A stretch of 64,000 nt of DNA, taken from contig NZVE01000072.1 of the NCBI GenBank assembly GCA_002697345.1, positions 22,187-86,186 on the forward strand, written 5' to 3'. Both the position numbers and the translations under genes were made by a program. The stretch comes from Paracoccaceae bacterium. GTDB lineage: Bacteria; Pseudomonadota; Alphaproteobacteria; Rhodobacterales; Rhodobacteraceae. Of this stretch, positions 1 through 64,000 are shown one piece after another (position 1 is the stretch's first letter; the number at the start of each line of letters is the position of its first letter). The notes under the pieces were generated by a model. The model had not been told where the DNA came from. It did not search any database and was given only the letters and a program-made list of their open reading frames with translations.

Positions 1-410
1 GGGAACGTAATCTTGGCATAAGTTACAGAGAGGTTGAACCGTTCGTCTTCGTAAAAACCTGAGGCCATAGCATATATAAGCCAAGGCATAAAAATTTGAG
101 CAAAAATAGTAAATACAATTAAAATAATCATTAGATAGCTTAAGGTATTCTCTGCAAAAAGTTTGGCATCATTTTTGTTATTAAGCTTTTTTGAAAATAT
201 TGGAACAAAAGAAAGATTTAAAGCGCCCTCAGCAAAAAATGATCGAAACATATTTGGTAGAGAAAAAGCTATTAAGAATGCTTCTGCAACTGGTCCAGAA
301 CCTAAAAAAATAGCTATAAATATATCTCGGATAAAACCAAAGATACGCGATAGAATTGTCCACGCGCCAACAGTAAAAAATGATTTAAACAGATTGGAGG
401 TTTTTCTCAA
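1..410 (-). CDS. murJ: MurJ lipid II flippase, N-terminal part (runs off the window)
   Basis: This is the 5' part (about 136 codons) of a polytopic inner-membrane protein; the rest lies beyond base 1. The reading frame shows the MurJ N-terminus: a short basic lead, the segment SRIFGFIRDIFIA, then FLIAFSLPNMFRSFFAEGA and FVPIFS, which is the MVF-family signature around the first two membrane helices. MurJ flips lipid II across the inner membrane for peptidoglycan synthesis. The likely start is TTG at 410-408, which overlaps the glnD stop (TTGA), so the two genes should be translationally coupled. The order glnD-murJ is common in alphaproteobacteria and supports the call. The family assignment is strong; the exact start is inferred. 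Confidence 0.9.
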   Translation of the reverse strand, partial: MRKTSNLFKSFFTVGAWTILSRIFGFIRDIFIAIFLGSGPVAEAFLIAFSLPNMFRSFFAEGALNLSFVPIFSKKLNNKNDAKLFAENTLSYLMIILIVFTIFAQIFMPWLIYAMASGFYEDERFNLSVTYAKITF

Positions 411-3160
411 ATTTTTGCTCTTTCAATTCCCTTAAGGATTGCTTCTTTTAACTTCTTTTCAATTTTACTCTGCTTGGATTTTGAATAAAACTTTAAACCA
501 AACATATCCTTTACGTAAAAAGTATCTACGACTTGAGCACCATAAGTAGAGATAACTGCCGAAGCTATATAAATATTAGCAAGAGACAGAGTTTTAGATA
601 GGTCGTATAGTAGCCCCTTTCTGTCACGGGTATCTACTTCTATTATAGTATAAATATCAGACCCGTCATTATTAAAGGTTATTGAAGTAGGAACTGCAAA
701 GTCTCTTTCTCTCTTTTTGATTTTGTCCTTAGTTCTAAACTCATTTTGTGGCAGAATATCTCCACGCAAAGTTTTATTTATCATCAGTTCTAACTTTGGT
801 AATTTTTCTAAAGCGTATGGATGGCCAAGATCGTCTTGAATCCAAAATGTGTTTGTTCCAAACCCGTCTTTTGATGTATAAGCCCGTGCATCTACAACGT
901 TAGCCCCAACTAAAGCTAAGGCTCCAGAAATTCTAGAAAAGATTCCAGGGTGATCATTCATTACAAAACATGCCCTGGTAGCATCTCTATCTTCATCTGG
1001 CGTTAAACTAGTTTTAATTTCATCTTTTTCTACTTTGATGAGCATTTCAGCAAAAGTAATATGTGCAGTGACATGTAAGCCTTGCCAGTATGGTGCATAG
1101 TGGCGGTTGGTTTCCTTTTTTAAGACAGCATTATCCCAATTGGTTAGAGCTGCCCGCAGTTTTCTTTTGGCATCTGCTCCACGTTGCTCTCTATTTAGTG
1201 CTTCCATACCATTTTCAAGCGCATACCGTGTCTGCCTATACAATGCTCTTATTAATACGGCCTTCCAGTTGTTCCAAGTATTTTCTCCAACACCTCTAAT
1301 ATCACATACAGTTATTACTGTTAGTAAATCGAGACGTAGTACTGACTTTACAGTTTTTGCAAAATCACGAACAGTTCTAGGGTCGGCAATATCTCTTTTT
1401 TGTGCCATATCAGCCATTAACAGATGATTTCTTACTAACCATTCTATGGTTTCACAGTCTTGTTCGTTAAAGCCTAGGCTTGGAGCTATTTCTCTTGTTA
1501 TTTTAGCTCCTAGAATAGAATGATCCTCGTCACGGCCTTTCCCAATATCATGAAGTAGTAATGCAACATATAAAATTTTTCGATTAATATTTCCTTTTAA
1601 AATATTTGAGACGATTGGTAAGGATTCGGTAAGTTCGCCTCTTTCAATTTGAGATAAGTTAGAAATCACCTGTATAGTGTGTTCGTCCACAGTGTAGGAG
1701 TGATACATATTAAATTGCATCATAGCTATAATATCTTGAAAATACGGGATGAATGCACCCAACACTCCCAACTCATTCATTCTGCGTAGAGCTCTTTCCG
1801 GGTTCCCATGCTTTAGTAGCGTATCTGTAAATACTTTTGCAGCGTCCTGGTTGCCTTGAAGTTTATGCACGAGTGAAAGGTTTGATGATATAAACCGCAT
1901 AGTATCTGGATGTATAAGATAGCCTGTTCTAAGTGCTTCTTCGAAGAGTAACAAAATATTTATAGGATTACCTGTGAATGATTTACTTGTCATTACATCA
2001 AGTCTATTTTGCCTAATACAAAAAATTGGGTTAATAGCTTTACGTTTTTTGGTTTTAGTAAGGTTTTTTATTAGGGATTTTGATTTAACATGTTGGGCCT
2101 CTAGGTCAGTAAGAATTATTCGGGTGAATTCTCCTACTTTAGTCGCGTGCCTAAAGTAGGTTTGCATGAAATGCTCTACTGCTCTACGGCCATTATTGTC
2201 TGAAAATAGCATTCGCTTGGCAATTTCGACCTGAAAATCAAATGTTAATTTTTCAGTAGGCCTTTCAGAAATCAAGTGCAAATGAATCCTAATAGCCCAT
2301 AAAAAGTTTTCTGCTTTTTTAAAGTCGTCAAATTCTGATCTTGTAAAGACCCTTAATTTCACCAAAGATTCGACTGATTTGACTCCTCTAACGTATTTTG
2401 CAATCCAAAATAAAGATTGTAGGTCTCGAAGACCGCCTTTACCTTCCTTTATGTTTGGTTCTAGAACATAACGTTGACCACCATTTTTTCGAAGGCGCTC
2501 AGAACGTTCTAATAACTTAGCCTCTACAAATTCTGATGCAGTATTTTTGTTTATATTTCCCCATAAATTTTTGTCTAATTTATCTGCTAAAGTTTTGTCC
2601 CCGTATAGCAATCTGCTTTCGAGTAATGCTGTTTTTACTGTAAAATCACTATTTGCTATTTCTAAACAATTTTTTACACTTCTTGTAGCATGCCCAATTT
2701 TTAATTTTAGGTCCCAAAGAATATATAATGTGCTCTCAATTATACTATGTATACGATTGTCTATTTTAGTGGTTACTAAAAAAAGTATGTCGACATCAGA
2801 GTGTGGGGCCATTTGTTGGCGACCATAACCACCCACTGATAGAACAGCAAAAATCCCTGAGCTACCCTTAGGAGCTAATAGTTCTTCTGAGACGTATATA
2901 GCTGTTTGGACAATGCCATCCATCAACTTACTATATGCGTTTATGATGACTTCAGAACTGGTAGCATCTTTTTCAAAGGTTTTTTTTATTTCTTTGAGAC
3001 CATTTTCATATCTTTCTTTTAAAAGTGTAGTTGCCTTAGATCGAATGTCGCTTTTATCGTCTAATCCCTTAAGCTCTTTTTTTAAGATGAGATTGTTATT
3101 CTCAAAGTCAAAAGTTGAGCTATCAAGAAAGTTAGAATTATTTTTATTTACAACTTCCAT
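407..3160 (-). CDS. glnD: Bifunctional [protein-PII] uridylyltransferase / uridylyl-removing enzyme
   Basis: GlnD is the cytoplasmic nitrogen sensor that uridylylates PII when glutamine is low and removes UMP when it is high. At 917 residues it has the usual family length. The nucleotidyltransferase core is at about residues 109-126 (GGYGR, then the metal-binding pair D122/D124). The HD hydrolase domain has its His-Asp pair near 537-538 (LLHDIGKG). Two C-terminal ACT domains, at about 735-815 and 836-905, each carry the DxxG turn (DHPGIF and DRKGLL). It follows the LpoA-like lipoprotein gene by 25 bases and overlaps murJ, so all three may be one transcript. Nothing in the catalytic motifs looks damaged. 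Confidence 0.97.
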   Translation of the reverse strand: MEVVNKNNSNFLDSSTFDFENNNLILKKELKGLDDKSDIRSKATTLLKERYENGLKEIKKTFEKDATSSEVIINAYSKLMDGIVQTAIYVSEELLAPKGSSGIFAVLSVGGYGRQQMAPHSDVDILFLVTTKIDNRIHSIIESTLYILWDLKLKIGHATRSVKNCLEIANSDFTVKTALLESRLLYGDKTLADKLDKNLWGNINKNTASEFVEAKLLERSERLRKNGGQRYVLEPNIKEGKGGLRDLQSLFWIAKYVRGVKSVESLVKLRVFTRSEFDDFKKAENFLWAIRIHLHLISERPTEKLTFDFQVEIAKRMLFSDNNGRRAVEHFMQTYFRHATKVGEFTRIILTDLEAQHVKSKSLIKNLTKTKKRKAINPIFCIRQNRLDVMTSKSFTGNPINILLLFEEALRTGYLIHPDTMRFISSNLSLVHKLQGNQDAAKVFTDTLLKHGNPERALRRMNELGVLGAFIPYFQDIIAMMQFNMYHSYTVDEHTIQVISNLSQIERGELTESLPIVSNILKGNINRKILYVALLLHDIGKGRDEDHSILGAKITREIAPSLGFNEQDCETIEWLVRNHLLMADMAQKRDIADPRTVRDFAKTVKSVLRLDLLTVITVCDIRGVGENTWNNWKAVLIRALYRQTRYALENGMEALNREQRGADAKRKLRAALTNWDNAVLKKETNRHYAPYWQGLHVTAHITFAEMLIKVEKDEIKTSLTPDEDRDATRACFVMNDHPGIFSRISGALALVGANVVDARAYTSKDGFGTNTFWIQDDLGHPYALEKLPKLELMINKTLRGDILPQNEFRTKDKIKKRERDFAVPTSITFNNDGSDIYTIIEVDTRDRKGLLYDLSKTLSLANIYIASAVISTYGAQVVDTFYVKDMFGLKFYSKSKQSKIEKKLKEAILKGIERAKI

Positions 3161-3185
3161 TTTTTCCTAACCAGAGTGAGATTTA

Positions 3186-4343
3186 CTAAGGTAAAAATGA
3201 TTTGAGAGCAGGGTCGATTACCTTGACTTTATTTTTTTTAATTGTTGCTATTGATAAGGCGCGTTCGTTAGACCCGTCGTCTGCAAACCTTATTAAACCA
3301 TTAACACCTAAGAACCCAAACTTCTGTTTTAAATTTTTTGAACTCATACTCTTTCCTCTTAGGCGTAAGGAGCCGATTATGGCTACCCCATCATAGGCAA
3401 GGCTTGCTAGAGGATGCGGGGTTTGGTTAAAGATCGTTTTATATCGACTGCTAAATTTGGAGGCTAAAGTTGGATTGGGTAAGGCAAACCATCCTCCCTG
3501 TAGGCCAGGCAATCTAAGTGTCTCTTTTGAGACATCCCAACGTCCTAGCCCAATGTATTGCACCAGTTTTGGGTCTACCCCTTTTTCGGGTAGTAATTGG
3601 CCTAGAAGCGGTAAAGCTCCTGCACTATTAGAAGTGAGCATTATTGAATCTGACTGAGTACTTTCCATTAAATCGGCAATTTCTGGTACTGCCTCAACGA
3701 TACTTTCTGCAGTTAGGTCGAATGACACACTGCCAAGAATTGTGATATTATTTTTGGCAGCAGCCTCTATAACAGTTTTCTTTGCTATCTCGCCTTCTTT
3801 TGTCCTTGGATAGATTAACAACCACTCTTTAGCCCCAGATTTCCGTGAAAACCCAGCTAAACGATTAGAAATGTTATCAAAAGTGGTGCCCAAAAGGAAT
3901 AAATTTTTACCTGAAATAGAAGAATTATTTGAGAAAGTGAGTACATTGATATTTTTATTAACAACTGCTCTAGCGGCTGCTGTGGCGACGTCTGATCTAA
4001 GTGGTCCCAATATAATTTCAGCCCCATCTTGGACGGCTTTTTTTGCTGCTAGTGAAGCAATTTTAGGTTTTCCTTCTGTAGCATAAACTAGTAGTTGTAC
4101 TTTACCATAACCAAGATCATTTGCCGCAAGCCTTGCAGAATTTTCTAGAGATATAGCTAACTGTTCGTCTCCTCTTATTTTTGAGCCATAAGGTAACAGA
4201 AGACCTATTTTTGTGGGGTCGCTATTATCACTTTTATTATTTAGAAGACTTATTGAACTGTTACACGCAGCTAAAAGTAATGTTACTACCAGAGTAGTTA
4301 CTTTGTAGAATGTGTTAATCTTATTTTTTAATGGATTTAGCAT
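3186..4343 (-). CDS. Penicillin-binding protein activator, LpoA-like lipoprotein
   Basis: This is a 385-residue lipoprotein with a basic N-terminus, a hydrophobic stretch and a lipobox LAAC ending at C27, followed by a periplasmic-binding-protein type I fold: a GLLLPYGSKIRGDEQLA segment, then ILGPLRSDVA and LAYDGVA. In alphaproteobacteria this family sits divergently from rsmI, as here (99 bases apart), and is annotated as a penicillin-binding protein activator related to LpoA. The outer-membrane role in stimulating peptidoglycan synthases is inferred from the family. A solute-binding protein of the Leu/Ile/Val type is the alternative, but no ABC permease genes are nearby. A neighbouring rsmI, glnD and murJ fits a wall-linked job. 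Confidence 0.8.
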   Translation of the reverse strand: MLNPLKNKINTFYKVTTLVVTLLLAACNSSISLLNNKSDNSDPTKIGLLLPYGSKIRGDEQLAISLENSARLAANDLGYGKVQLLVYATEGKPKIASLAAKKAVQDGAEIILGPLRSDVATAAARAVVNKNINVLTFSNNSSISGKNLFLLGTTFDNISNRLAGFSRKSGAKEWLLIYPRTKEGEIAKKTVIEAAAKNNITILGSVSFDLTAESIVEAVPEIADLMESTQSDSIMLTSNSAGALPLLGQLLPEKGVDPKLVQYIGLGRWDVSKETLRLPGLQGGWFALPNPTLASKFSSRYKTIFNQTPHPLASLAYDGVAIIGSLRLRGKSMSSKNLKQKFGFLGVNGLIRFADDGSNERALSIATIKKNKVKVIDPALKSFLP

Positions 4344-4441
4344 TTTTAGTTCACTCTTAATTAGATATGCGCTTGCAACTGTAGTCTAGAAGAATACGAG
4401 GTATCTTGTGTCAAGTAAATGAATAGGATTAAAAAGGGGGT

Positions 4442-5314
4442 ATGATTGTAAAGGAATCTATAAAATTAGACCCAGGTTTGTATTTTGTTGCGACCCCTAT
4501 TGGGGCTGCTAGAGATATAACTCTACGGGCTATGGATGTTTTGCGCGATGCAGATATCTTAGTGGCTGAGGATACTAGAACTCTTAGAAAATTGATGGAC
4601 ATACACTCTATTTCTCTTAAAGGAAGAAAAATAATTTCTTATAATGATCATAATGGAACTTCTAAACGCCCATTTATTATCAGTGAAATAGCTCTTGGAA
4701 AATCGGTTTCTTACTCTTCTGAAGCGGGTAGCCCTTTAGTTGCTGACCCTGGATACCAGCTTGGCCGAGAAGTATCGGAATCTGGGTATAGAGTGGTGAC
4801 TGTTCCAGGCGCATGTGCAGTAATTGCAGCGTTAACAGTTTCTGGGCTACCAACTAACCAATTCTTTTATGCGGGTTTCTTACCAAACTCAAAATCAGCA
4901 AGACAGAAATTTCTTACTCTTGTTGAGAATATTCCTGGTACTTTAGTTTTTTACGAGTCACCAAAAAGGCTGAACAAGGCTCTAATCGACATGTTATTTA
5001 TTCTGGGTCCAGAAAGGCCAGTAGTAATTGCAAGAGAGTTAACAAAAAAGTTCGAGGAGACTATCCGAAGTACTCTTGGAGAGATAAATGAAAAAATTGA
5101 AGGGCGTGCTATAAAGGGTGAGATTGTGATCCTAATAGGAAAAAAACCAGAAACTGTATTTAATTTAGAAGACTTACATAAAATTCTATTGGTAGAATTA
5201 AGTGAAAATAGTCTAAAAGATACTGTTTTAAAGGTTGCAATGAGAACTGGGGTAGCTCGTTCATTGGTTTACAAGGCAGCATTAGAAATCAATAATATAT
5301 CTAGAGTATCGTAA
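4442..5314 (+). CDS. rsmI: 16S rRNA (cytidine(1402)-2'-O)-methyltransferase
   Basis: RsmI methylates the 2'-OH of C1402 in the decoding centre of 16S rRNA using SAM. The 290-residue protein has the tetrapyrrole-methylase fold of this family: GLYFVATPIGAARDITLRA near residue 12, AEDTRTLRKL, SEAGSPLVADPGYQL, then FLPNSKSARQKFL, FYESPKRL and VIARELTKKFEE. The usual Asn of the PIGN motif is Ala here (PIGA). An ATG start is preceded by an AAAAAGGGGG run, giving a strong ribosome binding site. It is divergent from the LpoA-like gene and is followed 53 bases later by gshB. The small gene yraN, often found between rsmI and gshB in relatives, is not present. Confidence 0.95.
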   Translation: MIVKESIKLDPGLYFVATPIGAARDITLRAMDVLRDADILVAEDTRTLRKLMDIHSISLKGRKIISYNDHNGTSKRPFIISEIALGKSVSYSSEAGSPLVADPGYQLGREVSESGYRVVTVPGACAVIAALTVSGLPTNQFFYAGFLPNSKSARQKFLTLVENIPGTLVFYESPKRLNKALIDMLFILGPERPVVIARELTKKFEETIRSTLGEINEKIEGRAIKGEIVILIGKKPETVFNLEDLHKILLVELSENSLKDTVLKVAMRTGVARSLVYKAALEINNISRVS

Positions 5315-5367
5315 TTTAGTAACTTAAAATTGTTAAATTTATTTATTAAAAAAATGGGGAATTGATC

Positions 5368-6309
5368 GTGAGTCTTAAAATAGCCATTCAGATGGATCCA
5401 ATAGAAAATATTGATATAAATGGAGATAGTACCTTTAGAATTATGGAGGAAGCCCAAAAGAGAGGGCATGAATTATTTTACTATATGCCTTCAGGACTTT
5501 CCTATCAAAATGGAAATGTGATGGCCAACGGAAACTCACTAACCGTGGAAAGAACGATTGGAAACCATTATAAACTTGGAGATAAAAAAAGTGTCAATCT
5601 AATTGATTTAGATGTCATTTGGCTCAGGCAGGACCCACCATTTGATATGGGTTATATAACGTCAACTCATTTATTAGATCGAGTGGCTTCAAAGACCTTG
5701 GTAGTTAATAACCCAACATGGGTTCGCAATTGGCCAGAAAAACTTAAAGTTCTAGATTACCCAGAACTTATCCCACCAACAACTATAGCTTGGGACCTTG
5801 AAATACTTAAAGCTTTTAAGGCAGAGCATGGTGATATTATTTTAAAGCCATTATTTGGTAATGGTGGGGCAGGGGTCTTTAGGCTAACAGACGCGGATAG
5901 TAACCTGAGCTCCCTTCATGAATTGTTTTCTACGACTAATAATGAACCTTTAATAATACAGAAGTTTTTACCCAATGTTTCTAATGGCGATAAACGTATT
6001 ATTTTGATTGATGGGGAGCCAGTTGGAGCAATCAATAGAGTTCCATTAAAAGGCGAAACGCGATCAAACATGCATGTTGGAGGGGAACCTAAAAAGTCAG
6101 GTCTGACGTCAAGAGATTTAGAAATTTGTGAACGAATAGGTGCAGATTTAAAGGATCATGGACAGGTTTTTGTTGGAATAGACGTGATTGGTGAGTTTTT
6201 AACAGAAATAAATGTAACATCTCCAACTGGCATTCAAGAACTTGAGAGATTTGATGGAGTTAACATCACAGAAAAAATCTGGCAGTGCATAGAAGGTAAA
6301 TTAGATTAA
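5368..6309 (+). CDS. gshB: Glutathione synthetase
   Basis: GshB joins gamma-glutamylcysteine and glycine with ATP to make glutathione in the cytoplasm. The N-terminal domain begins KIAIQMDPIENI, the usual family start, and the ATP-grasp half shows DIILKPLFGNGGAGVFR, the glycine-rich lid, and a late ITEINVTSPTGIQE metal-binding segment. I chose GTG at 5368 (313 residues) because GGGGA lies seven bases upstream; a TTG two codons earlier is too close to that ribosome binding site. It ends four bases before the convergent cobC gene, with no visible terminator between them. Confidence 0.95.
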   Translation: MSLKIAIQMDPIENIDINGDSTFRIMEEAQKRGHELFYYMPSGLSYQNGNVMANGNSLTVERTIGNHYKLGDKKSVNLIDLDVIWLRQDPPFDMGYITSTHLLDRVASKTLVVNNPTWVRNWPEKLKVLDYPELIPPTTIAWDLEILKAFKAEHGDIILKPLFGNGGAGVFRLTDADSNLSSLHELFSTTNNEPLIIQKFLPNVSNGDKRIILIDGEPVGAINRVPLKGETRSNMHVGGEPKKSGLTSRDLEICERIGADLKDHGQVFVGIDVIGEFLTEINVTSPTGIQELERFDGVNITEKIWQCIEGKLD

Positions 6310-6313
6310 TTTT

Positions 6314-6895
6314 TTATGGCGTGATATTAATTCCGCTAACAAATCTCTTTTCACCATCAATTGATATTTTTGTAACTGATAAATTATCTATTTTATAAGA
6401 AATAGCTTCGTAAGGTGTTATTCCTAATGCAATCTGTAATTGTGTTAGGATAACACCAAAATGAGCGACAGCTATGATGTCTGCACCCCTGTAATCTCTG
6501 GTATATTCCTCTACAACATTAGATACTCGATTTTTGAGTATATTCCAACTTTCGCCTTCGGGCGCTATAATATCTCCTGGGGTTTCCCAAAAGTCTTTAC
6601 TAAGTTTTGGATCTCGACTTGACACAGCCTCAAATTCCATTCCATCCCAGATACCAAAATTAAATTCTCTGAGGTTGGGATTAATTAATATAGTTTTATC
6701 ATTACTATTTATTGCACTTGCTGTTGCAGTGGCTCTTTGTAGATCAGAAGATAGTATAATAGGGTTCTTTGGTAAAATTTTTTTAAGTCTCTTTATGCGT
6801 GAAAAGTCAGAAAGATCTGCTGGCACGTCACGCCAGCCAACAAAAGATTTCTCATGCGTTGGGCCGTGCCTAATCCACCACCAATTAGTAGTCAT
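6314..6895 (-). CDS. cobC: Histidine phosphatase family protein, probable alpha-ribazole phosphatase
   Basis: This 193-residue enzyme belongs to the histidine phosphatase (phosphoglycerate mutase-like) superfamily. The N-terminus WWWIRHGPTHEKSFVGW carries the RHG phospho-histidine motif, SDLQRATATA supplies the second catalytic arginine, and AHFGVI is the late histidine motif. Because the gene overlaps cobU, the likely role is alpha-ribazole-phosphate phosphatase in nucleotide-loop assembly of cobalamin; this is context-based, since the fold alone does not fix the substrate. I chose ATG at 6895, with AAGG a few bases upstream and an 11-base overlap with cobU; an in-frame start 16 codons earlier would add residues unlike the family. 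Confidence 0.8.
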   Translation of the reverse strand: MTTNWWWIRHGPTHEKSFVGWRDVPADLSDFSRIKRLKKILPKNPIILSSDLQRATATASAINSNDKTILINPNLREFNFGIWDGMEFEAVSSRDPKLSKDFWETPGDIIAPEGESWNILKNRVSNVVEEYTRDYRGADIIAVAHFGVILTQLQIALGITPYEAISYKIDNLSVTKISIDGEKRFVSGINITP

Positions 6896-7448
6896 TACTT
6901 GCCTTGGGTAACGTGCCTTTAAGGGTGCAGGGCAACCCAGCAACTACTTGTATGACCAGGTCAGACTCTGCAGCAATTTGTTGATTCAGTTGGCCATTAA
7001 GATTTCTAAATTCTCTAGCCATTTTGTTATCTGGCACAATTCCATACCCTAGCTCGTTAGTGACTATTACAACTTTCATTTTCTGTTCTCTTATGCTCTC
7101 AACTAGGTGAGAAACCTCTTGTGGGAGGTCTTTATTTTTAAGAAATTTGTTAGTTAACCACATCGTGAGACAATCAATTAAAATAGTATCAAATTTTACT
7201 TCTTTCATTCCTTCAAGCGTTTCTGCTAGATTATGGAATGCTTCTATAGTCTTCCATTTTTGTAGCGCCCTTGATTTTTGATGGGAATCAATCTTACTTT
7301 TCATTTCCAAATCAAAAGGCTCCGCGGTTGCAATGTAAAGATTATTGGATCCATTATTTAAAGTGAGGTTTTCTGCAAATTTTGTTTTGCCAGAGCAAGC
7401 ACCTCCAATGATTAAAGTTAAGTTTGGTAATAAGTTCATTAAATTCAC
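6885..7448 (-). CDS. cobU: Adenosylcobinamide kinase / adenosylcobinamide-phosphate guanylyltransferase
   Basis: CobU phosphorylates adenosylcobinamide and then adds GMP, a late step of cobalamin synthesis and salvage. The 187-residue protein has the family P-loop near its start (GGACSGKTKFAE; most homologues read GARSGK), the IATAEPFDLEM segment, the HQKSRALQKWKT region with the histidine that is guanylylated in characterised CobU, DCLTMWL as Walker B, and VVTNELGYGIVP. It overlaps cobC downstream. CobQ at 56.9-58.3 kb and the B12-dependent NrdJ at 50.0-52.3 kb fit a cobalamin-using organism. No cobalamin riboswitch is evident in the 204 bases upstream. Confidence 0.93.
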   Translation of the reverse strand: MNLMNLLPNLTLIIGGACSGKTKFAENLTLNNGSNNLYIATAEPFDLEMKSKIDSHQKSRALQKWKTIEAFHNLAETLEGMKEVKFDTILIDCLTMWLTNKFLKNKDLPQEVSHLVESIREQKMKVVIVTNELGYGIVPDNKMAREFRNLNGQLNQQIAAESDLVIQVVAGLPCTLKGTLPKASNDY

Positions 7449-7521
7449 CTGTTAATAAAAATTCAGAAGTTATAGAGAAGCACTTTTAAACTTTAATAAG
7501 CTAAATTAGTCAAAAAAATAC

Positions 7522-7539
7522 AGTTAACTAGAGTTAACT
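7522..7539. promoter_or_regulatory. Tandem palindromes AGTTAACT, operator-like
   Basis: Two copies of the self-complementary octamer AGTTAACT (7522-7529 and 7532-7539) lie two bases apart in the 204-base gap between divergent cobU and coaBC. Their repeat period of ten bases is close to one helical turn, the layout expected for a repressor site. No regulator is recognised, and the region is AT-rich, so chance is possible. Confidence 0.35.
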
Positions 7540-7652
7540 TACAGAATTAATATAGTATCTAAAAGCCTATTTTAGTAAATTATTACCATTTGATTGCTCC
7601 TTGAGAAAGTAAAGCATAGGGTTTATGTGTATAGTCAAGGGATTATTATGAA

Positions 7653-8852
7653 ATGCTAAATGGAAAAAAAATACTTCTGATAATAGGTGGTGGTATTGCT
7701 GCATTTAAATGCCACGATTTAATTCGTGGCTTACGCGAGGCAGGTGCCTCTGTCACTCCTGTACTTACAGAGGCTGGAAAAGAATTTGTTACTCCTTTAA
7801 GTATTTCTGTTTTATCAGGATCAAAGGTCTATGCAGATCTTTTTGATTTAGAAGATGAGACCCAGATGGGGCATATAGAATTATCTAGGAACTCAGATTT
7901 GATAGTAATCGTTCCTGCTACTGCTGATCTACTGGCTAAAATGGCATCGGGTTTAGCTAATGATCTAGCTTCCACGCTTTTACTAGCAACTGATACCGAA
8001 GTTTTAGCTGCTCCAGCAATGAATGTCAGGATGTGGGAGCATTTGGCTACTAGACGAAATATACAGTTATTAAAAAAAGATGGTATTGGTTTTATTGGGC
8101 CAGTTGAAGGGTCTATGGCTTGTGGAGAGTTTGGTTTTGGTCGTATGGCAGAACCAGAACAAATTATTATAGCAATAAAAAAAAAATTATCTCTTGGGAA
8201 ACTTAAAGGTAAACATATAGTAGTTACGTCTGGCCCCACTTACGAACAAATAGATCCCGTTAGATTTATCGGGAATCTTTCATCTGGTAATCAGGGAAAC
8301 CAGATTGCTGTTGCCCTGTTAAATGAGGGAGCTAGAGTGACATTAATCTCTGGACCAACACATATCGAATTACCCTTGGGAGCTGAAATCAAGCGAGTGG
8401 AATCAGCGAATGAAATGTTTAAGGAAGTTAAAAAATCATTACCTGCTGACGCATTTGTTATGGTGGCAGCCGTTGCTGACTGGAAGACTAAGGAGTTTTC
8501 TAAGTCAAAAATTAAAAAGAATTCGGATAAAGAGTTAGTTCTCAAACTAATCAAAAACCCTGACATTCTAGAATATGTATCTAAGTTGAAAAAAGATCGT
8601 CCAAAGCTAGTAGTAGGTTTTGCTGCGGAAACTGATGATCTAATAGCAAATGCGACTGAAAAGCTAAATAGGAAGAAATGTGATTGGATTGTCGCAAATG
8701 ACATAAGGCCTGAAACAAATATTATGGGGGGAACTGAGAACGCTGTAATATTGATTTCTAATGCTGGGGTTGAGAAATGGGAAAGGATGGATAAGTCCAA
8801 AGTTGCGTTAAAACTAGTTGGTCTTATGGCAAAAAAATTAAACTTATCATGA
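7653..8852 (+). CDS. coaBC: Bifunctional phosphopantothenoylcysteine decarboxylase / phosphopantothenate-cysteine ligase
   Basis: CoaBC carries out two consecutive steps of coenzyme A synthesis. The N-terminal flavoprotein CoaC half shows GGGIAAFK, the catalytic histidine in HIELS, APAMNVRMWE and the substrate-clamp cysteine in GSMACGEFGFGRM. The CoaB half begins near residue 190 (GKHIVVTSGPTYEQIDPVR, then FIGNLSSGNQG), with AAVADW and KIKKNSD typical of the ligase and dimer region. Length (399) is normal. Its stop overlaps the dut start (ATGA), so coaBC-dut-moeB form an operon, an order seen in related Rhodobacteraceae. Confidence 0.97.
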   Translation: MLNGKKILLIIGGGIAAFKCHDLIRGLREAGASVTPVLTEAGKEFVTPLSISVLSGSKVYADLFDLEDETQMGHIELSRNSDLIVIVPATADLLAKMASGLANDLASTLLLATDTEVLAAPAMNVRMWEHLATRRNIQLLKKDGIGFIGPVEGSMACGEFGFGRMAEPEQIIIAIKKKLSLGKLKGKHIVVTSGPTYEQIDPVRFIGNLSSGNQGNQIAVALLNEGARVTLISGPTHIELPLGAEIKRVESANEMFKEVKKSLPADAFVMVAAVADWKTKEFSKSKIKKNSDKELVLKLIKNPDILEYVSKLKKDRPKLVVGFAAETDDLIANATEKLNRKKCDWIVANDIRPETNIMGGTENAVILISNAGVEKWERMDKSKVALKLVGLMAKKLNLS

Positions 8853-9316
8853 CTCAATTGGTCAAGTTTGTACGGAGTAAATTATCGGATCCCTTGGTAG
8901 CAGGACCCGAATATCAGACGGTAGAAGCATCTGGTGCAGATATAAGAGCAAATTTTCCTATTGAGTTAAGAGATGTTGGAGTTAACTTGCTATCGGGGAG
9001 GCCAGTATTAGTGCCGACTGGTCTGTCTGTTCATGTGCCTCAAGGTTTTGAAATCCAGGTTAGACCACGTTCTGGTTTGGCATTAAACTATGCAATTTCA
9101 ATACTTAACTCCCCAGGCACGATAGATAGTGATTACAGAGGAGAGGTTGGGATAATAATGATTAACCTTGGTCAAAACCCTTTCCATATATGTCATGGAG
9201 ATAGAATTGCTCAATTAGTTGTTGCCCCAGTGGCACGTGCTACTTTTGAACTCGTCGATACTCTTGAGAGTAGTGGGCGATCTTCTAGGGGTTTTGGATC
9301 TACAGGAATTAAATAA
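8849..9316 (+). CDS. dut: dUTP diphosphatase
   Basis: Dut hydrolyses dUTP to dUMP and pyrophosphate, keeping uracil out of DNA and feeding dTMP synthesis. The 155-residue protein has the five trimeric dUTPase motifs: SGADIRAN; PRSGLAL; the region ILNSPGTIDSDYRGE with the catalytic Asp; GDRIAQLVV; and a C-terminal RGFGSTG arm that closes over the nucleotide. The start overlaps the coaBC stop by four bases and the stop overlaps the moeB start by one base. Confidence 0.96.
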   Translation: MTQLVKFVRSKLSDPLVAGPEYQTVEASGADIRANFPIELRDVGVNLLSGRPVLVPTGLSVHVPQGFEIQVRPRSGLALNYAISILNSPGTIDSDYRGEVGIIMINLGQNPFHICHGDRIAQLVVAPVARATFELVDTLESSGRSSRGFGSTGIK

Positions 9317-10353
9317 TGATGGTTTTTTTCCTACTTGGCATAACTTTCCTATTACTAGATCGCATTTTTAATGTGAAGCGTCGTTATAATCTAACCTTTT
9401 TATCTATAGCTTTTGGTATTATTTTTTTAATTCATTTCACTTTTAGTGCTGATCATATCTTAGTTAAGAGTACAGGTGGATCATTAAGTAATTTGGTTAT
9501 TAGCTTTCTCCTTTTATTGGTAATTATTGGTTACGTTTTTCTCTTAAAAAAAGCTAAAAATATTGGAAAAGTCAAATTTGGAAAAGATTCAACAAAAAAT
9601 CTATTTAATTCTGAAGAGTTGAATAGATACGCTAGACATATTGTTTTAAAAGAAATCGGGGGTCTTGGACAAAAAAAGCTAAAAAATGCTAAAATTCTAG
9701 TAATAGGAGCAGGCGGCTTGGGATCACCTGTTCTTCAATATCTAGGCGCTGGTGGTATAGGCACAATCGGTGTTGTCGATAGCGATCTGGTTGATAATTC
9801 TAATTTGCAAAGACAAATAATCTATACTGATAAGATGATTGGAGACCCAAAAGTATTTGCAGCCTCTGAAGCAATAAGAGCACAAAATCCTTATACAAAT
9901 ATTTTAACTTATAACTACTTATTTGACAAAAAAAATGCAGATGATTTAATTTCTAACTTTGATTTAATCATTGATGGAACTGATAATGCTCAAACTAGAT
10001 ATTTGGTAAATAAAACTTGTGTAAAGTTAAAAAAACCATTGGTTTCAGGGGCGATATCTCAGTGGGAGGGACAGGTTATGGTTTATACTTCTACTTTGGA
10101 TAGTCCTTGTTACCAATGTGTTTTCCCTAATATTCCTAACACAGAGTTAGCAGCTTCTTGTTCTGAGACAGGTGTAGTGGGTGCTTTGCCCGGAGTTATA
10201 GGGTCTATTATGGCTGTAGAGGCAATAAAATTAATTGTAGGGGCCGGTGAGTTACTGAATGGCCGATTAATGATCTACGATGCTCTTAATGCAGAGACAC
10301 GTACCATTAAATTGAATCAAGATACGAATTGTCCGATATGTTCAAAAAAATAG
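9316..10353 (+). CDS. moeB: MoeB/ThiF-type E1-like adenylyltransferase with N-terminal membrane segments
   Basis: The domain from about residue 100 to the end is a MoeB/ThiF/HesA activating enzyme: RYARHIVLKEIGGLGQ, the nucleotide-binding loop VIGAGGLGSP at about 129-138, DNSNLQRQ, and the structural zinc cysteines C265/C268 (CYQC) and C339/C342 (CPIC), plus C282 in ASCSETG. It would adenylate the C-terminus of MoaD (or ThiS) for molybdopterin or thiamine synthesis; xanthine dehydrogenase elsewhere in the window needs molybdenum cofactor. The first 80 residues are unusual for the family at large: three hydrophobic stretches (about 2-14, 27-44, 57-77) suggest membrane anchoring. There is no rhodanese domain. 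A second ATG directly follows the first. Confidence 0.88.
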   Translation: MMVFFLLGITFLLLDRIFNVKRRYNLTFLSIAFGIIFLIHFTFSADHILVKSTGGSLSNLVISFLLLLVIIGYVFLLKKAKNIGKVKFGKDSTKNLFNSEELNRYARHIVLKEIGGLGQKKLKNAKILVIGAGGLGSPVLQYLGAGGIGTIGVVDSDLVDNSNLQRQIIYTDKMIGDPKVFAASEAIRAQNPYTNILTYNYLFDKKNADDLISNFDLIIDGTDNAQTRYLVNKTCVKLKKPLVSGAISQWEGQVMVYTSTLDSPCYQCVFPNIPNTELAASCSETGVVGALPGVIGSIMAVEAIKLIVGAGELLNGRLMIYDALNAETRTIKLNQDTNCPICSKK

Positions 10354-10538
10354 AGCCTCCCACTCGTTAATAGTTAAAATAATAATATTACATTTTAACA
10401 ATCTTTTTTCTTTTTTGGCTAGGCATTTTCAACTTACCCATATATTGTGTTACTATAGTCCCTCAAACCTACTAGTGGTGCCTGTGTCAATATCTTGCGT
10501 TAAGAATTCTTTCACTAGTCGATAAGAAAGTAACTTTT

Positions 10539-11042
10539 ATGACAAACTTAGAGGAGTTCCTAGAATTTGAGGAAGTTCATCCGATTGATATTGTTGAAAC
10601 TATTGCTGAAAAATATGATTGGGAATTTGACCGTCTTGGAGAAAACCAAATTTCAATGCTAGTTGAAGGCCAATGGAGAACTTATTCAGTTACTTTAGCT
10701 TGGTCTCATCATGAACAAACTCTCCGGTTGATATCAACATTTGAAATGGAGCTACCTAAAGAAAAGTTAGGTAGTCTCTATGAGATATTAAATTTAGCAA
10801 ATGATGAATGTTGGATAGGAAGCTTCATTTATTGGGCGAAGCAAAAAGTAATTGCCTTTCGTTATGGATTGGTCTTGGGTGAGGAGGTTGCGCCTAGTCC
10901 AGAGCAAATTAATAAGATGTTAGACTCGGCAATTAATGTTTCAGAACAGTTTTATCCTGCTTTTCAATTGGTGTGCTGGGGTGATCGTACCCCTAACTCT
11001 GCTATGCAACTGGCTATTGCCGAGGCTATAGGTCATGCATAG
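10539..11042 (+). CDS. YbjN domain-containing protein
   Basis: This 167-residue acidic cytoplasmic protein matches the alphaproteobacterial YbjN family, which has a fold like type III secretion chaperones: FLEFEEVHPIDIVETIAEKY at the start, a VEGQWRTYSVTLAW strand pair, LYEILNLANDECWIGSF in the middle and a C-terminal AEAIGHA. The biochemical role is unknown; E. coli YbjN affects motility and stress responses, which need not carry over. It precedes proC by 32 bases and csaA beyond that, a conserved order in Rhodobacteraceae. The 185 bases between moeB and this gene hold no gene that I can see and probably contain its promoter. Confidence 0.85.
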   Translation: MTNLEEFLEFEEVHPIDIVETIAEKYDWEFDRLGENQISMLVEGQWRTYSVTLAWSHHEQTLRLISTFEMELPKEKLGSLYEILNLANDECWIGSFIYWAKQKVIAFRYGLVLGEEVAPSPEQINKMLDSAINVSEQFYPAFQLVCWGDRTPNSAMQLAIAEAIGHA

Positions 11043-11074
11043 TGTGTTTTTATAAAATATACTTGAGGTGACCT

Positions 11075-11899
11075 TTGAATTTATTAAAATTAAGTAAACA
11101 AGACATAGTAATAGTTGGTTGCGGGAAAATGGGCTCTGCTTTATTGAGAGGTTGGCTGACGGAGGGTTTAGATCCAAATGAAATCACCGTAATAGATCCC
11201 AATCCATCTGATTGGTTAATTAAACAAACTGTCAGGTTAAATAAAACGTTACCGACCAACCCGTCGATTATTTTAATAGCAGTGAAACCTCAAATGATGC
11301 CAGATGTAGTTCCTAAGTTAAAAAAATTAGGAAATTCAAAAACTTTATTTATTTCTATAGCTGCGGGTACCTCTATCTCATATTTTGAACGTATTTTAGG
11401 TAACCAAACGCCCATAGTACGGGCTATGCCTAATACCCCAGCATCTATTGGAAAAGGGATTACTGCGATTATATCTAACGATTATGTTAGTGATGTGGAG
11501 CTAAAAGCTACAGAAAAACTTTTGTCATCAGTTGGAAAAATAGTATTTCTAGACTCTGAGGAGCAAATGGATGCCGTGACTGCTGTTTCAGGGTCAGGCC
11601 CCGCCTACGTTTTTCATCTTATCGAAGCGTTGGCAGATGCTGGACAGTCCAACGGTTTGAACGCTGAGTTATCAATGACTTTGGCAAAGGCAACAGTGGT
11701 TGGTGCAGGGTTGCTAGCAGAAACATCGGATGAAGATCCAGCAAGTTTGCGTATTAATGTGACTAGCCCAGGGGGAACTACTGCAGCGGCCCTTAAAATT
11801 TTAATGAACAAAGACACTGGTTTTCACCCCCTGTTATCCAAGGCAGTCGAAGCTGCTTCAAACAGAAGTAAGGAATTAAGGAGTTCTGAAGATGGTTGA
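11075..11899 (+). CDS. proC: Pyrroline-5-carboxylate reductase
   Basis: ProC makes proline by NAD(P)H-dependent reduction of pyrroline-5-carboxylate, the last step of the pathway. The 274-residue protein has the Rossmann loop IVIVGCGKMGSALL near residue 11, AVKPQ, VRAMPNTPASIGKG, and the family signature region SGSGPAYVF with LAKATVVGAG and TSPGGTTAAAL. The TTG start at 11075 is supported by GAGG about six bases upstream, and no nearer in-frame start keeps the first beta strand. It overlaps csaA by eight bases. Confidence 0.95.
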   Translation: MNLLKLSKQDIVIVGCGKMGSALLRGWLTEGLDPNEITVIDPNPSDWLIKQTVRLNKTLPTNPSIILIAVKPQMMPDVVPKLKKLGNSKTLFISIAAGTSISYFERILGNQTPIVRAMPNTPASIGKGITAIISNDYVSDVELKATEKLLSSVGKIVFLDSEEQMDAVTAVSGSGPAYVFHLIEALADAGQSNGLNAELSMTLAKATVVGAGLLAETSDEDPASLRINVTSPGGTTAAALKILMNKDTGFHPLLSKAVEAASNRSKELRSSEDG

Positions 11900-12233
11900 A
11901 GAGGTAACTTTTTCAGACTTCCAGAAACTAGATATTCGGGTAGGTGAAATAATTAGAGCAGAGGAATTTCCAGAAGCTAGAAAACCCGCAATAAAACTAT
12001 GGGTTAATTTTGAAAATGAAATTGGCATAAAAAAAAGCTCAGCTCAAATTAAGGATAATTATAAATGTAGTGAGCTAATAGGTAGACGAGTGCTTGCAGT
12101 TGTTAACTTTGCCCCCAGGCAAATTGGTAAATTCATGTCAGAAATCTTGGTTCTTGGAGTTCCAGATGAAAATAAACAAGTGATATTAATTGTTCCAGAT
12201 GAGGATGTGCCTGTAGGGGGTCAGGTTTATTAA
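11892..12233 (+). CDS. csaA: CsaA-type tRNA-binding protein
   Basis: This 113-residue single OB-fold protein matches CsaA / MetRS-beta-like tRNA-binding domains: FQKLDIRVGEIIRAEEFPEARKP at the start, then SSAQIKDNY, and the region VNFAPRQIGKFMSEILVLG. B. subtilis CsaA has been described as a secretion-related chaperone, and the fold binds tRNA; which function applies here is not shown. It is translationally coupled to proC by overlap. It ends 38 bases before the convergent tdk gene with no clear terminator. Confidence 0.9.
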   Translation: MVEEVTFSDFQKLDIRVGEIIRAEEFPEARKPAIKLWVNFENEIGIKKSSAQIKDNYKCSELIGRRVLAVVNFAPRQIGKFMSEILVLGVPDENKQVILIVPDEDVPVGGQVY

Positions 12234-12271
12234 AGAGACATTTTGATCCTTTTGTTAGAGAGTTAAATATC

Positions 12272-12853
12272 TTAATCTCCTTTTACAGCCTGTCTCCAAT
12301 GTAGCCTACAAAGAGAGAAATACATTTCATTTCCACCAACTTGAACCTGATCTCCCGAAGTTTGTACTTTCCCATCAGAATCTTTTCTAACGACCATGGT
12401 TGCTTTGCTTCCACAATGACAAATGGTTCTAACTTCCCGCATTTCGTCAGCTATAGCTAGTAATTTAGCGGAACCAGGAAAAAGTTCGCCCATAAAGTCT
12501 ACTCTTAACCCATAACATATTACAGGTATTCTTAGATCATCTACGACCTGTGCTAGTTGCCAAACTTGGCTAGGTGATAGCCATTGTGCTTCATCTACTA
12601 AGACACACGCTAGTGCTTTCTCTTTTGTTTTTTTTTCTATTAAAGAAAGTAAATCACTACCTTGGCTGTAAAGTTCTGCTTGTTCTGAAATTCCTATTCG
12701 AGAGGTAATTTTTCCATTTTCGGTACGGTCATCGAAGTCTGCAGTTAATAGTAATGTTTCCATCCCCATTTCTTTATAGTTATATGCAGCTTGTAGCAGT
12801 AAAGTAGATTTTCCAGCATTCATGGTTGAATAATGAAAGTGAAGTTTTGCCAT
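12272..12853 (-). CDS. tdk: Thymidine kinase
   Basis: Tdk phosphorylates thymidine to dTMP in the salvage pathway. The 193-residue protein is a type II thymidine kinase: P-loop STMNAGKST near the N-terminus, Walker B VLVDEAQWL, the lasso/substrate region YGLRVDFMGELFPGS, and zinc ligands in CHCG and in a late Cys of YFSLCRLHW. It begins 14 bases after the carB stop on the same strand, so it is likely the second gene of a carB-tdk transcript; both feed pyrimidine nucleotide pools. Confidence 0.96.
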   Translation of the reverse strand: MAKLHFHYSTMNAGKSTLLLQAAYNYKEMGMETLLLTADFDDRTENGKITSRIGISEQAELYSQGSDLLSLIEKKTKEKALACVLVDEAQWLSPSQVWQLAQVVDDLRIPVICYGLRVDFMGELFPGSAKLLAIADEMREVRTICHCGSKATMVVRKDSDGKVQTSGDQVQVGGNEMYFSLCRLHWRQAVKGD

Positions 12854-12867
12854 TGCTCTTCTTTCTA

Positions 12868-15800
12868 TTATTTTGAAGTATTAATTTTACTTTGAATAGA
12901 GGTTACCGAAAATTCGCCTTCCTCCCTTGATTTCATAGATAGGGCTGCTGCTTCACTGGCAGCGGCAGTAGTGAAATAAGGAATTTTATCATACAGAGCC
13001 ACTGCTCTAATCTCTCGACTATCTTCCACAGCCTGACTGTTGACCGTCGTGTTAAATACGAGTGAGATTTTTTTATCTTTCATTTGGTCAACAATATTTG
13101 GGCGTCCTTCATAAACTTTATTTACAACCTCTATTTTTAGACCACTTTTTTGTAACCAAGTGGCTGTACCTCGAGTTGCTATTATTGAATGGCCCAATTG
13201 TTCTAATGCTACTATCGCTTTTAAGAAGGCTTCTGTTTTATCTGAATCTTTAATAGAAATAAATATCTTACCAACAGCTTTTCGCGGAAGGTCATTCCCA
13301 GCACCAATTTGGGCCTTTAGAAAAGCTCTGTGGAAGCTTCTGTCAGAGCCCATGACTTCGCCAGTAGAGCGCATCTCTGGACCAAGTAAAGTATCCACAC
13401 CAGGAAAACGTGCAAATGGTAAAACCACTTCCTTAACACAGAAACCATCAATAATTGGGTTTACAAGTTTAAATTCTGATAATTTTCTCCCAGCCATTAC
13501 CTGAGCACTTATCGACGCGATGGGTGATCCCACAGCTTTTGCAACAAATGGAACTGTTCTTGACGCTCTTGGGTTTACTTCAATTAGATAAATCTGATTA
13601 TCTTTTACAGCGAATTGAACATTCATTAAACCTACAACTTCAAGAGCTAGAGCCAGTTTTTTTGTTTGCTCTGACAGTTCAGTAATTATATTTGGAGAAA
13701 GCGAATATGGGGGCAGAGAGCATGCACTGTCCCCCGAATGGACACCGGCTTCTTCTATGTGTTGCATAATTCCAGCTACGTGAACATCTGATCCATCTGA
13801 TATAGCGTCTATATCTACCTCAATCGCATTTGATAAATAACTATCAAGTAACACTGGGCTATCTCCAGAAAGAATAACAGTCTCTGAGATATAACGCTCT
13901 AGTTGAACAGAGTTGTGAACTATTTCCATAGCTCTGCCACCTAAAACATATGATGGTCTAATTACTAATGGAAACCCGATTTCAAGAGAAATATTTATAG
14001 CTTCTGTTTTTGTGTGAGCGATACCATTCCTGGGCTGTTTTAATTTGAGACTAACAACCAGTGCTTGGAACCGCTCTCTATCTTCTGCTAGATCTATCGC
14101 ATCAGGACTTGTGCCCAGTATAGGTATGCCGGCATCAGCTAATCCTTGGGCCAGGTTTAGTGGAGTTTGACCTCCAAATTGAACAATAACTCCATGAAGG
14201 CTACCATTCGATTGCTCAACTCGAATAATCTCGAGTACATGCTCGAGCGTAAGTGGTTCAAAGTATAGACGATCTGACGTATCATAATCTGTTGAAACTG
14301 TCTCGGGATTACAGTTTATCATGATCGTCTCGTAACCGTCTGAGCTTAGTGAAAAACAGGCATGGCAACAGCAATAATCAAACTCTATCCCTTGCCCTAT
14401 TCTATTAGGCCCACCACCAAGTATTATGATTTTTTTCTTTTGAGATGGTCTGGCCTCGCATTCAACCTCACCCATTGCAGGAGTTTCGTACGTTGAGTAC
14501 ATATATGGGGTTTGTGCTTCAAACTCTGCAGCGCAAGTATCTATTCTTTTAAATACTGCTGTTATATTATTATTTAATCTAAATTTTCTTATAGCTATTT
14601 CACTTTTATTTGAGAGAACGGCTAACCGTTTATCAGAAAAACCAGACATTTTTAATGAACGAATAGTATCAACCTCTAGCGTTAAGCCGTTTTCCTTAAT
14701 TTTGTTTTCTGCCTGAACAATTTCTCTTATTTGCGTTAAGAACCAGGGATCATACATAGTAATTAAATGAATGTCGGTGTCAGAGAACCCCTCTCTCATT
14801 GCTTGAGCAATAATCAGGATTCGATCGGGGCACTGTTTAGATAGTGCGCCAACTATGGCAGATTTATCAGGGGCTCCTTCGATTTCTATTTCATCAAGAC
14901 CACTAAGGCCTGTTTCGAGCGATATGAGTGCTTTTTGTAACGACTCTTGAAAACTTCTACCAATGGCCATCGCCTCACCGACAGACTTCATAGATGTAGA
15001 AAGCTCTGGTTTGGCGCCTGAAAACTTTTCAAAGGTAAATCGAGGGATTTTAGTAACAATATAATCTATAGAGGGTTCAAAAGAAGCGGGGGTAACTTTA
15101 GTTATATCATTGTCAAGTTCATCTAGTGTATAACCAACAGCTAACTTTGCTGCAATTTTTGCTATAGGAAAACCGGTCGCTTTTGAGGCCAGTGCAGATG
15201 ACCTAGATACTCTAGGATTCATTTCAATTACAACCATACGACCATCGACGGGGTTGATTGCCCATTGTACGTTTGATCCGCCCGTTTCGACACCAATCTC
15301 ACGGAGAACAGCTATCGAACCATTTCTCATTATTTGATATTCTTTATCTGTAAGCGTAAGTGCAGGTGCAACAGTAATTGAGTCTCCAGTATGGACGCCC
15401 ATGGGATCTACATTTTCTATAGAACAAACTATTATAGCATTATCTGCTTTATCTCTTACGACCTCCATTTCAAATTCTTTCCAACCCAACAAACTTTCGT
15501 CTATTAGAATTTGATTGACTGGGGAGGCTTCTAGACCAGACTTACAAAAAAACTTATAATCATCTTGATTGTATGCAACTCCACCACCAGTTCCCCCCAT
15601 TGTAAAAGCGGGCCTAATAATTGCTGGGAGGCCTATCTCTTCAAGTGCATCTGTGCATTCGGCAAGGGTGGTAGCAATGACTGCTTTTGGGTTTTCAATT
15701 CCAATACGTGTCATGGCTTCTCTAAAAAGCTTTCTATCTTCAGCCATCTCTATCGAAACTCTGGTTGCTCCAATCATTTCTACATGAAACTTTCTTAGAA

Positions 15801-16119
15801 CGCCTAATTCTTCAAGCTCCAAAGAAACATTCAGCGCAGTTTGACCACCCATTGTTGGCAAAAGCGCATCGGGTCGTTCTTTTTCAATAATTTTAGTAAT
15901 AAACTCGGTTGTAATCGGCTCTATATAAGTAGCATCTGCCATGTCGGGGTCAGTCATAATAGTGGCAGGGTTTGAGTTGATTAAGATTACTCGATAACCC
16001 TCTTCTTTCAGGGCCTTGCAGGCCTGGGCTCCCGAATAGTCAAATTCACATGCTTGCCCAATTATTATAGGGCCAGCACCAATTATTAGGATTGACTTAA
16101 TATCTGTTCTTTTGGGCAT
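12868..16119 (-). CDS. carB: Carbamoyl phosphate synthetase, large subunit
   Basis: CarB, with the glutaminase CarA (not in this window), makes carbamoyl phosphate for pyrimidine and arginine synthesis. The 1083-residue protein has the duplicated architecture: two ATP-grasp halves, each with a Rossmann-like start ([20 protein letters not shown] and [19 protein letters not shown]), GGQTALN and GGQTPLN, metal-binding [18 protein letters not shown] and [16 protein letters not shown], and a C-terminal allosteric domain from about residue 940. All expected landmarks are present. Its start is 312 bases from the divergent aspS start. Confidence 0.98.
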
Positions 16120-16431
16120 AAACCCCTATTTCCCCAGACTCGATAACACGCATCCATGGTCTAAGATGATGATGGTATTCACGCAAGAGCCATAACGCTC
16201 TAATAGGCAAAAAAAATAAAAATATTATATTAATTACATCAATATACGAAATATAATTATTGTTTAAAGTATTCATTGCAGTATCAGTAGTGTTGTTTTT
16301 AGAAATATCTTAAAAATATTTTTTTGACGTCTATACAAAAATATTACCCTCGTCTTTCGATCACAGACTTGACTTCCAACGCTAACCAATGTGTATCACC
16401 ATTTAAAAGAGTTATCTAGAAAGGTTTTCAT
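16120..16431. other. Divergent intergenic region between carB and aspS
   Basis: These 312 bases hold no protein or RNA gene that I can recognise. They must contain the carB promoter (minus strand) and the aspS promoter (plus strand). A TTGACG at 16324 and a TTGACT at 16369 resemble -35 boxes for aspS, but neither has a convincing -10 at the right distance. A small inverted repeat AGAGC-CATAAC-GCTCT lies at 16186-16201, in the carB leader. The middle, 16209-16260, is almost purely A and T. An AAAGG ribosome binding site precedes aspS. Confidence 0.4.
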
Positions 16432-18210
16432 ATGCATCCGTTTAGAAGTCATACCTGTTCTGATTTGAACTCTGCGAACGCTGGAGAATCTGTTCGGTTG
16501 TCTGGATGGGTTCACAGGGTACGTGACCATGGGGGTCTACTTTTCATAGATTTAAGAGATCATTATGGAATGACACAAATTTTAGCAGATCCAGATAGTC
16601 CTGTTTTTAGTAAGGTAGAAAAAGTTAAAAGCGAGTGGTGTATAAGAATAGACGGAGTAGTCAAATTAAGAGATTTGAACCTTATAAATGAAAAAATTTC
16701 TTCAGGAGAGGTTGAGGTATTCATATCGGATATTGAAGTTCTTGGAGCAGCAGATGAATTACCTTTAATGGTTTTTGGGGATCAAGAATATCCTGAGGAA
16801 ACTAGATTAAAATATCGGTTTTTAGATCTAAGGAGAGAAAAACTTCAAAAGAATATGAAATTAAGATCTGATGTGGTTGCTAGTATAAGAAAAAGGATGT
16901 GGGCTTTAGAATTCAGAGAATTTCAAACACCAATAATTACAGCGTCTTCACCAGAAGGTGCTCGAGACTTTTTAGTTCCGAGTAGACTTCATCCTGGCAA
17001 ATTTTATGCTTTGCCTCAGGCTCCGCAACAATTCAAACAGTTACTAATGGTGTCTGGATTTGATAAATATTTTCAAATTGCTCCATGTTTCCGGGATGAA
17101 GATCCACGGGCAGATCGATCTCCAACAGATTTTTATCAACTCGATGTTGAAATGTCTTTTGTTGAGCAAGAAGACGTATTCAGAACTATACAGCCAGTTA
17201 TACAGGGTGTTTTTGAAGAGTTTGGTGGTAATAAAGTCGTTGATGTTAGTTGGGAAAAAATTCCTTTCAAGACATCCATGATATTATATGGAACTGATAA
17301 ACCGGATTTAAGAAACCCTCTAAAAATGCAAATAGTTTCTGAACACTTTCAGGACAGTGGGTTTGAAATCTTTTCAAAGATATTGAAACAGGAAGGGACT
17401 GAAATTAGAGCAATACCTGCTCCATCAGGTGGATCTAGAAAATTCTGTGACAGAATGAATTCATTTGCCCAAAAAGAGGGACTCCCTGGCATGGGGTATA
17501 TTTTTTGGAGAGAGGTAGAAGGAGTTGTTGAGGCAGCTGGTCCGTTAGCAAAAAATATTGGGGCAGAAAGAACTGAAGCCATTAGAGTTCAATTGAATCT
17601 TGGCGTTGGTGATGCTGCATTCTTTTTAGCTGGGAAACCAACTTCTTTTGAAGCGGTAGCAGGGCGAGCAAGAGTTACTATAGGAAATGAACTTAATTTA
17701 GTCGATAATAATAGATTCGCGTTTGCTTGGATAGTAGATTTCCCAATGTATGAAAAAGATATTGAAACTAGAAAAGTAGATTTTTCACATAATCCATTTT
17801 CAATGCCACAAGGAGGTCTTCAAGCTTTGGATGGAGATCCACTAGAAGTTTTGGGATATCAATATGATCTCACTTGTAACGGTTACGAATTATTGTCGGG
17901 AGCGATTAGGAATCACAAGCTTGAGATTATGATAAAGGCGTTTGAACTAGCAGGTTATGGTGAAGATGAAGTCAGAAAACGTTTTGGCGGAATGGTTAAT
18001 GCGTTTAGCTATGGTGCACCTCCTCATGGTGGATGTGCGGCAGGAATTGATAGGATTGTTATGTTACTGGCAGACGAGTCTAGTATCCGTGAGGTTATTC
18101 TTTTTCCGATGAACCAAAGAGCGGAAGATTTAATGATGTCGGCCCCTTCAGATCCAACAAGTGATCAACTTATGGACTTAAGTTTACGTGTAGTTAAAAA
18201 GAGTTCGTAA
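16432..18210 (+). CDS. aspS: Aspartyl-tRNA synthetase
   Basis: AspS charges tRNA-Asp; many alphaproteobacterial versions also mischarge tRNA-Asn for later amidation, but the sequence alone does not settle this. The 592-residue class II enzyme has the N-terminal OB fold ([23 protein letters not shown]), the catalytic-core start [10 protein letters not shown], motif 2 in [20 protein letters not shown], the bacterial-type GAD insertion domain in the middle, and motif 3 near the C-terminus ([19 protein letters not shown]). It is followed closely by mce and a DUF1467 gene, as in related Rhodobacteraceae. Confidence 0.97.
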
Positions 18211-18249
18211 TTATTTAGTAAGAGAGTGTTAAGATTATATGGTGAAAAA

Positions 18250-18654
18250 ATGATTGGGAGACTTAATCATATTGCTATTGTGGTTCCGGATTTAGGAAAG
18301 GCCACAAAACAGTATGAGGATTTGTTCGGCGCCGTAGTTAGTTTGCCGCAAAATTTAGATGACCATGGGGTAACAGTAGTCTTCATTGAATTGCCAAATA
18401 CTAAAATTGAACTGCTAACCCCTCTTGGGATTAATAGTCCGATTGAAAAGTTTTTAGAAAGAAACCCGTCTGGTGGAATACATCACATTTGCTATGAGGT
18501 TGCTGACATTTCCAAAGCTAAGAGCGTTTTGATTGAGAAGGGTGCCAGAATAATTGGAGATGGAGAAGTCAAGATAGGTGCACATGGAAAGCCAGTAATC
18601 TTTTTGCATCCTAAAGAATTTAATGGAACTTTAATAGAATTAGAGGAGCTGTAA
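18250..18654 (+). CDS. mce: Methylmalonyl-CoA epimerase
   Basis: This enzyme interconverts the (S) and (R) forms of methylmalonyl-CoA in propionate and branched-chain breakdown. It has the vicinal-oxygen-chelate fold with metal ligands in the expected places: LNHIAIVVPD at the start, GIHHICYEV in the middle and LIELEE at the end. Starting at ATG 18250 gives 134 residues, the usual length, with GGTGA just upstream; a GTG eight codons earlier is less likely. The other pathway enzymes (propionyl-CoA carboxylase and the B12-dependent mutase) are not in this window. It overlaps the next gene by one base. Confidence 0.94.
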   Translation: MIGRLNHIAIVVPDLGKATKQYEDLFGAVVSLPQNLDDHGVTVVFIELPNTKIELLTPLGINSPIEKFLERNPSGGIHHICYEVADISKAKSVLIEKGARIIGDGEVKIGAHGKPVIFLHPKEFNGTLIELEEL

Positions 18655-18929
18655 TGGCAATAACTTCCGCAATAGTAGTTTACGCAGTAGTATGGTTTCT
18701 GGTCCTCTTTTGTGTTTTGCCCCAAAAATTAAACACCCAAGGGGAAATAGGTATTGTTTTTAAGGGTACCTCAAGTTCTGCACCAGCTAACTTAAATATT
18801 AGAAAAAAATTTATAATAACGAGTATTATATCTGCTGTAATTTGGGCACTTATTTGTCTGGCTATTATTTACGGATTAATAAGTGCTAGTACGATGGATT
18901 TATTTAAGTTCTTTGGTCCAAGAAACTAA
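18654..18929 (+). CDS. DUF1467 family small membrane protein
   Basis: This 91-residue protein has two membrane helices (about residues 3-23 and 52-77) separated by a short polar loop with LPQKLNTQGEIG and a conserved-looking RKKFIITSIIS. It matches the DUF1467 family, which in Rhodobacteraceae lies directly after methylmalonyl-CoA epimerase. Here it overlaps the mce stop (TAATG). Its function is unknown; the conserved pairing hints at a link with mce, but co-transcription alone may explain it. It ends ten bases from the convergent nitroreductase gene. Confidence 0.88.
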   Translation: MAITSAIVVYAVVWFLVLFCVLPQKLNTQGEIGIVFKGTSSSAPANLNIRKKFIITSIISAVIWALICLAIIYGLISASTMDLFKFFGPRN

Positions 18930-18939
18930 TGGTAATACA

Positions 18940-19518
18940 TTAATCAGAAAATATACTGGTTTTAGATTTGAAATCTGGTCTTGGTCTTTCAGGAGGTTGA
19001 AAACTTTTACTTCCTAAATGAATATATCCAGCTACAAACTCATGCTCTTCTAAATTTAATTGGTTGGTAAGAAATGGACGATCAGTTGCAGTCCAACCAG
19101 TCAACCATGAAGCGCCCCAACCAGATGCTAATGCCGCGTTAACAAGTGCCAAACACACGGCTCCCGCACTTAAAGTTTGTTCAATCATAGGAATTTTTTC
19201 GGACTCTTTCGGTGACGACACCACTGCTACAGACAGGGGTGGATTACTAAAAAAAAACTCCACTTTCTTTTGAGCTTCCACTCCTAAGTCAAGTTCAACA
19301 GAACGCGATGATGCACATTTAGCTAGTCTTAGGAGTGCATCCTTTTGCAGTACAATAAATCTCCATGGTTCTAACTTCCCGTGATCAGGAGATCTCATAG
19401 CAGCGGTAAGAATGGGATTTAGCTCATCCAAACTTGGAGCAGGCTCTTTTAATGTCTTAGAAGGGTGTGAACGACGAGTAAGAAGAAAATCTAGAGCTTT
19501 TGAGTTTTTAGTCATCAT
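18940..19518 (-). CDS. Nitroreductase family protein (YdjA-like)
   Basis: This 192-residue FMN-dependent oxidoreductase resembles E. coli YdjA: TRRSHPSKTLKEPAP at the start binds flavin phosphate, then AAMRSPDHGKLEPWRFIVL, ALVNAALASGWGASWLTGW, and a C-terminal VAGYIHLGS with PERPRP. These proteins reduce nitro or quinone compounds with NAD(P)H in vitro; the natural substrate is not evident. It lies between the DUF1467 gene (convergent) and topA (same strand upstream, 87 bases). Either of two adjacent ATG codons may be the start. Confidence 0.9.
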   Translation of the reverse strand: MMTKNSKALDFLLTRRSHPSKTLKEPAPSLDELNPILTAAMRSPDHGKLEPWRFIVLQKDALLRLAKCASSRSVELDLGVEAQKKVEFFFSNPPLSVAVVSSPKESEKIPMIEQTLSAGAVCLALVNAALASGWGASWLTGWTATDRPFLTNQLNLEEHEFVAGYIHLGSKSFQPPERPRPDFKSKTSIFSD

Positions 19519-19605
19519 AGAGCCTTAGTGAAATTTTAAAAAATTAGATACTGTTACTATTATAATAAGTTTTCTTTAACAACAAAGGAGTTTACAAAAA
19601 ATAAA

Positions 19606-22149
19606 CTATTTCGTAGCTTTGCTTTTTGTAACTTTCCTTTTTTTAGGTTTTCTGGCTGGCTTTTTTGTGGCCTTTGCATCGAGTAATTTTTTTGCAATTT
19701 CAATCGTAACGTCTATTGGTTCGATATCTTTTGGAATCGTGGCATTAACTTTTTCCCATTTAATATATGGCCCATAGCGACCCTTCATTACCAGAACTTT
19801 TCCACCAGCATCAGGATGTTCACCTAAGTCTTTTATAGGTTCATTGCTTTTTGATCCAAAACTTTTACCTCCTGCTACTTTTTTTGCAATTTCTTCTACT
19901 GCTCGGTTCATTCCTATATCAAAAACATCATCAACATTCGATATATTAGCATAGATTTTGTTGTGCTTAATATAGGGTCCATACCGTCCTATTGAAGTTT
20001 GAATGATTTCACCATCATCAGGGTGGGGACCAATATCCCTTGGTAGAGCAAGTAACTTTAAGGCTTTTTCTAAATTTAATTCACTGAGGTCCCAGCCTTT
20101 TGGAACTGAAAACCTAACAGGTTTTGGGGTGTCTTCAGTGGGTTCTCCTCGTTGAACATAAGGTCCGTAACGACCCTTTCTGAGACTTATTATATCCCCA
20201 GAGTCTTCTCCCAGTACTTTACCATCTGGACCAATTTCAGTATTTTCTAACCCAGGTGGGCCAAATGCCCTTGTATACTTACACTCTGGATAGTTGGCAC
20301 ATCCAATGAATGCTCCTCCTGATCTAGCCGTTCGCATGGATAGCCTTCCACTCTCACAATGAGGGCATAATCTCGGATCTCCGCCGTCTATTGTTTTGGG
20401 GAAAAGATGCGGTTCTAAAACCTCATTTATTTTTTCTAGGACTTCAGTGATTGATAAATCTAATGCCTCAGAAATTGATATAGAGAAACTTCCCCAGAAA
20501 TTTGTTAGTACTTCTTGATAATGTCTTGACCCATTAGAAACATTGTCTAGCTCTTCTTCTAAATTAGCAGTAAATTGATAACCAACATATTTCTTAAAAA
20601 AGTTTTCAAGAAATATTGTTACAAGGCGACCTTTATCTTCAGGTAGAAGGCGATTTTTTTCTTTTCTCACATATTCTCTGTCTTGAATGGTAGTCAACAC
20701 TGATGCGTAGGTCGATGGCCTACCTATACCAAGTTCCTCCATTTTCTTTACTAGTGTCGCCTCAGTGTAGCGTGCTGGAGGTTGTGTGAAATGTTGATAA
20801 GGTAAAATAATTTTCTTTTCTAACTTCTGACCCTTAATTAATTGTGGCAGATTACTGTCGGTTTTCTCTTCATCTGGCTCGTCAATTCCTTCCTGATAAA
20901 TTTTAATAAAACCATCAAAAAGTATTACTTGACCATTTGCTCTTAATTTCACCTGGTTATCATTTGATTTTATTTCTACAGTTGTTTGTTCAAACTTTGC
21001 AACAGCCATCTGAGAAGCCAAGGTTCGTTTATAGATTAAATCATATAACTTTTCCTGATCAGAGTTTGTTAAGGTAACATCTGTGATACTTTTAAACATA
21101 TCTGTTGGTCTAATACATTCGTGTGCTTCTTGGGCATTTTTCACTTTATTCTTGTACATTCGTGGACTTTTTGGAAGATACCTCTCTCCATATTTAGCAG
21201 TTATTGCTTTTCTAGCTGCCATTACTGCTTCTGGAGCGATATCGATGCCGTCTGTTCTCATGTAGGTTATTAAACCACTCTCATATAGCTTTTGAGCAGC
21301 AGACATTGTTTGCTTTGCTCCAAAGCCAAACTTGCGGCTTGCTTCTTGCTGAAGAGTTGAAGTCATGAAGGGAGCGGAGGGGTTCCGTGTTGTCGGTTTT
21401 GCTGTTACCTCATCAACAAAAAGCTCTCTACTTTCTACAGCTTGAACAGCAACTTCAGCAGCCATCTGATTTGTGATAGTAAACTTTTCAATTTTGTTTT
21501 CTGCTAATTCGGATAGCCTAGCTTCGAATTCCTTTCCAACAGGAGTTTCTAACGAAGCCTTAACTGTCCAGTACTCTTTTGGAATAAACCTTTCGATCTC
21601 CATTTCGCGTTCAACAATGAGTCTAAGACACACTGATTGGACCCTTCCAGCAGATTTTGCACCTGGCAGCCTTCGCCATAATACTGGTGACAATTTGTAG
21701 CCTACAAGGTAGTCGAGTGCTCTTCTTGCTAAATAGGCATCCACTAAAGGTTGGTCTATTTCTCGCGGCACCAGTAAAGCTTCCGTTACAGCCGATTTTG
21801 TAATCGCATTAAAAACTACTCTACTAATAGGTGTTTTTGTATTTATAGCTTTACGCCTTTTTAACTCCTCGACCAAATGCCATGAGATTGCCTCACCTTC
21901 CCGATCTGGGTCAGTAGCTAGTATCAGAGAGTTATCAGATTTTAGAGCATCTACAATTGCTTTGACATGCTTTTTGCTTGAGTCACTGACTTCCCATAAC
22001 ATCTCAAAATCTTTTTCTGGATCAACGGACCCATCTTTTGATGGAAGATCCCTAACGTGCCCATATGATGCCAGTACAGTAAAGTCCTTACCTAAATATT
22101 TATTTATAGTTTTTGCTTTTGCAGGGGACTCAACGATAACTACTGGCAT
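19606..22149 (-). CDS. topA: DNA topoisomerase I
   Basis: TopA relaxes negatively supercoiled DNA. The 847-residue type IA enzyme begins with a TOPRIM domain (VIVESPAKAKTINKYLG and the acidic motif DPDREGEAISWH), followed by the core with the catalytic tyrosine in GLITYMRTDG. The C-terminal part has one four-cysteine zinc ribbon (CPHC, then CANYPEC), three repeats of the type GRYGPYIK, and a Lys/Arg-rich tail. A TTGACA hexamer lies about 61 bases upstream of the start, without a clear -10. The 133 bases between purK and topA contain A- and T-runs that could form an AT-only hairpin, but no convincing terminator. Confidence 0.97.
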   Translation of the reverse strand: MPVVIVESPAKAKTINKYLGKDFTVLASYGHVRDLPSKDGSVDPEKDFEMLWEVSDSSKKHVKAIVDALKSDNSLILATDPDREGEAISWHLVEELKRRKAINTKTPISRVVFNAITKSAVTEALLVPREIDQPLVDAYLARRALDYLVGYKLSPVLWRRLPGAKSAGRVQSVCLRLIVEREMEIERFIPKEYWTVKASLETPVGKEFEARLSELAENKIEKFTITNQMAAEVAVQAVESRELFVDEVTAKPTTRNPSAPFMTSTLQQEASRKFGFGAKQTMSAAQKLYESGLITYMRTDGIDIAPEAVMAARKAITAKYGERYLPKSPRMYKNKVKNAQEAHECIRPTDMFKSITDVTLTNSDQEKLYDLIYKRTLASQMAVAKFEQTTVEIKSNDNQVKLRANGQVILFDGFIKIYQEGIDEPDEEKTDSNLPQLIKGQKLEKKIILPYQHFTQPPARYTEATLVKKMEELGIGRPSTYASVLTTIQDREYVRKEKNRLLPEDKGRLVTIFLENFFKKYVGYQFTANLEEELDNVSNGSRHYQEVLTNFWGSFSISISEALDLSITEVLEKINEVLEPHLFPKTIDGGDPRLCPHCESGRLSMRTARSGGAFIGCANYPECKYTRAFGPPGLENTEIGPDGKVLGEDSGDIISLRKGRYGPYVQRGEPTEDTPKPVRFSVPKGWDLSELNLEKALKLLALPRDIGPHPDDGEIIQTSIGRYGPYIKHNKIYANISNVDDVFDIGMNRAVEEIAKKVAGGKSFGSKSNEPIKDLGEHPDAGGKVLVMKGRYGPYIKWEKVNATIPKDIEPIDVTIEIAKKLLDAKATKKPARKPKKRKVTKSKATK

Positions 22150-22282
22150 GGATTACCTCTTCTCATATAGCTTCCTTAACGGCGTTACATGCGATTTACT
22201 TAAGGGGGATGTCAACAGTCAGTCACAAAAAAAACCCTTTTCTATTATAAAAAAGTTTTTTGTGTATATTGGATAGTTAAAA

Positions 22283-23347
22283 TTAATTTTTAATAAACAT
22301 CCGATTCACGTGGCCCATTTTACGGCCAGGTCTTGTTTCCTTTTTTCCATACAAATGGATAGCCGCTCCGGAATCTTGCGATATCATTTCAGTATTTAGA
22401 ATGTCATCACCTATTAAATTTTCCATTGTGACATTGATAAAACGAGCACCGTCACCTAACGGCCAGCCTGCAACTGCACGAATATGTTGTTCGAATTGAT
22501 CAATCAGACAACCATTTTGGGTCCAGTGACCTGAGTTATGAACTCTAGGGGCTATTTCATTTACAATGAGTTTACCGTTTGAAATAAATAACTCAACTCC
22601 AAGCACACCAATATAGTCAAGTTTATTAAGAATTTTACTAGCTAAGAGAATAGCATCCGTTATTAGTGCTCTGGGCACTTGAGCTGGTATAGTGGTTGTT
22701 TTTAAAATCCCATTTTCGTGAATATTCTCTCCTGGATCAAAACACGAAATTTCACCTTTAGAGTTTCGAACAGAAATAACAGAGATTTCTTTTGTAAAAT
22801 TTACCATACCTTCGAGTATATGGTTGAAACTTTTATAAGTTTTCGAGATCTGATTCACTTGATGCTCATTTGTTATTTTTATTTGGCCTTTACCATCATA
22901 ACCCATTGTTCGAGTTTTAAGAATTGCTGGAGTGCCAATTTCTTTGATAGCATCCTTAAAGTCGGAGACATTATCAACTTTAAGGTATGGAGCTGTGTCT
23001 AGACCTAATTTTGTAAGAAAATTTTTTTCAAATAAGCGGTCTTGTGATATTTCTAAAGCTTTTCTATCGGGAAATATCTTAACTATTGATTCTATATAAT
23101 CAAGAGTTTTTGATGGAATGTTTTCAAATTCAAAAGTAACGATATCAACCGATTTTGCAAATTTTTCTAATGCGCTATAATCTGTATATGAAGCGGTAGT
23201 AAGGTTCGCACTAGTTTCACCCGCAGGAGGGTTTTTTTCAGGCTCATATACATGGCATTTGAAACCTAACTGGGCTGCTGCTACTGAAAGCATCCTTCCT
23301 AATTGCCCGCCGCCTAAAATTCCAATTTTGGAGCCTATGGGTAACAT
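22283..23347 (-). CDS. purK: N5-carboxyaminoimidazole ribonucleotide synthase
   Basis: PurK uses ATP and bicarbonate to carboxylate AIR in de novo purine synthesis. The 354-residue ATP-grasp enzyme starts IGILGGGQLGRMLSVAA, with YEPEKNPPAGE after the first strands, TRTMGYDGKGQ in the ATP lid, and NEIAPRVHNSGHWT as the metal and substrate site. It follows purE by six bases, so purE-purK are one operon, and the two proteins act in sequence. Confidence 0.97.
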   Translation of the reverse strand: MLPIGSKIGILGGGQLGRMLSVAAAQLGFKCHVYEPEKNPPAGETSANLTTASYTDYSALEKFAKSVDIVTFEFENIPSKTLDYIESIVKIFPDRKALEISQDRLFEKNFLTKLGLDTAPYLKVDNVSDFKDAIKEIGTPAILKTRTMGYDGKGQIKITNEHQVNQISKTYKSFNHILEGMVNFTKEISVISVRNSKGEISCFDPGENIHENGILKTTTIPAQVPRALITDAILLASKILNKLDYIGVLGVELFISNGKLIVNEIAPRVHNSGHWTQNGCLIDQFEQHIRAVAGWPLGDGARFINVTMENLIGDDILNTEMISQDSGAAIHLYGKKETRPGRKMGHVNRMFIKN

Positions 23348-23353
23348 GTAGAT

Positions 23354-23839
23354 TTACTCCTTTGGAGTTTCTTCTATTGACCGTGATAGATCTTGTCGCC
23401 ATGCCATCAAACGCTTTGAAATTTCACTGTCATTAAGTGATAATATACTTGTGGCTAAAAGCGCAGCATTACTTGCTCCAGGGTTACCAATAGCCATTGT
23501 TGCCACAGGGTAGCCTTTCGGCATCTGTAATATAGAGTAGAGACTATCCAAACCCGATAGCGCTGTAGTGGGAATAGGTACACCTATAACTGGAACTTGC
23601 GTTTTTGAAGCAATCATTCCTGGAAGGTGTGCCGCGCCACCTGCTCCTGCAATAATAACGGCAATCCCCCGTTTTATTGCGGTTTTACCATATTCCCATA
23701 ATCGATCTGGAGTGCGATGAGCGGATATAATTTTTTTTTCATGTGGGATTTTTAACTCTTCTAGTATGATTGCAGACTCCTTCATTACAGACCAATCTGA
23801 TTGGCTCCCCATAATAATTCCGACTTTTAAATGTCTCAT
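23354..23839 (-). CDS. purE: N5-carboxyaminoimidazole ribonucleotide mutase
   Basis: PurE moves the carboxyl group of N5-CAIR to C4, the step after PurK. The 161-residue protein shows the class I PurE core: [24 protein letters not shown] with the conserved His, [19 protein letters not shown] and [15 protein letters not shown] chose ATG at 23839 with GAG five bases before it; a GTG two codons earlier is possible. The 203 bases upstream, between purE and sat/cysC, hold no gene I can support. I looked there for 6S RNA because of the purE neighbourhood but saw no convincing long hairpin. Confidence 0.97.
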
Positions 23840-24042
23840 AATCACTCGCTAATATATTCTTTAATCGATGCTTATAAATAGATATTTAAGTTACGCAATG
23901 ATGCCTGACTTGAGTAGGTCTTTTACGTGAGTTAATTTGTTTGCTTAATTCTTCAATTAAATAGTCAATTTAGTAAAGAGCTTATTTTACGAAAAAGATG
24001 CCTGGTTAAGGAAATAATTTTATTTAGATTAATTAGTAACTC

Positions 24043-25758
24043 TTAAGATTTCTCTTCCTTGATTAAACCTAGATTAACTAACTTATAGATTATTTTTTCG
24101 ATACAGTCTTGTACATTTACATTTTCTGTTTCTAGATGAATTTCTGGCTTTTGAGGTACTTCATAAGGATCAGAAATACCGGTAAATTCTTTAATTTTTC
24201 CTTCGCGAGCTTTTTGATAAAGCCCTTTCCTATCACGGCGTTCGCATTCTTCTAAACTTGTAGCAACATATATTTCTATGAAAGTACCCCAATTTTCCAC
24301 GTCTTGTCGTACTAACTGTCTAGTTTTAGAGTATGGAGCTATAGGAGCACAAATTGCTACCCCACCATTCTTTGTTATTTCTGACGCAACATATCCAATC
24401 CTTCGGATATTTAAATCCCGATGGTGTTTTGAAAAACCTAATTCTGAAGATAAGTTTTTTCTTACTATATCACCGTCTAAGAGAGTTACTGATCTGCTCC
24501 CTATTTCCATTAACTTAGACATTAAAACGTTAGCAATTGTTGATTTTCCGGATCCAGATAAACCTGTAAAAAATATAGTGAAACCTTGTGAGGAAAGTAA
24601 CGGCCTCGTACGACGAATTTCAGTTAAGACGCTTGGAAAGCTGAACCACTCCGGTATGTTTAAACCCTTATCCAGATGATGCTCTAACTCTGACTTTGAA
24701 ATTGTTTTTGTAGTGAGTCCATTATTCATAGCTTCTTCTACTGGTTGATATCGTGAGGTTTCTTTTACGTAGATCATTTCTTGAGCATTAATTATCTTTA
24801 TTCCCATTTCCTCTTCATAATAACGGAAAAGGTTTTGTGCTTCATACGAATTATAAGGAGGTTTATTTTTAATATCTAAACTTTCCTCTATGCTGTCTTT
24901 TTCTACGATTAGGTGGGTGCAACCATAGTTCTTATGAATTAAACCATGCCAGATGGTCTCTCTTGGCCCAGCCATTCGTGTGGCTAAGTTTAGCAGAGAT
25001 AATTGTGTGGTAGAAGGTTGATAATTAGTAATAACAGCTTTGTAGCATTTGATTTTAGTATAATGTTTAATATCTCCAGAATTTGTCATCCCGGTGATAG
25101 AATGAATTAGTAAATTTGCTCCCACCTCTTTCGTTGCCCTTAGAGTCATTTCTTGGTGCGCGCGGTGAATTATATTTTTTGGTTGAAAGGCAACAATTTT
25201 TGTCCACCCTAACTTTTTAAATTTTTCTTTTAGCTTATTTGGAGAGTGACGATTGTCACAAAAATCGTAGTGGGTAGGAGATTCTAATCCTACTATTGGT
25301 CCACCTAGATAGATGTGTTCTGCTTCATTTAATAAGTAATTTACGCCTGGATGATTTATATCCGTCGTTCCATATACTTTTTTTGCTTCAATAACCTTAT
25401 TCGGAGTCCATTTATCAGTTATTTTCATTATAGCTAATATTGTGCCTTCTTGATCTTTAAGTGCTATTTCTTCGCCAATAGCAAGCTTGAGAGAAAACTT
25501 TTTAGTAACATCTAGAGTAATTGGCATGGGCCATAGGGCACCACTCTCCAAACGCATTTCTTCTAAGACTTTACTATAATCAGTTTGTTTCATAAATCCA
25601 ATTAACGGTGAAAAACTACCATTTAGTAAAAGCTCTATGTCGCAGATCTGTCTTTTTGTTAAATCCCAACATTTTAAATCTGAAGCCAAACGTTTAAGTT
25701 CACCTAGAGGTTTTTCTGTCTGATAAAGTTCAGGTACTAGGTCTAGATTATTGTTCAT
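24043..25758 (-). CDS. Fused ATP sulfurylase / adenylylsulfate kinase with altered sulfurylase motifs
   Basis: The 571-residue protein has the layout of the bifunctional Sat/CysC enzymes of Rhodobacteraceae: PUA-like plus ATP-sulfurylase domains to about residue 385, then an APS kinase domain. The kinase looks intact: P-loop GLSGSGKST at 399-407, DGD at 428-430, GFSKHHRDLNIRRIGYVA and GISDPYE. The sulfurylase half keeps H198/H201, but the QxRN motif reads QPKN (192-195), the GRDHAGPG loop is replaced by EKDSIEES (from residue 286), and the late SGTELR-type segment reads SKSELE. Those residues bind ATP and sulfate in known ATP sulfurylases, so that activity is doubtful. If so, the enzyme may only phosphorylate APS, or the first half may have a new role. 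Base composition resembles the neighbours. Confidence 0.88.
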   Translation of the reverse strand: MNNNLDLVPELYQTEKPLGELKRLASDLKCWDLTKRQICDIELLLNGSFSPLIGFMKQTDYSKVLEEMRLESGALWPMPITLDVTKKFSLKLAIGEEIALKDQEGTILAIMKITDKWTPNKVIEAKKVYGTTDINHPGVNYLLNEAEHIYLGGPIVGLESPTHYDFCDNRHSPNKLKEKFKKLGWTKIVAFQPKNIIHRAHQEMTLRATKEVGANLLIHSITGMTNSGDIKHYTKIKCYKAVITNYQPSTTQLSLLNLATRMAGPRETIWHGLIHKNYGCTHLIVEKDSIEESLDIKNKPPYNSYEAQNLFRYYEEEMGIKIINAQEMIYVKETSRYQPVEEAMNNGLTTKTISKSELEHHLDKGLNIPEWFSFPSVLTEIRRTRPLLSSQGFTIFFTGLSGSGKSTIANVLMSKLMEIGSRSVTLLDGDIVRKNLSSELGFSKHHRDLNIRRIGYVASEITKNGGVAICAPIAPYSKTRQLVRQDVENWGTFIEIYVATSLEECERRDRKGLYQKAREGKIKEFTGISDPYEVPQKPEIHLETENVNVQDCIEKIIYKLVNLGLIKEEKS

Positions 25759-25823
25759 TATTCCTGCGTTCCTAAGACGGTTCTTCTAGTATAAAACATA
25801 TTTTAAATTAATAATAATATTTT

Positions 25824-26765
25824 TTATTTTGCTTCTGCAAGGAAACGCTCTGCCTCTAAAGCTGCCATACAACCCATTCCCGCACTCGTAACAGCCTGTC
25901 TGTATTTATGATCAGTAAGGTCTCCAGCAGCAAATACTCCAGGTATAGAAGTTTCTGTACTATCAGGCTCGGTTATAACGTACCCACCCATATGTGTTTT
26001 TAAAACATCTTTCACTAGTTCATTTGCAGGAGAGTGACCAATAGCGACAAAAATACCTTTGCATTTGATTGTAGAAAGGACTCCTGTTTTTACATTCTTA
26101 ACTTTAATACCAGTTACTCCTAAAGGCTCTTTATCACCTAGTACTTCTACTACTTCGTTAAACCAGAGTGTTTCTATTTTTGGATTTTTAAATAACCGAT
26201 CTTGCAGGATTTTTTCACTTCTCAATTCATCACGACGATGAATTAAGGTTACTTTTGAAGCAAAATTAGTAAGAAATAGAGCCTCTTCTACGGCTGTATT
26301 TCCTCCACCAATAACAACTATCTCCTCATTTCTATAAAAGAACCCATCGCACGTTGCACAGGCAGAGACTCCAAAACCTTTATATTTTTCTTCAGAAGGC
26401 AAACCTAGCCATTTAGCTCTTGCCCCAGTAGCTAGGATAATTGAATCACAGGTGTATGTATTTCCAGAATCCCCGGTAGCAGTAAACGGGCGATCTGAAA
26501 GTTTTAAATTCGTAATTATATCTGACACGACTTCACAGCCAACTGATTTTGCATGGTTTTCCATTCTAATCATCAAATCAGGCCCTTGAACCTCGCTGTC
26601 CCCTGGCCAGTTTTCAACCTCCGTTGTTGTGGTCAACTGTCCGCCTGGCTCAATCCCTTGGATCAGGAGAGGTTCGAGCATTGCGCGGCTGGCGTATACA
26701 CCAGCTGTATATCCTGCGGGACCAGAGCCAATAATCAGCACTTTAGTATGTCTATAATTTCCCAT
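25824..26765 (-). CDS. trxB: Thioredoxin-disulfide reductase
   Basis: TrxB passes electrons from NADPH through FAD to thioredoxin in the cytoplasm. The 313-residue flavoprotein has the FAD loop IIGSGPAGYTAGVYASRA, the redox-active disulfide CATC inside SACATCDGFF, the NADPH loop VIGGGNTAVEEAL, and the C-terminal FAD contact GVFAAGDLTD. It is divergent from an lrp-type regulator, a pairing common in Rhodobacteraceae; the 172-base gap should hold both promoters. Confidence 0.97.
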   Translation of the reverse strand: MGNYRHTKVLIIGSGPAGYTAGVYASRAMLEPLLIQGIEPGGQLTTTTEVENWPGDSEVQGPDLMIRMENHAKSVGCEVVSDIITNLKLSDRPFTATGDSGNTYTCDSIILATGARAKWLGLPSEEKYKGFGVSACATCDGFFYRNEEIVVIGGGNTAVEEALFLTNFASKVTLIHRRDELRSEKILQDRLFKNPKIETLWFNEVVEVLGDKEPLGVTGIKVKNVKTGVLSTIKCKGIFVAIGHSPANELVKDVLKTHMGGYVITEPDSTETSIPGVFAAGDLTDHKYRQAVTSAGMGCMAALEAERFLAEAK

Positions 26766-26937
26766 TCTATTTCCTTTTTCTGCTGACCGACCGCTTATAA
26801 TCCGGGTTGTAAAATAGTGAAAGGTGATTGTTACATTTTTCTATGAATTATATTTAATTATTACTTTAATACTTAAAGTAGAAATATTATTGCTTATATA
26901 CTGTTTTTTTTGTAAGATTAGTTTGAAAGAGGTGGTT

Positions 26938-27438
26938 ATGAAAGTTTCTAAACTGGATAAAATTGATCGAGAAATCCTATCTGAACTTCAGTCTGATGGT
27001 CGTATGAGTAATGTAGATCTCGCAAAAAAAGTTGGAATTTCAGCTCCTCCTTGCCTTCGACGGGTAAGAGCACTAGAGGAAAGTGGTTTTATAAACGGTT
27101 TTCACGCTAATATTGACGCGCGAGCACTAGGCTTTCAGGTGAAAGTATTTGCAATGGTCGGCTTAATTAGTCAAGCAGAGTCCGATCTAGCAGCTTTTGA
27201 GAAAAAGTGTGATACCTGGCCCTTAGTGAGGGAGTGTAACATGCTGAATGGAGAGGTAGACTTTATTCTTAAATGTGTGGCACCAGATCTTAGTACTTTT
27301 CAAACATTTCTCACAGAAGAATTAACTTCTGCAGAAAATGTTGCGAGCGTAAAAACTTCATTAGTTATTAGAGAGTCTAAAGAGAATGTTGGAGTACCGT
27401 TTGAAATAGTTGAAGAAAGAGCTAATCAGATAACATAG
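26938..27438 (+). CDS. Lrp/AsnC family transcriptional regulator
   Basis: This 166-residue DNA-binding protein starts with KLDKIDREILSELQSDGRMSNVDLAKKVGIS, the winged helix-turn-helix of the Lrp/AsnC family, with LRRVRALEESGFI as recognition helix and wing, followed by the RAM ligand-binding and oligomerisation domain (about residues 70-150). ATG at 26938 is chosen because GAAAGAGGTGG precedes it, a strong ribosome binding site, and it gives the family's normal N-terminus. It probably regulates itself and perhaps trxB, from which it diverges; amino acid ligand and targets cannot be read from sequence. Confidence 0.93.
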   Translation: MKVSKLDKIDREILSELQSDGRMSNVDLAKKVGISAPPCLRRVRALEESGFINGFHANIDARALGFQVKVFAMVGLISQAESDLAAFEKKCDTWPLVRECNMLNGEVDFILKCVAPDLSTFQTFLTEELTSAENVASVKTSLVIRESKENVGVPFEIVEERANQIT

Positions 27439-27474
27439 AAATAATTATATTTACTAAAACATAATTGATAAATG

Positions 27475-28236
27475 TTATAAAATAATAACAGATAATAATC
27501 GTCCATAATCAGTTTCGTTTTTGTGAAATGATCTCCTGTAAGAGTAAAATATTTCAGGTTCAGAATAGGTACACCTATTTATACTCTCTGCATCGACGCC
27601 AGCTTTTATTAGACGCTCAAGACTTACTCCATTTAAATCAAATAAGAATTTTCCACTTTTTTGTGGTCTAAAAAATTTTTTATTTTTGGTAGATTCGTTC
27701 ATAAAAAGTTCAAAAAAATCAAAACTTACTTCGTATGCTTTTTGTGAAATTGATGGGCCAATAACAGCCCGAATGTTTTCTCGATTCGCCCCTAAATTAA
27801 TCATTGATTCAATAGTTGCTTCTAGAATTCCGGATAGGGTACCTTTCCAACCTGCGTGAGCTGCTCCTATTATACGTGAGTGTGGATCAGCAAAAAAAAC
27901 TGGTTGGCAATCTGCTGTTAAAATACCAAGTCCAATATTTGGTTTATTTGTAACCATGGCATCTGCATTAAGTAATGTGTCGTTTTTTGCCGTCTTCTTT
28001 GATAAAGTAACTACGTTGTTAGAGTGAGTTTGATTCAGGGTAACTAATTGATCTCTTTTGATCCCAATAGTATTACAGCTGGAGTGCCTATTTTTTTCTA
28101 CTAGAAGTGGAGAATCAGAAGAACCAAATCCACAATTTAAGCCAGCATATATGCCAGACGATGACCCCCCTTTACGGGTAAAAAAGTAGTGAGAAATGGG
28201 TTTTAAAAATTTTGATGATAGGGTTTCTATTTTCAA
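27475..28236 (-). CDS. pgeF: Peptidoglycan editing factor PgeF (polyphenol oxidase family)
   Basis: The 253-residue protein belongs to the YfiH/laccase-like family: FTRKGGSSSGIYAGLNCGFGSSD at the N-terminus, LNQTHSN, and the metal-site motifs GILTADCQPVFF, GAAHAGWKG and IGPSI. In E. coli PgeF removes wrongly incorporated residues from peptidoglycan precursors; homologues also show copper-dependent oxidase or purine nucleoside activities in vitro. It starts one base after the midA-like stop, so pgeF, the methyltransferase and lgt form an operon transcribed from lgt. Confidence 0.92.
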   Translation of the reverse strand: MKIETLSSKFLKPISHYFFTRKGGSSSGIYAGLNCGFGSSDSPLLVEKNRHSSCNTIGIKRDQLVTLNQTHSNNVVTLSKKTAKNDTLLNADAMVTNKPNIGLGILTADCQPVFFADPHSRIIGAAHAGWKGTLSGILEATIESMINLGANRENIRAVIGPSISQKAYEVSFDFFELFMNESTKNKKFFRPQKSGKFLFDLNGVSLERLIKAGVDAESINRCTYSEPEIFYSYRRSFHKNETDYGRLLSVIIL

Positions 28237-28237
28237 T

Positions 28238-29290
28238 TTATAATCCTAGCGGCATTTGTGACAGCTTTGGTAGGATGGCCATCACTTTGAACAATGTCCC
28301 CATTTCTTTTGGATGTGTCAAGCGACGATGGGCTGCAACATGGTTTTTAAGATCATCAGCTTTCAGTGATTTAGAAAGTATTTTTGCTCTTTCAGTAATC
28401 CCTAGACGCTCCAGCAGTACTCCTTGGTCTGTTAGTTTACTGATCAAGCAGTTTGATGCGTTTCTGGCTAATGCAGAAAAATCAACATGCGCACTGAGGT
28501 CCACTTCACCAGGTTTTTCGAGTGGATTGATGAAATCATGACCTTTTATGGCCTGGAAAGTGTTTCCTTTTAAGTTCCAACTACCGTAATCAATTATCAA
28601 TGAGATACCTCCCCAATGTGAAATTTTATTAGAAATTTCGGTAATAATTGGCTCTACAGAAGGTCGTATTTCTACAATGTCACCCTCAACGGTTTGTGTG
28701 AAATAATCAGTACTTTGAATCTTAAGTTTTTGTTCCGATGTACCAAAGGCTAATTTATCATCTTTTATGCCAATCAGTCTTTCATGCCACCCATCAGCTT
28801 CCTTTACATATTGATTAATAGGTAAAGAATCAAAGAATTCATTAGCTATGAGTATAATCGGACCGGGAGGAATTTGATTTAAATTTTCAATCCACTCAAC
28901 TTGATAATCTTCAAGCTTAGACTTTTGTAATAACTTTAATTTATCACTCACCTCCAGTAGGTATATCTTCTTAGGAAAATGTTTAATAGATTTTGTTACT
29001 CTCATTATGTCAGCGGCAAGTGTGCCTCTACCGGGGCCTAACTCAACAAGAACTGCCTCCTCTAGGTTTTTTTGATCTGACCAAGCTTGAGCAAGAAAAA
29101 GTCCTATAAGCTCCCCAAACATCTGGCTAACCTCTGGTGCAGTAATAAAATCACCCTTTTGACCGAACGGGCTAGAGGTTGTGTAGTAACCATACTGTGG
29201 GTGCAATAAACAAATTTCCATAAATTGGGAAATACTAATTGGTCCATTATGTCTAATTTGTTGCTTTAGTAATCTACTTAACGAATTCAT
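28238..29290 (-). CDS. Class I SAM-dependent methyltransferase, NDUFAF7/MidA family
   Basis: This 350-residue protein matches the DUF185 family: PISISQFMEICLLHPQYGYY and SPFGQKGDFITAPEVSQMFGEL at the N-terminus, the SAM-binding loop VELGPGRGTLAADIMR, then IIDYGSW and a segment with VDLSAHVDFSALA. Mitochondrial NDUFAF7 methylates an arginine in a complex I subunit; the bacterial substrate is not established but may also be respiratory. It overlaps lgt by four bases (ATGA) and lies between lgt and pgeF, a conserved order in Rhodobacteraceae. Confidence 0.92.
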   Translation of the reverse strand: MNSLSRLLKQQIRHNGPISISQFMEICLLHPQYGYYTTSSPFGQKGDFITAPEVSQMFGELIGLFLAQAWSDQKNLEEAVLVELGPGRGTLAADIMRVTKSIKHFPKKIYLLEVSDKLKLLQKSKLEDYQVEWIENLNQIPPGPIILIANEFFDSLPINQYVKEADGWHERLIGIKDDKLAFGTSEQKLKIQSTDYFTQTVEGDIVEIRPSVEPIITEISNKISHWGGISLIIDYGSWNLKGNTFQAIKGHDFINPLEKPGEVDLSAHVDFSALARNASNCLISKLTDQGVLLERLGITERAKILSKSLKADDLKNHVAAHRRLTHPKEMGTLFKVMAILPKLSQMPLGL

Positions 29291-30171
29291 TTCTTGTACT
29301 GCACCAATATTAGAGTCAACCCGAAAGCAATCATTGGAAGGGACAGTGCCTGCCCCATTGTTAGGCTCAGGCTGTTAGAAGAGAAAAGATAACCAAGCGG
29401 ATTTGCGTTTGTTATTAAATATGGATCAGGTTGCCTAAAGAACTCCACAAAAAACCTAAATAAACCATACGCGAAAATAAAAAATCCTATTAAACAGCCT
29501 GGCCTTTTAAGCCATTTTTTACCAAGAGCTAACCAGAGCATGATGCACCCCAAGATTAGACCCTCTAGACCTGCTTCATACAGTTGTGAAGCGTGTCTGG
29601 CACAAGGTTCAGAGTACCCCGGACAATTCTGAGCGAGAGCTCCAGGAAACACTACCCCAAAAGACCATTCGGTGGGTCTACCCCAAAGCTCGTTGTTCAC
29701 AAAATTTGATAACCTACCTAAGAATATACCTGGAGGTGTTGCTACGGCTATTAGGTCGCCCACACTTAGCACGGATAGAGAGTTCCTGTGACAGAACCAA
29801 AGGGTGGCAAGAGTTACGCCTAGGAGACCTCCATGGAAAGACATACCACCTTGCCAAATCATAAATATTTCCCATGGATTAATCAGGTAATATTCGAGTT
29901 GGTAAAAAAATACGAAACCACATCTGCCGCCAATAATTATTCCTAAAATTAAAAACGTTATTAAATCATCTGTTTGGGTCTTTGCCATTGGTGGAGTTTT
30001 AAAAGACCAAAGATTTTCCCTACTTAACAAGAACTTAATTATCTGTAATGCAATAATTATTCCAACTATATAGGCTAGTGCGTACCAACGTAATGCAAAC
30101 TCAACCCCCCCTAAATTAAATGAAAATAGTTCAGGCGATATATTAGGAAATGTAATTGCTGCGGATGCCAT
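29287..30171 (-). CDS. lgt: Prolipoprotein diacylglyceryl transferase
   Basis: Lgt attaches diacylglycerol to the lipobox cysteine of prelipoproteins in the inner membrane. The 294-residue protein has about seven membrane helices, ALRWYALAYIVGII near the start, the region GGMSFHGGLLGV with conserved glycines and His, and the family signature GRLSNFVNNELWGRP. The lipoprotein encoded at 3.2-4.3 kb would be one of its substrates. It is the first gene of lgt-midA-pgeF and is divergent from ubiK, 88 bases apart. Confidence 0.97.
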   Translation of the reverse strand: MASAAITFPNISPELFSFNLGGVEFALRWYALAYIVGIIIALQIIKFLLSRENLWSFKTPPMAKTQTDDLITFLILGIIIGGRCGFVFFYQLEYYLINPWEIFMIWQGGMSFHGGLLGVTLATLWFCHRNSLSVLSVGDLIAVATPPGIFLGRLSNFVNNELWGRPTEWSFGVVFPGALAQNCPGYSEPCARHASQLYEAGLEGLILGCIMLWLALGKKWLKRPGCLIGFFIFAYGLFRFFVEFFRQPDPYLITNANPLGYLFSSNSLSLTMGQALSLPMIAFGLTLILVQYKK

Positions 30172-30259
30172 ATATCAACTACCAATGAGCCTGCGACGAA
30201 GTCAACCTTGTGCTTTAGCTTTAATCCCAATTATACTATTTTAAAACAAAGAGGTTGTT

Positions 30260-30535
30260 ATGCAGACACGAAATAAGTTGTTGGATGATTTATCAAAAGT
30301 TTTTACAAATGCTATGGGCGTAGCTCAGGGAGCAAAAACTGAAGCCGATAATGCCTTGAATGACGTGTTAGATCGATGGTTGTCACAAAGAGATTTTGTA
30401 ACTAGGGAAGAATTCGATGTGGTTAGAGCGATGGCTACAAAAGCAAGGGAAGAGAATGAGCTTTTGAGGGCCTCCATTGAGGACTTAAAGCGAACACCTA
30501 AAAAGACCACAAAAAAAGTATTAAAAAAAACCTAA
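30260..30535 (+). CDS. UbiK-type ubiquinone biosynthesis accessory factor
   Basis: This 91-residue protein matches the BMFP/UbiK (YqiC) family: an amphipathic N-terminal helix KLLDDLSKVFTNAMGVAQGA, then the region DRWLSQRDFVTREEFDVVRAM, a short coiled coil (about residues 50-75) and a Lys-rich tail. UbiK in gammaproteobacteria helps assemble the aerobic ubiquinone-making complex; the role here is by family. The same divergent arrangement with lgt occurs in relatives. It ends 24 bases from the convergent SH3 gene. Confidence 0.88.
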   Translation: MQTRNKLLDDLSKVFTNAMGVAQGAKTEADNALNDVLDRWLSQRDFVTREEFDVVRAMATKAREENELLRASIEDLKRTPKKTTKKVLKKT

Positions 30536-30559
30536 AATTAAATAGTTTATTTAGATAAA

Positions 30560-31066
30560 TTACTCACGTATTTCGTTTTGAATTAATCCCCAAAAGTGTT
30601 TTCTATTAACCCAACCTTTATCAGCGGAAAATTTAACAAAGCACCAACTTAGCTTACATTTACCAAGACTACCTATAACATTTTTTTCGATTTCCGCCTT
30701 TATAATCGAATCTGGCGTTGGTTTTAAAAAAAGGGGAGCCATATCTTCAAGTATCAATATAGTCCGTGACCCAGATAATAGAGATTTGTGGATCCATCCA
30801 GAGGCACCCTCATAATCTATGATGCGTCTCCAATGGCCAAACTCATCAACAACTTTAAGTGGTATGTTTTTTTTTACAAAAACCCAATCTATTTTATGAG
30901 TTGTACTTGGACCTCGCCTAATATTGCTTTTTGTTGCTTTTAATGAAACAAATCGAGGTATAGGTAGGTTTGTAACCTGACCTTTTTTAGTAGCAAATGA
31001 AATGTTGACTGAAAATGTTAAGTTTACAATTATACTTAACATAAAAACCAGAATTAATTTGTTCAT
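30560..31066 (-). CDS. Exported SH3-like domain protein
   Basis: The protein (168 residues from ATG 31066) has a signal peptide: MNKL, then a hydrophobic core to about residue 25 ending near ISFA, followed by bacterial SH3 modules. The region PRFVSLKATKSNIRRGPSTTHKIDW and the later WRRIIDYEGASGWIHKSLLSG are the two strands of the first SH3-like domain, and WVNRKHFWG belongs to the second, so it fits the SH3_4 / DUF1058 type. Such proteins are periplasmic and probably wall-associated, with no known enzyme activity. An in-frame ATG seven codons upstream is possible; neither start has a clear ribosome binding site. Confidence 0.8.
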   Translation of the reverse strand: MNKLILVFMLSIIVNLTFSVNISFATKKGQVTNLPIPRFVSLKATKSNIRRGPSTTHKIDWVFVKKNIPLKVVDEFGHWRRIIDYEGASGWIHKSLLSGSRTILILEDMAPLFLKPTPDSIIKAEIEKNVIGSLGKCKLSWCFVKFSADKGWVNRKHFWGLIQNEIRE

Positions 31067-31265
31067 AATAACTATTATAGCTTTCATTTTTTTATAATTT
31101 AAGAATCTTTGAAATGATTAAGAAAGTGATAATAATTATACCTATTTAATATGAATATACTAATTCAAATTTTGTTTAGTGTCGTAAATGTACATAGTAG
31201 GGTCGACTGATGCTGTAACGGTAAAATCAATTTTGATATAAAGGTATTAAAAAGGAAATAATTCT

Positions 31266-33755
31266 ATGCAAAGCCAAGTTAAAGCGCTGATAGTTGGAGG
31301 AGGGGTCGTAGGCACATCGATAGCTTATCATTTAGGAAAGTTAGGATGGGATACTATGCTACTTGAGCGAGATGAGCTTACATCGGGCTCTACTTGGCAC
31401 GCAGCAGGCCTACTTCCCTACTTTAATATGAGTTATGCAACGACACATATTCACGATTACTCTATCAAGTTTTACAAACGTCTAGAGCAAGAGACTGGTC
31501 TAAGTGCAGGGTTTTCAGTTGTTGGCAATTTGCGAATGGCACAAACATTTGATCGAATGGACGAGTATATGTTGTATGCTTCTACTGCGGAAACATGTGG
31601 TGTACCGTTTGAGTGGCTTTCTCCAAAAGAAATTAAAGAACGTTATCCTCTGTTGAGAACAGAAGACTTAAAGGGAGCTATACTGCATCCTACGGATGGG
31701 TATATTAACCCCGCAGATCTAACGATGGCTATGGCAAAAGGAGCACGCCAATACGGCGTGCTGATTGAACGAAAATGGCAAGTTGATGGGTATGAATGGC
31801 GGGGTGACCATTGGGATGTGACTTGCACTAAGATGATTGAAGTTGGGGGAAACCTTGTTAGTTCTAAGGAACAGATTATAATCAAAGCGGAGCACGTTGT
31901 TACAGCTACTGGTAACCATGCACAAAGGACGGCTGGTTTGCTTGGAATCAAAAGCCCTGCAATTCCTGTAGAACATCAATACATAGTTACAGAACCAGAT
32001 CCAGCTTTAGTTGAATGGAGAAAAAATAATCCAGAACATCCAGTGTTGAGGGATGCTGATGCTAAATGGTATGTCAGAGAAGAAAGAGGTGGTTGGATTT
32101 TAGGTCCGTACGAAAAAGGTGCTCCTGCTAGATTTAAATACAACGTTCCTGATACTTTTAGAGCAGATCTTTTTCCATTAGACTTAGATAGAATTGAGAC
32201 AGAGTATCTATCAATGATTCATAGGTTACCCTCTAGTGAGGAAGTTGGTTTAAAAGCCGACTTTAACGGTCCAATATGTTATACCCCTGATGGAAACCCC
32301 TTAGTAGGACCAGTTCAGGGCCTCAGGAATATGTGGCTCGCGGAAGGGGTTTCGTTTGGTATAACTGCTGCTGGTGGTGTGGGCTATTACTTAAGTCAGT
32401 TAATGGACCAAGGAGAGGCAGAAATAGACATGGCTTCTCTTGATCCAAGAAGGTTTGGTAACTGGATTACGACTGATTATACCGCTCGAAAAAACGAAGA
32501 GAGCTATGAACATGTTTTTATTTTGCATCACCCTGATGAGGAGCGAGAGGCTTGTAGACCATTAAAAACAGCTCCATCTTATGAACGACAAAAAACGAGA
32601 GGAGCCCAGTTTGGTCAAGTAAACGGATGGGAAAGACCAAATTATTTTGCAACGATTGGTTTCGATGACTTAAGCTCTAGATCTTTTCGTCGCGGTGCTT
32701 GGTGGGATTTTGTAAAAGAAGAAGCAATAGCCGTCAGAAAAACGGCAGGTCTCATAGATGCTACGGCGTTTACTAAACATGTGATTAAAGGTCCTGGAGC
32801 AACTGCGTTTTTAGATTGGTTTACTTGTAATAAATTACCTAAGGTTGGTCGAATTAATCTTACATACGCACTCACAGAAAAAGGTACCACAAGAACTGAG
32901 TATACTATTGTTAGAGTTAAACATGATGAGTATTATCTTGTTTCTGCTGGAGCATGGCAAGCATACGATGCTGATTTCTTAATTAAAGCAATCCAGGACA
33001 AAGAAATGGAATTTGGCAGAATTGAGTTGCAGGATGTAACTTCTCAATTTGGAGTATTTGCTATTGCGGGGCCAAACTCTAGGGCTATCCTTTCTGACCT
33101 AGTTAGGCACCCTGAGCCAGAGACCGTGTTTTCTAATAAAAACTTTCCATGGCTTTCTGCTAAGTCAATCGAGTTAGGTATGTGTCCAGTGAACGCTATT
33201 CGAGTGGCTTACACAGGTGAACTTGGATGGGAGCTACATCATCCAATCGAGATGCAGAATTATCTTTTTGATCAATTAGAAAACTCGGGTCAAAAACATG
33301 GAATGAAATTGGTTGGAGCAAGAGCTCAAAACTGGTTAAGGCAAGAAAAATCCTATAGAGCTTTTGGTACAGAGTTAGGCAGAGATGCCACTCCATTAGA
33401 AGCAGGGTTAGATAGGTTTGTGGATCTTTCAAAAGATTTTTTTGGTAAAGATCAAATGATAAAACACGGCATTAAGTCTAAATGTGTAACACTGCTAATT
33501 GATGGCCCTAAAGATGCTGACCCTTGGGGAAGGGAGGCGCTGTATATTGATAAAAAAAGAATTGGTCGATTAACGTCAGGTGGTTATTCTGTTGAATTTA
33601 ATAAGTCGATAGGTATGGGCTATATTACTCCTGAATTTGCTAATGTTGGGCAGGCTTTAAAAGTTAAGATGTTTGATGAGCTTTGGAATGCAGTGGTAGT
33701 TGAAGATAGCCCTTACGACTCAAAAAATATTAACATTCGAATAGATTCCACATAG
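31266..33755 (+). CDS. FAD-dependent dimethylglycine/sarcosine dehydrogenase-like enzyme with GcvT domain
   Basis: The 829-residue protein joins an N-terminal DAO-type flavoprotein (IVGGGVVGTSIAYHLG at about 9-24) to a C-terminal aminomethyltransferase (GcvT-like) half from about residue 430. SGSTWHAAGL at 40-49 has H45 where dimethylglycine dehydrogenase binds FAD covalently, and GELGWELHHP is a GcvT folate-site segment. The family oxidatively demethylates methylated glycines and passes one-carbon units to tetrahydrofolate. Glycine-betaine breakdown in a marine bacterium is a sensible role, but the precise substrate cannot be fixed. It stands alone; its stop touches the convergent aldo/keto reductase stop. 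The 178 bases upstream hold no recognisable riboswitch. Confidence 0.88.
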   Translation: MQSQVKALIVGGGVVGTSIAYHLGKLGWDTMLLERDELTSGSTWHAAGLLPYFNMSYATTHIHDYSIKFYKRLEQETGLSAGFSVVGNLRMAQTFDRMDEYMLYASTAETCGVPFEWLSPKEIKERYPLLRTEDLKGAILHPTDGYINPADLTMAMAKGARQYGVLIERKWQVDGYEWRGDHWDVTCTKMIEVGGNLVSSKEQIIIKAEHVVTATGNHAQRTAGLLGIKSPAIPVEHQYIVTEPDPALVEWRKNNPEHPVLRDADAKWYVREERGGWILGPYEKGAPARFKYNVPDTFRADLFPLDLDRIETEYLSMIHRLPSSEEVGLKADFNGPICYTPDGNPLVGPVQGLRNMWLAEGVSFGITAAGGVGYYLSQLMDQGEAEIDMASLDPRRFGNWITTDYTARKNEESYEHVFILHHPDEEREACRPLKTAPSYERQKTRGAQFGQVNGWERPNYFATIGFDDLSSRSFRRGAWWDFVKEEAIAVRKTAGLIDATAFTKHVIKGPGATAFLDWFTCNKLPKVGRINLTYALTEKGTTRTEYTIVRVKHDEYYLVSAGAWQAYDADFLIKAIQDKEMEFGRIELQDVTSQFGVFAIAGPNSRAILSDLVRHPEPETVFSNKNFPWLSAKSIELGMCPVNAIRVAYTGELGWELHHPIEMQNYLFDQLENSGQKHGMKLVGARAQNWLRQEKSYRAFGTELGRDATPLEAGLDRFVDLSKDFFGKDQMIKHGIKSKCVTLLIDGPKDADPWGREALYIDKKRIGRLTSGGYSVEFNKSIGMGYITPEFANVGQALKVKMFDELWNAVVVEDSPYDSKNINIRIDST

Positions 33756-34688
33756 TCAAATTTCTTCCAACCGGTCAGTAGCAGGGCTAGGAGAAACACT
33801 TAGATCTGTAATTTCTTTATACAACTCAGAAGGCATCTGGTAATTTAAGGCGCTAATAGAGGGGCTAAGCTGTTTTAAAGAACTTGCAGAAATTATTGGA
33901 GCTGAGATACTTTTATTATTTGAAACCCATGCAATCGCTAGGGTACTTGGGGAAACATTGTACGTTGTAGCCAGTAAAGATAAATTACTAGCAGTATTAT
34001 GCATCCACTCTAAACTGTAACGTTGTTTGTATCTTTGGTCCTCTGTCAGTCGACCAGTATCTCCTTGATGGTATTTTCCAGTAAGTAAGCCACCACCTAG
34101 AGGCGAATAGGGGCAAACTGAAATTTTCTCAGAAAGTGCCATTGGTAAAATTTCAACTTCTGCCTGACGTTTGACTAAGCTATACATAGGTTGGATGACA
34201 TCAATTGAAATATTAAGGTTGTGACAGATAGCCTGTGCTTTCATAGTTTGCCAGGCTGAATAGTTTGAAACCCCTATATAGCGAATTAATCCTTGTTGTT
34301 TAAGCTCTGCTAAACCTGTTAAAGTTTCTTCAAGAGGAACATGCTTATCCCATCGGTGCATATACAAAATATCAACGAAGTCAGATTTAAGACGTTTTCT
34401 GCTTTCATCAAAAGATGTTAAGATATTTTTCTTTGTTGCAGGGCAATCATAGGCTGCTTTTGTTGCAATTATTATATTCTCCCGCTCTGAGCGACAAACC
34501 GATCCTAGAAATTCTTCAGATCTACCCTCATTATATACGTGAGCGGTATCAAAGAAATTGATCCCTGAATTACGACAAACTTGATAGATTTCTTTAGATT
34601 CGTAAAAAGAGGACTTCCCTCCAAACTGCATGGTACCGAAGCAGAGTGACGAGGCAGGAAAATCTTTTATCGTCAGAAGTCTTTGCAT
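33756..34688 (-). CDS. Aldo/keto reductase
   Basis: This 310-residue TIM-barrel oxidoreductase has the AKR catalytic set: Asp and Tyr in INFFDTAHVYNEGRSEEFLG, Lys in IIIATKAAY, and His in ILYMHRWD. IGVSNYSAWQ and the cofactor segment near the C-terminus also fit an NADPH-dependent enzyme. The substrate is unknown. It lies downstream of the xdh-ABC operon, separated by the strong terminator at 34744-34769, so it is probably transcribed on its own, and it meets the DMGDH-like gene tail to tail. Confidence 0.92.
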   Translation of the reverse strand: MQRLLTIKDFPASSLCFGTMQFGGKSSFYESKEIYQVCRNSGINFFDTAHVYNEGRSEEFLGSVCRSERENIIIATKAAYDCPATKKNILTSFDESRKRLKSDFVDILYMHRWDKHVPLEETLTGLAELKQQGLIRYIGVSNYSAWQTMKAQAICHNLNISIDVIQPMYSLVKRQAEVEILPMALSEKISVCPYSPLGGGLLTGKYHQGDTGRLTEDQRYKQRYSLEWMHNTASNLSLLATTYNVSPSTLAIAWVSNNKSISAPIISASSLKQLSPSISALNYQMPSELYKEITDLSVSPSPATDRLEEI

Positions 34689-34743
34689 AAACTTACGATA
34701 CGCATTTTAGAATAAGATTGAAAGTATTTAGTGAGCCAGAAAT

Positions 34744-34769
34744 AAAAAAGCCCGGGAGTTACCCGGGCT
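34744..34769 (-). terminator. Rho-independent terminator of the xdh-ABC operon
   Basis: Read on the minus strand this is a perfect eight-pair stem AGCCCGGG / CCCGGGCT with a five-base loop, followed by six T. It lies 21 bases after the BMP-protein stop. GC-rich hairpins are rare in this AT-rich window, so it stands out. Confidence 0.9.
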
Positions 34770-34789
34770 CAAATCTTAAGCTTGAATGA

Positions 34790-35866
34790 TTAGTTTGGAA
34801 CCTTGCCTTTTATTCCTTCAACATAAAATTTCATTCCAGCTAGTGTGCCATCATCAGCAGTTTCACCAGATGCTAACCAGGCGCTACCATCTTGCTTGTT
34901 TAAAGGACCAGTAAATGCATGATATGCACCGGACACAATAGATTCCTGAAGTGCTATGGCTTCTGCACGAACTTTTTCTGGAACAGCATCTGTGATTTCC
35001 CCTATGCCAACCATACCAGTTGAAATCCCGTGCCAAACAGCCTGACTTTTCCAAGTGCCGTCCATTACAGCTTTTGTCCGCTCTATATAATAAGGAGCCC
35101 AATCATCAATGATTGAAGAAACTCTTGGCGAAGGGCCGTATTCGGTCATATCAGACGCTTGTCCAAAGCCTATTACATTTCCAGCAGCTTGCATGGCTGC
35201 TAGAGGAGCTGTCGAATCTGTGTGTTGGAGTATTACGTCTGCGCCCTGTTCTATTAAGGTTTTTGCTGCATCAGATTCCTTTGCAGGGTCCATCCACGTA
35301 AAGAGCCAGATAATTTTAAACTCAACATTTGGGTTGACTTTCTTTGCGTGGATATAGGCTGAGTTAATACCTCTGACCACTTCAGGAATTGGCACTGAAG
35401 CAATATATCCAATTATATTAGACTTAGTCATACTACCGGCAATGTGACCTTGAATTGCTCTACCTTCATAAAAGCGTGCGGAGTAATTACTCATATTATC
35501 AGATGTTTTGTACCCAGTAGCATGCTCAAATTTTACGTTGGGAAACTTTGCTGCTACATTTAGTGTTGGGTCCATATACCCAAAAGAAGTAGTAAAAATT
35601 AGATCAGCACCACTGAGGGCCATTTGGGTCATTACCCGTTCTGAGTCTGGGCCTTCTGCTACATTTTCTACGTAGACTGTTTCCACTTTATCACCAAGTG
35701 CCGCTTCTAGAGCGAGACGACCTTTATCATGTGCTTGAGTCCAGCCACCATCATTTGTGGGGCCTACATAGACAAATCCAACTTTTATTGGATCAGCGGC
35801 ATTCGCAGTAAATGTGGCACTCATTAATAGAGCACCGCCGAGTAAAATAGATTTTAAAAGTTTCAT
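34790..35866 (-). CDS. BMP family ABC transporter substrate-binding protein
   Basis: This 358-residue periplasmic protein has a signal peptide (MKLLKSILLGG then a hydrophobic stretch ending TANA before ADPIKVGFVYVG) and the basic-membrane-protein fold: VGPTNDGGWTQAHDKG, ADLIFTTSFGYMDP, FEHATGY and NMSNYSARFYEGR. BMP proteins bind nucleosides or purines. The preceding xdh genes suggest a purine ligand here. I chose ATG at 35866, which has AAAAGGAAAC before it; a longer frame reaching 35941 runs into the upstream permease and would hide the signal peptide. It is the last gene of the operon, 31 bases after the second permease. Confidence 0.93.
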   Translation of the reverse strand: MKLLKSILLGGALLMSATFTANAADPIKVGFVYVGPTNDGGWTQAHDKGRLALEAALGDKVETVYVENVAEGPDSERVMTQMALSGADLIFTTSFGYMDPTLNVAAKFPNVKFEHATGYKTSDNMSNYSARFYEGRAIQGHIAGSMTKSNIIGYIASVPIPEVVRGINSAYIHAKKVNPNVEFKIIWLFTWMDPAKESDAAKTLIEQGADVILQHTDSTAPLAAMQAAGNVIGFGQASDMTEYGPSPRVSSIIDDWAPYYIERTKAVMDGTWKSQAVWHGISTGMVGIGEITDAVPEKVRAEAIALQESIVSGAYHAFTGPLNKQDGSAWLASGETADDGTLAGMKFYVEGIKGKVPN

Positions 35867-35897
35867 ACATGTTTCCTTTTTACGTTTTAGCATTACC

Positions 35898-36830
35898 TCA
35901 TTGCGAGGCGTGAAAAATACGTCCCAAAGAGCCAGGAGCATTCGCAGAAGAACGCAAATGATTCGATGAGATCATAACTAGTACTATAATTGTTACCAGA
36001 TATGGCGCCATCGACAAATAGGCTATTCCAATTTCTACTCCAAGAGCCTGTAAATTAAGCTGCATAATGGTTACACCACCAAATAAATAAGCTCCTAATA
36101 TAAGTCGATAGGGTTTCCAGCTAGCAAAAACAACAATGGCAAGAGCAATCCAGCCTGCACCAGCTGTCATACCCTCAGTCCACTGAGGCACCCTCACAAG
36201 TGACAAATAAGCACCTCCCAATCCAGCACACATCCCACCAAACAGGATAGCAGAAAAACGAATCCATATTACTTTATAACCAAGTGCATGTGCGGCATCA
36301 TGATTTTCACCAACTGCCCTAAGGACTAATCCATTTTTTGTTTTATTTAAGAAATACCAAACTAAGATGACCAGTAATATTCCTATATAAACAATTGGGT
36401 CATGACTAAGAATGGCTGGCCCTATAAATGGAAGATCACTTAACAGGGGTATGTGCACAGTATTAAACCCTGGGGGTTTAATACCTGTATAGCCATTGCC
36501 AATCATCGCCGAGACACCTAAGCCAAATAATGTTAAAGCTAGACCTGATGCGACTTGATTGGCCAATAAAATTTGCGTGAGGAAAGCAAAAATACTTGAG
36601 ATTAATATCCCACCTAAAACAGCACCTAACAATCCAAACCATGCAGATCCTGTTTCAACAGCGGTTATAAAACCACACACAGCTCCAACTATCATCATAC
36701 CTTCTACGCCAAGATTCAAAACCCCTGACTTTTCTACAACTAGCTCACCAATTGCTGCTAACATAATTGGAGTGGCCGCTACCATTAAGCTTGCCAAAAG
36801 CGCAACTGGGCTTAGAGAAGAAAAATCCAT
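35898..36830 (-). CDS. ABC transporter permease (nucleoside/purine type)
   Basis: This 310-residue polytopic membrane protein belongs to the BPD_transp_2 (YufQ-like) family: ATPIMLAAIGELVVEKSGVLNLGVEGMM, where the ELVVEKSGVLN segment and the following glycine-rich EGMM are diagnostic, then a VASGLALTLFGLG helix and NHDAAHALGY, the coupling loop. It should pair with the permease encoded just upstream. Its start overlaps the upstream permease stop (TAATG), which argues for coupled translation. Confidence 0.92.
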   Translation of the reverse strand: MDFSSLSPVALLASLMVAATPIMLAAIGELVVEKSGVLNLGVEGMMIVGAVCGFITAVETGSAWFGLLGAVLGGILISSIFAFLTQILLANQVASGLALTLFGLGVSAMIGNGYTGIKPPGFNTVHIPLLSDLPFIGPAILSHDPIVYIGILLVILVWYFLNKTKNGLVLRAVGENHDAAHALGYKVIWIRFSAILFGGMCAGLGGAYLSLVRVPQWTEGMTAGAGWIALAIVVFASWKPYRLILGAYLFGGVTIMQLNLQALGVEIGIAYLSMAPYLVTIIVLVMISSNHLRSSANAPGSLGRIFHASQ

Positions 36831-37915
36831 TATAACCTCTTTTTATAAGTAAACTTAGGTCGATAGTTTGTTAAAATATCTCCTGCAAGTAAGAAGAATA
36901 GTAACATCCCTTGAAATGCCTGAATTGCGGCCGCAGGAAGACCCAACATGAATTGTGCAAGTTCTCCCCCAATATATGTTAAAGCCATTAATAAACCTGC
37001 TAAAAGAATTCCAAACGGATTTAACCTTCCCAGGAATGCTACGATAATTGCTGTGAAACCGTACCCTACATTAAAGTCGATACTGATCTGCCCTGATGGG
37101 CCTGAGACTTCGAATAGACCTGCTAAACCAGCTAATGCTCCTGAGACGCCCAAACATATAGCTATTATGAACGAAGGGTTTGTTCCTGAAAAACGAGCCG
37201 CTTTATAAGATTTACCACTAGTTTTTATTTGAAAACCAAGCGTATGTTTTGTTAACATTATATAAGTTAGACAGGTCAGAGCTATTGCTACTAGGACCCC
37301 CCAATGCATCCCTGTACCAGAAATGAGTTCTGGGTTTGAAGCTGCTTTATAATATTGGAGGTTTCGTGATCCCGGGAACCCGCCGCCTTCTGGATTTCGC
37401 ATTAAACCAAGGGAAACACTTACTAATATTTTTTCGGCGACATATACCAACATCAAGGAAACTAGTATTTCGTTTGTATTAAACTTTATTTTTAATATTG
37501 CAGGGATCATCGCCCATAAAAATCCACCAAGCGCTCCAGCAATTACCATTAGTGGAAAAATAAACCACCCTTCGCTTGGGTAAAAAGCTAATCCCACGCC
37601 AGCACCACATATAGCACCAATTATATATTGACCCTCTGCACCGATGTTCCATATATTAGCTCTAAAACCAAGAGATAGACCAAGTGCTATAAGGACTAAA
37701 GGTCCAGCTTTAACTAATATTTGAGGCCTTGCATAACTGGCAAACTGAGGATTAAAGAGTGGATCCCAAAATATAATTCTTATTGCTTCAATAGGATCTT
37801 GTCCAAGAGCCCAAAACATAATTCCACCTACAAACATAGTTGCCAAAACTGCAAGAAATGGTGTTATCGATGTCCATTTCTTAGAGGGTTGTGGTCTCTT
37901 TTCTAATCTAATCAT
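36830..37915 (-). CDS. ABC transporter permease (nucleoside/purine type)
   Basis: This 361-residue membrane protein is the YufP-like partner: a basic start RLEKRPQPSKKW, about eight to ten membrane helices, LSLGFRANIWNIGAEGQYIIGA (the family signature), NEILVSLMLVYVA, and SYKAARFSGTNPS as the coupling loop to the ATPase. I chose ATG at 37915 with GGAAAC upstream; it overlaps the ATPase gene by eight bases. An in-frame start six codons earlier is possible. Confidence 0.92.
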   Translation of the reverse strand: MIRLEKRPQPSKKWTSITPFLAVLATMFVGGIMFWALGQDPIEAIRIIFWDPLFNPQFASYARPQILVKAGPLVLIALGLSLGFRANIWNIGAEGQYIIGAICGAGVGLAFYPSEGWFIFPLMVIAGALGGFLWAMIPAILKIKFNTNEILVSLMLVYVAEKILVSVSLGLMRNPEGGGFPGSRNLQYYKAASNPELISGTGMHWGVLVAIALTCLTYIMLTKHTLGFQIKTSGKSYKAARFSGTNPSFIIAICLGVSGALAGLAGLFEVSGPSGQISIDFNVGYGFTAIIVAFLGRLNPFGILLAGLLMALTYIGGELAQFMLGLPAAAIQAFQGMLLFFLLAGDILTNYRPKFTYKKRL

Positions 37916-39431
37916 GCCGTTTCCAGTAAGCACCTGTTCCGCCTATCATTAAGCCGATTTCATCTACAGTTAACCCTTGAGTATTTATCTTTTGTGACAT
38001 TTCTCCACTATTAATAGCCATAAAATTATCAGTTAATTCGAGTAATTCATCTAAATCCTGACTGATAATGATAACTGCAGAACCCGTAGATGCAAGATCA
38101 AGAATAGCTTGTCTTATCGAGCTGGCCGCTGCTGCGTCAACACCCCAAGTTGGTTGATTAACTATAAATACTAGAGGCTTTTGGAGAACTTCACGTCCAA
38201 TTACGAATTTTTGTAAATTTCCACCAGATAAAGATCCTGCAGCAACTTTTGCGTTCGGAGTTCGAACATCAAATTCTTTTATTATATTTTGCGCAAATTC
38301 TTGAGTTTTTTTCCAGTCGATTATCCCACTTTTTTTCACAAAATTTTCCCGGGTATGTGCTGTAAGATTAGTATTTTCTATCAAGTCCATATCCGGTATT
38401 GCTGCGTGTCCTAACCGTTCCTCAGGTGCAGTTAGTAAACCCAGCAGGCGCCTTTTGTTTATTCCAATGTCCCCAATTGGTTTATCAAAAAGTCTAATTG
38501 TATTTTTATTGCTTAAGACCTCACCAGAAAGAATTTCCGTCAGTTCGTCTTGCCCATTACCAGCAACCCCACCGATCCCTAGTATTTCACCTTTAAGTAA
38601 CTTGAAACTAATATTCTTTAATTTTTTTTTCGAAGAATCATTGGGAACCCAATTCAGACAATCTACCTCTAGTGCAACCAATTTACTTATTGTTGATTTT
38701 TTTTTCGGTATTTTTATTGTGTCTCCTATCATCATTTCGGCAATGTTTCTTACATTTTCTTTTTTTGGATCACACGTTCCAACATTTTTACCACCACGCA
38801 AAATTGTTGCTGTATCGCAGATGGATCGAATGTCTTCTAATTTATGAGATATATATAAAATTGATGTTCCCTCACTTTTTAATTTTTTAAGAGTATTGAA
38901 GAGAGTTTTTATTTCATTTGGTGTGAGAACTGATGTTGGTTCATCCATTATTAAAAGTTTAGGATTTTGTAATAAGCATCTTATTATTTCTACCCTTTGC
39001 TGTTCCCCGGCAGAAAGATTCCCAACCATTTTCTCTGGGTTTATTGGCAAACCATATTCAATTGAAACGGTTTCAATCTTATTGGATAGATGGTCCATAC
39101 TTGGAGGAGATTCCATTCCAAGTGCTATATTCTCTGCGACTGATAGTGCGTTAAATAAAGAAAAGTGTTGAAAGACCATGGCTACTCCACAAGACCTAGC
39201 ATCTCGTGGTTCGTTTGGTGAGTAAAGATTTCCGTTAAGTTTCATCAAACCTTTATCTGGCTTTACTAATCCATATATTGTTTTAACTAAAGTTGATTTC
39301 CCAGCCCCATTCTCACCAAGTAATGCATGTATTTCGCCAGTTTTTATTGTAAATTTGACATCCTCATTAGCTATTACACCTGGATATGACTTTGTAATGC
39401 CATGTATTTCTAAGAGAGAGGAGCTACTCAT
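37908..39431 (-). CDS. ABC transporter ATP-binding protein with two nucleotide-binding domains
   Basis: This 507-residue cytoplasmic protein carries two ATP-binding cassettes, like YufO of the BMP nucleoside transporter class. Domain 1 has Walker A GENGAGKSTL, signature LSAGEQQR and Walker B LLIMDEPTSVL. Domain 2 has a degenerate Walker A (GVAGNGQDEL), signature LSGGNLQK, and VNQPTWGVD in place of a normal Walker B; an inactive-looking second site is usual for this subfamily. It overlaps xdhC by eight bases at its start and the first permease at its end. Confidence 0.94.
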   Translation of the reverse strand: MSSSSLLEIHGITKSYPGVIANEDVKFTIKTGEIHALLGENGAGKSTLVKTIYGLVKPDKGLMKLNGNLYSPNEPRDARSCGVAMVFQHFSLFNALSVAENIALGMESPPSMDHLSNKIETVSIEYGLPINPEKMVGNLSAGEQQRVEIIRCLLQNPKLLIMDEPTSVLTPNEIKTLFNTLKKLKSEGTSILYISHKLEDIRSICDTATILRGGKNVGTCDPKKENVRNIAEMMIGDTIKIPKKKSTISKLVALEVDCLNWVPNDSSKKKLKNISFKLLKGEILGIGGVAGNGQDELTEILSGEVLSNKNTIRLFDKPIGDIGINKRRLLGLLTAPEERLGHAAIPDMDLIENTNLTAHTRENFVKKSGIIDWKKTQEFAQNIIKEFDVRTPNAKVAAGSLSGGNLQKFVIGREVLQKPLVFIVNQPTWGVDAAAASSIRQAILDLASTGSAVIIISQDLDELLELTDNFMAINSGEMSQKINTQGLTVDEIGLMIGGTGAYWKRHD

Positions 39432-40362
39432 TTTTGACAGTCTTTCCTAGTTTTTCGGCATTTTGATTTAATAAGAGCTCTTGGGCGACACTAATAGCTA
39501 TTGCCTGAGGCTGTTTTCCTAATAAAGGATTACCGATAGGACATGATATTTTCTGAATGTTATCTAAAGAGTGCCCAAGTTCAGTAAGCCGTTTTTGGAA
39601 TCTCGCCCACTTTGTTTTAGAACCTATGAGACCAATACTATCAAAGGAGCTACCTAAGAGCCTATGGCATAGATCTAAGTCAAGCGCGTGAGAGTATGTT
39701 AGTATCAAATGTTGACAGCTTTCTGGTGCGTATTCTGTTAGAGAGGGAAGTTCATGAGAGTATAAAACTTTCACATTGTGGGGTATATTTTTAGGAAACC
39801 TTTCTTTACTAGTATCTAGCCAAGTTAAATCAAATTCTGGTAGCTGTGAAAGTATATAAATCAAAGCTTGTCCAACATGGCCAGCTCCATATATCCAAAT
39901 AGGGATCTTATTTGTCTTTACTGACTCGATTAACCATCCTTTAGAAAGTAAGCACCTTTCCTTTTCACCTGACTTGTTATTTATGTTATTTTCTAATTTC
40001 AAGATAGAAGGAGGTTTTTTGTTTGAACCTGCAACTTGTCTAGAAAAAAACTTTTTAGAGTTCATTCGATCTAAACGGTCGAGGTTAAAAATTTCATTTA
40101 CTATTGTCACGCTACCTCCACAGCACTGTCCTAAATTTGGACCAAGAGGCACTGTTTTTAAGTATTCTCCATCGAAACTCTTTTTAGTTGCTTGGAACTC
40201 CAAAGCTCCCCCTCCGATGGTGCCTTGCTGGCCACCTTCCCAAATAAGCATTTCTGTTCCGGTTTCCCTGGGGACAGAGCCTTTTGTTTCAACTATTACC
40301 GTACGACAGACACTACCGTGAAGAAGTACTTTCTCTCGAAGTATTTTCAAATCAAACGCCAT
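39424..40362 (-). CDS. xdhC: Xanthine dehydrogenase accessory protein XdhC
   Basis: XdhC binds molybdenum cofactor, helps convert it to the sulfurated form and delivers it to XdhB. The 312-residue protein has the N-terminal VIVETKGSVPRETGTEMLI segment, GTIGGGALEFQA, and QCCGG in the region LGQCCGGSVTIV, with a C-terminal Rossmann-like half (PIWIYGAGHVGQALI, then IGLIGSKTKWARFQKRL). I chose ATG at 40362 with AGGG upstream; a TTG five codons earlier is weaker. It overlaps xdhB upstream and the ABC ATPase downstream. Confidence 0.95.
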   Translation of the reverse strand: MAFDLKILREKVLLHGSVCRTVIVETKGSVPRETGTEMLIWEGGQQGTIGGGALEFQATKKSFDGEYLKTVPLGPNLGQCCGGSVTIVNEIFNLDRLDRMNSKKFFSRQVAGSNKKPPSILKLENNINNKSGEKERCLLSKGWLIESVKTNKIPIWIYGAGHVGQALIYILSQLPEFDLTWLDTSKERFPKNIPHNVKVLYSHELPSLTEYAPESCQHLILTYSHALDLDLCHRLLGSSFDSIGLIGSKTKWARFQKRLTELGHSLDNIQKISCPIGNPLLGKQPQAIAISVAQELLLNQNAEKLGKTVKNE

Positions 40363-42658
40363 TTCTTGCCCTGTCAATTGCTTTTAGAATTTCTTCTGGA
40401 GTTGCTGGAGTGTTAAGGTGAGGGTATTGTGTTCCACATTGCGAAATGGCATTTGAAATAGCAAGCCAGGCAGAGATTCCTAATATTAGTGGAGGTTCAC
40501 CTACCGCTTTGGAATTATATACCGTATCTAACCTATTTGGTGCGTCCCATAACTCAATATTAAGTACTTTCGGGCGGTCTGACGCACAAGGAATTTTGTA
40601 GGTAGAGGGTGCAAAAGTTTTCAGTGTTCCGCTTTTATCCCAGACAAGCTCTTCAGTTGTCAGCCAACCTAATCCCTGAATGTATCCTCCTTCAATTTGA
40701 CCTAAATCTATAGCTGGATTAAGTGATCGACCACAGTCATGTAGTATGTCTGCCCGTAAAAAATTTGTTTCGCCTGTAAGGGTGTCGACTGCAACCTCTG
40801 TGATTGCTGCTCCATAGGAAAAGTAGAAAAATGGTCGACCTACCCCAGTCTTTCGGTCCCAAAACAGTTCTGGGGTAGCATAATATCCCGTGGAACTTAA
40901 GGACACTCTGTTTTGATAAGCTATTAAAACACCTTCCGTGAAGCTTATTAATTTAGTTCCAATTAGAATATTCCCATTTTCAAAAATAATTTGATCTTCG
41001 GATATTTTATTTTCTTTTGATAAAACTTTTCTAATCCTGTTAACTATTTTTCTACATGCTATTTTTGTTGCCATACCATTAAGGTCAGCACCAGAAGATG
41101 CAGCTGTAGCAGATGTATTTGGGACTTTAGCAGTGTCTGTTGCAGAAAATTTTATCCTATCAATCCCTATACCGAAAGTTTCTGCAGCAATCTGCGCAAC
41201 CTTTATAAAAAGGCCTTGCCCCATTTCTGTGCCACCATGATTTAAATATACAGACCCATCTGTATAGACATTAACTATTGCACCTGCTTGGTTTAGATGG
41301 GTTAGAGTAAATGAAATTCCAAATTTTACCGGGCTCAGGGCAATTCCCTTTTTTATAATTGAGTTATCTTTATTCCAAGCCTTAATAGCTTCTAATCTTG
41401 ACTTATAATTTGCTGTCTTAAGTAAAGTTTCCGTGATTTCTGTTGATATAGAGTCGACAACGGGCATACCGTAAGGAGTGGTTTGTGGCTTCTGTAAATT
41501 GCCCTTTAATAATGTACCTGACCTGTAAAAATTAATAGTTCTTACTTCGATGGGGTCCAGGTTCAAGTGAGATGCGATATGATCAATTGCCCTTTCTATA
41601 CCTATAATTCCTTGTGGGCCTCCAAACCCTCTAAAAGCGGTATTTGATTGCGTGTTGGTTTTTAATCTATGCGATGTAATAGATACATCTTCTAAGTTAT
41701 AAGTATTGTCAGAATGAAGCATTGCTCTATCTGCTACCGGTAAAGATAAATCTTGTGACCAACCACATCTAACATAGTGTTTAAATTTAATTCCAAGGAT
41801 TTTCCCGTCTTCATTAAAGCCTACATCGTAGTCAATTCGAAAGTCGTGACGTTTGCCAGTTATAATGATATCATCATCACGATCATAACGCATTTTGCAG
41901 GTTTTCTTGGTAGCTTTTGCGGCTATTGCGCAGGCGATTGCCAGTGCGTTACCTTGGGATTCTTTTCCACCAAAAGCCCCACCCATTCTTCTTACTTCAA
42001 CTCGTACTTCGTGCATTTTTAAGCCTGTAGCTTCTGCTACTTTATGCTGAATTTCCGTTGGGTGCTGAGTTGACGAATAGATAACTAACCCTCCGTCTTC
42101 TTGCGGTGCGGCTATTGCTACCTGACCTTCGAGGTAAAAATGCTCTTGACCTCCTATGTAGAAACTATCCGTTAATTTGATTGGTGCTGCATTTATAGCA
42201 CTTTCAGGTGTTCCCTTTATGTAGTGACACTCGCCGTCTGCTATCATTGATTTTGATTCAATAGCGTCTTCGATAGTTAACACCGGTTTTTCTTCTTTGT
42301 AATTTACTCTGGCTAGTCGACACGCTTTCCTTGCATTTATGTGACTGCTTGCAATAACCAAGAAAATTGGTTGACCAAGAAAATGAATTGTCCCGTCTGA
42401 AAGTAATGGCTCATCATTGGCCGATGGCGATGTATCGCTAGTGAATAGAAGATCTTTGGCAGATATTACTGTGATTACGCCGTCCGATTCTACCACTTTT
42501 GATAAATCTAATTCTACAATTGAACCCTTAGCAATAGAAGAGAGACCAAACGCCAGATGCAGTGAGTCATGCGAAAGACTAATGTCATCGGTAAACAAGG
42601 CTCTGCCAGTAACATGAAGTTCACCTGAATCGTGGGGTATGTTTTTACCTATGGACAC
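40352..42658 (-). CDS. xdhB: Xanthine dehydrogenase, molybdenum-binding subunit
   Basis: XdhB carries the molybdenum cofactor and oxidises hypoxanthine to xanthine and urate. The 768-residue protein shows the usual landmarks: GRALFTDDI at the start, VRRMGGAFGGKES (normally MGGGFGGK), NTAFRGFGGPQG with the substrate Arg, GGTEMGQGLFIKVAQIAAE, and the catalytic Glu in AVGEPPLILG near the C-terminus. Both key purine-site residues are present, favouring a true xanthine dehydrogenase over an aldehyde oxidase. The GTG start at 42658 overlaps xdhA by ten bases. Confidence 0.96.
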   Translation of the reverse strand: MSIGKNIPHDSGELHVTGRALFTDDISLSHDSLHLAFGLSSIAKGSIVELDLSKVVESDGVITVISAKDLLFTSDTSPSANDEPLLSDGTIHFLGQPIFLVIASSHINARKACRLARVNYKEEKPVLTIEDAIESKSMIADGECHYIKGTPESAINAAPIKLTDSFYIGGQEHFYLEGQVAIAAPQEDGGLVIYSSTQHPTEIQHKVAEATGLKMHEVRVEVRRMGGAFGGKESQGNALAIACAIAAKATKKTCKMRYDRDDDIIITGKRHDFRIDYDVGFNEDGKILGIKFKHYVRCGWSQDLSLPVADRAMLHSDNTYNLEDVSITSHRLKTNTQSNTAFRGFGGPQGIIGIERAIDHIASHLNLDPIEVRTINFYRSGTLLKGNLQKPQTTPYGMPVVDSISTEITETLLKTANYKSRLEAIKAWNKDNSIIKKGIALSPVKFGISFTLTHLNQAGAIVNVYTDGSVYLNHGGTEMGQGLFIKVAQIAAETFGIGIDRIKFSATDTAKVPNTSATAASSGADLNGMATKIACRKIVNRIRKVLSKENKISEDQIIFENGNILIGTKLISFTEGVLIAYQNRVSLSSTGYYATPELFWDRKTGVGRPFFYFSYGAAITEVAVDTLTGETNFLRADILHDCGRSLNPAIDLGQIEGGYIQGLGWLTTEELVWDKSGTLKTFAPSTYKIPCASDRPKVLNIELWDAPNRLDTVYNSKAVGEPPLILGISAWLAISNAISQCGTQYPHLNTPATPEEILKAIDRARNGV

Positions 42659-44019
42659 GGCAGTACCCCTCTCGAATCTATATTTGTATCAGTCATTTCG
42701 TAAAAGAGACGAGTTAGTAGGTTTTGTGCTACCTTTAGGCGGTAGTTTGAAGAGGCCCTGAGATCACTTATAGGGAAGAAGTCTCTCGAGATCTCACTTT
42801 TAGCGGTTTCAAAGGTCTTATAGCTCCATTGCGATCCTATTAGCTTCTTTTCTGTCTTAAATGCTCTTTTTGGTGTCCCCGCCATTCCGCCATATGCAAT
42901 TCGGCATTCTGTTATAGTGTTTTCAAACACAGTTAATTTAAAGCAACCACAAATAGCTGAAATATCTTGATCAAAACGTTTGGACACTTTGTAGCACTTT
43001 AGAATATCTACTTCCTTAGGAATTATAATAGATTCGATAAACTCTCCAGGATTCAGATCTTGAACGCCGTAGTCTATAAAAAAATCTTCAATCGGTAGCA
43101 TCCTAATGGTTTCTGCATGCCTTAACTTGAGGATGGCTCCAAGAGCTATTAAAGCGGGAGGACCATCCCCTACGGGAGATCCATTTGCTATATTGCCACC
43201 AATCGTGGCTGAATTCCTAATTTGGACTGCTCCGTATCTTAAAAGCATGTCGGTAAAGCTTGGGAATGTAGAGCGCAAATTGACAATTAATTCTGCGATG
43301 GTGCACGCTGCTCCAATTTGTACTGTTTCTGTGGTGATCTCAATGTGTTTTAACTGTTCACATCCCCCTAAGAAAATCATATTTTTGAAACTTTTTAATT
43401 TCTTTGTTATGTCTAAACTTAAATCTGTTGCACCGGCCACTAACGTTGCTTCTGGGTTATTCTTATATAATGTTGCTAGATCCTCCAGTGATTGAGGTAA
43501 GTTGTTAGGGGAGGTTATATCTTTTAATCGGTCTAGATTTTCATTCATCCACACAGGAACTGATTCATTCAAATTCTCTTTAGCTGAATGGATAATAGGG
43601 CCATAGCCAGTACATCTGCAGAGGTTTCCAGCTAATTGGTTTTCGATGTCAGAATCACCATTCTTATGAGCAGCGACCAGCGTGCTTATAAACCCCGGAG
43701 TACAAAACCCGCATTGAGAACCATGGTTTTTTACCATCGACTTTTGAATGGGATGTAGCGAACCATCTGGACCACTTATTCCCTCAACAGTCCTCACGGC
43801 TTTTCCATGTATTTGTGGCATTAAAGCAATGCAAGAGTTAGTCGTTTTTGCTATGCCGGTCTCATCAGTCACTATTACTGAACAGGCCCCGCAATCACCT
43901 TCGTTGCATCCCTCTTTTGTTCCGGTAAGCCCTTTGACTTCGCGTAAAAAATTTAACAGAGTGTCCGAAGATTTTACTTCTGCATTTACGACTTCCCCGT
44001 TTAGAAGAAACGTAACCAT
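42649..44019 (-). CDS. xdhA: Xanthine dehydrogenase, iron-sulfur and FAD subunit
   Basis: XdhA passes electrons from the molybdenum site through two 2Fe-2S clusters to FAD and NAD. The 456-residue protein has the plant-type cluster cysteines C38, C43, C46 and C63, the second cluster at C103, C106, C134 and C136 (CGFC and CRC), then the FAD domain with VAGATDLSLDITKK and TIGGNIANGSPVGDGP. It is the first gene of the seven-gene operon; the 162 bases to divergent dnaE must hold both promoters. Confidence 0.96.
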   Translation of the reverse strand: MVTFLLNGEVVNAEVKSSDTLLNFLREVKGLTGTKEGCNEGDCGACSVIVTDETGIAKTTNSCIALMPQIHGKAVRTVEGISGPDGSLHPIQKSMVKNHGSQCGFCTPGFISTLVAAHKNGDSDIENQLAGNLCRCTGYGPIIHSAKENLNESVPVWMNENLDRLKDITSPNNLPQSLEDLATLYKNNPEATLVAGATDLSLDITKKLKSFKNMIFLGGCEQLKHIEITTETVQIGAACTIAELIVNLRSTFPSFTDMLLRYGAVQIRNSATIGGNIANGSPVGDGPPALIALGAILKLRHAETIRMLPIEDFFIDYGVQDLNPGEFIESIIIPKEVDILKCYKVSKRFDQDISAICGCFKLTVFENTITECRIAYGGMAGTPKRAFKTEKKLIGSQWSYKTFETAKSEISRDFFPISDLRASSNYRLKVAQNLLTRLFYEMTDTNIDSRGVLPCP

Positions 44020-44181
44020 TAAAAATCATCCTGCCGCGATACCTAAAGATTATTTAGAGTCCGTGTTTTGTTGATGCGGCGTAAACAAAATGAACCCGTA
44101 TGTTAGCAAAAGGCCAAAAAACAGATTTGGCAAGTGTTTTGTGCACTTTTAGATTTCTACTTAGTATAGTAAGTTTGAATT

Positions 44182-47100
44182 ATGTCAAAGAATCCTAAAT
44201 TTATCCACTTAAGACTCCATTCAGAATATTCACTACTTGAAGGCGCTATTCGACTTAAAAAAATACCTGAAATGTGTATTTCTGCGGAGATGCCAGCGGT
44301 AGCGGTCACAGACACTAACAATTTATTTGGTGCCTTAGAGTTCTCTGAGTATGCTTCTTCAGCCGGAATTCAACCGATCCTGGGATGCCAGATGGATTTG
44401 TCATATCTAAAGCTACCAGAAATAGGTACGTCCAAAAATAGTGATTCTATCGTTCTTCTTGTTCAAAATGAAATTGGCTATAAAAACCTTTTAAAACTTA
44501 ATTCTAGGGCTTATTTTGAAAGTGAAGGTCAAGCTCAAATAAAAATAGAGGATTTAAGTTTATATTCAGAAGGTTTAATTTGCCTTACTGGTGGAGCGGA
44601 AGGTCCAGTAGGAAGGCTGTTAAATTCTGATAAAATTTCAGATGCTAGACAGTTATTAGTAGACTTTTTAGATATTTTTAAGAGTAATTTGTATATTGAG
44701 CTTCAAAGGCATCCGGGAGAAAATGGGCTTCCAAATATAGAAGCAAAGACCGAGAGCTTATTTATTGATCTCGCATATGAACTTAAAATCCCTCTTGTTG
44801 CAACAAATGATGTTCATTTTCATGATACTGAAATGTTCGAAGCGCATGATGCATTAATGTGTATTTCATCTGGTTCTTATGTTGATCAAAAGCAGTCTCG
44901 ACGACAATTGAGTACTCAGCACTATTTTAAAACTCAGCAGGAAATGTTGACATTATTTGCTGATTTGCCTGAGGCAACTAGTAACACTGTTGAGATCGCT
45001 CGTAGGTGCGCCTTCAAAGCTGAAACTAGAGATCCAATACTCCCAAAATTTGCCGAGAACGAAAATGAAGAATTGTGTACTGAAGCAAGAATGGGACTTA
45101 AATCAAGGTTAAAAGTTATTAAACTGGTCGCTCCAATATCAGAATACGAAAGCCGACTAGATTTTGAACTTAAAGTAATAGAAGAAATGGGATTTCCAGG
45201 TTACTTTCTGATCGTTGCAGACTTTATTAAGTGGGCAAAATCTAAAGGAATCCCTGTTGGTCCAGGGCGAGGGTCCGGAGCGGGATCTTTAGTGGCGTAT
45301 GCCTTAACTATTACTGATTTAGATCCTTTACGTTATTCCCTTTTATTTGAACGATTTTTGAATCCGGAACGTGTTTCTATGCCTGATTTTGATATCGATT
45401 TTTGTATGGATAGGAGAGAAGAAGTAATTAACTACGTTCAACAGAAATATGGTCAAGATAAAGTCGGACAGATAATTACTTTTGGGGCATTACTGTCCAA
45501 AGCGGCAATTCGAGATATTGGTCGTGTTTTGCAGATGCCTTATGGGCAGGTTGATTCTTTAGCTAAGTTAATACCTGTTGATGGGGTTCGGCCTGTCAGT
45601 ATTGCAAAAGCTTTGACTGATGAACCTCGTTTAAAAGATGCGGCTAAACAGGAAGAGGTAGTTGCCAGACTGCTGGATTATTCAGAAAAAGTTGAGGGAT
45701 TACTGAGAAACGCGTCTACCCATGCTGCTGGAGTTGTAATTGGTGATAGACCATTAGATGAACTCGTCCCATTATATCAAGACCCGAGATCGACTATGGT
45801 CGCAACGCAGTTTAGTATGAAATGGGTCGAACTTTCGGGCCTCGTAAAATTTGACTTTTTGGGTCTAAAGACTCTTACCGTTATTCAAAATGCATTAAAT
45901 TTATTAAAAACCCGCAATGTCATAATTGATATCGGTAACATTGCTCTTGATGATCAAAAAACCTTCGAATTATATGCTTCGGCCAAAACGGTAGCAGTAT
46001 TCCAGGTGGAAAGCTCGGGCATGATGGATGCTCTTCGTAGGATGAAGCCTACCTGCATAGAGGATATTGTCGCATTGGTAGCTCTATACAGACCTGGGCC
46101 GATGGAAAATATTCCAGCTTACTGTGAGGTAAAAAATGGTTTAAAAGAATTAGTTTCTATCCATCCTCTCATTGATCATATCCTTGCTGAGACTCAAGGG
46201 ATTATTGTCTATCAAGAACAAGTTATGGAAATTGCTCAAGTTATGGCTGGATATAGTCTAGGAGGAGCAGATCTACTTAGACGCGCTATGGGTAAGAAAA
46301 TTAAAGAAGCTATGGATGCTGAGAGACCAAAATTTATGAAGGGTGCTGAGTCTAACGGGGTTGATGAAAAAAAAGCATCAGAAGTTTTTGATTTACTCGA
46401 GAAGTTTGCCAATTATGGCTTTAATAAATCCCACGCAGCGGCTTATGCCATAGTTAGTTATCAGACAGCATGGCTAAAGGCTAATTACCCTTTAGAGTTC
46501 ATGGCTGGTGTAATGAATTGTGATATGCACTTAACAGATAAGCTTTCTATTTATAAAGATGAAATTATTAATGGGTTGCACTTATCAATAGTACCACCCT
46601 GCGTTAATCGTTCGGAAGTAGATTTCTCCGTTAAGAATAATGAACTTATATACGCTCTAACTGCTTTAAAGAATGTTGGTCCAGAAGCGATGCAATTAAT
46701 AGTTGACGCACGTGAAAAAAGTGTTTCAAAAAAATTCAGTGATATTTTTGAATTCTCTAGGCTGGTTGAAATGAAGAAAATAGGAAAGCGTCCACTGGAA
46801 ATGTTGGTCAGAGCAGGAGCATTTGACCAACTCAATTCAAACAGATCGGTTTTATTGAAAAGCCTAGACAGCTTGGTCTTATATTCAGCAGCAATTCATG
46901 ATCAAAGAGTTTCGGATCAAAGTTCGCTTTTTGGGGAGGCTGGAGAAGACTTATTAGAACCGAAGTTGAAAGAGCTTGATAGCTGGTTGGCGAGTGAAAA
47001 ACTCGTTGAGGAACATCGTGCGATTGGGTTTTACCTTTCGGGTCACCCGTTAGATGATTATAAGAGTTCTTTAAAGCGAAATGGAGTAACCACACTTGCT

Positions 47101-47634
47101 GAACTACGAACTTTAGTAAAAAATGGACCGGTAATTGCCAAAGTCGCAGGAACTATTTCAGGACGTCAAGATAGAAAGTCAGCACGAGGAAATAGGTTTT
47201 CTTTTGTTCAGGTGTCAGATCCAACGGGTTTATTTGAGGTAACCTTATTTTCTGATGTTTTAGATTCCTCTGAGCAATACCTTGTTGCTGGAGAAAATGT
47301 GGTTATGAGTGTTGAAGCAACCTCAGAGGCTGAACAATTAAAGTTACTTTGTCGTGCGGCGCAACCTATCGATACTGCTTTAGTGGACAAAAGTAAAAAA
47401 GGTTTAAAAGTTTTTGTTAACTCAGGTGGAACGATTTCTTCTGTTGCCTCCTTATTAAGCCGTGCCGATAAAGAGAAAAGTGTTTTTGGTCGTGGAGAGG
47501 TCTCCCTTTGCTTGGTAGACTCAGGTCTTCCAGGGGAGGTTGAGCTTTTAGTTGGAGACTCTTTTCCAATTAATCCACAAGTAAACAATGCATTAAGAGA
47601 AATTAAGGGTGTTTTATCAGTAGAGGAATATTGA
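44182..47634 (+). CDS. dnaE: DNA polymerase III, alpha subunit
   Basis: DnaE is the replicative polymerase. The 1150-residue protein starts with the PHP domain (HLRLHSEYSLLEGA, AVTDTNNLFGALEF), followed by the polymerase core with GPGRGSGAGSLVAYAL and the catalytic aspartates in MPDFDIDFCMDRREEVI, then FGALLSKAAIRDIGRV, KFDFLGLKTL, the region IVYQEQVMEIAQVMAGYSLG, and a C-terminal OB fold (about residues 985-1060). The length and PHP region fit replicative DnaE rather than the shorter error-prone DnaE2. A TTGGCA at about 44129 may be its -35 box. Confidence 0.97.
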   Translation: MSKNPKFIHLRLHSEYSLLEGAIRLKKIPEMCISAEMPAVAVTDTNNLFGALEFSEYASSAGIQPILGCQMDLSYLKLPEIGTSKNSDSIVLLVQNEIGYKNLLKLNSRAYFESEGQAQIKIEDLSLYSEGLICLTGGAEGPVGRLLNSDKISDARQLLVDFLDIFKSNLYIELQRHPGENGLPNIEAKTESLFIDLAYELKIPLVATNDVHFHDTEMFEAHDALMCISSGSYVDQKQSRRQLSTQHYFKTQQEMLTLFADLPEATSNTVEIARRCAFKAETRDPILPKFAENENEELCTEARMGLKSRLKVIKLVAPISEYESRLDFELKVIEEMGFPGYFLIVADFIKWAKSKGIPVGPGRGSGAGSLVAYALTITDLDPLRYSLLFERFLNPERVSMPDFDIDFCMDRREEVINYVQQKYGQDKVGQIITFGALLSKAAIRDIGRVLQMPYGQVDSLAKLIPVDGVRPVSIAKALTDEPRLKDAAKQEEVVARLLDYSEKVEGLLRNASTHAAGVVIGDRPLDELVPLYQDPRSTMVATQFSMKWVELSGLVKFDFLGLKTLTVIQNALNLLKTRNVIIDIGNIALDDQKTFELYASAKTVAVFQVESSGMMDALRRMKPTCIEDIVALVALYRPGPMENIPAYCEVKNGLKELVSIHPLIDHILAETQGIIVYQEQVMEIAQVMAGYSLGGADLLRRAMGKKIKEAMDAERPKFMKGAESNGVDEKKASEVFDLLEKFANYGFNKSHAAAYAIVSYQTAWLKANYPLEFMAGVMNCDMHLTDKLSIYKDEIINGLHLSIVPPCVNRSEVDFSVKNNELIYALTALKNVGPEAMQLIVDAREKSVSKKFSDIFEFSRLVEMKKIGKRPLEMLVRAGAFDQLNSNRSVLLKSLDSLVLYSAAIHDQRVSDQSSLFGEAGEDLLEPKLKELDSWLASEKLVEEHRAIGFYLSGHPLDDYKSSLKRNGVTTLAELRTLVKNGPVIAKVAGTISGRQDRKSARGNRFSFVQVSDPTGLFEVTLFSDVLDSSEQYLVAGENVVMSVEATSEAEQLKLLCRAAQPIDTALVDKSKKGLKVFVNSGGTISSVASLLSRADKEKSVFGRGEVSLCLVDSGLPGEVELLVGDSFPINPQVNNALREIKGVLSVEEY

Positions 47635-47664
47635 ATTTAAGTAGAGTTCGTGCCTCAAAAATAG

Positions 47665-47865
47665 TTAGTAATGAGGTGGTTTGTCATCTTGAAAATATGC
47701 AGCACCGCCACTTTCGAGCTCTTTTTCTGCTAACGTACTCATTAATTTTTCGATCCTAGAAGCTGATAAAGAAATTGTGGTCTCGTGCTTGGCAACGATA
47801 TCAGATAATTCGTCCAAGCTCTTCATAATGTGTGATAACTTTTCTTCTATTATAATGGAGTCCAT
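47665..47865 (-). CDS. SlyX family protein
   Basis: This 66-residue protein is a short coiled coil (about residues 5-50: a heptad-like run from EEKLSHIMKSLDELSDIVAKH on) ending in the family's tail DDKPPHY, close to the usual PPHY terminus of SlyX. The function is unknown. It is convergent with dnaE (30 bases apart) and divergent from hisS. It is short, but the C-terminal signature makes it a real gene. Confidence 0.85.
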   Translation of the reverse strand: MDSIIIEEKLSHIMKSLDELSDIVAKHETTISLSASRIEKLMSTLAEKELESGGAAYFQDDKPPHY

Positions 47866-47965
47866 GAATTTAACCTTTTTTATAGTTTTAAATTAGCCTT
47901 TGCCTTGCCCCTCATTAGCACGTCAGTTAAAGCAGGGCTAAAGAATTATTAATCGGTTTGTTTCA

Positions 47966-49456
47966 ATGTCTAAATTAAAAAAACAACCGCGTCCAAAGGC
48001 GGAAACTCCTAAAGGTTTTAGGGATTACTTCGGGTATGAACTTATCCAACGGCAGAAATTGTTAAATGATATTTCTGAAGTTTATCAGCTTTATGGTTTT
48101 AGTGCTTTGGAAAGCTCAGCTGTGGAGACTGTTGAAGCGCTCGGAAAGTTTCTACCTGATATTGATCGCCCGAATGAGGGAGTGTTTGCCTGGGAGGAAG
48201 ATGATACTTGGCTTGCACTCAGGTATGATTTAACAGCACCTCTAGCGCGGGTTTATTCTCAGTTTAGGAATGATTTGCCTAACCCATACAGGCGCTATTC
48301 TATGGGGCCAGTCTGGCGAAATGAAAAACCTGGATTGGGTCGGTACCGACAGTTTTACCAGTGTGATGCTGACACGGTTGGCTCGTCTAACCTCGCTGCT
48401 GATGTAGAAATATGTACTTTGTTATGCGACGCACTCGAGGCGGCTGGTATAAGTAGGGGTGACTATATTGTTAAAGTCAATAATAGAAAGATTTTAAATG
48501 GAGTCATGGAGGTTGCGGGCCTCCTAAAGCCTGACGACGTTGATTACAAAATAAATGAACGAGGTACAGTATTAAGGGCAATAGATAAGTTGGATCGACT
48601 AGGCGTTAGAAATATTTCTGAGTTACTGGGGAGAGGTAGAAAGGATGATAGTGGTGATTTCACTAAAGGAGCTAATTTAAGTGAAGAGCAAATTAAGATA
48701 GTACTTAGCTTCGTTCAATCTAAGGGATCAACTGCTACTGAAACTATTAGAAACCTAACAGATTTGGTTAAAGGTTCAGCTGTTGGTTTAGCAGGAGTGA
48801 ATGAACTTGAAACAATTTTAGAGCTTACTGAATCACAAGGTTATATGAGTGATCAAGTTTATTTAGATCCAAGTGTAGTGCGAGGGTTAGGTTATTACAC
48901 AGGCCCGGTATATGAGGCAGAATTAACATTCCAAGTCTTTGATGAAACTGGTGGTAAGCGCTCATTTGGATCAGTAGCAGGTGGCGGTAGATATGATGAT
49001 TTAATAAAGAGATTCACTGGTCAGGAAGTTCCTGCTACTGGAATCTCTATTGGGGTTGACCGGTTAATGGCAGCTTTAGCAGCGAATAATGATAGATCAA
49101 CAGAGCTAAATGGCCCTGTCATAGTTACAGTTATGGATAAAGGAATGCTGGCATCTTATCAGAACATTGCGTCTGAGTTAAGGTCTGCGGGCATTGCGGC
49201 AGAGGTTTATATGGGTAACCCTAAAAACTTTGGCAATCAATTAAAGTATGCGGACAAAAGGAACTCTCCAATAGCAATTATTGAGGGCTCAGAGGAAATA
49301 AGTAAGGGTGTAATTCAATTAAAAGATCTTTTGTTAGGTTCAGAAATTGCGAAAGGCGCCACCCTTGAGCAGTGGAAATCACAACCAGCACAAACTGAAG
49401 TTTTAAGGGGCAACCTTGTTGCGGAAGTCCGTAAAATACTGAACAGAGATCGCTAG
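47966..49456 (+). CDS. hisS: Histidyl-tRNA synthetase
   Basis: HisS charges tRNA-His. The 496-residue class II enzyme shows the motif 1 region [13 protein letters not shown], motif 2 ([24 protein letters not shown]), the His-specific segment [13 protein letters not shown], and motif 3 ([12 protein letters not shown] with ISIGVDRLM), then a C-terminal anticodon-binding domain. This long form with an insertion is the alphaproteobacterial type. HisZ-like regulatory proteins share the fold but lack these catalytic residues, so HisS is the better call. No hisZ or hisG follows; the next gene is convergent. Confidence 0.95.
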
Positions 49457-49475
49457 TACCAAACCTAAAAGCTTT

Positions 49476-49904
49476 CTAACGAACTCCAATATCTGCTAGC
49501 CTAGTCAAAAGCTCTATGGGCAAATGGTCGTCGTCGGTTTCTTTAATTAGTAAATCCAGTGGGCTATCTTCTTTCGCAAGATATCGCCAACCTTGAAAAG
49601 GCCTCTTTCGTATGCTCTCAGTTTCGAAAATAATTGGATCGAATATTAAGGCGCAGCATCTCACACCATCATGACGATGATATTCTTCCATACCAGTTAT
49701 TTTTTGACGAGCCATAATATAGCCCTTAATAACCCAATAAATAGAGCCCCCAGCCAGTAGTTCCATCTCTCTTTTTGGCCACATTCTTGTTATATGCCTT
49801 GGTAACCCATCTGGCCATTTATGCTTGTTTGTGGTTTGCCATTCTTTTACATCTTTAACAGATGAGGACCCAACATTGATTTTTACGAGGTTAATGTAGT
49901 TCAT
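49476..49904 (-). CDS. DUF1489 family protein
   Basis: This 142-residue cytoplasmic protein matches DUF1489, found mainly in alphaproteobacteria: NYINLVKINVGSSSVKDV at the start, RHITRMWPKREMELLAGGSIYWVIKG, DGVRCCALIF and FQGWRYLAKEDSP. It is rich in Trp and Arg. Its function is unknown. It lies between hisS (convergent) and nrdJ (divergent), with a 105-base gap to nrdJ that should contain both promoters. Confidence 0.88.
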   Translation of the reverse strand: MNYINLVKINVGSSSVKDVKEWQTTNKHKWPDGLPRHITRMWPKREMELLAGGSIYWVIKGYIMARQKITGMEEYHRHDGVRCCALIFDPIIFETESIRKRPFQGWRYLAKEDSPLDLLIKETDDDHLPIELLTRLADIGVR

Positions 49905-50009
49905 TAATTTTCCATATTATTGTTTCAACTGCATCCTTATTCTTGCCGTACGCTATTATTCGGTTTATGATTAAATGTTCTAGAACGCTAATAGGAAAGT
50001 TATCAAACA

Positions 50010-52301
50010 ATGTCTGACTTTGTAACACCTTTTTCAGAACAAATCTGGGATATGAAGTATCGATACAAAGATGCTGGCCAAATACCTTTGGATAAAACTG
50101 TAACTGACTCTTGGTCTAGAGTCGCCAAGTCCCTTGCGTCAGTTGAAAAAAGCCCAGAAAGATGGGAGAAAATATTTTATTCAACTTTAGAGGACTTTAA
50201 GTTTTTGCCTGCAGGTAGAATTCTAGCAGGGGCTGGTACTGGGCGTTCAGTCACGTTGTTCAACTGTTTTGTTATGGGAACAGTTCCAGACTCAATACCT
50301 GGAATATTTGATATGCTAAAGGAGGCGGCAATAACAATGCAACAGGGTGGAGGAATCGGTTATGATTTTTCTACGATTCGTCCCTCAGGTTCAGATGTAA
50401 AGGGTGTTGCGGCAGATGCTTCTGGACCTCTTTCTTTTATGAATGTCTGGGACTCTATGTGCCAAACAATAATGTCAGCTGGTTCGCGGCGAGGTGCTAT
50501 GATGGCAACAATGAGGTGTGATCATCCAGATATACTTTCGTTTGTGGATGCAAAATCTGATTCTCAGAAACTAAGGATGTTTAATTTATCTGTTTTAGTG
50601 ACGGATAAATTTATGGATGCTGTTAAAAATAAAAAAGACTGGTCTTTGATATTTGATAAAAAAATATACAAGACTGTAAGCGCTAAATACTTATGGGACA
50701 AAATCATGCAGAGCACGTATGACTTTGCTGAGCCTGGAGTAATATTTATTGATCGTATAAATGCAATGAATAATTTAAATTATTGCGAAACAATATCAGC
50801 AACTAACCCATGTGGAGAGCAACCGCTTCCTCCATATGGCGCTTGCTTGCTGGGTTCAATAAATCTATCTAAAATGATTGATGCGCCTTTTAGTGAAAAC
50901 TCAAAGTTGGATGCTACCCTATTAAAGGAAACTGTGTCCGTGGCAGTGCGGATGATGGACAATGTTATTGATGTTTCTAAATTCCCTTTGGCTTCTCAAG
51001 AAAAGGAAGCTCATGCTAAACGCAGGATTGGCTTGGGCGTTACTGGTCTAGCGGATGCTCTACTAATGACCGGTGTTCGCTATGGTTCTGATGAAGCTGT
51101 AGCAAAAACTGATGAATGGCTCCATTTAATATCCAGGGAAGCTTATTTGGCATCCACGGAATTAGCGCAAGAAAAAGGATCATTCCCGTTACTAGATGTA
51201 AATCAGTTTCTCCAAAGTGGTAATATGGTTCAAATGGATGATGATGTAAAAGAAGTTATTAGATCTCGTGGAATTAGAAATGCTTTACTAACGTCAATTG
51301 CTCCCACAGGGACAATTAGTTTGTATGCTGGGAATGTTTCCAGTGGTATTGAGCCTGTCTTCGCTTATAGCTATCATCGTAAAGTTCTCCAGAAAGATGG
51401 GACCAAACGAGAAGAAGAGGTTATAGATTATGCTGTTAATTTATGGAAAGAGAAATTTGGTAACAAAGAGTTCCCTGACTATTTTGTAAATGCGCAAACT
51501 TTAAGTCCAACTGATCATGTCAAAATGCAGGCTGCTGCTCAAAAGTGGATTGACTCATCTATTTCAAAAACAATTAATTGCCCTGAGGATATATCTTTTG
51601 AGGAGTTTAAAGAGGTCTATATGGCTGCTTGGGATCAGGGTTGCAAGGGTTGTACAACATATCGTCCAAATGCTGTAACAGGTTCAGTGCTTAGCGTAGA
51701 TACATCTGAAAAAAAAGATATAGAAACATCTAAGATGACTGGAATTAGTGGCGAGGTGGTTTATATGTCAGAGCCATTAGCTCGACCTAAAGATTTAGAG
51801 GGTAGAACTTACAAAGTTAAATGGCCTGATAGTGAGCATGCGCTTTATATAACTATAAATGATATTCTACTCCATGATCAAAGGCGACCATTTGAGATTT
51901 TTGTAAATTCTAAAAATATGGAACACTTTGCTTGGACTGTTGGTTTGACACGAATGATTTCGGCTGTGTTTCGGCGTGGAGGAGACGTGTCTTTTGTGGT
52001 TGATGAGCTAAAGGCTGTTTTTGATCCTAGAGGGGGAGCGTGGATGGGCGGTAAATATATACCGTCAATACTTGCAGCCATTGGTAACACCATCGAGACT
52101 CACATGATTGAGATAGGTTTTTTGTCAAGAGCAGTGTTAGGTCCTCAAAGCCCAGAGATCAAGAAACCGGCATTAACGCAACAAAGCTCTCCGACTTCTC
52201 TGAGATTAACGACGTTTTGTCCAAGTTGCGGTGAAAATGATCTACATATGATAGAAGGATGTATGACATGCAGTTCATGCGGCCATTCCAAATGTGCATA
52301 G
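50010..52301 (+). CDS. nrdJ: Adenosylcobalamin-dependent (class II) ribonucleotide reductase
   Basis: NrdJ makes deoxyribonucleotides with adenosylcobalamin as radical source, with or without oxygen. The 763-residue protein has the class II core: FLPAGRILAGAG, NCFVMG, QQGGGIGYDFS, SAGSRRGAMMATM, the active-site loop NPCGEQPLPPYG, SIAPTGTISL, a C-terminal domain and a cysteine-rich end (CPSCGEN, CMTCSSCG) that may recycle the active-site disulfide. No class I subunits are in this window. The cobalamin genes cobU, cobC and cobQ fit its cofactor need. It is followed 15 bases later by uppS. Confidence 0.96.
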   Translation: MSDFVTPFSEQIWDMKYRYKDAGQIPLDKTVTDSWSRVAKSLASVEKSPERWEKIFYSTLEDFKFLPAGRILAGAGTGRSVTLFNCFVMGTVPDSIPGIFDMLKEAAITMQQGGGIGYDFSTIRPSGSDVKGVAADASGPLSFMNVWDSMCQTIMSAGSRRGAMMATMRCDHPDILSFVDAKSDSQKLRMFNLSVLVTDKFMDAVKNKKDWSLIFDKKIYKTVSAKYLWDKIMQSTYDFAEPGVIFIDRINAMNNLNYCETISATNPCGEQPLPPYGACLLGSINLSKMIDAPFSENSKLDATLLKETVSVAVRMMDNVIDVSKFPLASQEKEAHAKRRIGLGVTGLADALLMTGVRYGSDEAVAKTDEWLHLISREAYLASTELAQEKGSFPLLDVNQFLQSGNMVQMDDDVKEVIRSRGIRNALLTSIAPTGTISLYAGNVSSGIEPVFAYSYHRKVLQKDGTKREEEVIDYAVNLWKEKFGNKEFPDYFVNAQTLSPTDHVKMQAAAQKWIDSSISKTINCPEDISFEEFKEVYMAAWDQGCKGCTTYRPNAVTGSVLSVDTSEKKDIETSKMTGISGEVVYMSEPLARPKDLEGRTYKVKWPDSEHALYITINDILLHDQRRPFEIFVNSKNMEHFAWTVGLTRMISAVFRRGGDVSFVVDELKAVFDPRGGAWMGGKYIPSILAAIGNTIETHMIEIGFLSRAVLGPQSPEIKKPALTQQSSPTSLRLTTFCPSCGENDLHMIEGCMTCSSCGHSKCA

Positions 52302-52316
52302 AATATAGTTAACACC

Positions 52317-53021
52317 ATGCATATTGGAATAATAATGGATGGTAACGGTAGGTGGGCCTCAAAAAAAGGTATGCCCCGATCTTATGGTCACAAAGTTGGC
52401 GTTGAGAGGGTGGAAGAATCTATTCGTGTTGCATCAAATTGCGGAATAAGAGCCCTAACATTTTATGCTTTTTCGACAGAGAATTGGAAACGACCCCAGC
52501 CAGAAATTGAACTATTATTCCAGCTACTAAGACATCAAGTTAAGAAAAAATCATTAGAATTAAAAGAGAAAAATGTCAGGGTTAGATTTATCGGCTCTCG
52601 AGATAGATTATCGCCTCAAATGATAAAATCTATAAATCACATAGAAAATTTGACGATCAGTTGTAATGGACTTTGTCTAAATATTGCTATGGACTATGGA
52701 GGAAGAGATGAAATAGTACGGATCGTGAAAAGAATAGCAAATGACATATCGGTTGGGAAATTAAAAGTAGATGAAGTAAGTGAGACTTCTTTAGATTTTT
52801 TTAGTGACCTCTCCCATTGTGGACCTCCTGATTTAATAATTCGGACTGGTGGAGAAAAGAGATTATCAAACTTTTTACTTTGGCATTCAGCATATTCCGA
52901 GTTGTCATTTCTAGACACTATGTGGCCAGATTTTACATCTGAAAAATTATTTGAGCAGGTTAATTTATTTACAAAAAAAATAAGAAAATATGGGAGCTTG
53001 GATCTGACTGACGTGGGTTAA
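52317..53021 (+). CDS. uppS: Isoprenyl (undecaprenyl diphosphate) synthase family protein
   Basis: This 234-residue cis-prenyltransferase makes a long isoprenoid diphosphate, the carrier for cell-wall precursors. It has HIGIIMDGNGRWA with the catalytic Asp, FYAFSTENWKRP, and the C-terminal signature DLIIRTGGEKRLSNFLLW with AYSEL. It starts 15 bases after nrdJ rather than in the usual frr-uppS-cdsA cluster, so it may be a second copy or the only one moved. The sequence is complete and looks active. Confidence 0.92.
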   Translation: MHIGIIMDGNGRWASKKGMPRSYGHKVGVERVEESIRVASNCGIRALTFYAFSTENWKRPQPEIELLFQLLRHQVKKKSLELKEKNVRVRFIGSRDRLSPQMIKSINHIENLTISCNGLCLNIAMDYGGRDEIVRIVKRIANDISVGKLKVDEVSETSLDFFSDLSHCGPPDLIIRTGGEKRLSNFLLWHSAYSELSFLDTMWPDFTSEKLFEQVNLFTKKIRKYGSLDLTDVG

Positions 53022-53044
53022 ACTATAGCTTTTAGTTGGCCTAT

Positions 53045-54424
53045 TTATTCCAAATCAGCAAGTTCGTTTAAGATTCTAGCCCAGCTTCTAATACCTTTAT
53101 GAAAACTTTCTAAGTTATATTTTTCATTTGGTGAATGGATTTGATCATCATTCCTACCAAATCCAATTAACATAGAATCCATATCAAGAATTTCTTTGAA
53201 GTATCCAGCGATAGGTATAGACCCACCACTACCAATGAACTTAGCTGGTTTAGACCACTCTTGAGAAAGGGCATCACGAGCCTTTTCAAAAGCTGGATGG
53301 CTTAAAGACATCTCAGTAGCCTTGGACCCTTTTTCAGCTACATAATTAACCGAGCAGTCCAAAGGTAACGACTTTTGTACATACTCTTTGAAGTTAGATA
53401 CAACCTTTTTTGGATCTTGCTTTCCAACTAGCCTGAAGCTTACTTTTGCAGAAGCTTTTGAGGCTATCACTGTTTTAAAACCTTCTCCCTGATATCCGCC
53501 GGAAATGCCATTTACATCACAAGTGGGGCGAGCCCAAAGCATTTCCAAGGCTGTTCTACCTTTTTCTCCAGCAGGCTCTGACAGGCCCACATCATTTAAA
53601 AACTTTGTTTCATTAAAGCTTAAACTTTCCCATTGTTTTCTTAGTTCATCAGAAATTTCAGATACCCCATCATAGAATCCAGGTAGGGTTATTTTCCCGT
53701 TATCATCGTGTAATCCAGTTAAAATTTTGGTTAAAACTCGGATTGGGTTAGTAGATAGCCCGCCATATTTTCCAGAATGTAAATCTTTATTTGGTCCTAT
53801 AATTTCTAGTTCTATACCTACTGTACCTCTAAGAGAAGTTACTATTCCTGGAGTATCATTGTCATATAACCCAGTATCACAAATGAGAGCGATGCTTGAT
53901 TTTAACTCAGCCGAGTTATTCTTCAAAAAGGGTATTAGTGACGGTGAACCACTTTCTTCTTCCCCTTCAAAGAGAATAGACACTTTTGCAGGTAATTTCT
54001 TATAAACAGATTTCCATGCACGACAGGCTTCCACAAAAGTCATCAATTGACCTTTGTCATCAGAAGAGCCACGGCCTCTAATTACTTGACCATTATTTGT
54101 ATTTTCAACAGTTGGTAAAAAGGGGGGGGAGTTCCAAAGTTTTATTGGATCAATGGGCTGGACATCATAATGCCCATAAAAAAGAAATTGTGGACCTGTA
54201 CCTTTATGATGAGCGACCACCATTGGGTGCCCAGGCGTTTTCCTTTTTTCTGCCTGAAAGCCAATAGATTTGAGGTCCGAAACTAACCAGTCAGCTGCTT
54301 TAATGCACTGGTCTTTAAAAGCAGGGTCAGTTGAAATTGATTCTATTCTTAATAACTCTAAAAGACGTGAAAGTGACTTAGGTAGGTTGCTATCAATATG
54401 GTCTAAAACTGCCCTAATTGTCAT
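53045..54424 (-). CDS. M20 family metallopeptidase (dipeptidase type)
   Basis: This 459-residue zinc hydrolase resembles the CNDP/carnosinase-like M20 dipeptidases: FLFYGHYDVQP with the first metal His and the following Asp, GRGSSDDKGQ with the bridging Asp, the catalytic Glu in LFEGEEESGS, GLYDNDTPGI, and an inserted dimerisation domain (about 190-380), with SGGSIPIAGYFKE near the end. The substrate is unknown; small peptides are most likely. It is convergent with uppS (23 bases) and is followed upstream by the tRNA-Cys gene. Confidence 0.92.
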   Translation of the reverse strand: MTIRAVLDHIDSNLPKSLSRLLELLRIESISTDPAFKDQCIKAADWLVSDLKSIGFQAEKRKTPGHPMVVAHHKGTGPQFLFYGHYDVQPIDPIKLWNSPPFLPTVENTNNGQVIRGRGSSDDKGQLMTFVEACRAWKSVYKKLPAKVSILFEGEEESGSPSLIPFLKNNSAELKSSIALICDTGLYDNDTPGIVTSLRGTVGIELEIIGPNKDLHSGKYGGLSTNPIRVLTKILTGLHDDNGKITLPGFYDGVSEISDELRKQWESLSFNETKFLNDVGLSEPAGEKGRTALEMLWARPTCDVNGISGGYQGEGFKTVIASKASAKVSFRLVGKQDPKKVVSNFKEYVQKSLPLDCSVNYVAEKGSKATEMSLSHPAFEKARDALSQEWSKPAKFIGSGGSIPIAGYFKEILDMDSMLIGFGRNDDQIHSPNEKYNLESFHKGIRSWARILNELADLE

Positions 54425-54487
54425 AAATTTTACCTTTTCTTCCTCTCTGAGACTACTTTTTTAGTGCCATATGTAAATATAAAAAGT

Positions 54488-54561
54488 TGGAGGCGAGTAC
54501 CGGAATCGAACCGGTCTACACGGATTTGCAATCCGGTGCGTAACCTCTCCGCCAACTCGCC
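54488..54561 (-). tRNA. tRNA-Cys (anticodon GCA), CCA encoded
   Basis: Read on the minus strand, the 74-base gene has a seven-pair acceptor stem GGCGAGT / ACTCGCC, a D arm beginning TGGCGGAGAGG, the anticodon loop ATTGCAAAT with anticodon GCA, a T arm with GGTTCGATTCC, discriminator T and an encoded CCA end. All arms pair. The gap to the next gene at 54779 is 217 bases and holds no other gene I can see. Confidence 0.96.
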
Positions 54562-54778
54562 TCACGGTCAAAACCGCTATACTAACAACAAACTACAATC
54601 AAGCCCTTAAGATTGTATAGATTTACTTTATCACTTTACAAAATACGAATTTTATAGTTTTTTTATAAAATTAAAATGTATAAAAGTTAATAGATTATCA
54701 ATTCACTCTATTTGATATTGTTGTTCCTTGCTAAATATGTAAGATCAAAAATCTGCTTATGTCGGTATTGGAGTTGGA

Positions 54779-55432
54779 ATGAATCACTTCGAAAAATTAA
54801 GGAAAACCATGGTTGATACTCAGGTTAGACCATCTGGTGTGTCATGCACTGAAGTGATTGACGCCTTAGCCAGCGTGCCGCGTGAACTTTTTGTGCCCGA
54901 GTACCTGAAAAATCTAAGCTATATTGAAGAGAACATAGTTTTTGAGTCGGGGAGATTTATGGTTCAGCCAAGAATATTAGGTAAATTATTAGAAAACTTA
55001 CTCATTCAAAAGGACGAATCAGTTTTGGTTGTTGGTAGTGGTTGTGGCTATATGGCTTCAGTCGTAGGTAAACTTGCCGAATTAGTTGTAGGAGTGGAAA
55101 GTGATAAAGTACTAATTGAGAGCGCTGAGCAATCAGTTATTGAAGCAGGTATTGATAATGTGATCATTGTGGAGAGTGAATTGTCACTTGGTGCCACTCA
55201 ACATGGATTATATGATGTGATAATTTTCGAGGGTGCAATTGATCTAGTGCCAGATATTATACTTTCTCAATTAAAAGAATATGGTCGTATCGCTGCTTTC
55301 TTTAGTGAAAGAAACCTTACGGAAGCAAGGGTTGGGGTTAAGGTCAATGGAATACTTTCCTGGCGATCGTGCTTTAGTTGTGATGTACCTGTTATGAAGG
55401 AATTTAGAAAATTAAAAACATTTTCACTTTGA
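54779..55432 (+). CDS. Protein-L-isoaspartate O-methyltransferase family protein
   Basis: This 217-residue protein has the PIMT fold: FEKLRKTMVDTQVRPSGV at the start, SVPRELFVPEYLKNLSY, and a SAM-binding loop VLVVGSGCGYMASVVG. In PIMT that repairs proteins the loop reads like IGTGSGYQ. The gene pattern is the alphaproteobacterial one: this divergent PIMT paralogue directly before a tolC gene (16 bases here). Repair of isoaspartate is therefore not certain; an envelope-linked or uncharacterised methyltransferase role is possible. The fold assignment is firm. Confidence 0.85.
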   Translation: MNHFEKLRKTMVDTQVRPSGVSCTEVIDALASVPRELFVPEYLKNLSYIEENIVFESGRFMVQPRILGKLLENLLIQKDESVLVVGSGCGYMASVVGKLAELVVGVESDKVLIESAEQSVIEAGIDNVIIVESELSLGATQHGLYDVIIFEGAIDLVPDIILSQLKEYGRIAAFFSERNLTEARVGVKVNGILSWRSCFSCDVPVMKEFRKLKTFSL

Positions 55433-55448
55433 TTGGAAAAAAATTAAT

Positions 55449-56798
55449 ATGATAAGATTTTTTGTTATAGTTTTTATTTCTTTGACACCTGCTCTAGTGA
55501 TAGGAGAAAGTTTAAATAAGACTTTATTAGATGCCTACACGAACTCTAATTTATTAGCTCAAAATCGAGCAATTCTTCGATCCATTGATGAAGATGTTGG
55601 GGTGGCATTAAGTTATTTAAGACCTACTGTGACTTCTAAGTTAACCACAAAAAAGTCAGATTATTCTAGAGCAGTTACAAGTTCAACTTTATCTAACAGT
55701 GCAAGTATTTCAGCAGATCTGTTGATCTTCGATTCTGGAAATAAAAGTTCAACCTTCTTAGCAAAGAAACAGTCAGCGCTTGGAGCATACCAGGCCTTAA
55801 AAGCACTGGAACAAAACGTCTTTTTAGAAGCCATTAAATCTCGACTGGCCGTTACTAGGGATATAGGAATCCTCTCATTGCGAATTAAGAATGTGAAATT
55901 GATTAACCAAGAGCTTTTAGCCGTTAAAGATAGGTTTGAAGTTGGTGAAGTTACACGAACAGAAGTTGCTCAGGCTGAAGCAAGATTAGCACAAGCAAAG
56001 AGTTCATTGGTTGAAGCTGAAGGAAACCTGGCAATTTCAAAGGAATTATTTACATTAGCCGTTGGTCGACAACCAGGTGATTTAGTAAAATTAAAAGATA
56101 CCCTTGAATTACCAAAAGCTTTGAGTGATGCCGTTATCTATGGCCTAGAGTATCACCCTGATATACTTAGACTTAAACACGAAGTAAAAGCAAATGAGTA
56201 TAATTTGATGGCGGCAAGAGCGTCATTTGGCCCTACTATGTCTATTGGGGCTCAGATTGGGGACAGTACATCTTATGATTTAAATGGTAGTGTTAGTCTC
56301 ACTATTAACTTACCCTTATATAAGGGTGGACAACTTAACTCACTTTTGAGAAAGGCTCACTCTGCGGTTCACGCATCCAAAGCAAGTCTTAGGCAACAGG
56401 GTTTAGTTACACATAAGAATATAGCACAAAGTTGGTCTCAATTGTCGGTTTCTAAATCTCAACTTTCATCAAATGAGCGTCAAATATTAGCGGCTGAGAT
56501 AGCTTTTTTTGGAGTGCGTGAAGAGGCAAGCCTTGGCGCTCGTACAACATTAGAAGTGTTAGATGCGGAACAGGCACTTTTTGACGCCCAGACGAACCGT
56601 GTCATTCTGGAAACTCAATCGCAATTGGCCGGATATCAATTATTAGCATCTGCAGGAAAACTCACAGCAAATGAGTTGAATATTGATTTAGAAAACTACA
56701 AAGTAAGAGACTACTCAGATTCTGCCCATACGGCTCCGTCAATTTTCTCGCAAAAGGGTAAGAAATTAAGTAAAATACTAAAAAGATATTCGAACTAG
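55449..56798 (+). CDS. tolC: TolC family outer-membrane channel protein
   Basis: This 449-residue exported protein has a signal peptide (a hydrophobic run IRFFVIVFISLTPALVIG before ESLNKTLLDAY), then two repeated OEP units forming a beta barrel and long alpha-helical tunnel: RFEVGEVTRTEVAQAEARLAQA in the first and GARTTLEVLDAEQALFDAQ in the second. TolC channels pair with inner-membrane pumps or type I secretion systems; no partner is nearby, so the specific export route is unknown. It probably forms an operon with the methyltransferase gene upstream. Confidence 0.92.
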   Translation: MIRFFVIVFISLTPALVIGESLNKTLLDAYTNSNLLAQNRAILRSIDEDVGVALSYLRPTVTSKLTTKKSDYSRAVTSSTLSNSASISADLLIFDSGNKSSTFLAKKQSALGAYQALKALEQNVFLEAIKSRLAVTRDIGILSLRIKNVKLINQELLAVKDRFEVGEVTRTEVAQAEARLAQAKSSLVEAEGNLAISKELFTLAVGRQPGDLVKLKDTLELPKALSDAVIYGLEYHPDILRLKHEVKANEYNLMAARASFGPTMSIGAQIGDSTSYDLNGSVSLTINLPLYKGGQLNSLLRKAHSAVHASKASLRQQGLVTHKNIAQSWSQLSVSKSQLSSNERQILAAEIAFFGVREEASLGARTTLEVLDAEQALFDAQTNRVILETQSQLAGYQLLASAGKLTANELNIDLENYKVRDYSDSAHTAPSIFSQKGKKLSKILKRYSN

Positions 56799-56860
56799 TT
56801 AATAAAAACTTCATGGGTATAACAGCTAATAACTCATTAGCCATAAGTGTTGTTAAGTAT

Positions 56861-58312
56861 TTATAGGCTTCGAGTTAGATTAAGAAACTGGTCAGTATCC
56901 ATATTCTGATGCAAGTATTTGGCTAACTCATCTAATGTGTTATTAACAGATCCTTGGTAGTCGCTAAGAACAGATATACTGTTAAGGTTTTGCAAAAATT
57001 TACTTCGAAAAGTATCTGATGCGAACATTCCATGAAGATAACATCCCGAAATCCTATTATTTGTTCCAACTGCCCCGGAACCCTTTCCATCTATCATTAA
57101 GAGAGGATTTTTACAGTCTGGGCCAATTGTTTTACCTATATGCATTTCATAACCAGATATTTCCGTTCCACTGCTAATGTGTTTTCCAGAAACGTTTTGA
57201 AGTTTTTTTTCTGGGAGCATTGTTGTACTGACATTTAGTAACCCTAATCCAGGGGTTTCTATAATATCCCCCTCTATTTTTTGCGGATCACGAATAGTGT
57301 TCCCAAGCATTTGGTACCCGCCACAGATTCCCAAAATATGTCCACCCCTCCGAACATGAGCAAAGATATCGATATCCCAGCCTTCAGAGCGGATGAGTTG
57401 TAGGTCAGAGATTGTAGACTTTGATCCAGGTAGTATTATTAAATTTGCATCCCCTGGAAGTGGTTTACCAGGAGATATAATTTCTACTGAGATGTTTTTC
57501 TCTAAGAGAAGTGGATCAAGGTCATCAAAATTTGAAATCCTGTTTAACTTGGGAACTACAACTTTTATGTGACCCCCCTTTTTTTCTTTAATATCCATAA
57601 TATCTTCTGCTGGAAGTTTCCAGGCAGATTGAAACCAGGGTAGGATCCCTAGCGACACCCACTTTGTTTTTAATTTTATATCTTCAATACCATTCAAAAA
57701 TAAATTTGGATCTCCACGAAATTTATTGATTATAAACCCAACTATCCGTTTTCGATCTTTTGGAGAAATAACTACATGGGTACCTACTAGCTGAGCAATT
57801 ACGCCACCACGGTCTATATCTCCTATTATTATTACTGGTGCCCCGATGGCCTCAGCAAACCCCATATTGGCGATGTCCCCTTTTCGCAAGTTAGTTTCGG
57901 CAGGACTACCTGCACCCTCTATTATAATTAGATCCGTATTTTTTTTTAAACGTGAAAAGCTTTCTAAGGCCTTCCCTAGGAGTAAGGGTTTTTGAACGAA
58001 GTAATCTTTTGCATGAAGAGTTGCAAAACGTTTGCCTTGAACTATTACTTGTGATCCATATTCAGATTCGGGCTTCAAGAGTATTGGGTTCATATCTGTG
58101 TGTGGCTCACAATTACAGGCCATTGCTTGTAGTGCTTGAGCACGACCTATCTCACCACCATCAGCAGTAACAGCAGCATTATTTGACATATTTTGAGGTT
58201 TAAAGGGACGAACTTTAAGCCCTTCATTTGTAAAAAAGCGGCATAAACCTGCAACAATTAACGATTTCCCAACATTTGACCCTGATCCTTGGATCATTAT
58301 TACCTTTGTCAT
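56861..58312 (-). CDS. cobQ: Cobyric acid synthase
   Basis: CobQ amidates four side chains of adenosylcobyrinic acid a,c-diamide using glutamine and ATP. The 483-residue protein has an N-terminal ATPase-like domain (MIQGSGSNVGKSLIVAGL, then VRPFKPQNMSNNAAVT and GEIGRAQALQA) and a C-terminal glutaminase with the nucleophile Cys in HILGICGGYQMLG and the late His in GCYLHGMFASD. With CobU and CobC it supports a cobalamin pathway. It lies 97 bases downstream of efp on the same strand; I see no cobalamin riboswitch. Confidence 0.96.
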   Translation of the reverse strand: MTKVIMIQGSGSNVGKSLIVAGLCRFFTNEGLKVRPFKPQNMSNNAAVTADGGEIGRAQALQAMACNCEPHTDMNPILLKPESEYGSQVIVQGKRFATLHAKDYFVQKPLLLGKALESFSRLKKNTDLIIIEGAGSPAETNLRKGDIANMGFAEAIGAPVIIIGDIDRGGVIAQLVGTHVVISPKDRKRIVGFIINKFRGDPNLFLNGIEDIKLKTKWVSLGILPWFQSAWKLPAEDIMDIKEKKGGHIKVVVPKLNRISNFDDLDPLLLEKNISVEIISPGKPLPGDANLIILPGSKSTISDLQLIRSEGWDIDIFAHVRRGGHILGICGGYQMLGNTIRDPQKIEGDIIETPGLGLLNVSTTMLPEKKLQNVSGKHISSGTEISGYEMHIGKTIGPDCKNPLLMIDGKGSGAVGTNNRISGCYLHGMFASDTFRSKFLQNLNSISVLSDYQGSVNNTLDELAKYLHQNMDTDQFLNLTRSL

Positions 58313-58409
58313 TTTTTCACTTTTTTAAAAGGGTTTATTTATAGTTTTTTCGTAGCTGTAAGATCTAATTTTTTAATTTTGTGTTAATTTAAAAGTTTAA
58401 AAAAAAGGT

Positions 58410-58976
58410 TTAAGTAGCTCTTTCCGCGTACTCCAGTGTTTCAGTATTTATAATAATGTGTTCATCTTGATTGATAAATGGTGGGACCATCACTTTGACA
58501 CCATTCTCCAGTATAGCTGGCTTAAAGCTACTTTTTGCCGTCTGACCTTTAACGACTGGTTCAGTTTCTGAAACCTTACAAGTTATTTTTTGAGGAAGAG
58601 TAACCTTTAAAGCGTCATTATCATAATACTCTATTATAGCGATCATTCCATCCTGCAGGAAAGGTCTAAGCTCTCCCAATAAGTCAGATGATAGATCAAA
58701 CTGTTCATAATTCTCAGTGTCCATGAATGTCAGCATTCCGTTTGATTCAAATAAAAATTGTTGATCTTTTTGTTCTAAACGAATTTTTTCAACTTTATCA
58801 GCGGATCTAAAACGTTCATTTAGTTTTGAACCATTTCGTAAATTTTTCATTTCAACTTGGGCAAATGCACCGCCTTTCCCTGGTTTAACATGATCAACCT
58901 TCACAGCGGTCCATATACTATTATTATGCTCTAAAATATTTCCAATTTTTATTTCGTTTCCATTTATTTTTGGCAT
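58410..58976 (-). CDS. efp: Elongation factor P
   Basis: EF-P helps ribosomes stalled at polyproline stretches. The 188-residue protein has the three-domain layout of KOW-like plus two OB folds: [16 protein letters not shown] at the start and KPGKGGAF at 31-38, with K34 at the position that is lysylated in E. coli, and a C-terminal [16 protein letters not shown]. Whether K34 is modified here is unknown, since no epm gene is present in the window. It is divergent from the DUF6280 gene. Confidence 0.96.
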
Positions 58977-59075
58977 TTCTGTCGTCCTTTATATTGAGAT
59001 TTCTAGAGCTAATTCATGCGATCTAAGTTATATTATCACTTAATAGTGTTATATATTAATATCAGTTAAGTAAAA

Positions 59076-59114
59076 GGTATGTTCTTAACGCATAATAGGT
59101 ATGCCTTAAACGCA
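59076..59114 (+). repeat. Imperfect direct repeat upstream of the DUF6280 gene
   Basis: Two 17-base units beginning GGTATG and ending ACGCA (59076-59092 and 59098-59114) match at 13 positions and repeat every 22 bases, about two helical turns. They lie 76-114 bases before the DUF6280 start and could be a regulator site; no known consensus is recognised. Confidence 0.4.
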
Positions 59115-59133
59115 ATGACAAATGGGTTTTTTT

Positions 59134-59190
59134 ATGTCACAAGGACATCAACACAGTAAATTACTTGTAACTAATCAAGAGGATCCTTAA
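59134..59190 (+). other. Possible 18-codon upstream reading frame coupled to the DUF6280 gene
   Basis: An ATG at 59134 opens an 18-residue frame (MSQGHQHSKLLVTNQEDP) whose TAA shares its last base with the next ATG (TAATG at 59188-59192). Its own ribosome binding site is weak (AATGGG), whereas the downstream gene has AGAGGA. Coupling would make it a leader peptide, but such a short frame may arise by chance. Confidence 0.3.
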
Positions 59191-59504
59191 TGTCAGTCGA
59201 TTTTGTAGATAGTAGTGCTTTTAATTATGAGCAAGGGCAGAGAGCAAGAAAATTGTTTGCAGCCGTTGTATTAGCCGCCTTGGACGATGCAATTGCAGAT
59301 GATAAAAAATACGGTAATGGGCCAGAGCAAATAGCTAGATGGGCGCGATCACGTGATGGAAGAGAAGTTCTTAGCTGTTCGGGCGTTGATCCAAGTGAGA
59401 GAGCTGTTTCAGGATTAATGGCTTTTGTAGAAAATGGAGTTAGAACTTCTGTAGCGCTTTCTCGCGAGGAAAGTGAGAGGAGATCTCAAGCAGAAGCGGC
59501 TTAA
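59190..59504 (+). CDS. DUF6280 family protein
   Basis: This 104-residue protein matches DUF6280, a small family of Rhodobacteraceae and relatives: [31 protein letters not shown] at the start, [29 protein letters not shown], and an Arg/Glu-rich end. It is alpha-helical, with no membrane segment. The function is unknown. It is preceded by direct repeats and a possible coupled short reading frame and is followed by a strong hairpin. The same position next to a tRNA-Leu is seen in relatives, by recollection. Confidence 0.85.
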
Positions 59505-59521
59505 GTGAGCGGAGAGTAAGA

Positions 59522-59552
59522 AAGAAAGCGTCTCCTTTGAGACGCCTTCTTT
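59522..59552. terminator. Bidirectional Rho-independent terminator between DUF6280 and tRNA-Leu
   Basis: A perfect seven-pair stem GCGTCTC / GAGACGC (59528-59534 and 59539-59545) with loop CTTT is flanked by AAAGAAA on one side and CTTCTTT on the other, so it can end transcription of the DUF6280 gene on the plus strand and of tRNA-Leu on the minus strand. Confidence 0.85.
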
Positions 59553-59553
59553 A

Positions 59554-59639
59554 TGGTACCCGCGGCCGGACTTGAACCGGCACGGCCTTTCGGCCCAGGG
59601 ATTTTAAGTCCCATGTGTCTACCATTCCACCACGCGGGC
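59554..59639 (-). tRNA. tRNA-Leu (anticodon TAA), CCA encoded
   Basis: Read on the minus strand, this 86-base gene has an acceptor stem GCCCGCG / CGCGGGT, the D-loop GGTAGACAC, an anticodon loop ACTTAAAAT with anticodon TAA, a long variable arm GGGCCGAAAGGCC typical of class II tRNAs, a T arm GGTTCAAGTCC, and an encoded CCA end. It ends at the bidirectional terminator. The 196 bases to metG hold only a palindrome, AGGGCCAAGGCCCT, at 59731-59744. Confidence 0.96.
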
Positions 59640-59835
59640 TTATCAAGCTAAATTTTTTCACACTTCACAATTTTAACTTTGGAATAGTGTTAGCTTAATG
59701 ATATAGATGTCGATAACCGATTTATTATTGAGGGCCAAGGCCCTAATTCGATACAGAGCTAGATTTTATCTTTTATTTCACAATTCCTTTAATTAGAAAA
59801 CTTTATAAGAACATCTCGTATAATTCTTAAGGTAA

Positions 59836-61554
59836 TTAAGTGTCATTCCCGGAGAATTTGAGAGCCCACAGATCTCGATCTTCATCACTAATCTTATTGA
59901 ATAGGTTCTCAGGTGTGACAAAGGGATTGCCAGGTGCCAATTTAGTAACCGCTTTAGTTAAATCGGTTGGCCACGATTTATCCGATATCTTTAAGCTTTT
60001 TAAAATAGCATCAGCGGTGTCAGGAATAAAAGGGGCCGAAATAACTGCGTAAATACGTATTAAATTTAGTGCTAACCTGATTTGCATCGCGGCTTTTATT
60101 GGGTCCTCTTTGAAACAACTCCAAGGTCCAACTATTTGGAGATATTCGTTACCTAAAGCCCATATTGCACGCAACTCAGACGCTGATTTTCTAATCTCGA
60201 TGCTTTCTAAGTAAGATTCATAAGTTTTTAACCTTTTGTTTAGATTAGAAATTAATTTGTATTCTTCTACCCCAAAACTACCTCCCTCAGGTACTGTTTC
60301 ACCAAATTTTGAACGACAGAACTTCGTAACTCTACTTACAAAATTTCCTAAAACATCAGCTAAATCTTTATTTATGCTTAGTTGAAAGTTTTCCCATGTG
60401 AATTCACTATCTGATGTTTCTGGCGCGTGACTGAGTAACCACCAACGCCAATAATCAGAAGGTAAAAGGTTTAGCGCTTGATCCATAAATATACCACGTT
60501 TCTGAGATGTAGAGAACTGCCCGCCATCATAGTTCAAGTAATTAAAGGACTTAATGTAGTCTACTAGCTTCCATGGTTCTCCAGATCCCATAATTGTTGC
60601 TGGGAAGCTTAAGGTATGAAATGGTACATTATCTTTACCCATAAATTGAACATATTTAACATCTTCGGCGCCTTTATCGGTTCGCCACCAACGTTCCCAC
60701 GCAACATCTGGTAATTTATGACTCTTTGCCCATTCACTTGTGGCAGCTATATATTCAATGGGTGCATCAAACCAGACATAAAAGACTTTTCCTTCCATGC
60801 CAGGCCAAGGCTGATCTCCTTTTTTTACTGGGACCCCCCATTTTAAATCTCTAGTAATCCCACGATCTTGAAGGCCATCCCCGTCATGTAGCCATTTCTT
60901 TGCAATAGATGTTGTTAAAATTGGCCAATTATTTTTACTATTTATCCACGTATTGAGTTTATCTTTTAAAGCACTTTGTCTTAAATATAGATGTTTTGTT
61001 TCTCTCGCCTCTAAATTTTTGGAACCAGAAATGGCAGATCTTGGGTTAATCAAATCTATTGGATTTAATTGCTTTGTACAGTTCTCACATTGGTCTCCCC
61101 TCGCATTCTCATAATTGCAATTGGGGCAAGTTCCTTCGATGTAACGATCTGGTAAAAACCGTTCGTCTTCTATAGAAAATATTTGGCTTTCTATAATTTC
61201 TTCAATCAAACCAGCATCCGCTAGTTTGCCCGCAAAATACTGAGTTAACTTATGGTTCTGTGGGCTCGAGGAGCGCCCAAAGTAATCAAAAGAAAGTCGA
61301 AAACCGCTTCCTACCTTAGTTTGAATTTTATGCATTTCTTCACAGAATTCGGCTACTGGTTTTCCAGATTCAGTAGCGGCTAATTCAGCAGGTGTTCCAT
61401 GTTCATCTGTTGCACAAATAAACATAACTTCGTGATCACGTTGCCGGAGATAGCGAGCGTATAAATCGGCTGGTAATTGGCTTCCAACTAGATTTCCTAG
61501 ATGTTTTATACCATTTATGTAAGGAATTGCAGAAGTAATCAGGTAACGAGCCAT
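59836..61554 (-). CDS. metG: Methionyl-tRNA synthetase
   Basis: MetG charges tRNA-Met for initiation and elongation. The 572-residue class I enzyme starts with [20 protein letters not shown], whose HLGN replaces HIGH, then a zinc knuckle (CPNC, later CENC), WFDAPIEY, and [10 protein letters not shown] in place of KMSKS, a variant typical of this group. The C-terminal helical domain binds the anticodon; there is no appended CsaA-like tRNA-binding domain, though a free-standing csaA lies at 11.9 kb. Confidence 0.96.
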
Positions 61555-61655
61555 TTGTAGAAACCTTTAGTTTATTTCTCAAAGTATATAATCAAACAAA
61601 GTTAAAAGAGCCAGGTTGTTTTATATATAAAACTGATTTGATTGAAACTAATTTT

Positions 61656-62873
61656 TTATTTTCGAGAACGCCGTAGTAATCGACCAATTGCAAAACTTGT
61701 TCGCGGGATTGAAACATAGGGGGTGCGAACTTGATTGGTTGGCCGTATTCTTGATCGAGATATACCAAAAATAATTAATACCAAATGTCCAATGGAAAAG
61801 AATATAAATAGAGATGATGGCCCAAAATATTCTAATAGCTGAGCAGTAAATAAAGGAGAGGCAATAGCGCCAACCGCATAAAAGAATATGAGTGCCGCCG
61901 CGAGTTCTACGCGTTCTTCAGATTTAGAAAAATCATTGGCATGAGCTGCAGATATTGAAAAAATTGGCCATGTAAAAAAGCCAAAAAGAAAAGAACTAGT
62001 TAGAATATATATAGTACCGTATTTAGCAAATACTATTGTTATTGTGCTGGCCACGATAGTTGCCAATGAAAGACTTATTAAGACCTTTCGACGATCATAT
62101 TTGTCAGCCAGCCAACCTATAGGGTATTGAGCAATAGCTCCTCCAAGGACGGAAAGTGCAAGGAAATAACCAATTTGGTCTGTTCTTAGGCCTATACTCT
62201 CTCCATAAATTGGTCCGACCATACGAAACGAAGATGCAGTTAACCCAGCAATAACAACACCAAATGTTGCTAGAGGAGATCTTAGAAGTGCTAATTTAGG
62301 CCTAAGCCTTGGAGTGGTGGGTGTTTCTGGTTGAGAAATTTTTGTTATAGTTAATGGTAAGATAGCAAGACAACATACTATAGCCAACAAGTTGTAGGAG
62401 ATATAGTATGCAGGTTCCAACAAGCCAATTAATAGTTGAGCAAGCATAGAGGCACCCATGTCAGCCATTCGATAGGTTCCCATTGCGCGACCTCGCGTTT
62501 GATTGGTGACTTTACCGTTTAACCACGCTTCAATAACGGTGTAACATCCGGCTACACATAAGCCAGATCCAATGCGCATGACAGCCCAAGCATATGGATT
62601 TGATGTCAGTGTATGAGCTATAATTCCAATTGCCCCTAAGGCGGTAAAAGCTGCAAATGCCCTACTATGACCTACCGATCCCATAAGCCTTGGGGCCCAC
62701 CAACAACCAATAAAAAAACCAAAAAAGTGAGATGATCCTAAGAGTCCAATTTGAAAATTTGAAAAATTTAATTTTAAACCAGACAATGCGTCGAGAGGAC
62801 CTATGGCTGAACTACTAAGCTGTAACAGGATCACCGATAAAAAGAGTGCAACAAAAGAGATAATAATACGCAT
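61656..62873 (-). CDS. MFS transporter (YcaD/UMF2-like)
   Basis: This 405-residue protein has about 12 membrane helices, with the MFS loop between helices 2 and 3 (APRLMGSVGHSRAFA), TYRMADMGASMLAQLL, and the second-half counterpart GWLADKYDRRKVL with its conserved D-x-x-x-R/K pattern. The substrate cannot be read from sequence. The YcaD-like type is suggested by the N-terminal half. It lies 91 bases downstream of the ImuA-like gene on the same strand, so co-transcription is possible, and its 3' end is 101 bases from the metG start. Confidence 0.88.
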   Translation of the reverse strand: MRIIISFVALFLSVILLQLSSSAIGPLDALSGLKLNFSNFQIGLLGSSHFFGFFIGCWWAPRLMGSVGHSRAFAAFTALGAIGIIAHTLTSNPYAWAVMRIGSGLCVAGCYTVIEAWLNGKVTNQTRGRAMGTYRMADMGASMLAQLLIGLLEPAYYISYNLLAIVCCLAILPLTITKISQPETPTTPRLRPKLALLRSPLATFGVVIAGLTASSFRMVGPIYGESIGLRTDQIGYFLALSVLGGAIAQYPIGWLADKYDRRKVLISLSLATIVASTITIVFAKYGTIYILTSSFLFGFFTWPIFSISAAHANDFSKSEERVELAAALIFFYAVGAIASPLFTAQLLEYFGPSSLFIFFSIGHLVLIIFGISRSRIRPTNQVRTPYVSIPRTSFAIGRLLRRSRK

Positions 62874-62964
62874 TAGCTTGACCTAATCACATCGGTATAT
62901 TCATGTAAGCTAAACTTTATAACAATGTAAAGGTTGTAATATCGAAAGTAATTTATGTTTTAAA

Positions 62965-63504
62965 TTACTTTCTGACAGTAGTTTTTTTTAGATTACTTTC
63001 TAATTTCCAAGTTGATGGGGGAGTATGTCGTGACTTAATGCACTCTAATTTCCACATAGTTTCCCTTGCAGTATGTTGCATTGACATCGACCAGCGACTT
63101 TCTGCGCCTTGAACTCCTCCATTTTGTGATGTTAACATTAAACAGAGGGCATGGTTGTCCCTTTCTTTTCTACCTATTTCAGCGGCTAAATTTAAACGTC
63201 TTACAGATTTTAGTGTTGGATGTGTGGTGACTTCGAGAACTACTAATTTTGATATCCCAGACCTTAGTGCTTCTTCCGCAGCCCATAAAATATCATTAGA
63301 ACTTCCTATGCTTATAGTTATTAGGCGTCCAGGATTAACCCAGCTTATAATTCCATCTGGAAAAAGTTGGTCGCTAAACCAGTTTGGACGTATCCAGATT
63401 ATTGGACCATTAATTTTTGTTGCTATCCAGAGTGCACAGGTGCGTCGAGAGTTTCCAAAAATCTCATGCACCCTTTCGAAGGAAAATACAATTTCCTCAT
63501 CCAT
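62965..63504 (-). CDS. ImuA-like protein
   Basis: This 179-residue protein resembles the RecA-fold ImuA relatives of Rhodobacteraceae: FERVHEIFGNSRRTCALWIA in place of the ImuA start, PIIWIRPNWFSDQLFPDG, WVNPGRLITI, the region WAAEEALRSGISKLVVLEV, SVRRLNLAAEIG, and GAESRWSM. No Walker A lysine is present. ImuA acts with ImuB and DnaE2 in SOS-induced mutagenic repair, but neither partner is nearby. I chose ATG at 63504: the 21 residues before it are nearly all Asn, Lys and Leu and look like translated leader, and an SOS box lies 71 bases upstream. A start at 63558 is the alternative. Confidence 0.72.
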   Translation of the reverse strand: MDEEIVFSFERVHEIFGNSRRTCALWIATKINGPIIWIRPNWFSDQLFPDGIISWVNPGRLITISIGSSNDILWAAEEALRSGISKLVVLEVTTHPTLKSVRRLNLAAEIGRKERDNHALCLMLTSQNGGVQGAESRWSMSMQHTARETMWKLECIKSRHTPPSTWKLESNLKKTTVRK

Positions 63505-63574
63505 TTTTAAGAATTTTTTATTTAAATTTAGATTATTATTGAAATTGTTATATTGCATTTTATTCAATTAACAT

Positions 63575-63589
63575 GTTCTTCTTTTGTTC
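63575..63589. promoter_or_regulatory. Probable LexA-binding SOS box (GTTC-N7-GTTC)
   Basis: The sequence GTTCTTCTTTTGTTC is an exact match to the alphaproteobacterial LexA site GTTC-N7-GTTC. It lies between the ImuA-like gene and the divergent aldo/keto reductase, 71 bases from the chosen ImuA start. On the minus strand a TTGAGA (63593-63588) overlapping the box could serve as a -35 element. I saw no other such site in the intergenic regions checked. Confidence 0.7.
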
Positions 63590-63673
63590 TCAATATATTA
63601 TTAATAATTGTTGTTTATTTTTTATAGGTTTATAAGTTCATAGCCAATAGATTTATTTAAAAAGGAAAAGGAA

Positions 63674-64000
63674 TTGGAAAAATTATTACTGGGAGATAGT
63701 AAGTTAAAAGTTTCTCAATATTGTCTTGGAACAATGACATTTAATAAAACTAATGAGGTGGATTCTCATAATCAAATTGATTTTGCTATAGATAACGATA
63801 TCAATTTTCTTGATACTGCTGAAATGTACCCAGTGAATCCAATATCTAAAGATACTATTGGTATAACTGAAGAGGTAATTGGTAGTTGGCTGAATAAGAC
63901 AAAGAAACGAGAATCTATTATTTTGGCAACAAAAATTTCTGGTGAAGGAAATTTAGATATTAGAGGCGGAGAAGCTATTTCATCTGATAGTTTGAGAAGA
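63674..64000 (+). CDS. Aldo/keto reductase, N-terminal part (runs off the window)
   Basis: The frame opens with TTG at 63674, preceded by AAGGAAAAGG, and stays open for 109 codons to the window's end. It reads LSLGTMTF-like (YCLGTMTFNKTNEVDSHNQ), with catalytic Asp and Tyr in INFLDTAEMYP and Lys in IILATKISGEG, matching the Tas-type aldo/keto reductases. It is a different subfamily from the one at 33.8-34.7 kb. It shares the upstream region, including the SOS box, with the ImuA-like gene. Confidence 0.85.
   Translation, partial: MEKLLLGDSKLKVSQYCLGTMTFNKTNEVDSHNQIDFAIDNDINFLDTAEMYPVNPISKDTIGITEEVIGSWLNKTKKRESIILATKISGEGNLDIRGGEAISSDSLRR

Follow-up and report, generated by a model that had tools for sequence, protein, structure and literature searches.

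Can a fused Sat/CysC enzyme still make APS once its sulfurylase half has lost key residues, and if not, what use has the cell for the intact APS kinase attached to it? The question is raised by a 571-aa open reading frame on the minus strand (24043-25758) of the window, a 64,000-nucleotide stretch (G000:C12:22187-86186) of a MAG of 2.8 Mb that is 94% complete and 6.6% contaminated and comes from a genus of uncultured marine Rhodobacteraceae. The protein contains PUA_2, ATP-sulfurylase and APS_kinase domains (Pfam). It scored 850.6 bits against the NCBIfam equivalog PRK05537 (cut-off 669), so automatic annotation will label it bifunctional. The features of the locus, with the evidence for each in brackets, are as follows.

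25824-26765, minus strand: trxB (thioredoxin reductase), upstream neighbour, kept in family relatives (ORF, synteny)
24043-25758, minus strand: Sat/CysC fusion gene, ATP-sulfurylase-like N-terminal domain plus APS kinase (ORF, domain profiles)
24595-25758, minus strand: sulfurylase-like domain, residues 1-388, with a degenerate catalytic region (profiles, alignment, invariant columns)
25174-25185, minus strand: QPKN, residues 192-195; QTRN in canonical relatives (alignment)
25072-25092, minus strand: GMTNSGD, residues 223-229, the GxxKxxD loop without K226; canonical GMTKPGD (alignment)
24880-24903, minus strand: EKDSIEES, residues 286-293; canonical GRDHAGPG; sulfate/ribose-binding loop lost (alignment)
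24682-24699, minus strand: SKSELE, residues 354-359; canonical SGTELR; PPi-binding Arg replaced by Glu (alignment)
24043-24594, minus strand: APS kinase domain, residues 389-571, intact (profiles, alignment, invariant columns)
24538-24564, minus strand: kinase P-loop GLSGSGKST, residues 399-407 (alignment)
24469-24483, minus strand: kinase LLDGD motif, residues 426-430 (alignment)
23354-23845, minus strand: purE, downstream neighbour, kept in several family relatives (ORF, synteny)

The profiles (Pfam, NCBIfam) and an AlphaFold2 model of the single chain (pLDDT 84.9, pTM 0.73) both place a sulfurylase fold N-terminal to an APS kinase. The top PDB matches of the model were 1I2D, 1M8P, 2GKS and 3CR8. 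This domain order is that of canonical Rhodobacteraceae Sat/CysC enzymes (PRK05537) and of the Aquifex enzyme, 2GKS.

Active-site residues of the two halves

Alignment with 60 canonical fusions showed that eight sulfurylase contacts were replaced: T193P, R194K, K226N, G286E, R287K, H289S, A290I and R359E. A first-pass annotation of this DNA had read QPKN at 192-195, EKDSIEES from 286 and a late SKSELE, and the alignment gave the same readings. Canonical Sat/CysC enzymes keep QTRN, GRDHAGPG and SGTELRRR, whereas none of the intact PRK05537 motifs (QXRN, GRDHAGPG, SGTELR) was found in the window protein or its congeners. The window protein retains Q192, N195, H198, H201, D229, D288 and RMAGPRE. 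Both histidines and RMAGPRE were as first described, though the flanking M260 of LAMRM is Thr.

What these residues do is known from the A. vinosum enzyme, where APS is held by Gln199, Thr200, Arg201, Asn202, Gly295, Arg296, His298 and Ala299, and PPi by Asn202, His205, His208 and Arg365 (PMC3779200). The first-pass annotation had the replaced residues contact ATP and sulfate in characterised enzymes; in this enzyme they are contacts of APS, sulfate or PPi. Only the Gln, the Asn and both His of this set are retained in the window protein. Thr200, Arg201, Gly295, Arg296, His298, Ala299 and Arg365, together with the loop Lys, are replaced in the window species and two of its congeners alike; the Thr and Arg of QTRN, which contact sulfate and the alpha-phosphate, are Pro and Lys in the window protein. 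Several replacements are conserved across the genus (PKN at 193-195, NSG at 226-228, E286 and E359). The GRDH-equivalent loop differs between its species (EKDSIEES, EKDSVEES, EQDCVGEG), and H201 is Gln in one of them, G001.

Of the columns that did not vary among 59 canonical fusions, substitutions affected 28 of 79 in the catalytic region (residues 169-388), 1 of 31 N-terminal to it (residues 1-168) and, in the kinase half, 2 of 73 (71 kept). The kinase half is intact, as the first reading had it, with GLSGSGKST, LLDGD and LGFSK (residue 440) all in place. Contacts lost in three species, next to a constrained kinase, suggest that the window protein no longer makes APS, in line with the original proposal. 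Trace sulfurylase activity is conceivable, since Q192, N195 and both HxxH histidines are kept.

Origin of the degenerate fusion and selection on it

Two congeneric species, G002 (96% identity) and G001 (85%), showed the same sulfurylase losses, and within the genus the fusion was found in these two genomes and G000 only. All other full-length Rhodobacteraceae fusions that we read were canonical. The canonical enzymes of the family are about 60% identical to the window protein and stand at the same locus with the same neighbours. The window protein scored 211 bits against the sulfurylase profile, compared with about 296-307 among approximately 150 listed matches in a draw of 248 family genomes, from which we retrieved and inspected those whose best score was clearly weak or that had two matches. 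Four candidates for degenerate family fusions (G097, G202, G152 and G174) were split or partial genes, canonical where motifs were readable, and two more (G170:C3 and G109:C13) were separate, unrelated Sat genes. These last two look like sulfation islands, the one at G109:C13 5219-7006 having Sat next to a cysC-like gene, with flagellar genes close by; both genomes also retain a canonical Sat/CysC fusion. A 1224-aa open frame in G414 was non-coding read-through upstream of Sat.

In trees of both domains the genus formed a long-stemmed, fully supported clade, which the sulfurylase tree nested within the family and apart from Thiobacillus denitrificans. The stem was 2.13 long for the sulfurylase half vs 0.55 for the kinase half. 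The gene order lrp-trxB-satCysC-purE-purK recurs in canonical relatives (complete in G170, partial in several others), which argues that this is the family's ancestral gene and that its sulfurylase domain decayed in place. A single origin of all degenerate proteins was recovered in none of 200 bootstrap trees, and at least two changes were forced.

Within the genus, the sulfurylase half has a dN/dS of approximately 0.20, the kinase half one of 0.06-0.08. Both values are well below 1, and that of the sulfurylase half indicates that it is still under purifying selection. The ratio of sulfurylase to kinase dN was 1.9-2.5 within the genus, against a median of 1.40 (5-95% range 0.85-2.33) for canonical pairs; because the sulfurylase half outpaces the kinase half in canonical pairs too, the genus ratio is only marginally raised. 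By these measures, the apparently dead sulfurylase domain is relaxed yet constrained.

Proteins of this kind are already known. In the two-domain, hexameric APS kinase of T. denitrificans (PDB 3CR8) the sulfurylase-like domain is described as inactive, with a predicted part in holding the hexamer together (Gay, Segel and Fisher 2009, cited in PMC13213808). That protein was among the best structure and sequence matches of ours and, in the outline given there, shares with it an N-terminal sulfurylase-like domain without activity and a C-terminal active APS kinase, features that the sequence predicts here. It differs in lying outside Rhodobacteraceae in both domain trees, in a far more diverged sulfurylase domain and in the residues lost (QARQ, GGEHQPDG, SGEEFQRR). 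Common descent of the two degenerate proteins is not what the trees show, as they hold separate positions in both, and transfer from the T. denitrificans lineage is ruled out by the trees and synteny together.

Entamoeba has a separate sulfurylase, a nonfunctional AS-APSK fusion and sulfotransferases, and no APS/PAPS reductase (PMC6801973). The combination of a dead sulfurylase-like domain, a live kinase, a separate working sulfurylase and PAPS for sulfotransferases is the one we infer here; the Entamoeba system differs in being eukaryotic and mitosomal (PMC13213808, PMC6801973). Its fusion lacks the substrate loop and has a shortened linker, whereas the loop of the window protein is full length but substituted. 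On the sequence evidence, then, sulfurylase loss in the genus is independent of that in T. denitrificans and in Entamoeba. The first-pass annotation had called the protein a mirror image of the fungal enzyme. The likeness holds, in that fungal ATP sulfurylase (Penicillium 1I2D) is also a fusion with one catalytically dead domain, there the kinase-like, allosteric one; the arrangement itself had been described before, in Entamoeba and, according to PMC13213808, in T. denitrificans.

Another degenerate fusion (QTSKPMHRLQ, GPKHAYPP, TDARLKKD) was seen in G482 (G482:C119:1-5956, 20-1732), a MAG of another class of the same phylum. It lies at one end of a short contig of 52.5% GC content and occurs in 1 of the 23 genomes of its genus; standing alone on such a contig, it is possibly contamination.

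Probable APS supply and PAPS use in the genus

Loss of sulfate assimilation, suggested at first reading, fits the gene content of the genus. Profile searches with PF01507 (CysH and CysD) and PF01077 (NIR_SIR, the sulfite and nitrite reductases) each returned nothing from its four genomes, all MAGs (94, 78, 97 and 74% complete), whereas all eight family controls gave matches to both. A second sulfurylase gene lies elsewhere in G000. This separate Sat is canonical (QTRN, GRDHAG, SGTRLR), which leaves the cell a means of making or consuming APS. It lies on contig C87 (G000:C87:74500-94253) in a cluster that reads tauA-tauB-tauC-tpa-xsc-pta-sat-aprM-aprB-aprA. Profile scores, in bits, exceeded their cut-offs for Xsc (922/676), AprA (954/642), AprB (190/136) and Sat (503/387); the assignments of tauABC, tpa and pta, which scored below their cut-offs, are less secure, and AprM takes its name from its place in the cluster. 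The whole taurine cluster is also present in G003, and pta-sat-aprMBA in G002, where the contig ends.

The cluster is likely to serve the oxidation of sulfite to sulfate with a gain of ATP. In the family, aprA is rare: it was found in 3 of 395 genomes, those of the window genus and G073 only. G073 has one Sat, beside aprMBA, and a Sat/CysC fusion was looked for there and not found. A 2025 survey of pelagic roseobacters reported aprAB only in the AAR cluster, whose genomes are of 2.24-2.57 Mb with a GC content of 38.3% (PMC12661815). The window has a GC content of 38.0%, and its genus is probably the AAR cluster. Sat plus aprAB was scored in that survey as sulfate reduction to sulfite (PMC12661815); the gene context in the window genus points instead to oxidation of taurine-derived sulfite. 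In both aprA-bearing Rhodobacteraceae lineages a metallophosphoesterase-like gene adjoins sat/apr (L041 on G000:C87, 17823-18584; L128, 7345-8112), the two products being 35% identical. PAP or a related nucleotide is a possible substrate.

What, then, is the kinase for? With PAPS reductase and sulfite reductase gone, PAPS would be made for sulfotransferases. Sulfotransferase domains were found in all four genus genomes and offer a plausible answer to the question of the intact kinase left by the first-pass annotation, the link being one of co-presence in genomes rather than gene neighbourhood. Orthologues of a TPR-sulfotransferase on contig C9 of G000 occur, at 93-95% identity, in G002 and, incomplete, in G001. 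The C9 protein keeps PRTGTT and RHPCDCILS, which we take to be the motifs that bind PAPS. Of the three sulfotransferases in G000, two sit on contigs that carry TonB-dependent receptors and look foreign (G000:C95 and G000:C71); these contigs probably belong to the 6.6% contamination of this MAG.

Proposed function and its alternatives

We think it probable that the window protein is a dedicated two-domain APS kinase that receives APS in trans and makes PAPS for sulfation, with the dead domain as a scaffold. It would have been derived in place from an ordinary bifunctional Rhodobacteraceae Sat/CysC. Judging from its residues, the sulfurylase domain should be unable to bind APS, sulfate or PPi productively and, by analogy with the T. 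denitrificans proposal, may survive as a folded scaffold, probably for an oligomer. The C-terminal domain is predicted to phosphorylate APS to PAPS. Its APS would come from the separate canonical Sat (sulfate and ATP), from AprBA (sulfite and AMP), or from both, and the sulfite for AprBA would be released from taurine.

The same gene with the same neighbours in two other genus MAGs, and a window GC content that matches theirs, leave assembly or contamination a negligible chance as the source of the gene, for all that the MAG is contaminated and contains foreign-looking contigs. Frameshift or sequencing error is likewise ruled out, as the same gene and losses recur in three MAGs; the in-frame stops flagged in L005 and L022 lie at the match end and are those genes' own stop codons. 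An odd bifunctional PAPS synthase, still active with Lys in place of the Arg of QXRN and with its sulfate loop rebuilt, would account for the retained residues and RMAGPRE. It would also suit the predicted fold, which is intact and has both active and inactive fusions among its best PDB matches. We regard such activity as very unlikely, given the eight replaced contacts, the acidic or non-equivalent residues that G286E, A290I and R359E put into the anion site, a GRDH-equivalent loop that varies among species and the missing H201 of G001.

If activity is gone, the domain might be a neutral relic heading for loss, with no scaffold role and only the kinase mattering. The clustering of substitutions in the catalytic region would agree with this, as would a sulfurylase dN/dS above the roughly 0.05-0.12 of the listed canonical pairs. 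The value of about 0.2 is nevertheless far below 1, three species share a full-length frame with the domain 79-95% identical, residues 1-168 retain 30 of 31 invariant positions, and dead domains have also been kept in the proteins of T. denitrificans and Entamoeba; neutral decay is thus improbable. We are more doubtful still of a pocket turned to regulation or docking, such as the sensing of APS/PAPS or the binding of Sat or AprBA, mirroring the fungal kinase-like allosteric domain. Replacements conserved in the genus (PKN, NSG, E286, E359) and the interdomain regulation reported for Entamoeba APSK (PMC13213808) speak for it, but the shared replacements may reflect common descent only.

The dedicated APS kinase, our preferred reading, is of a known kind; what is new is an independently evolved and unusually interpretable case, caught at an early stage of decay, with about 60% identity to canonical enzymes, the same locus and a clear metabolic setting. 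It suggests a rule: where there is another source of APS and no sulfate reduction, the fusion loses its Sat half and keeps the kinase. It is also a warning, since profile-based annotation counts the window gene as sat or a bifunctional PAPS synthase.

A more specific route is possible, although we would not bet on it: PAPS might be made without forward ATP sulfurylase, sulfite from taurine and other sulfonates passing through AprBA to APS and on to the fused kinase, with the dead domain as a docking or regulatory module. If true, this would tie sulfation to organosulfonate breakdown, and would also explain cysC with aprA and without sat in SAR11. SAR11 strains have aprA, cysC and cysQ without sat or cysHIJ (PMC5069961, Table 3). 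Like the window genus, these are marine alphaproteobacteria with APS-forming AprBA, an APS kinase gene and no sulfate reduction; they differ in lacking both a sulfurylase and any fused relic (PMC5069961). By this analogy, AprBA feeding an APS kinase may be a wider marine theme. The SAR11 source is inconsistent on one point, as its Table 3 shows cysC in several strains and its text counts cysDNCHIJ as absent (PMC5069961).
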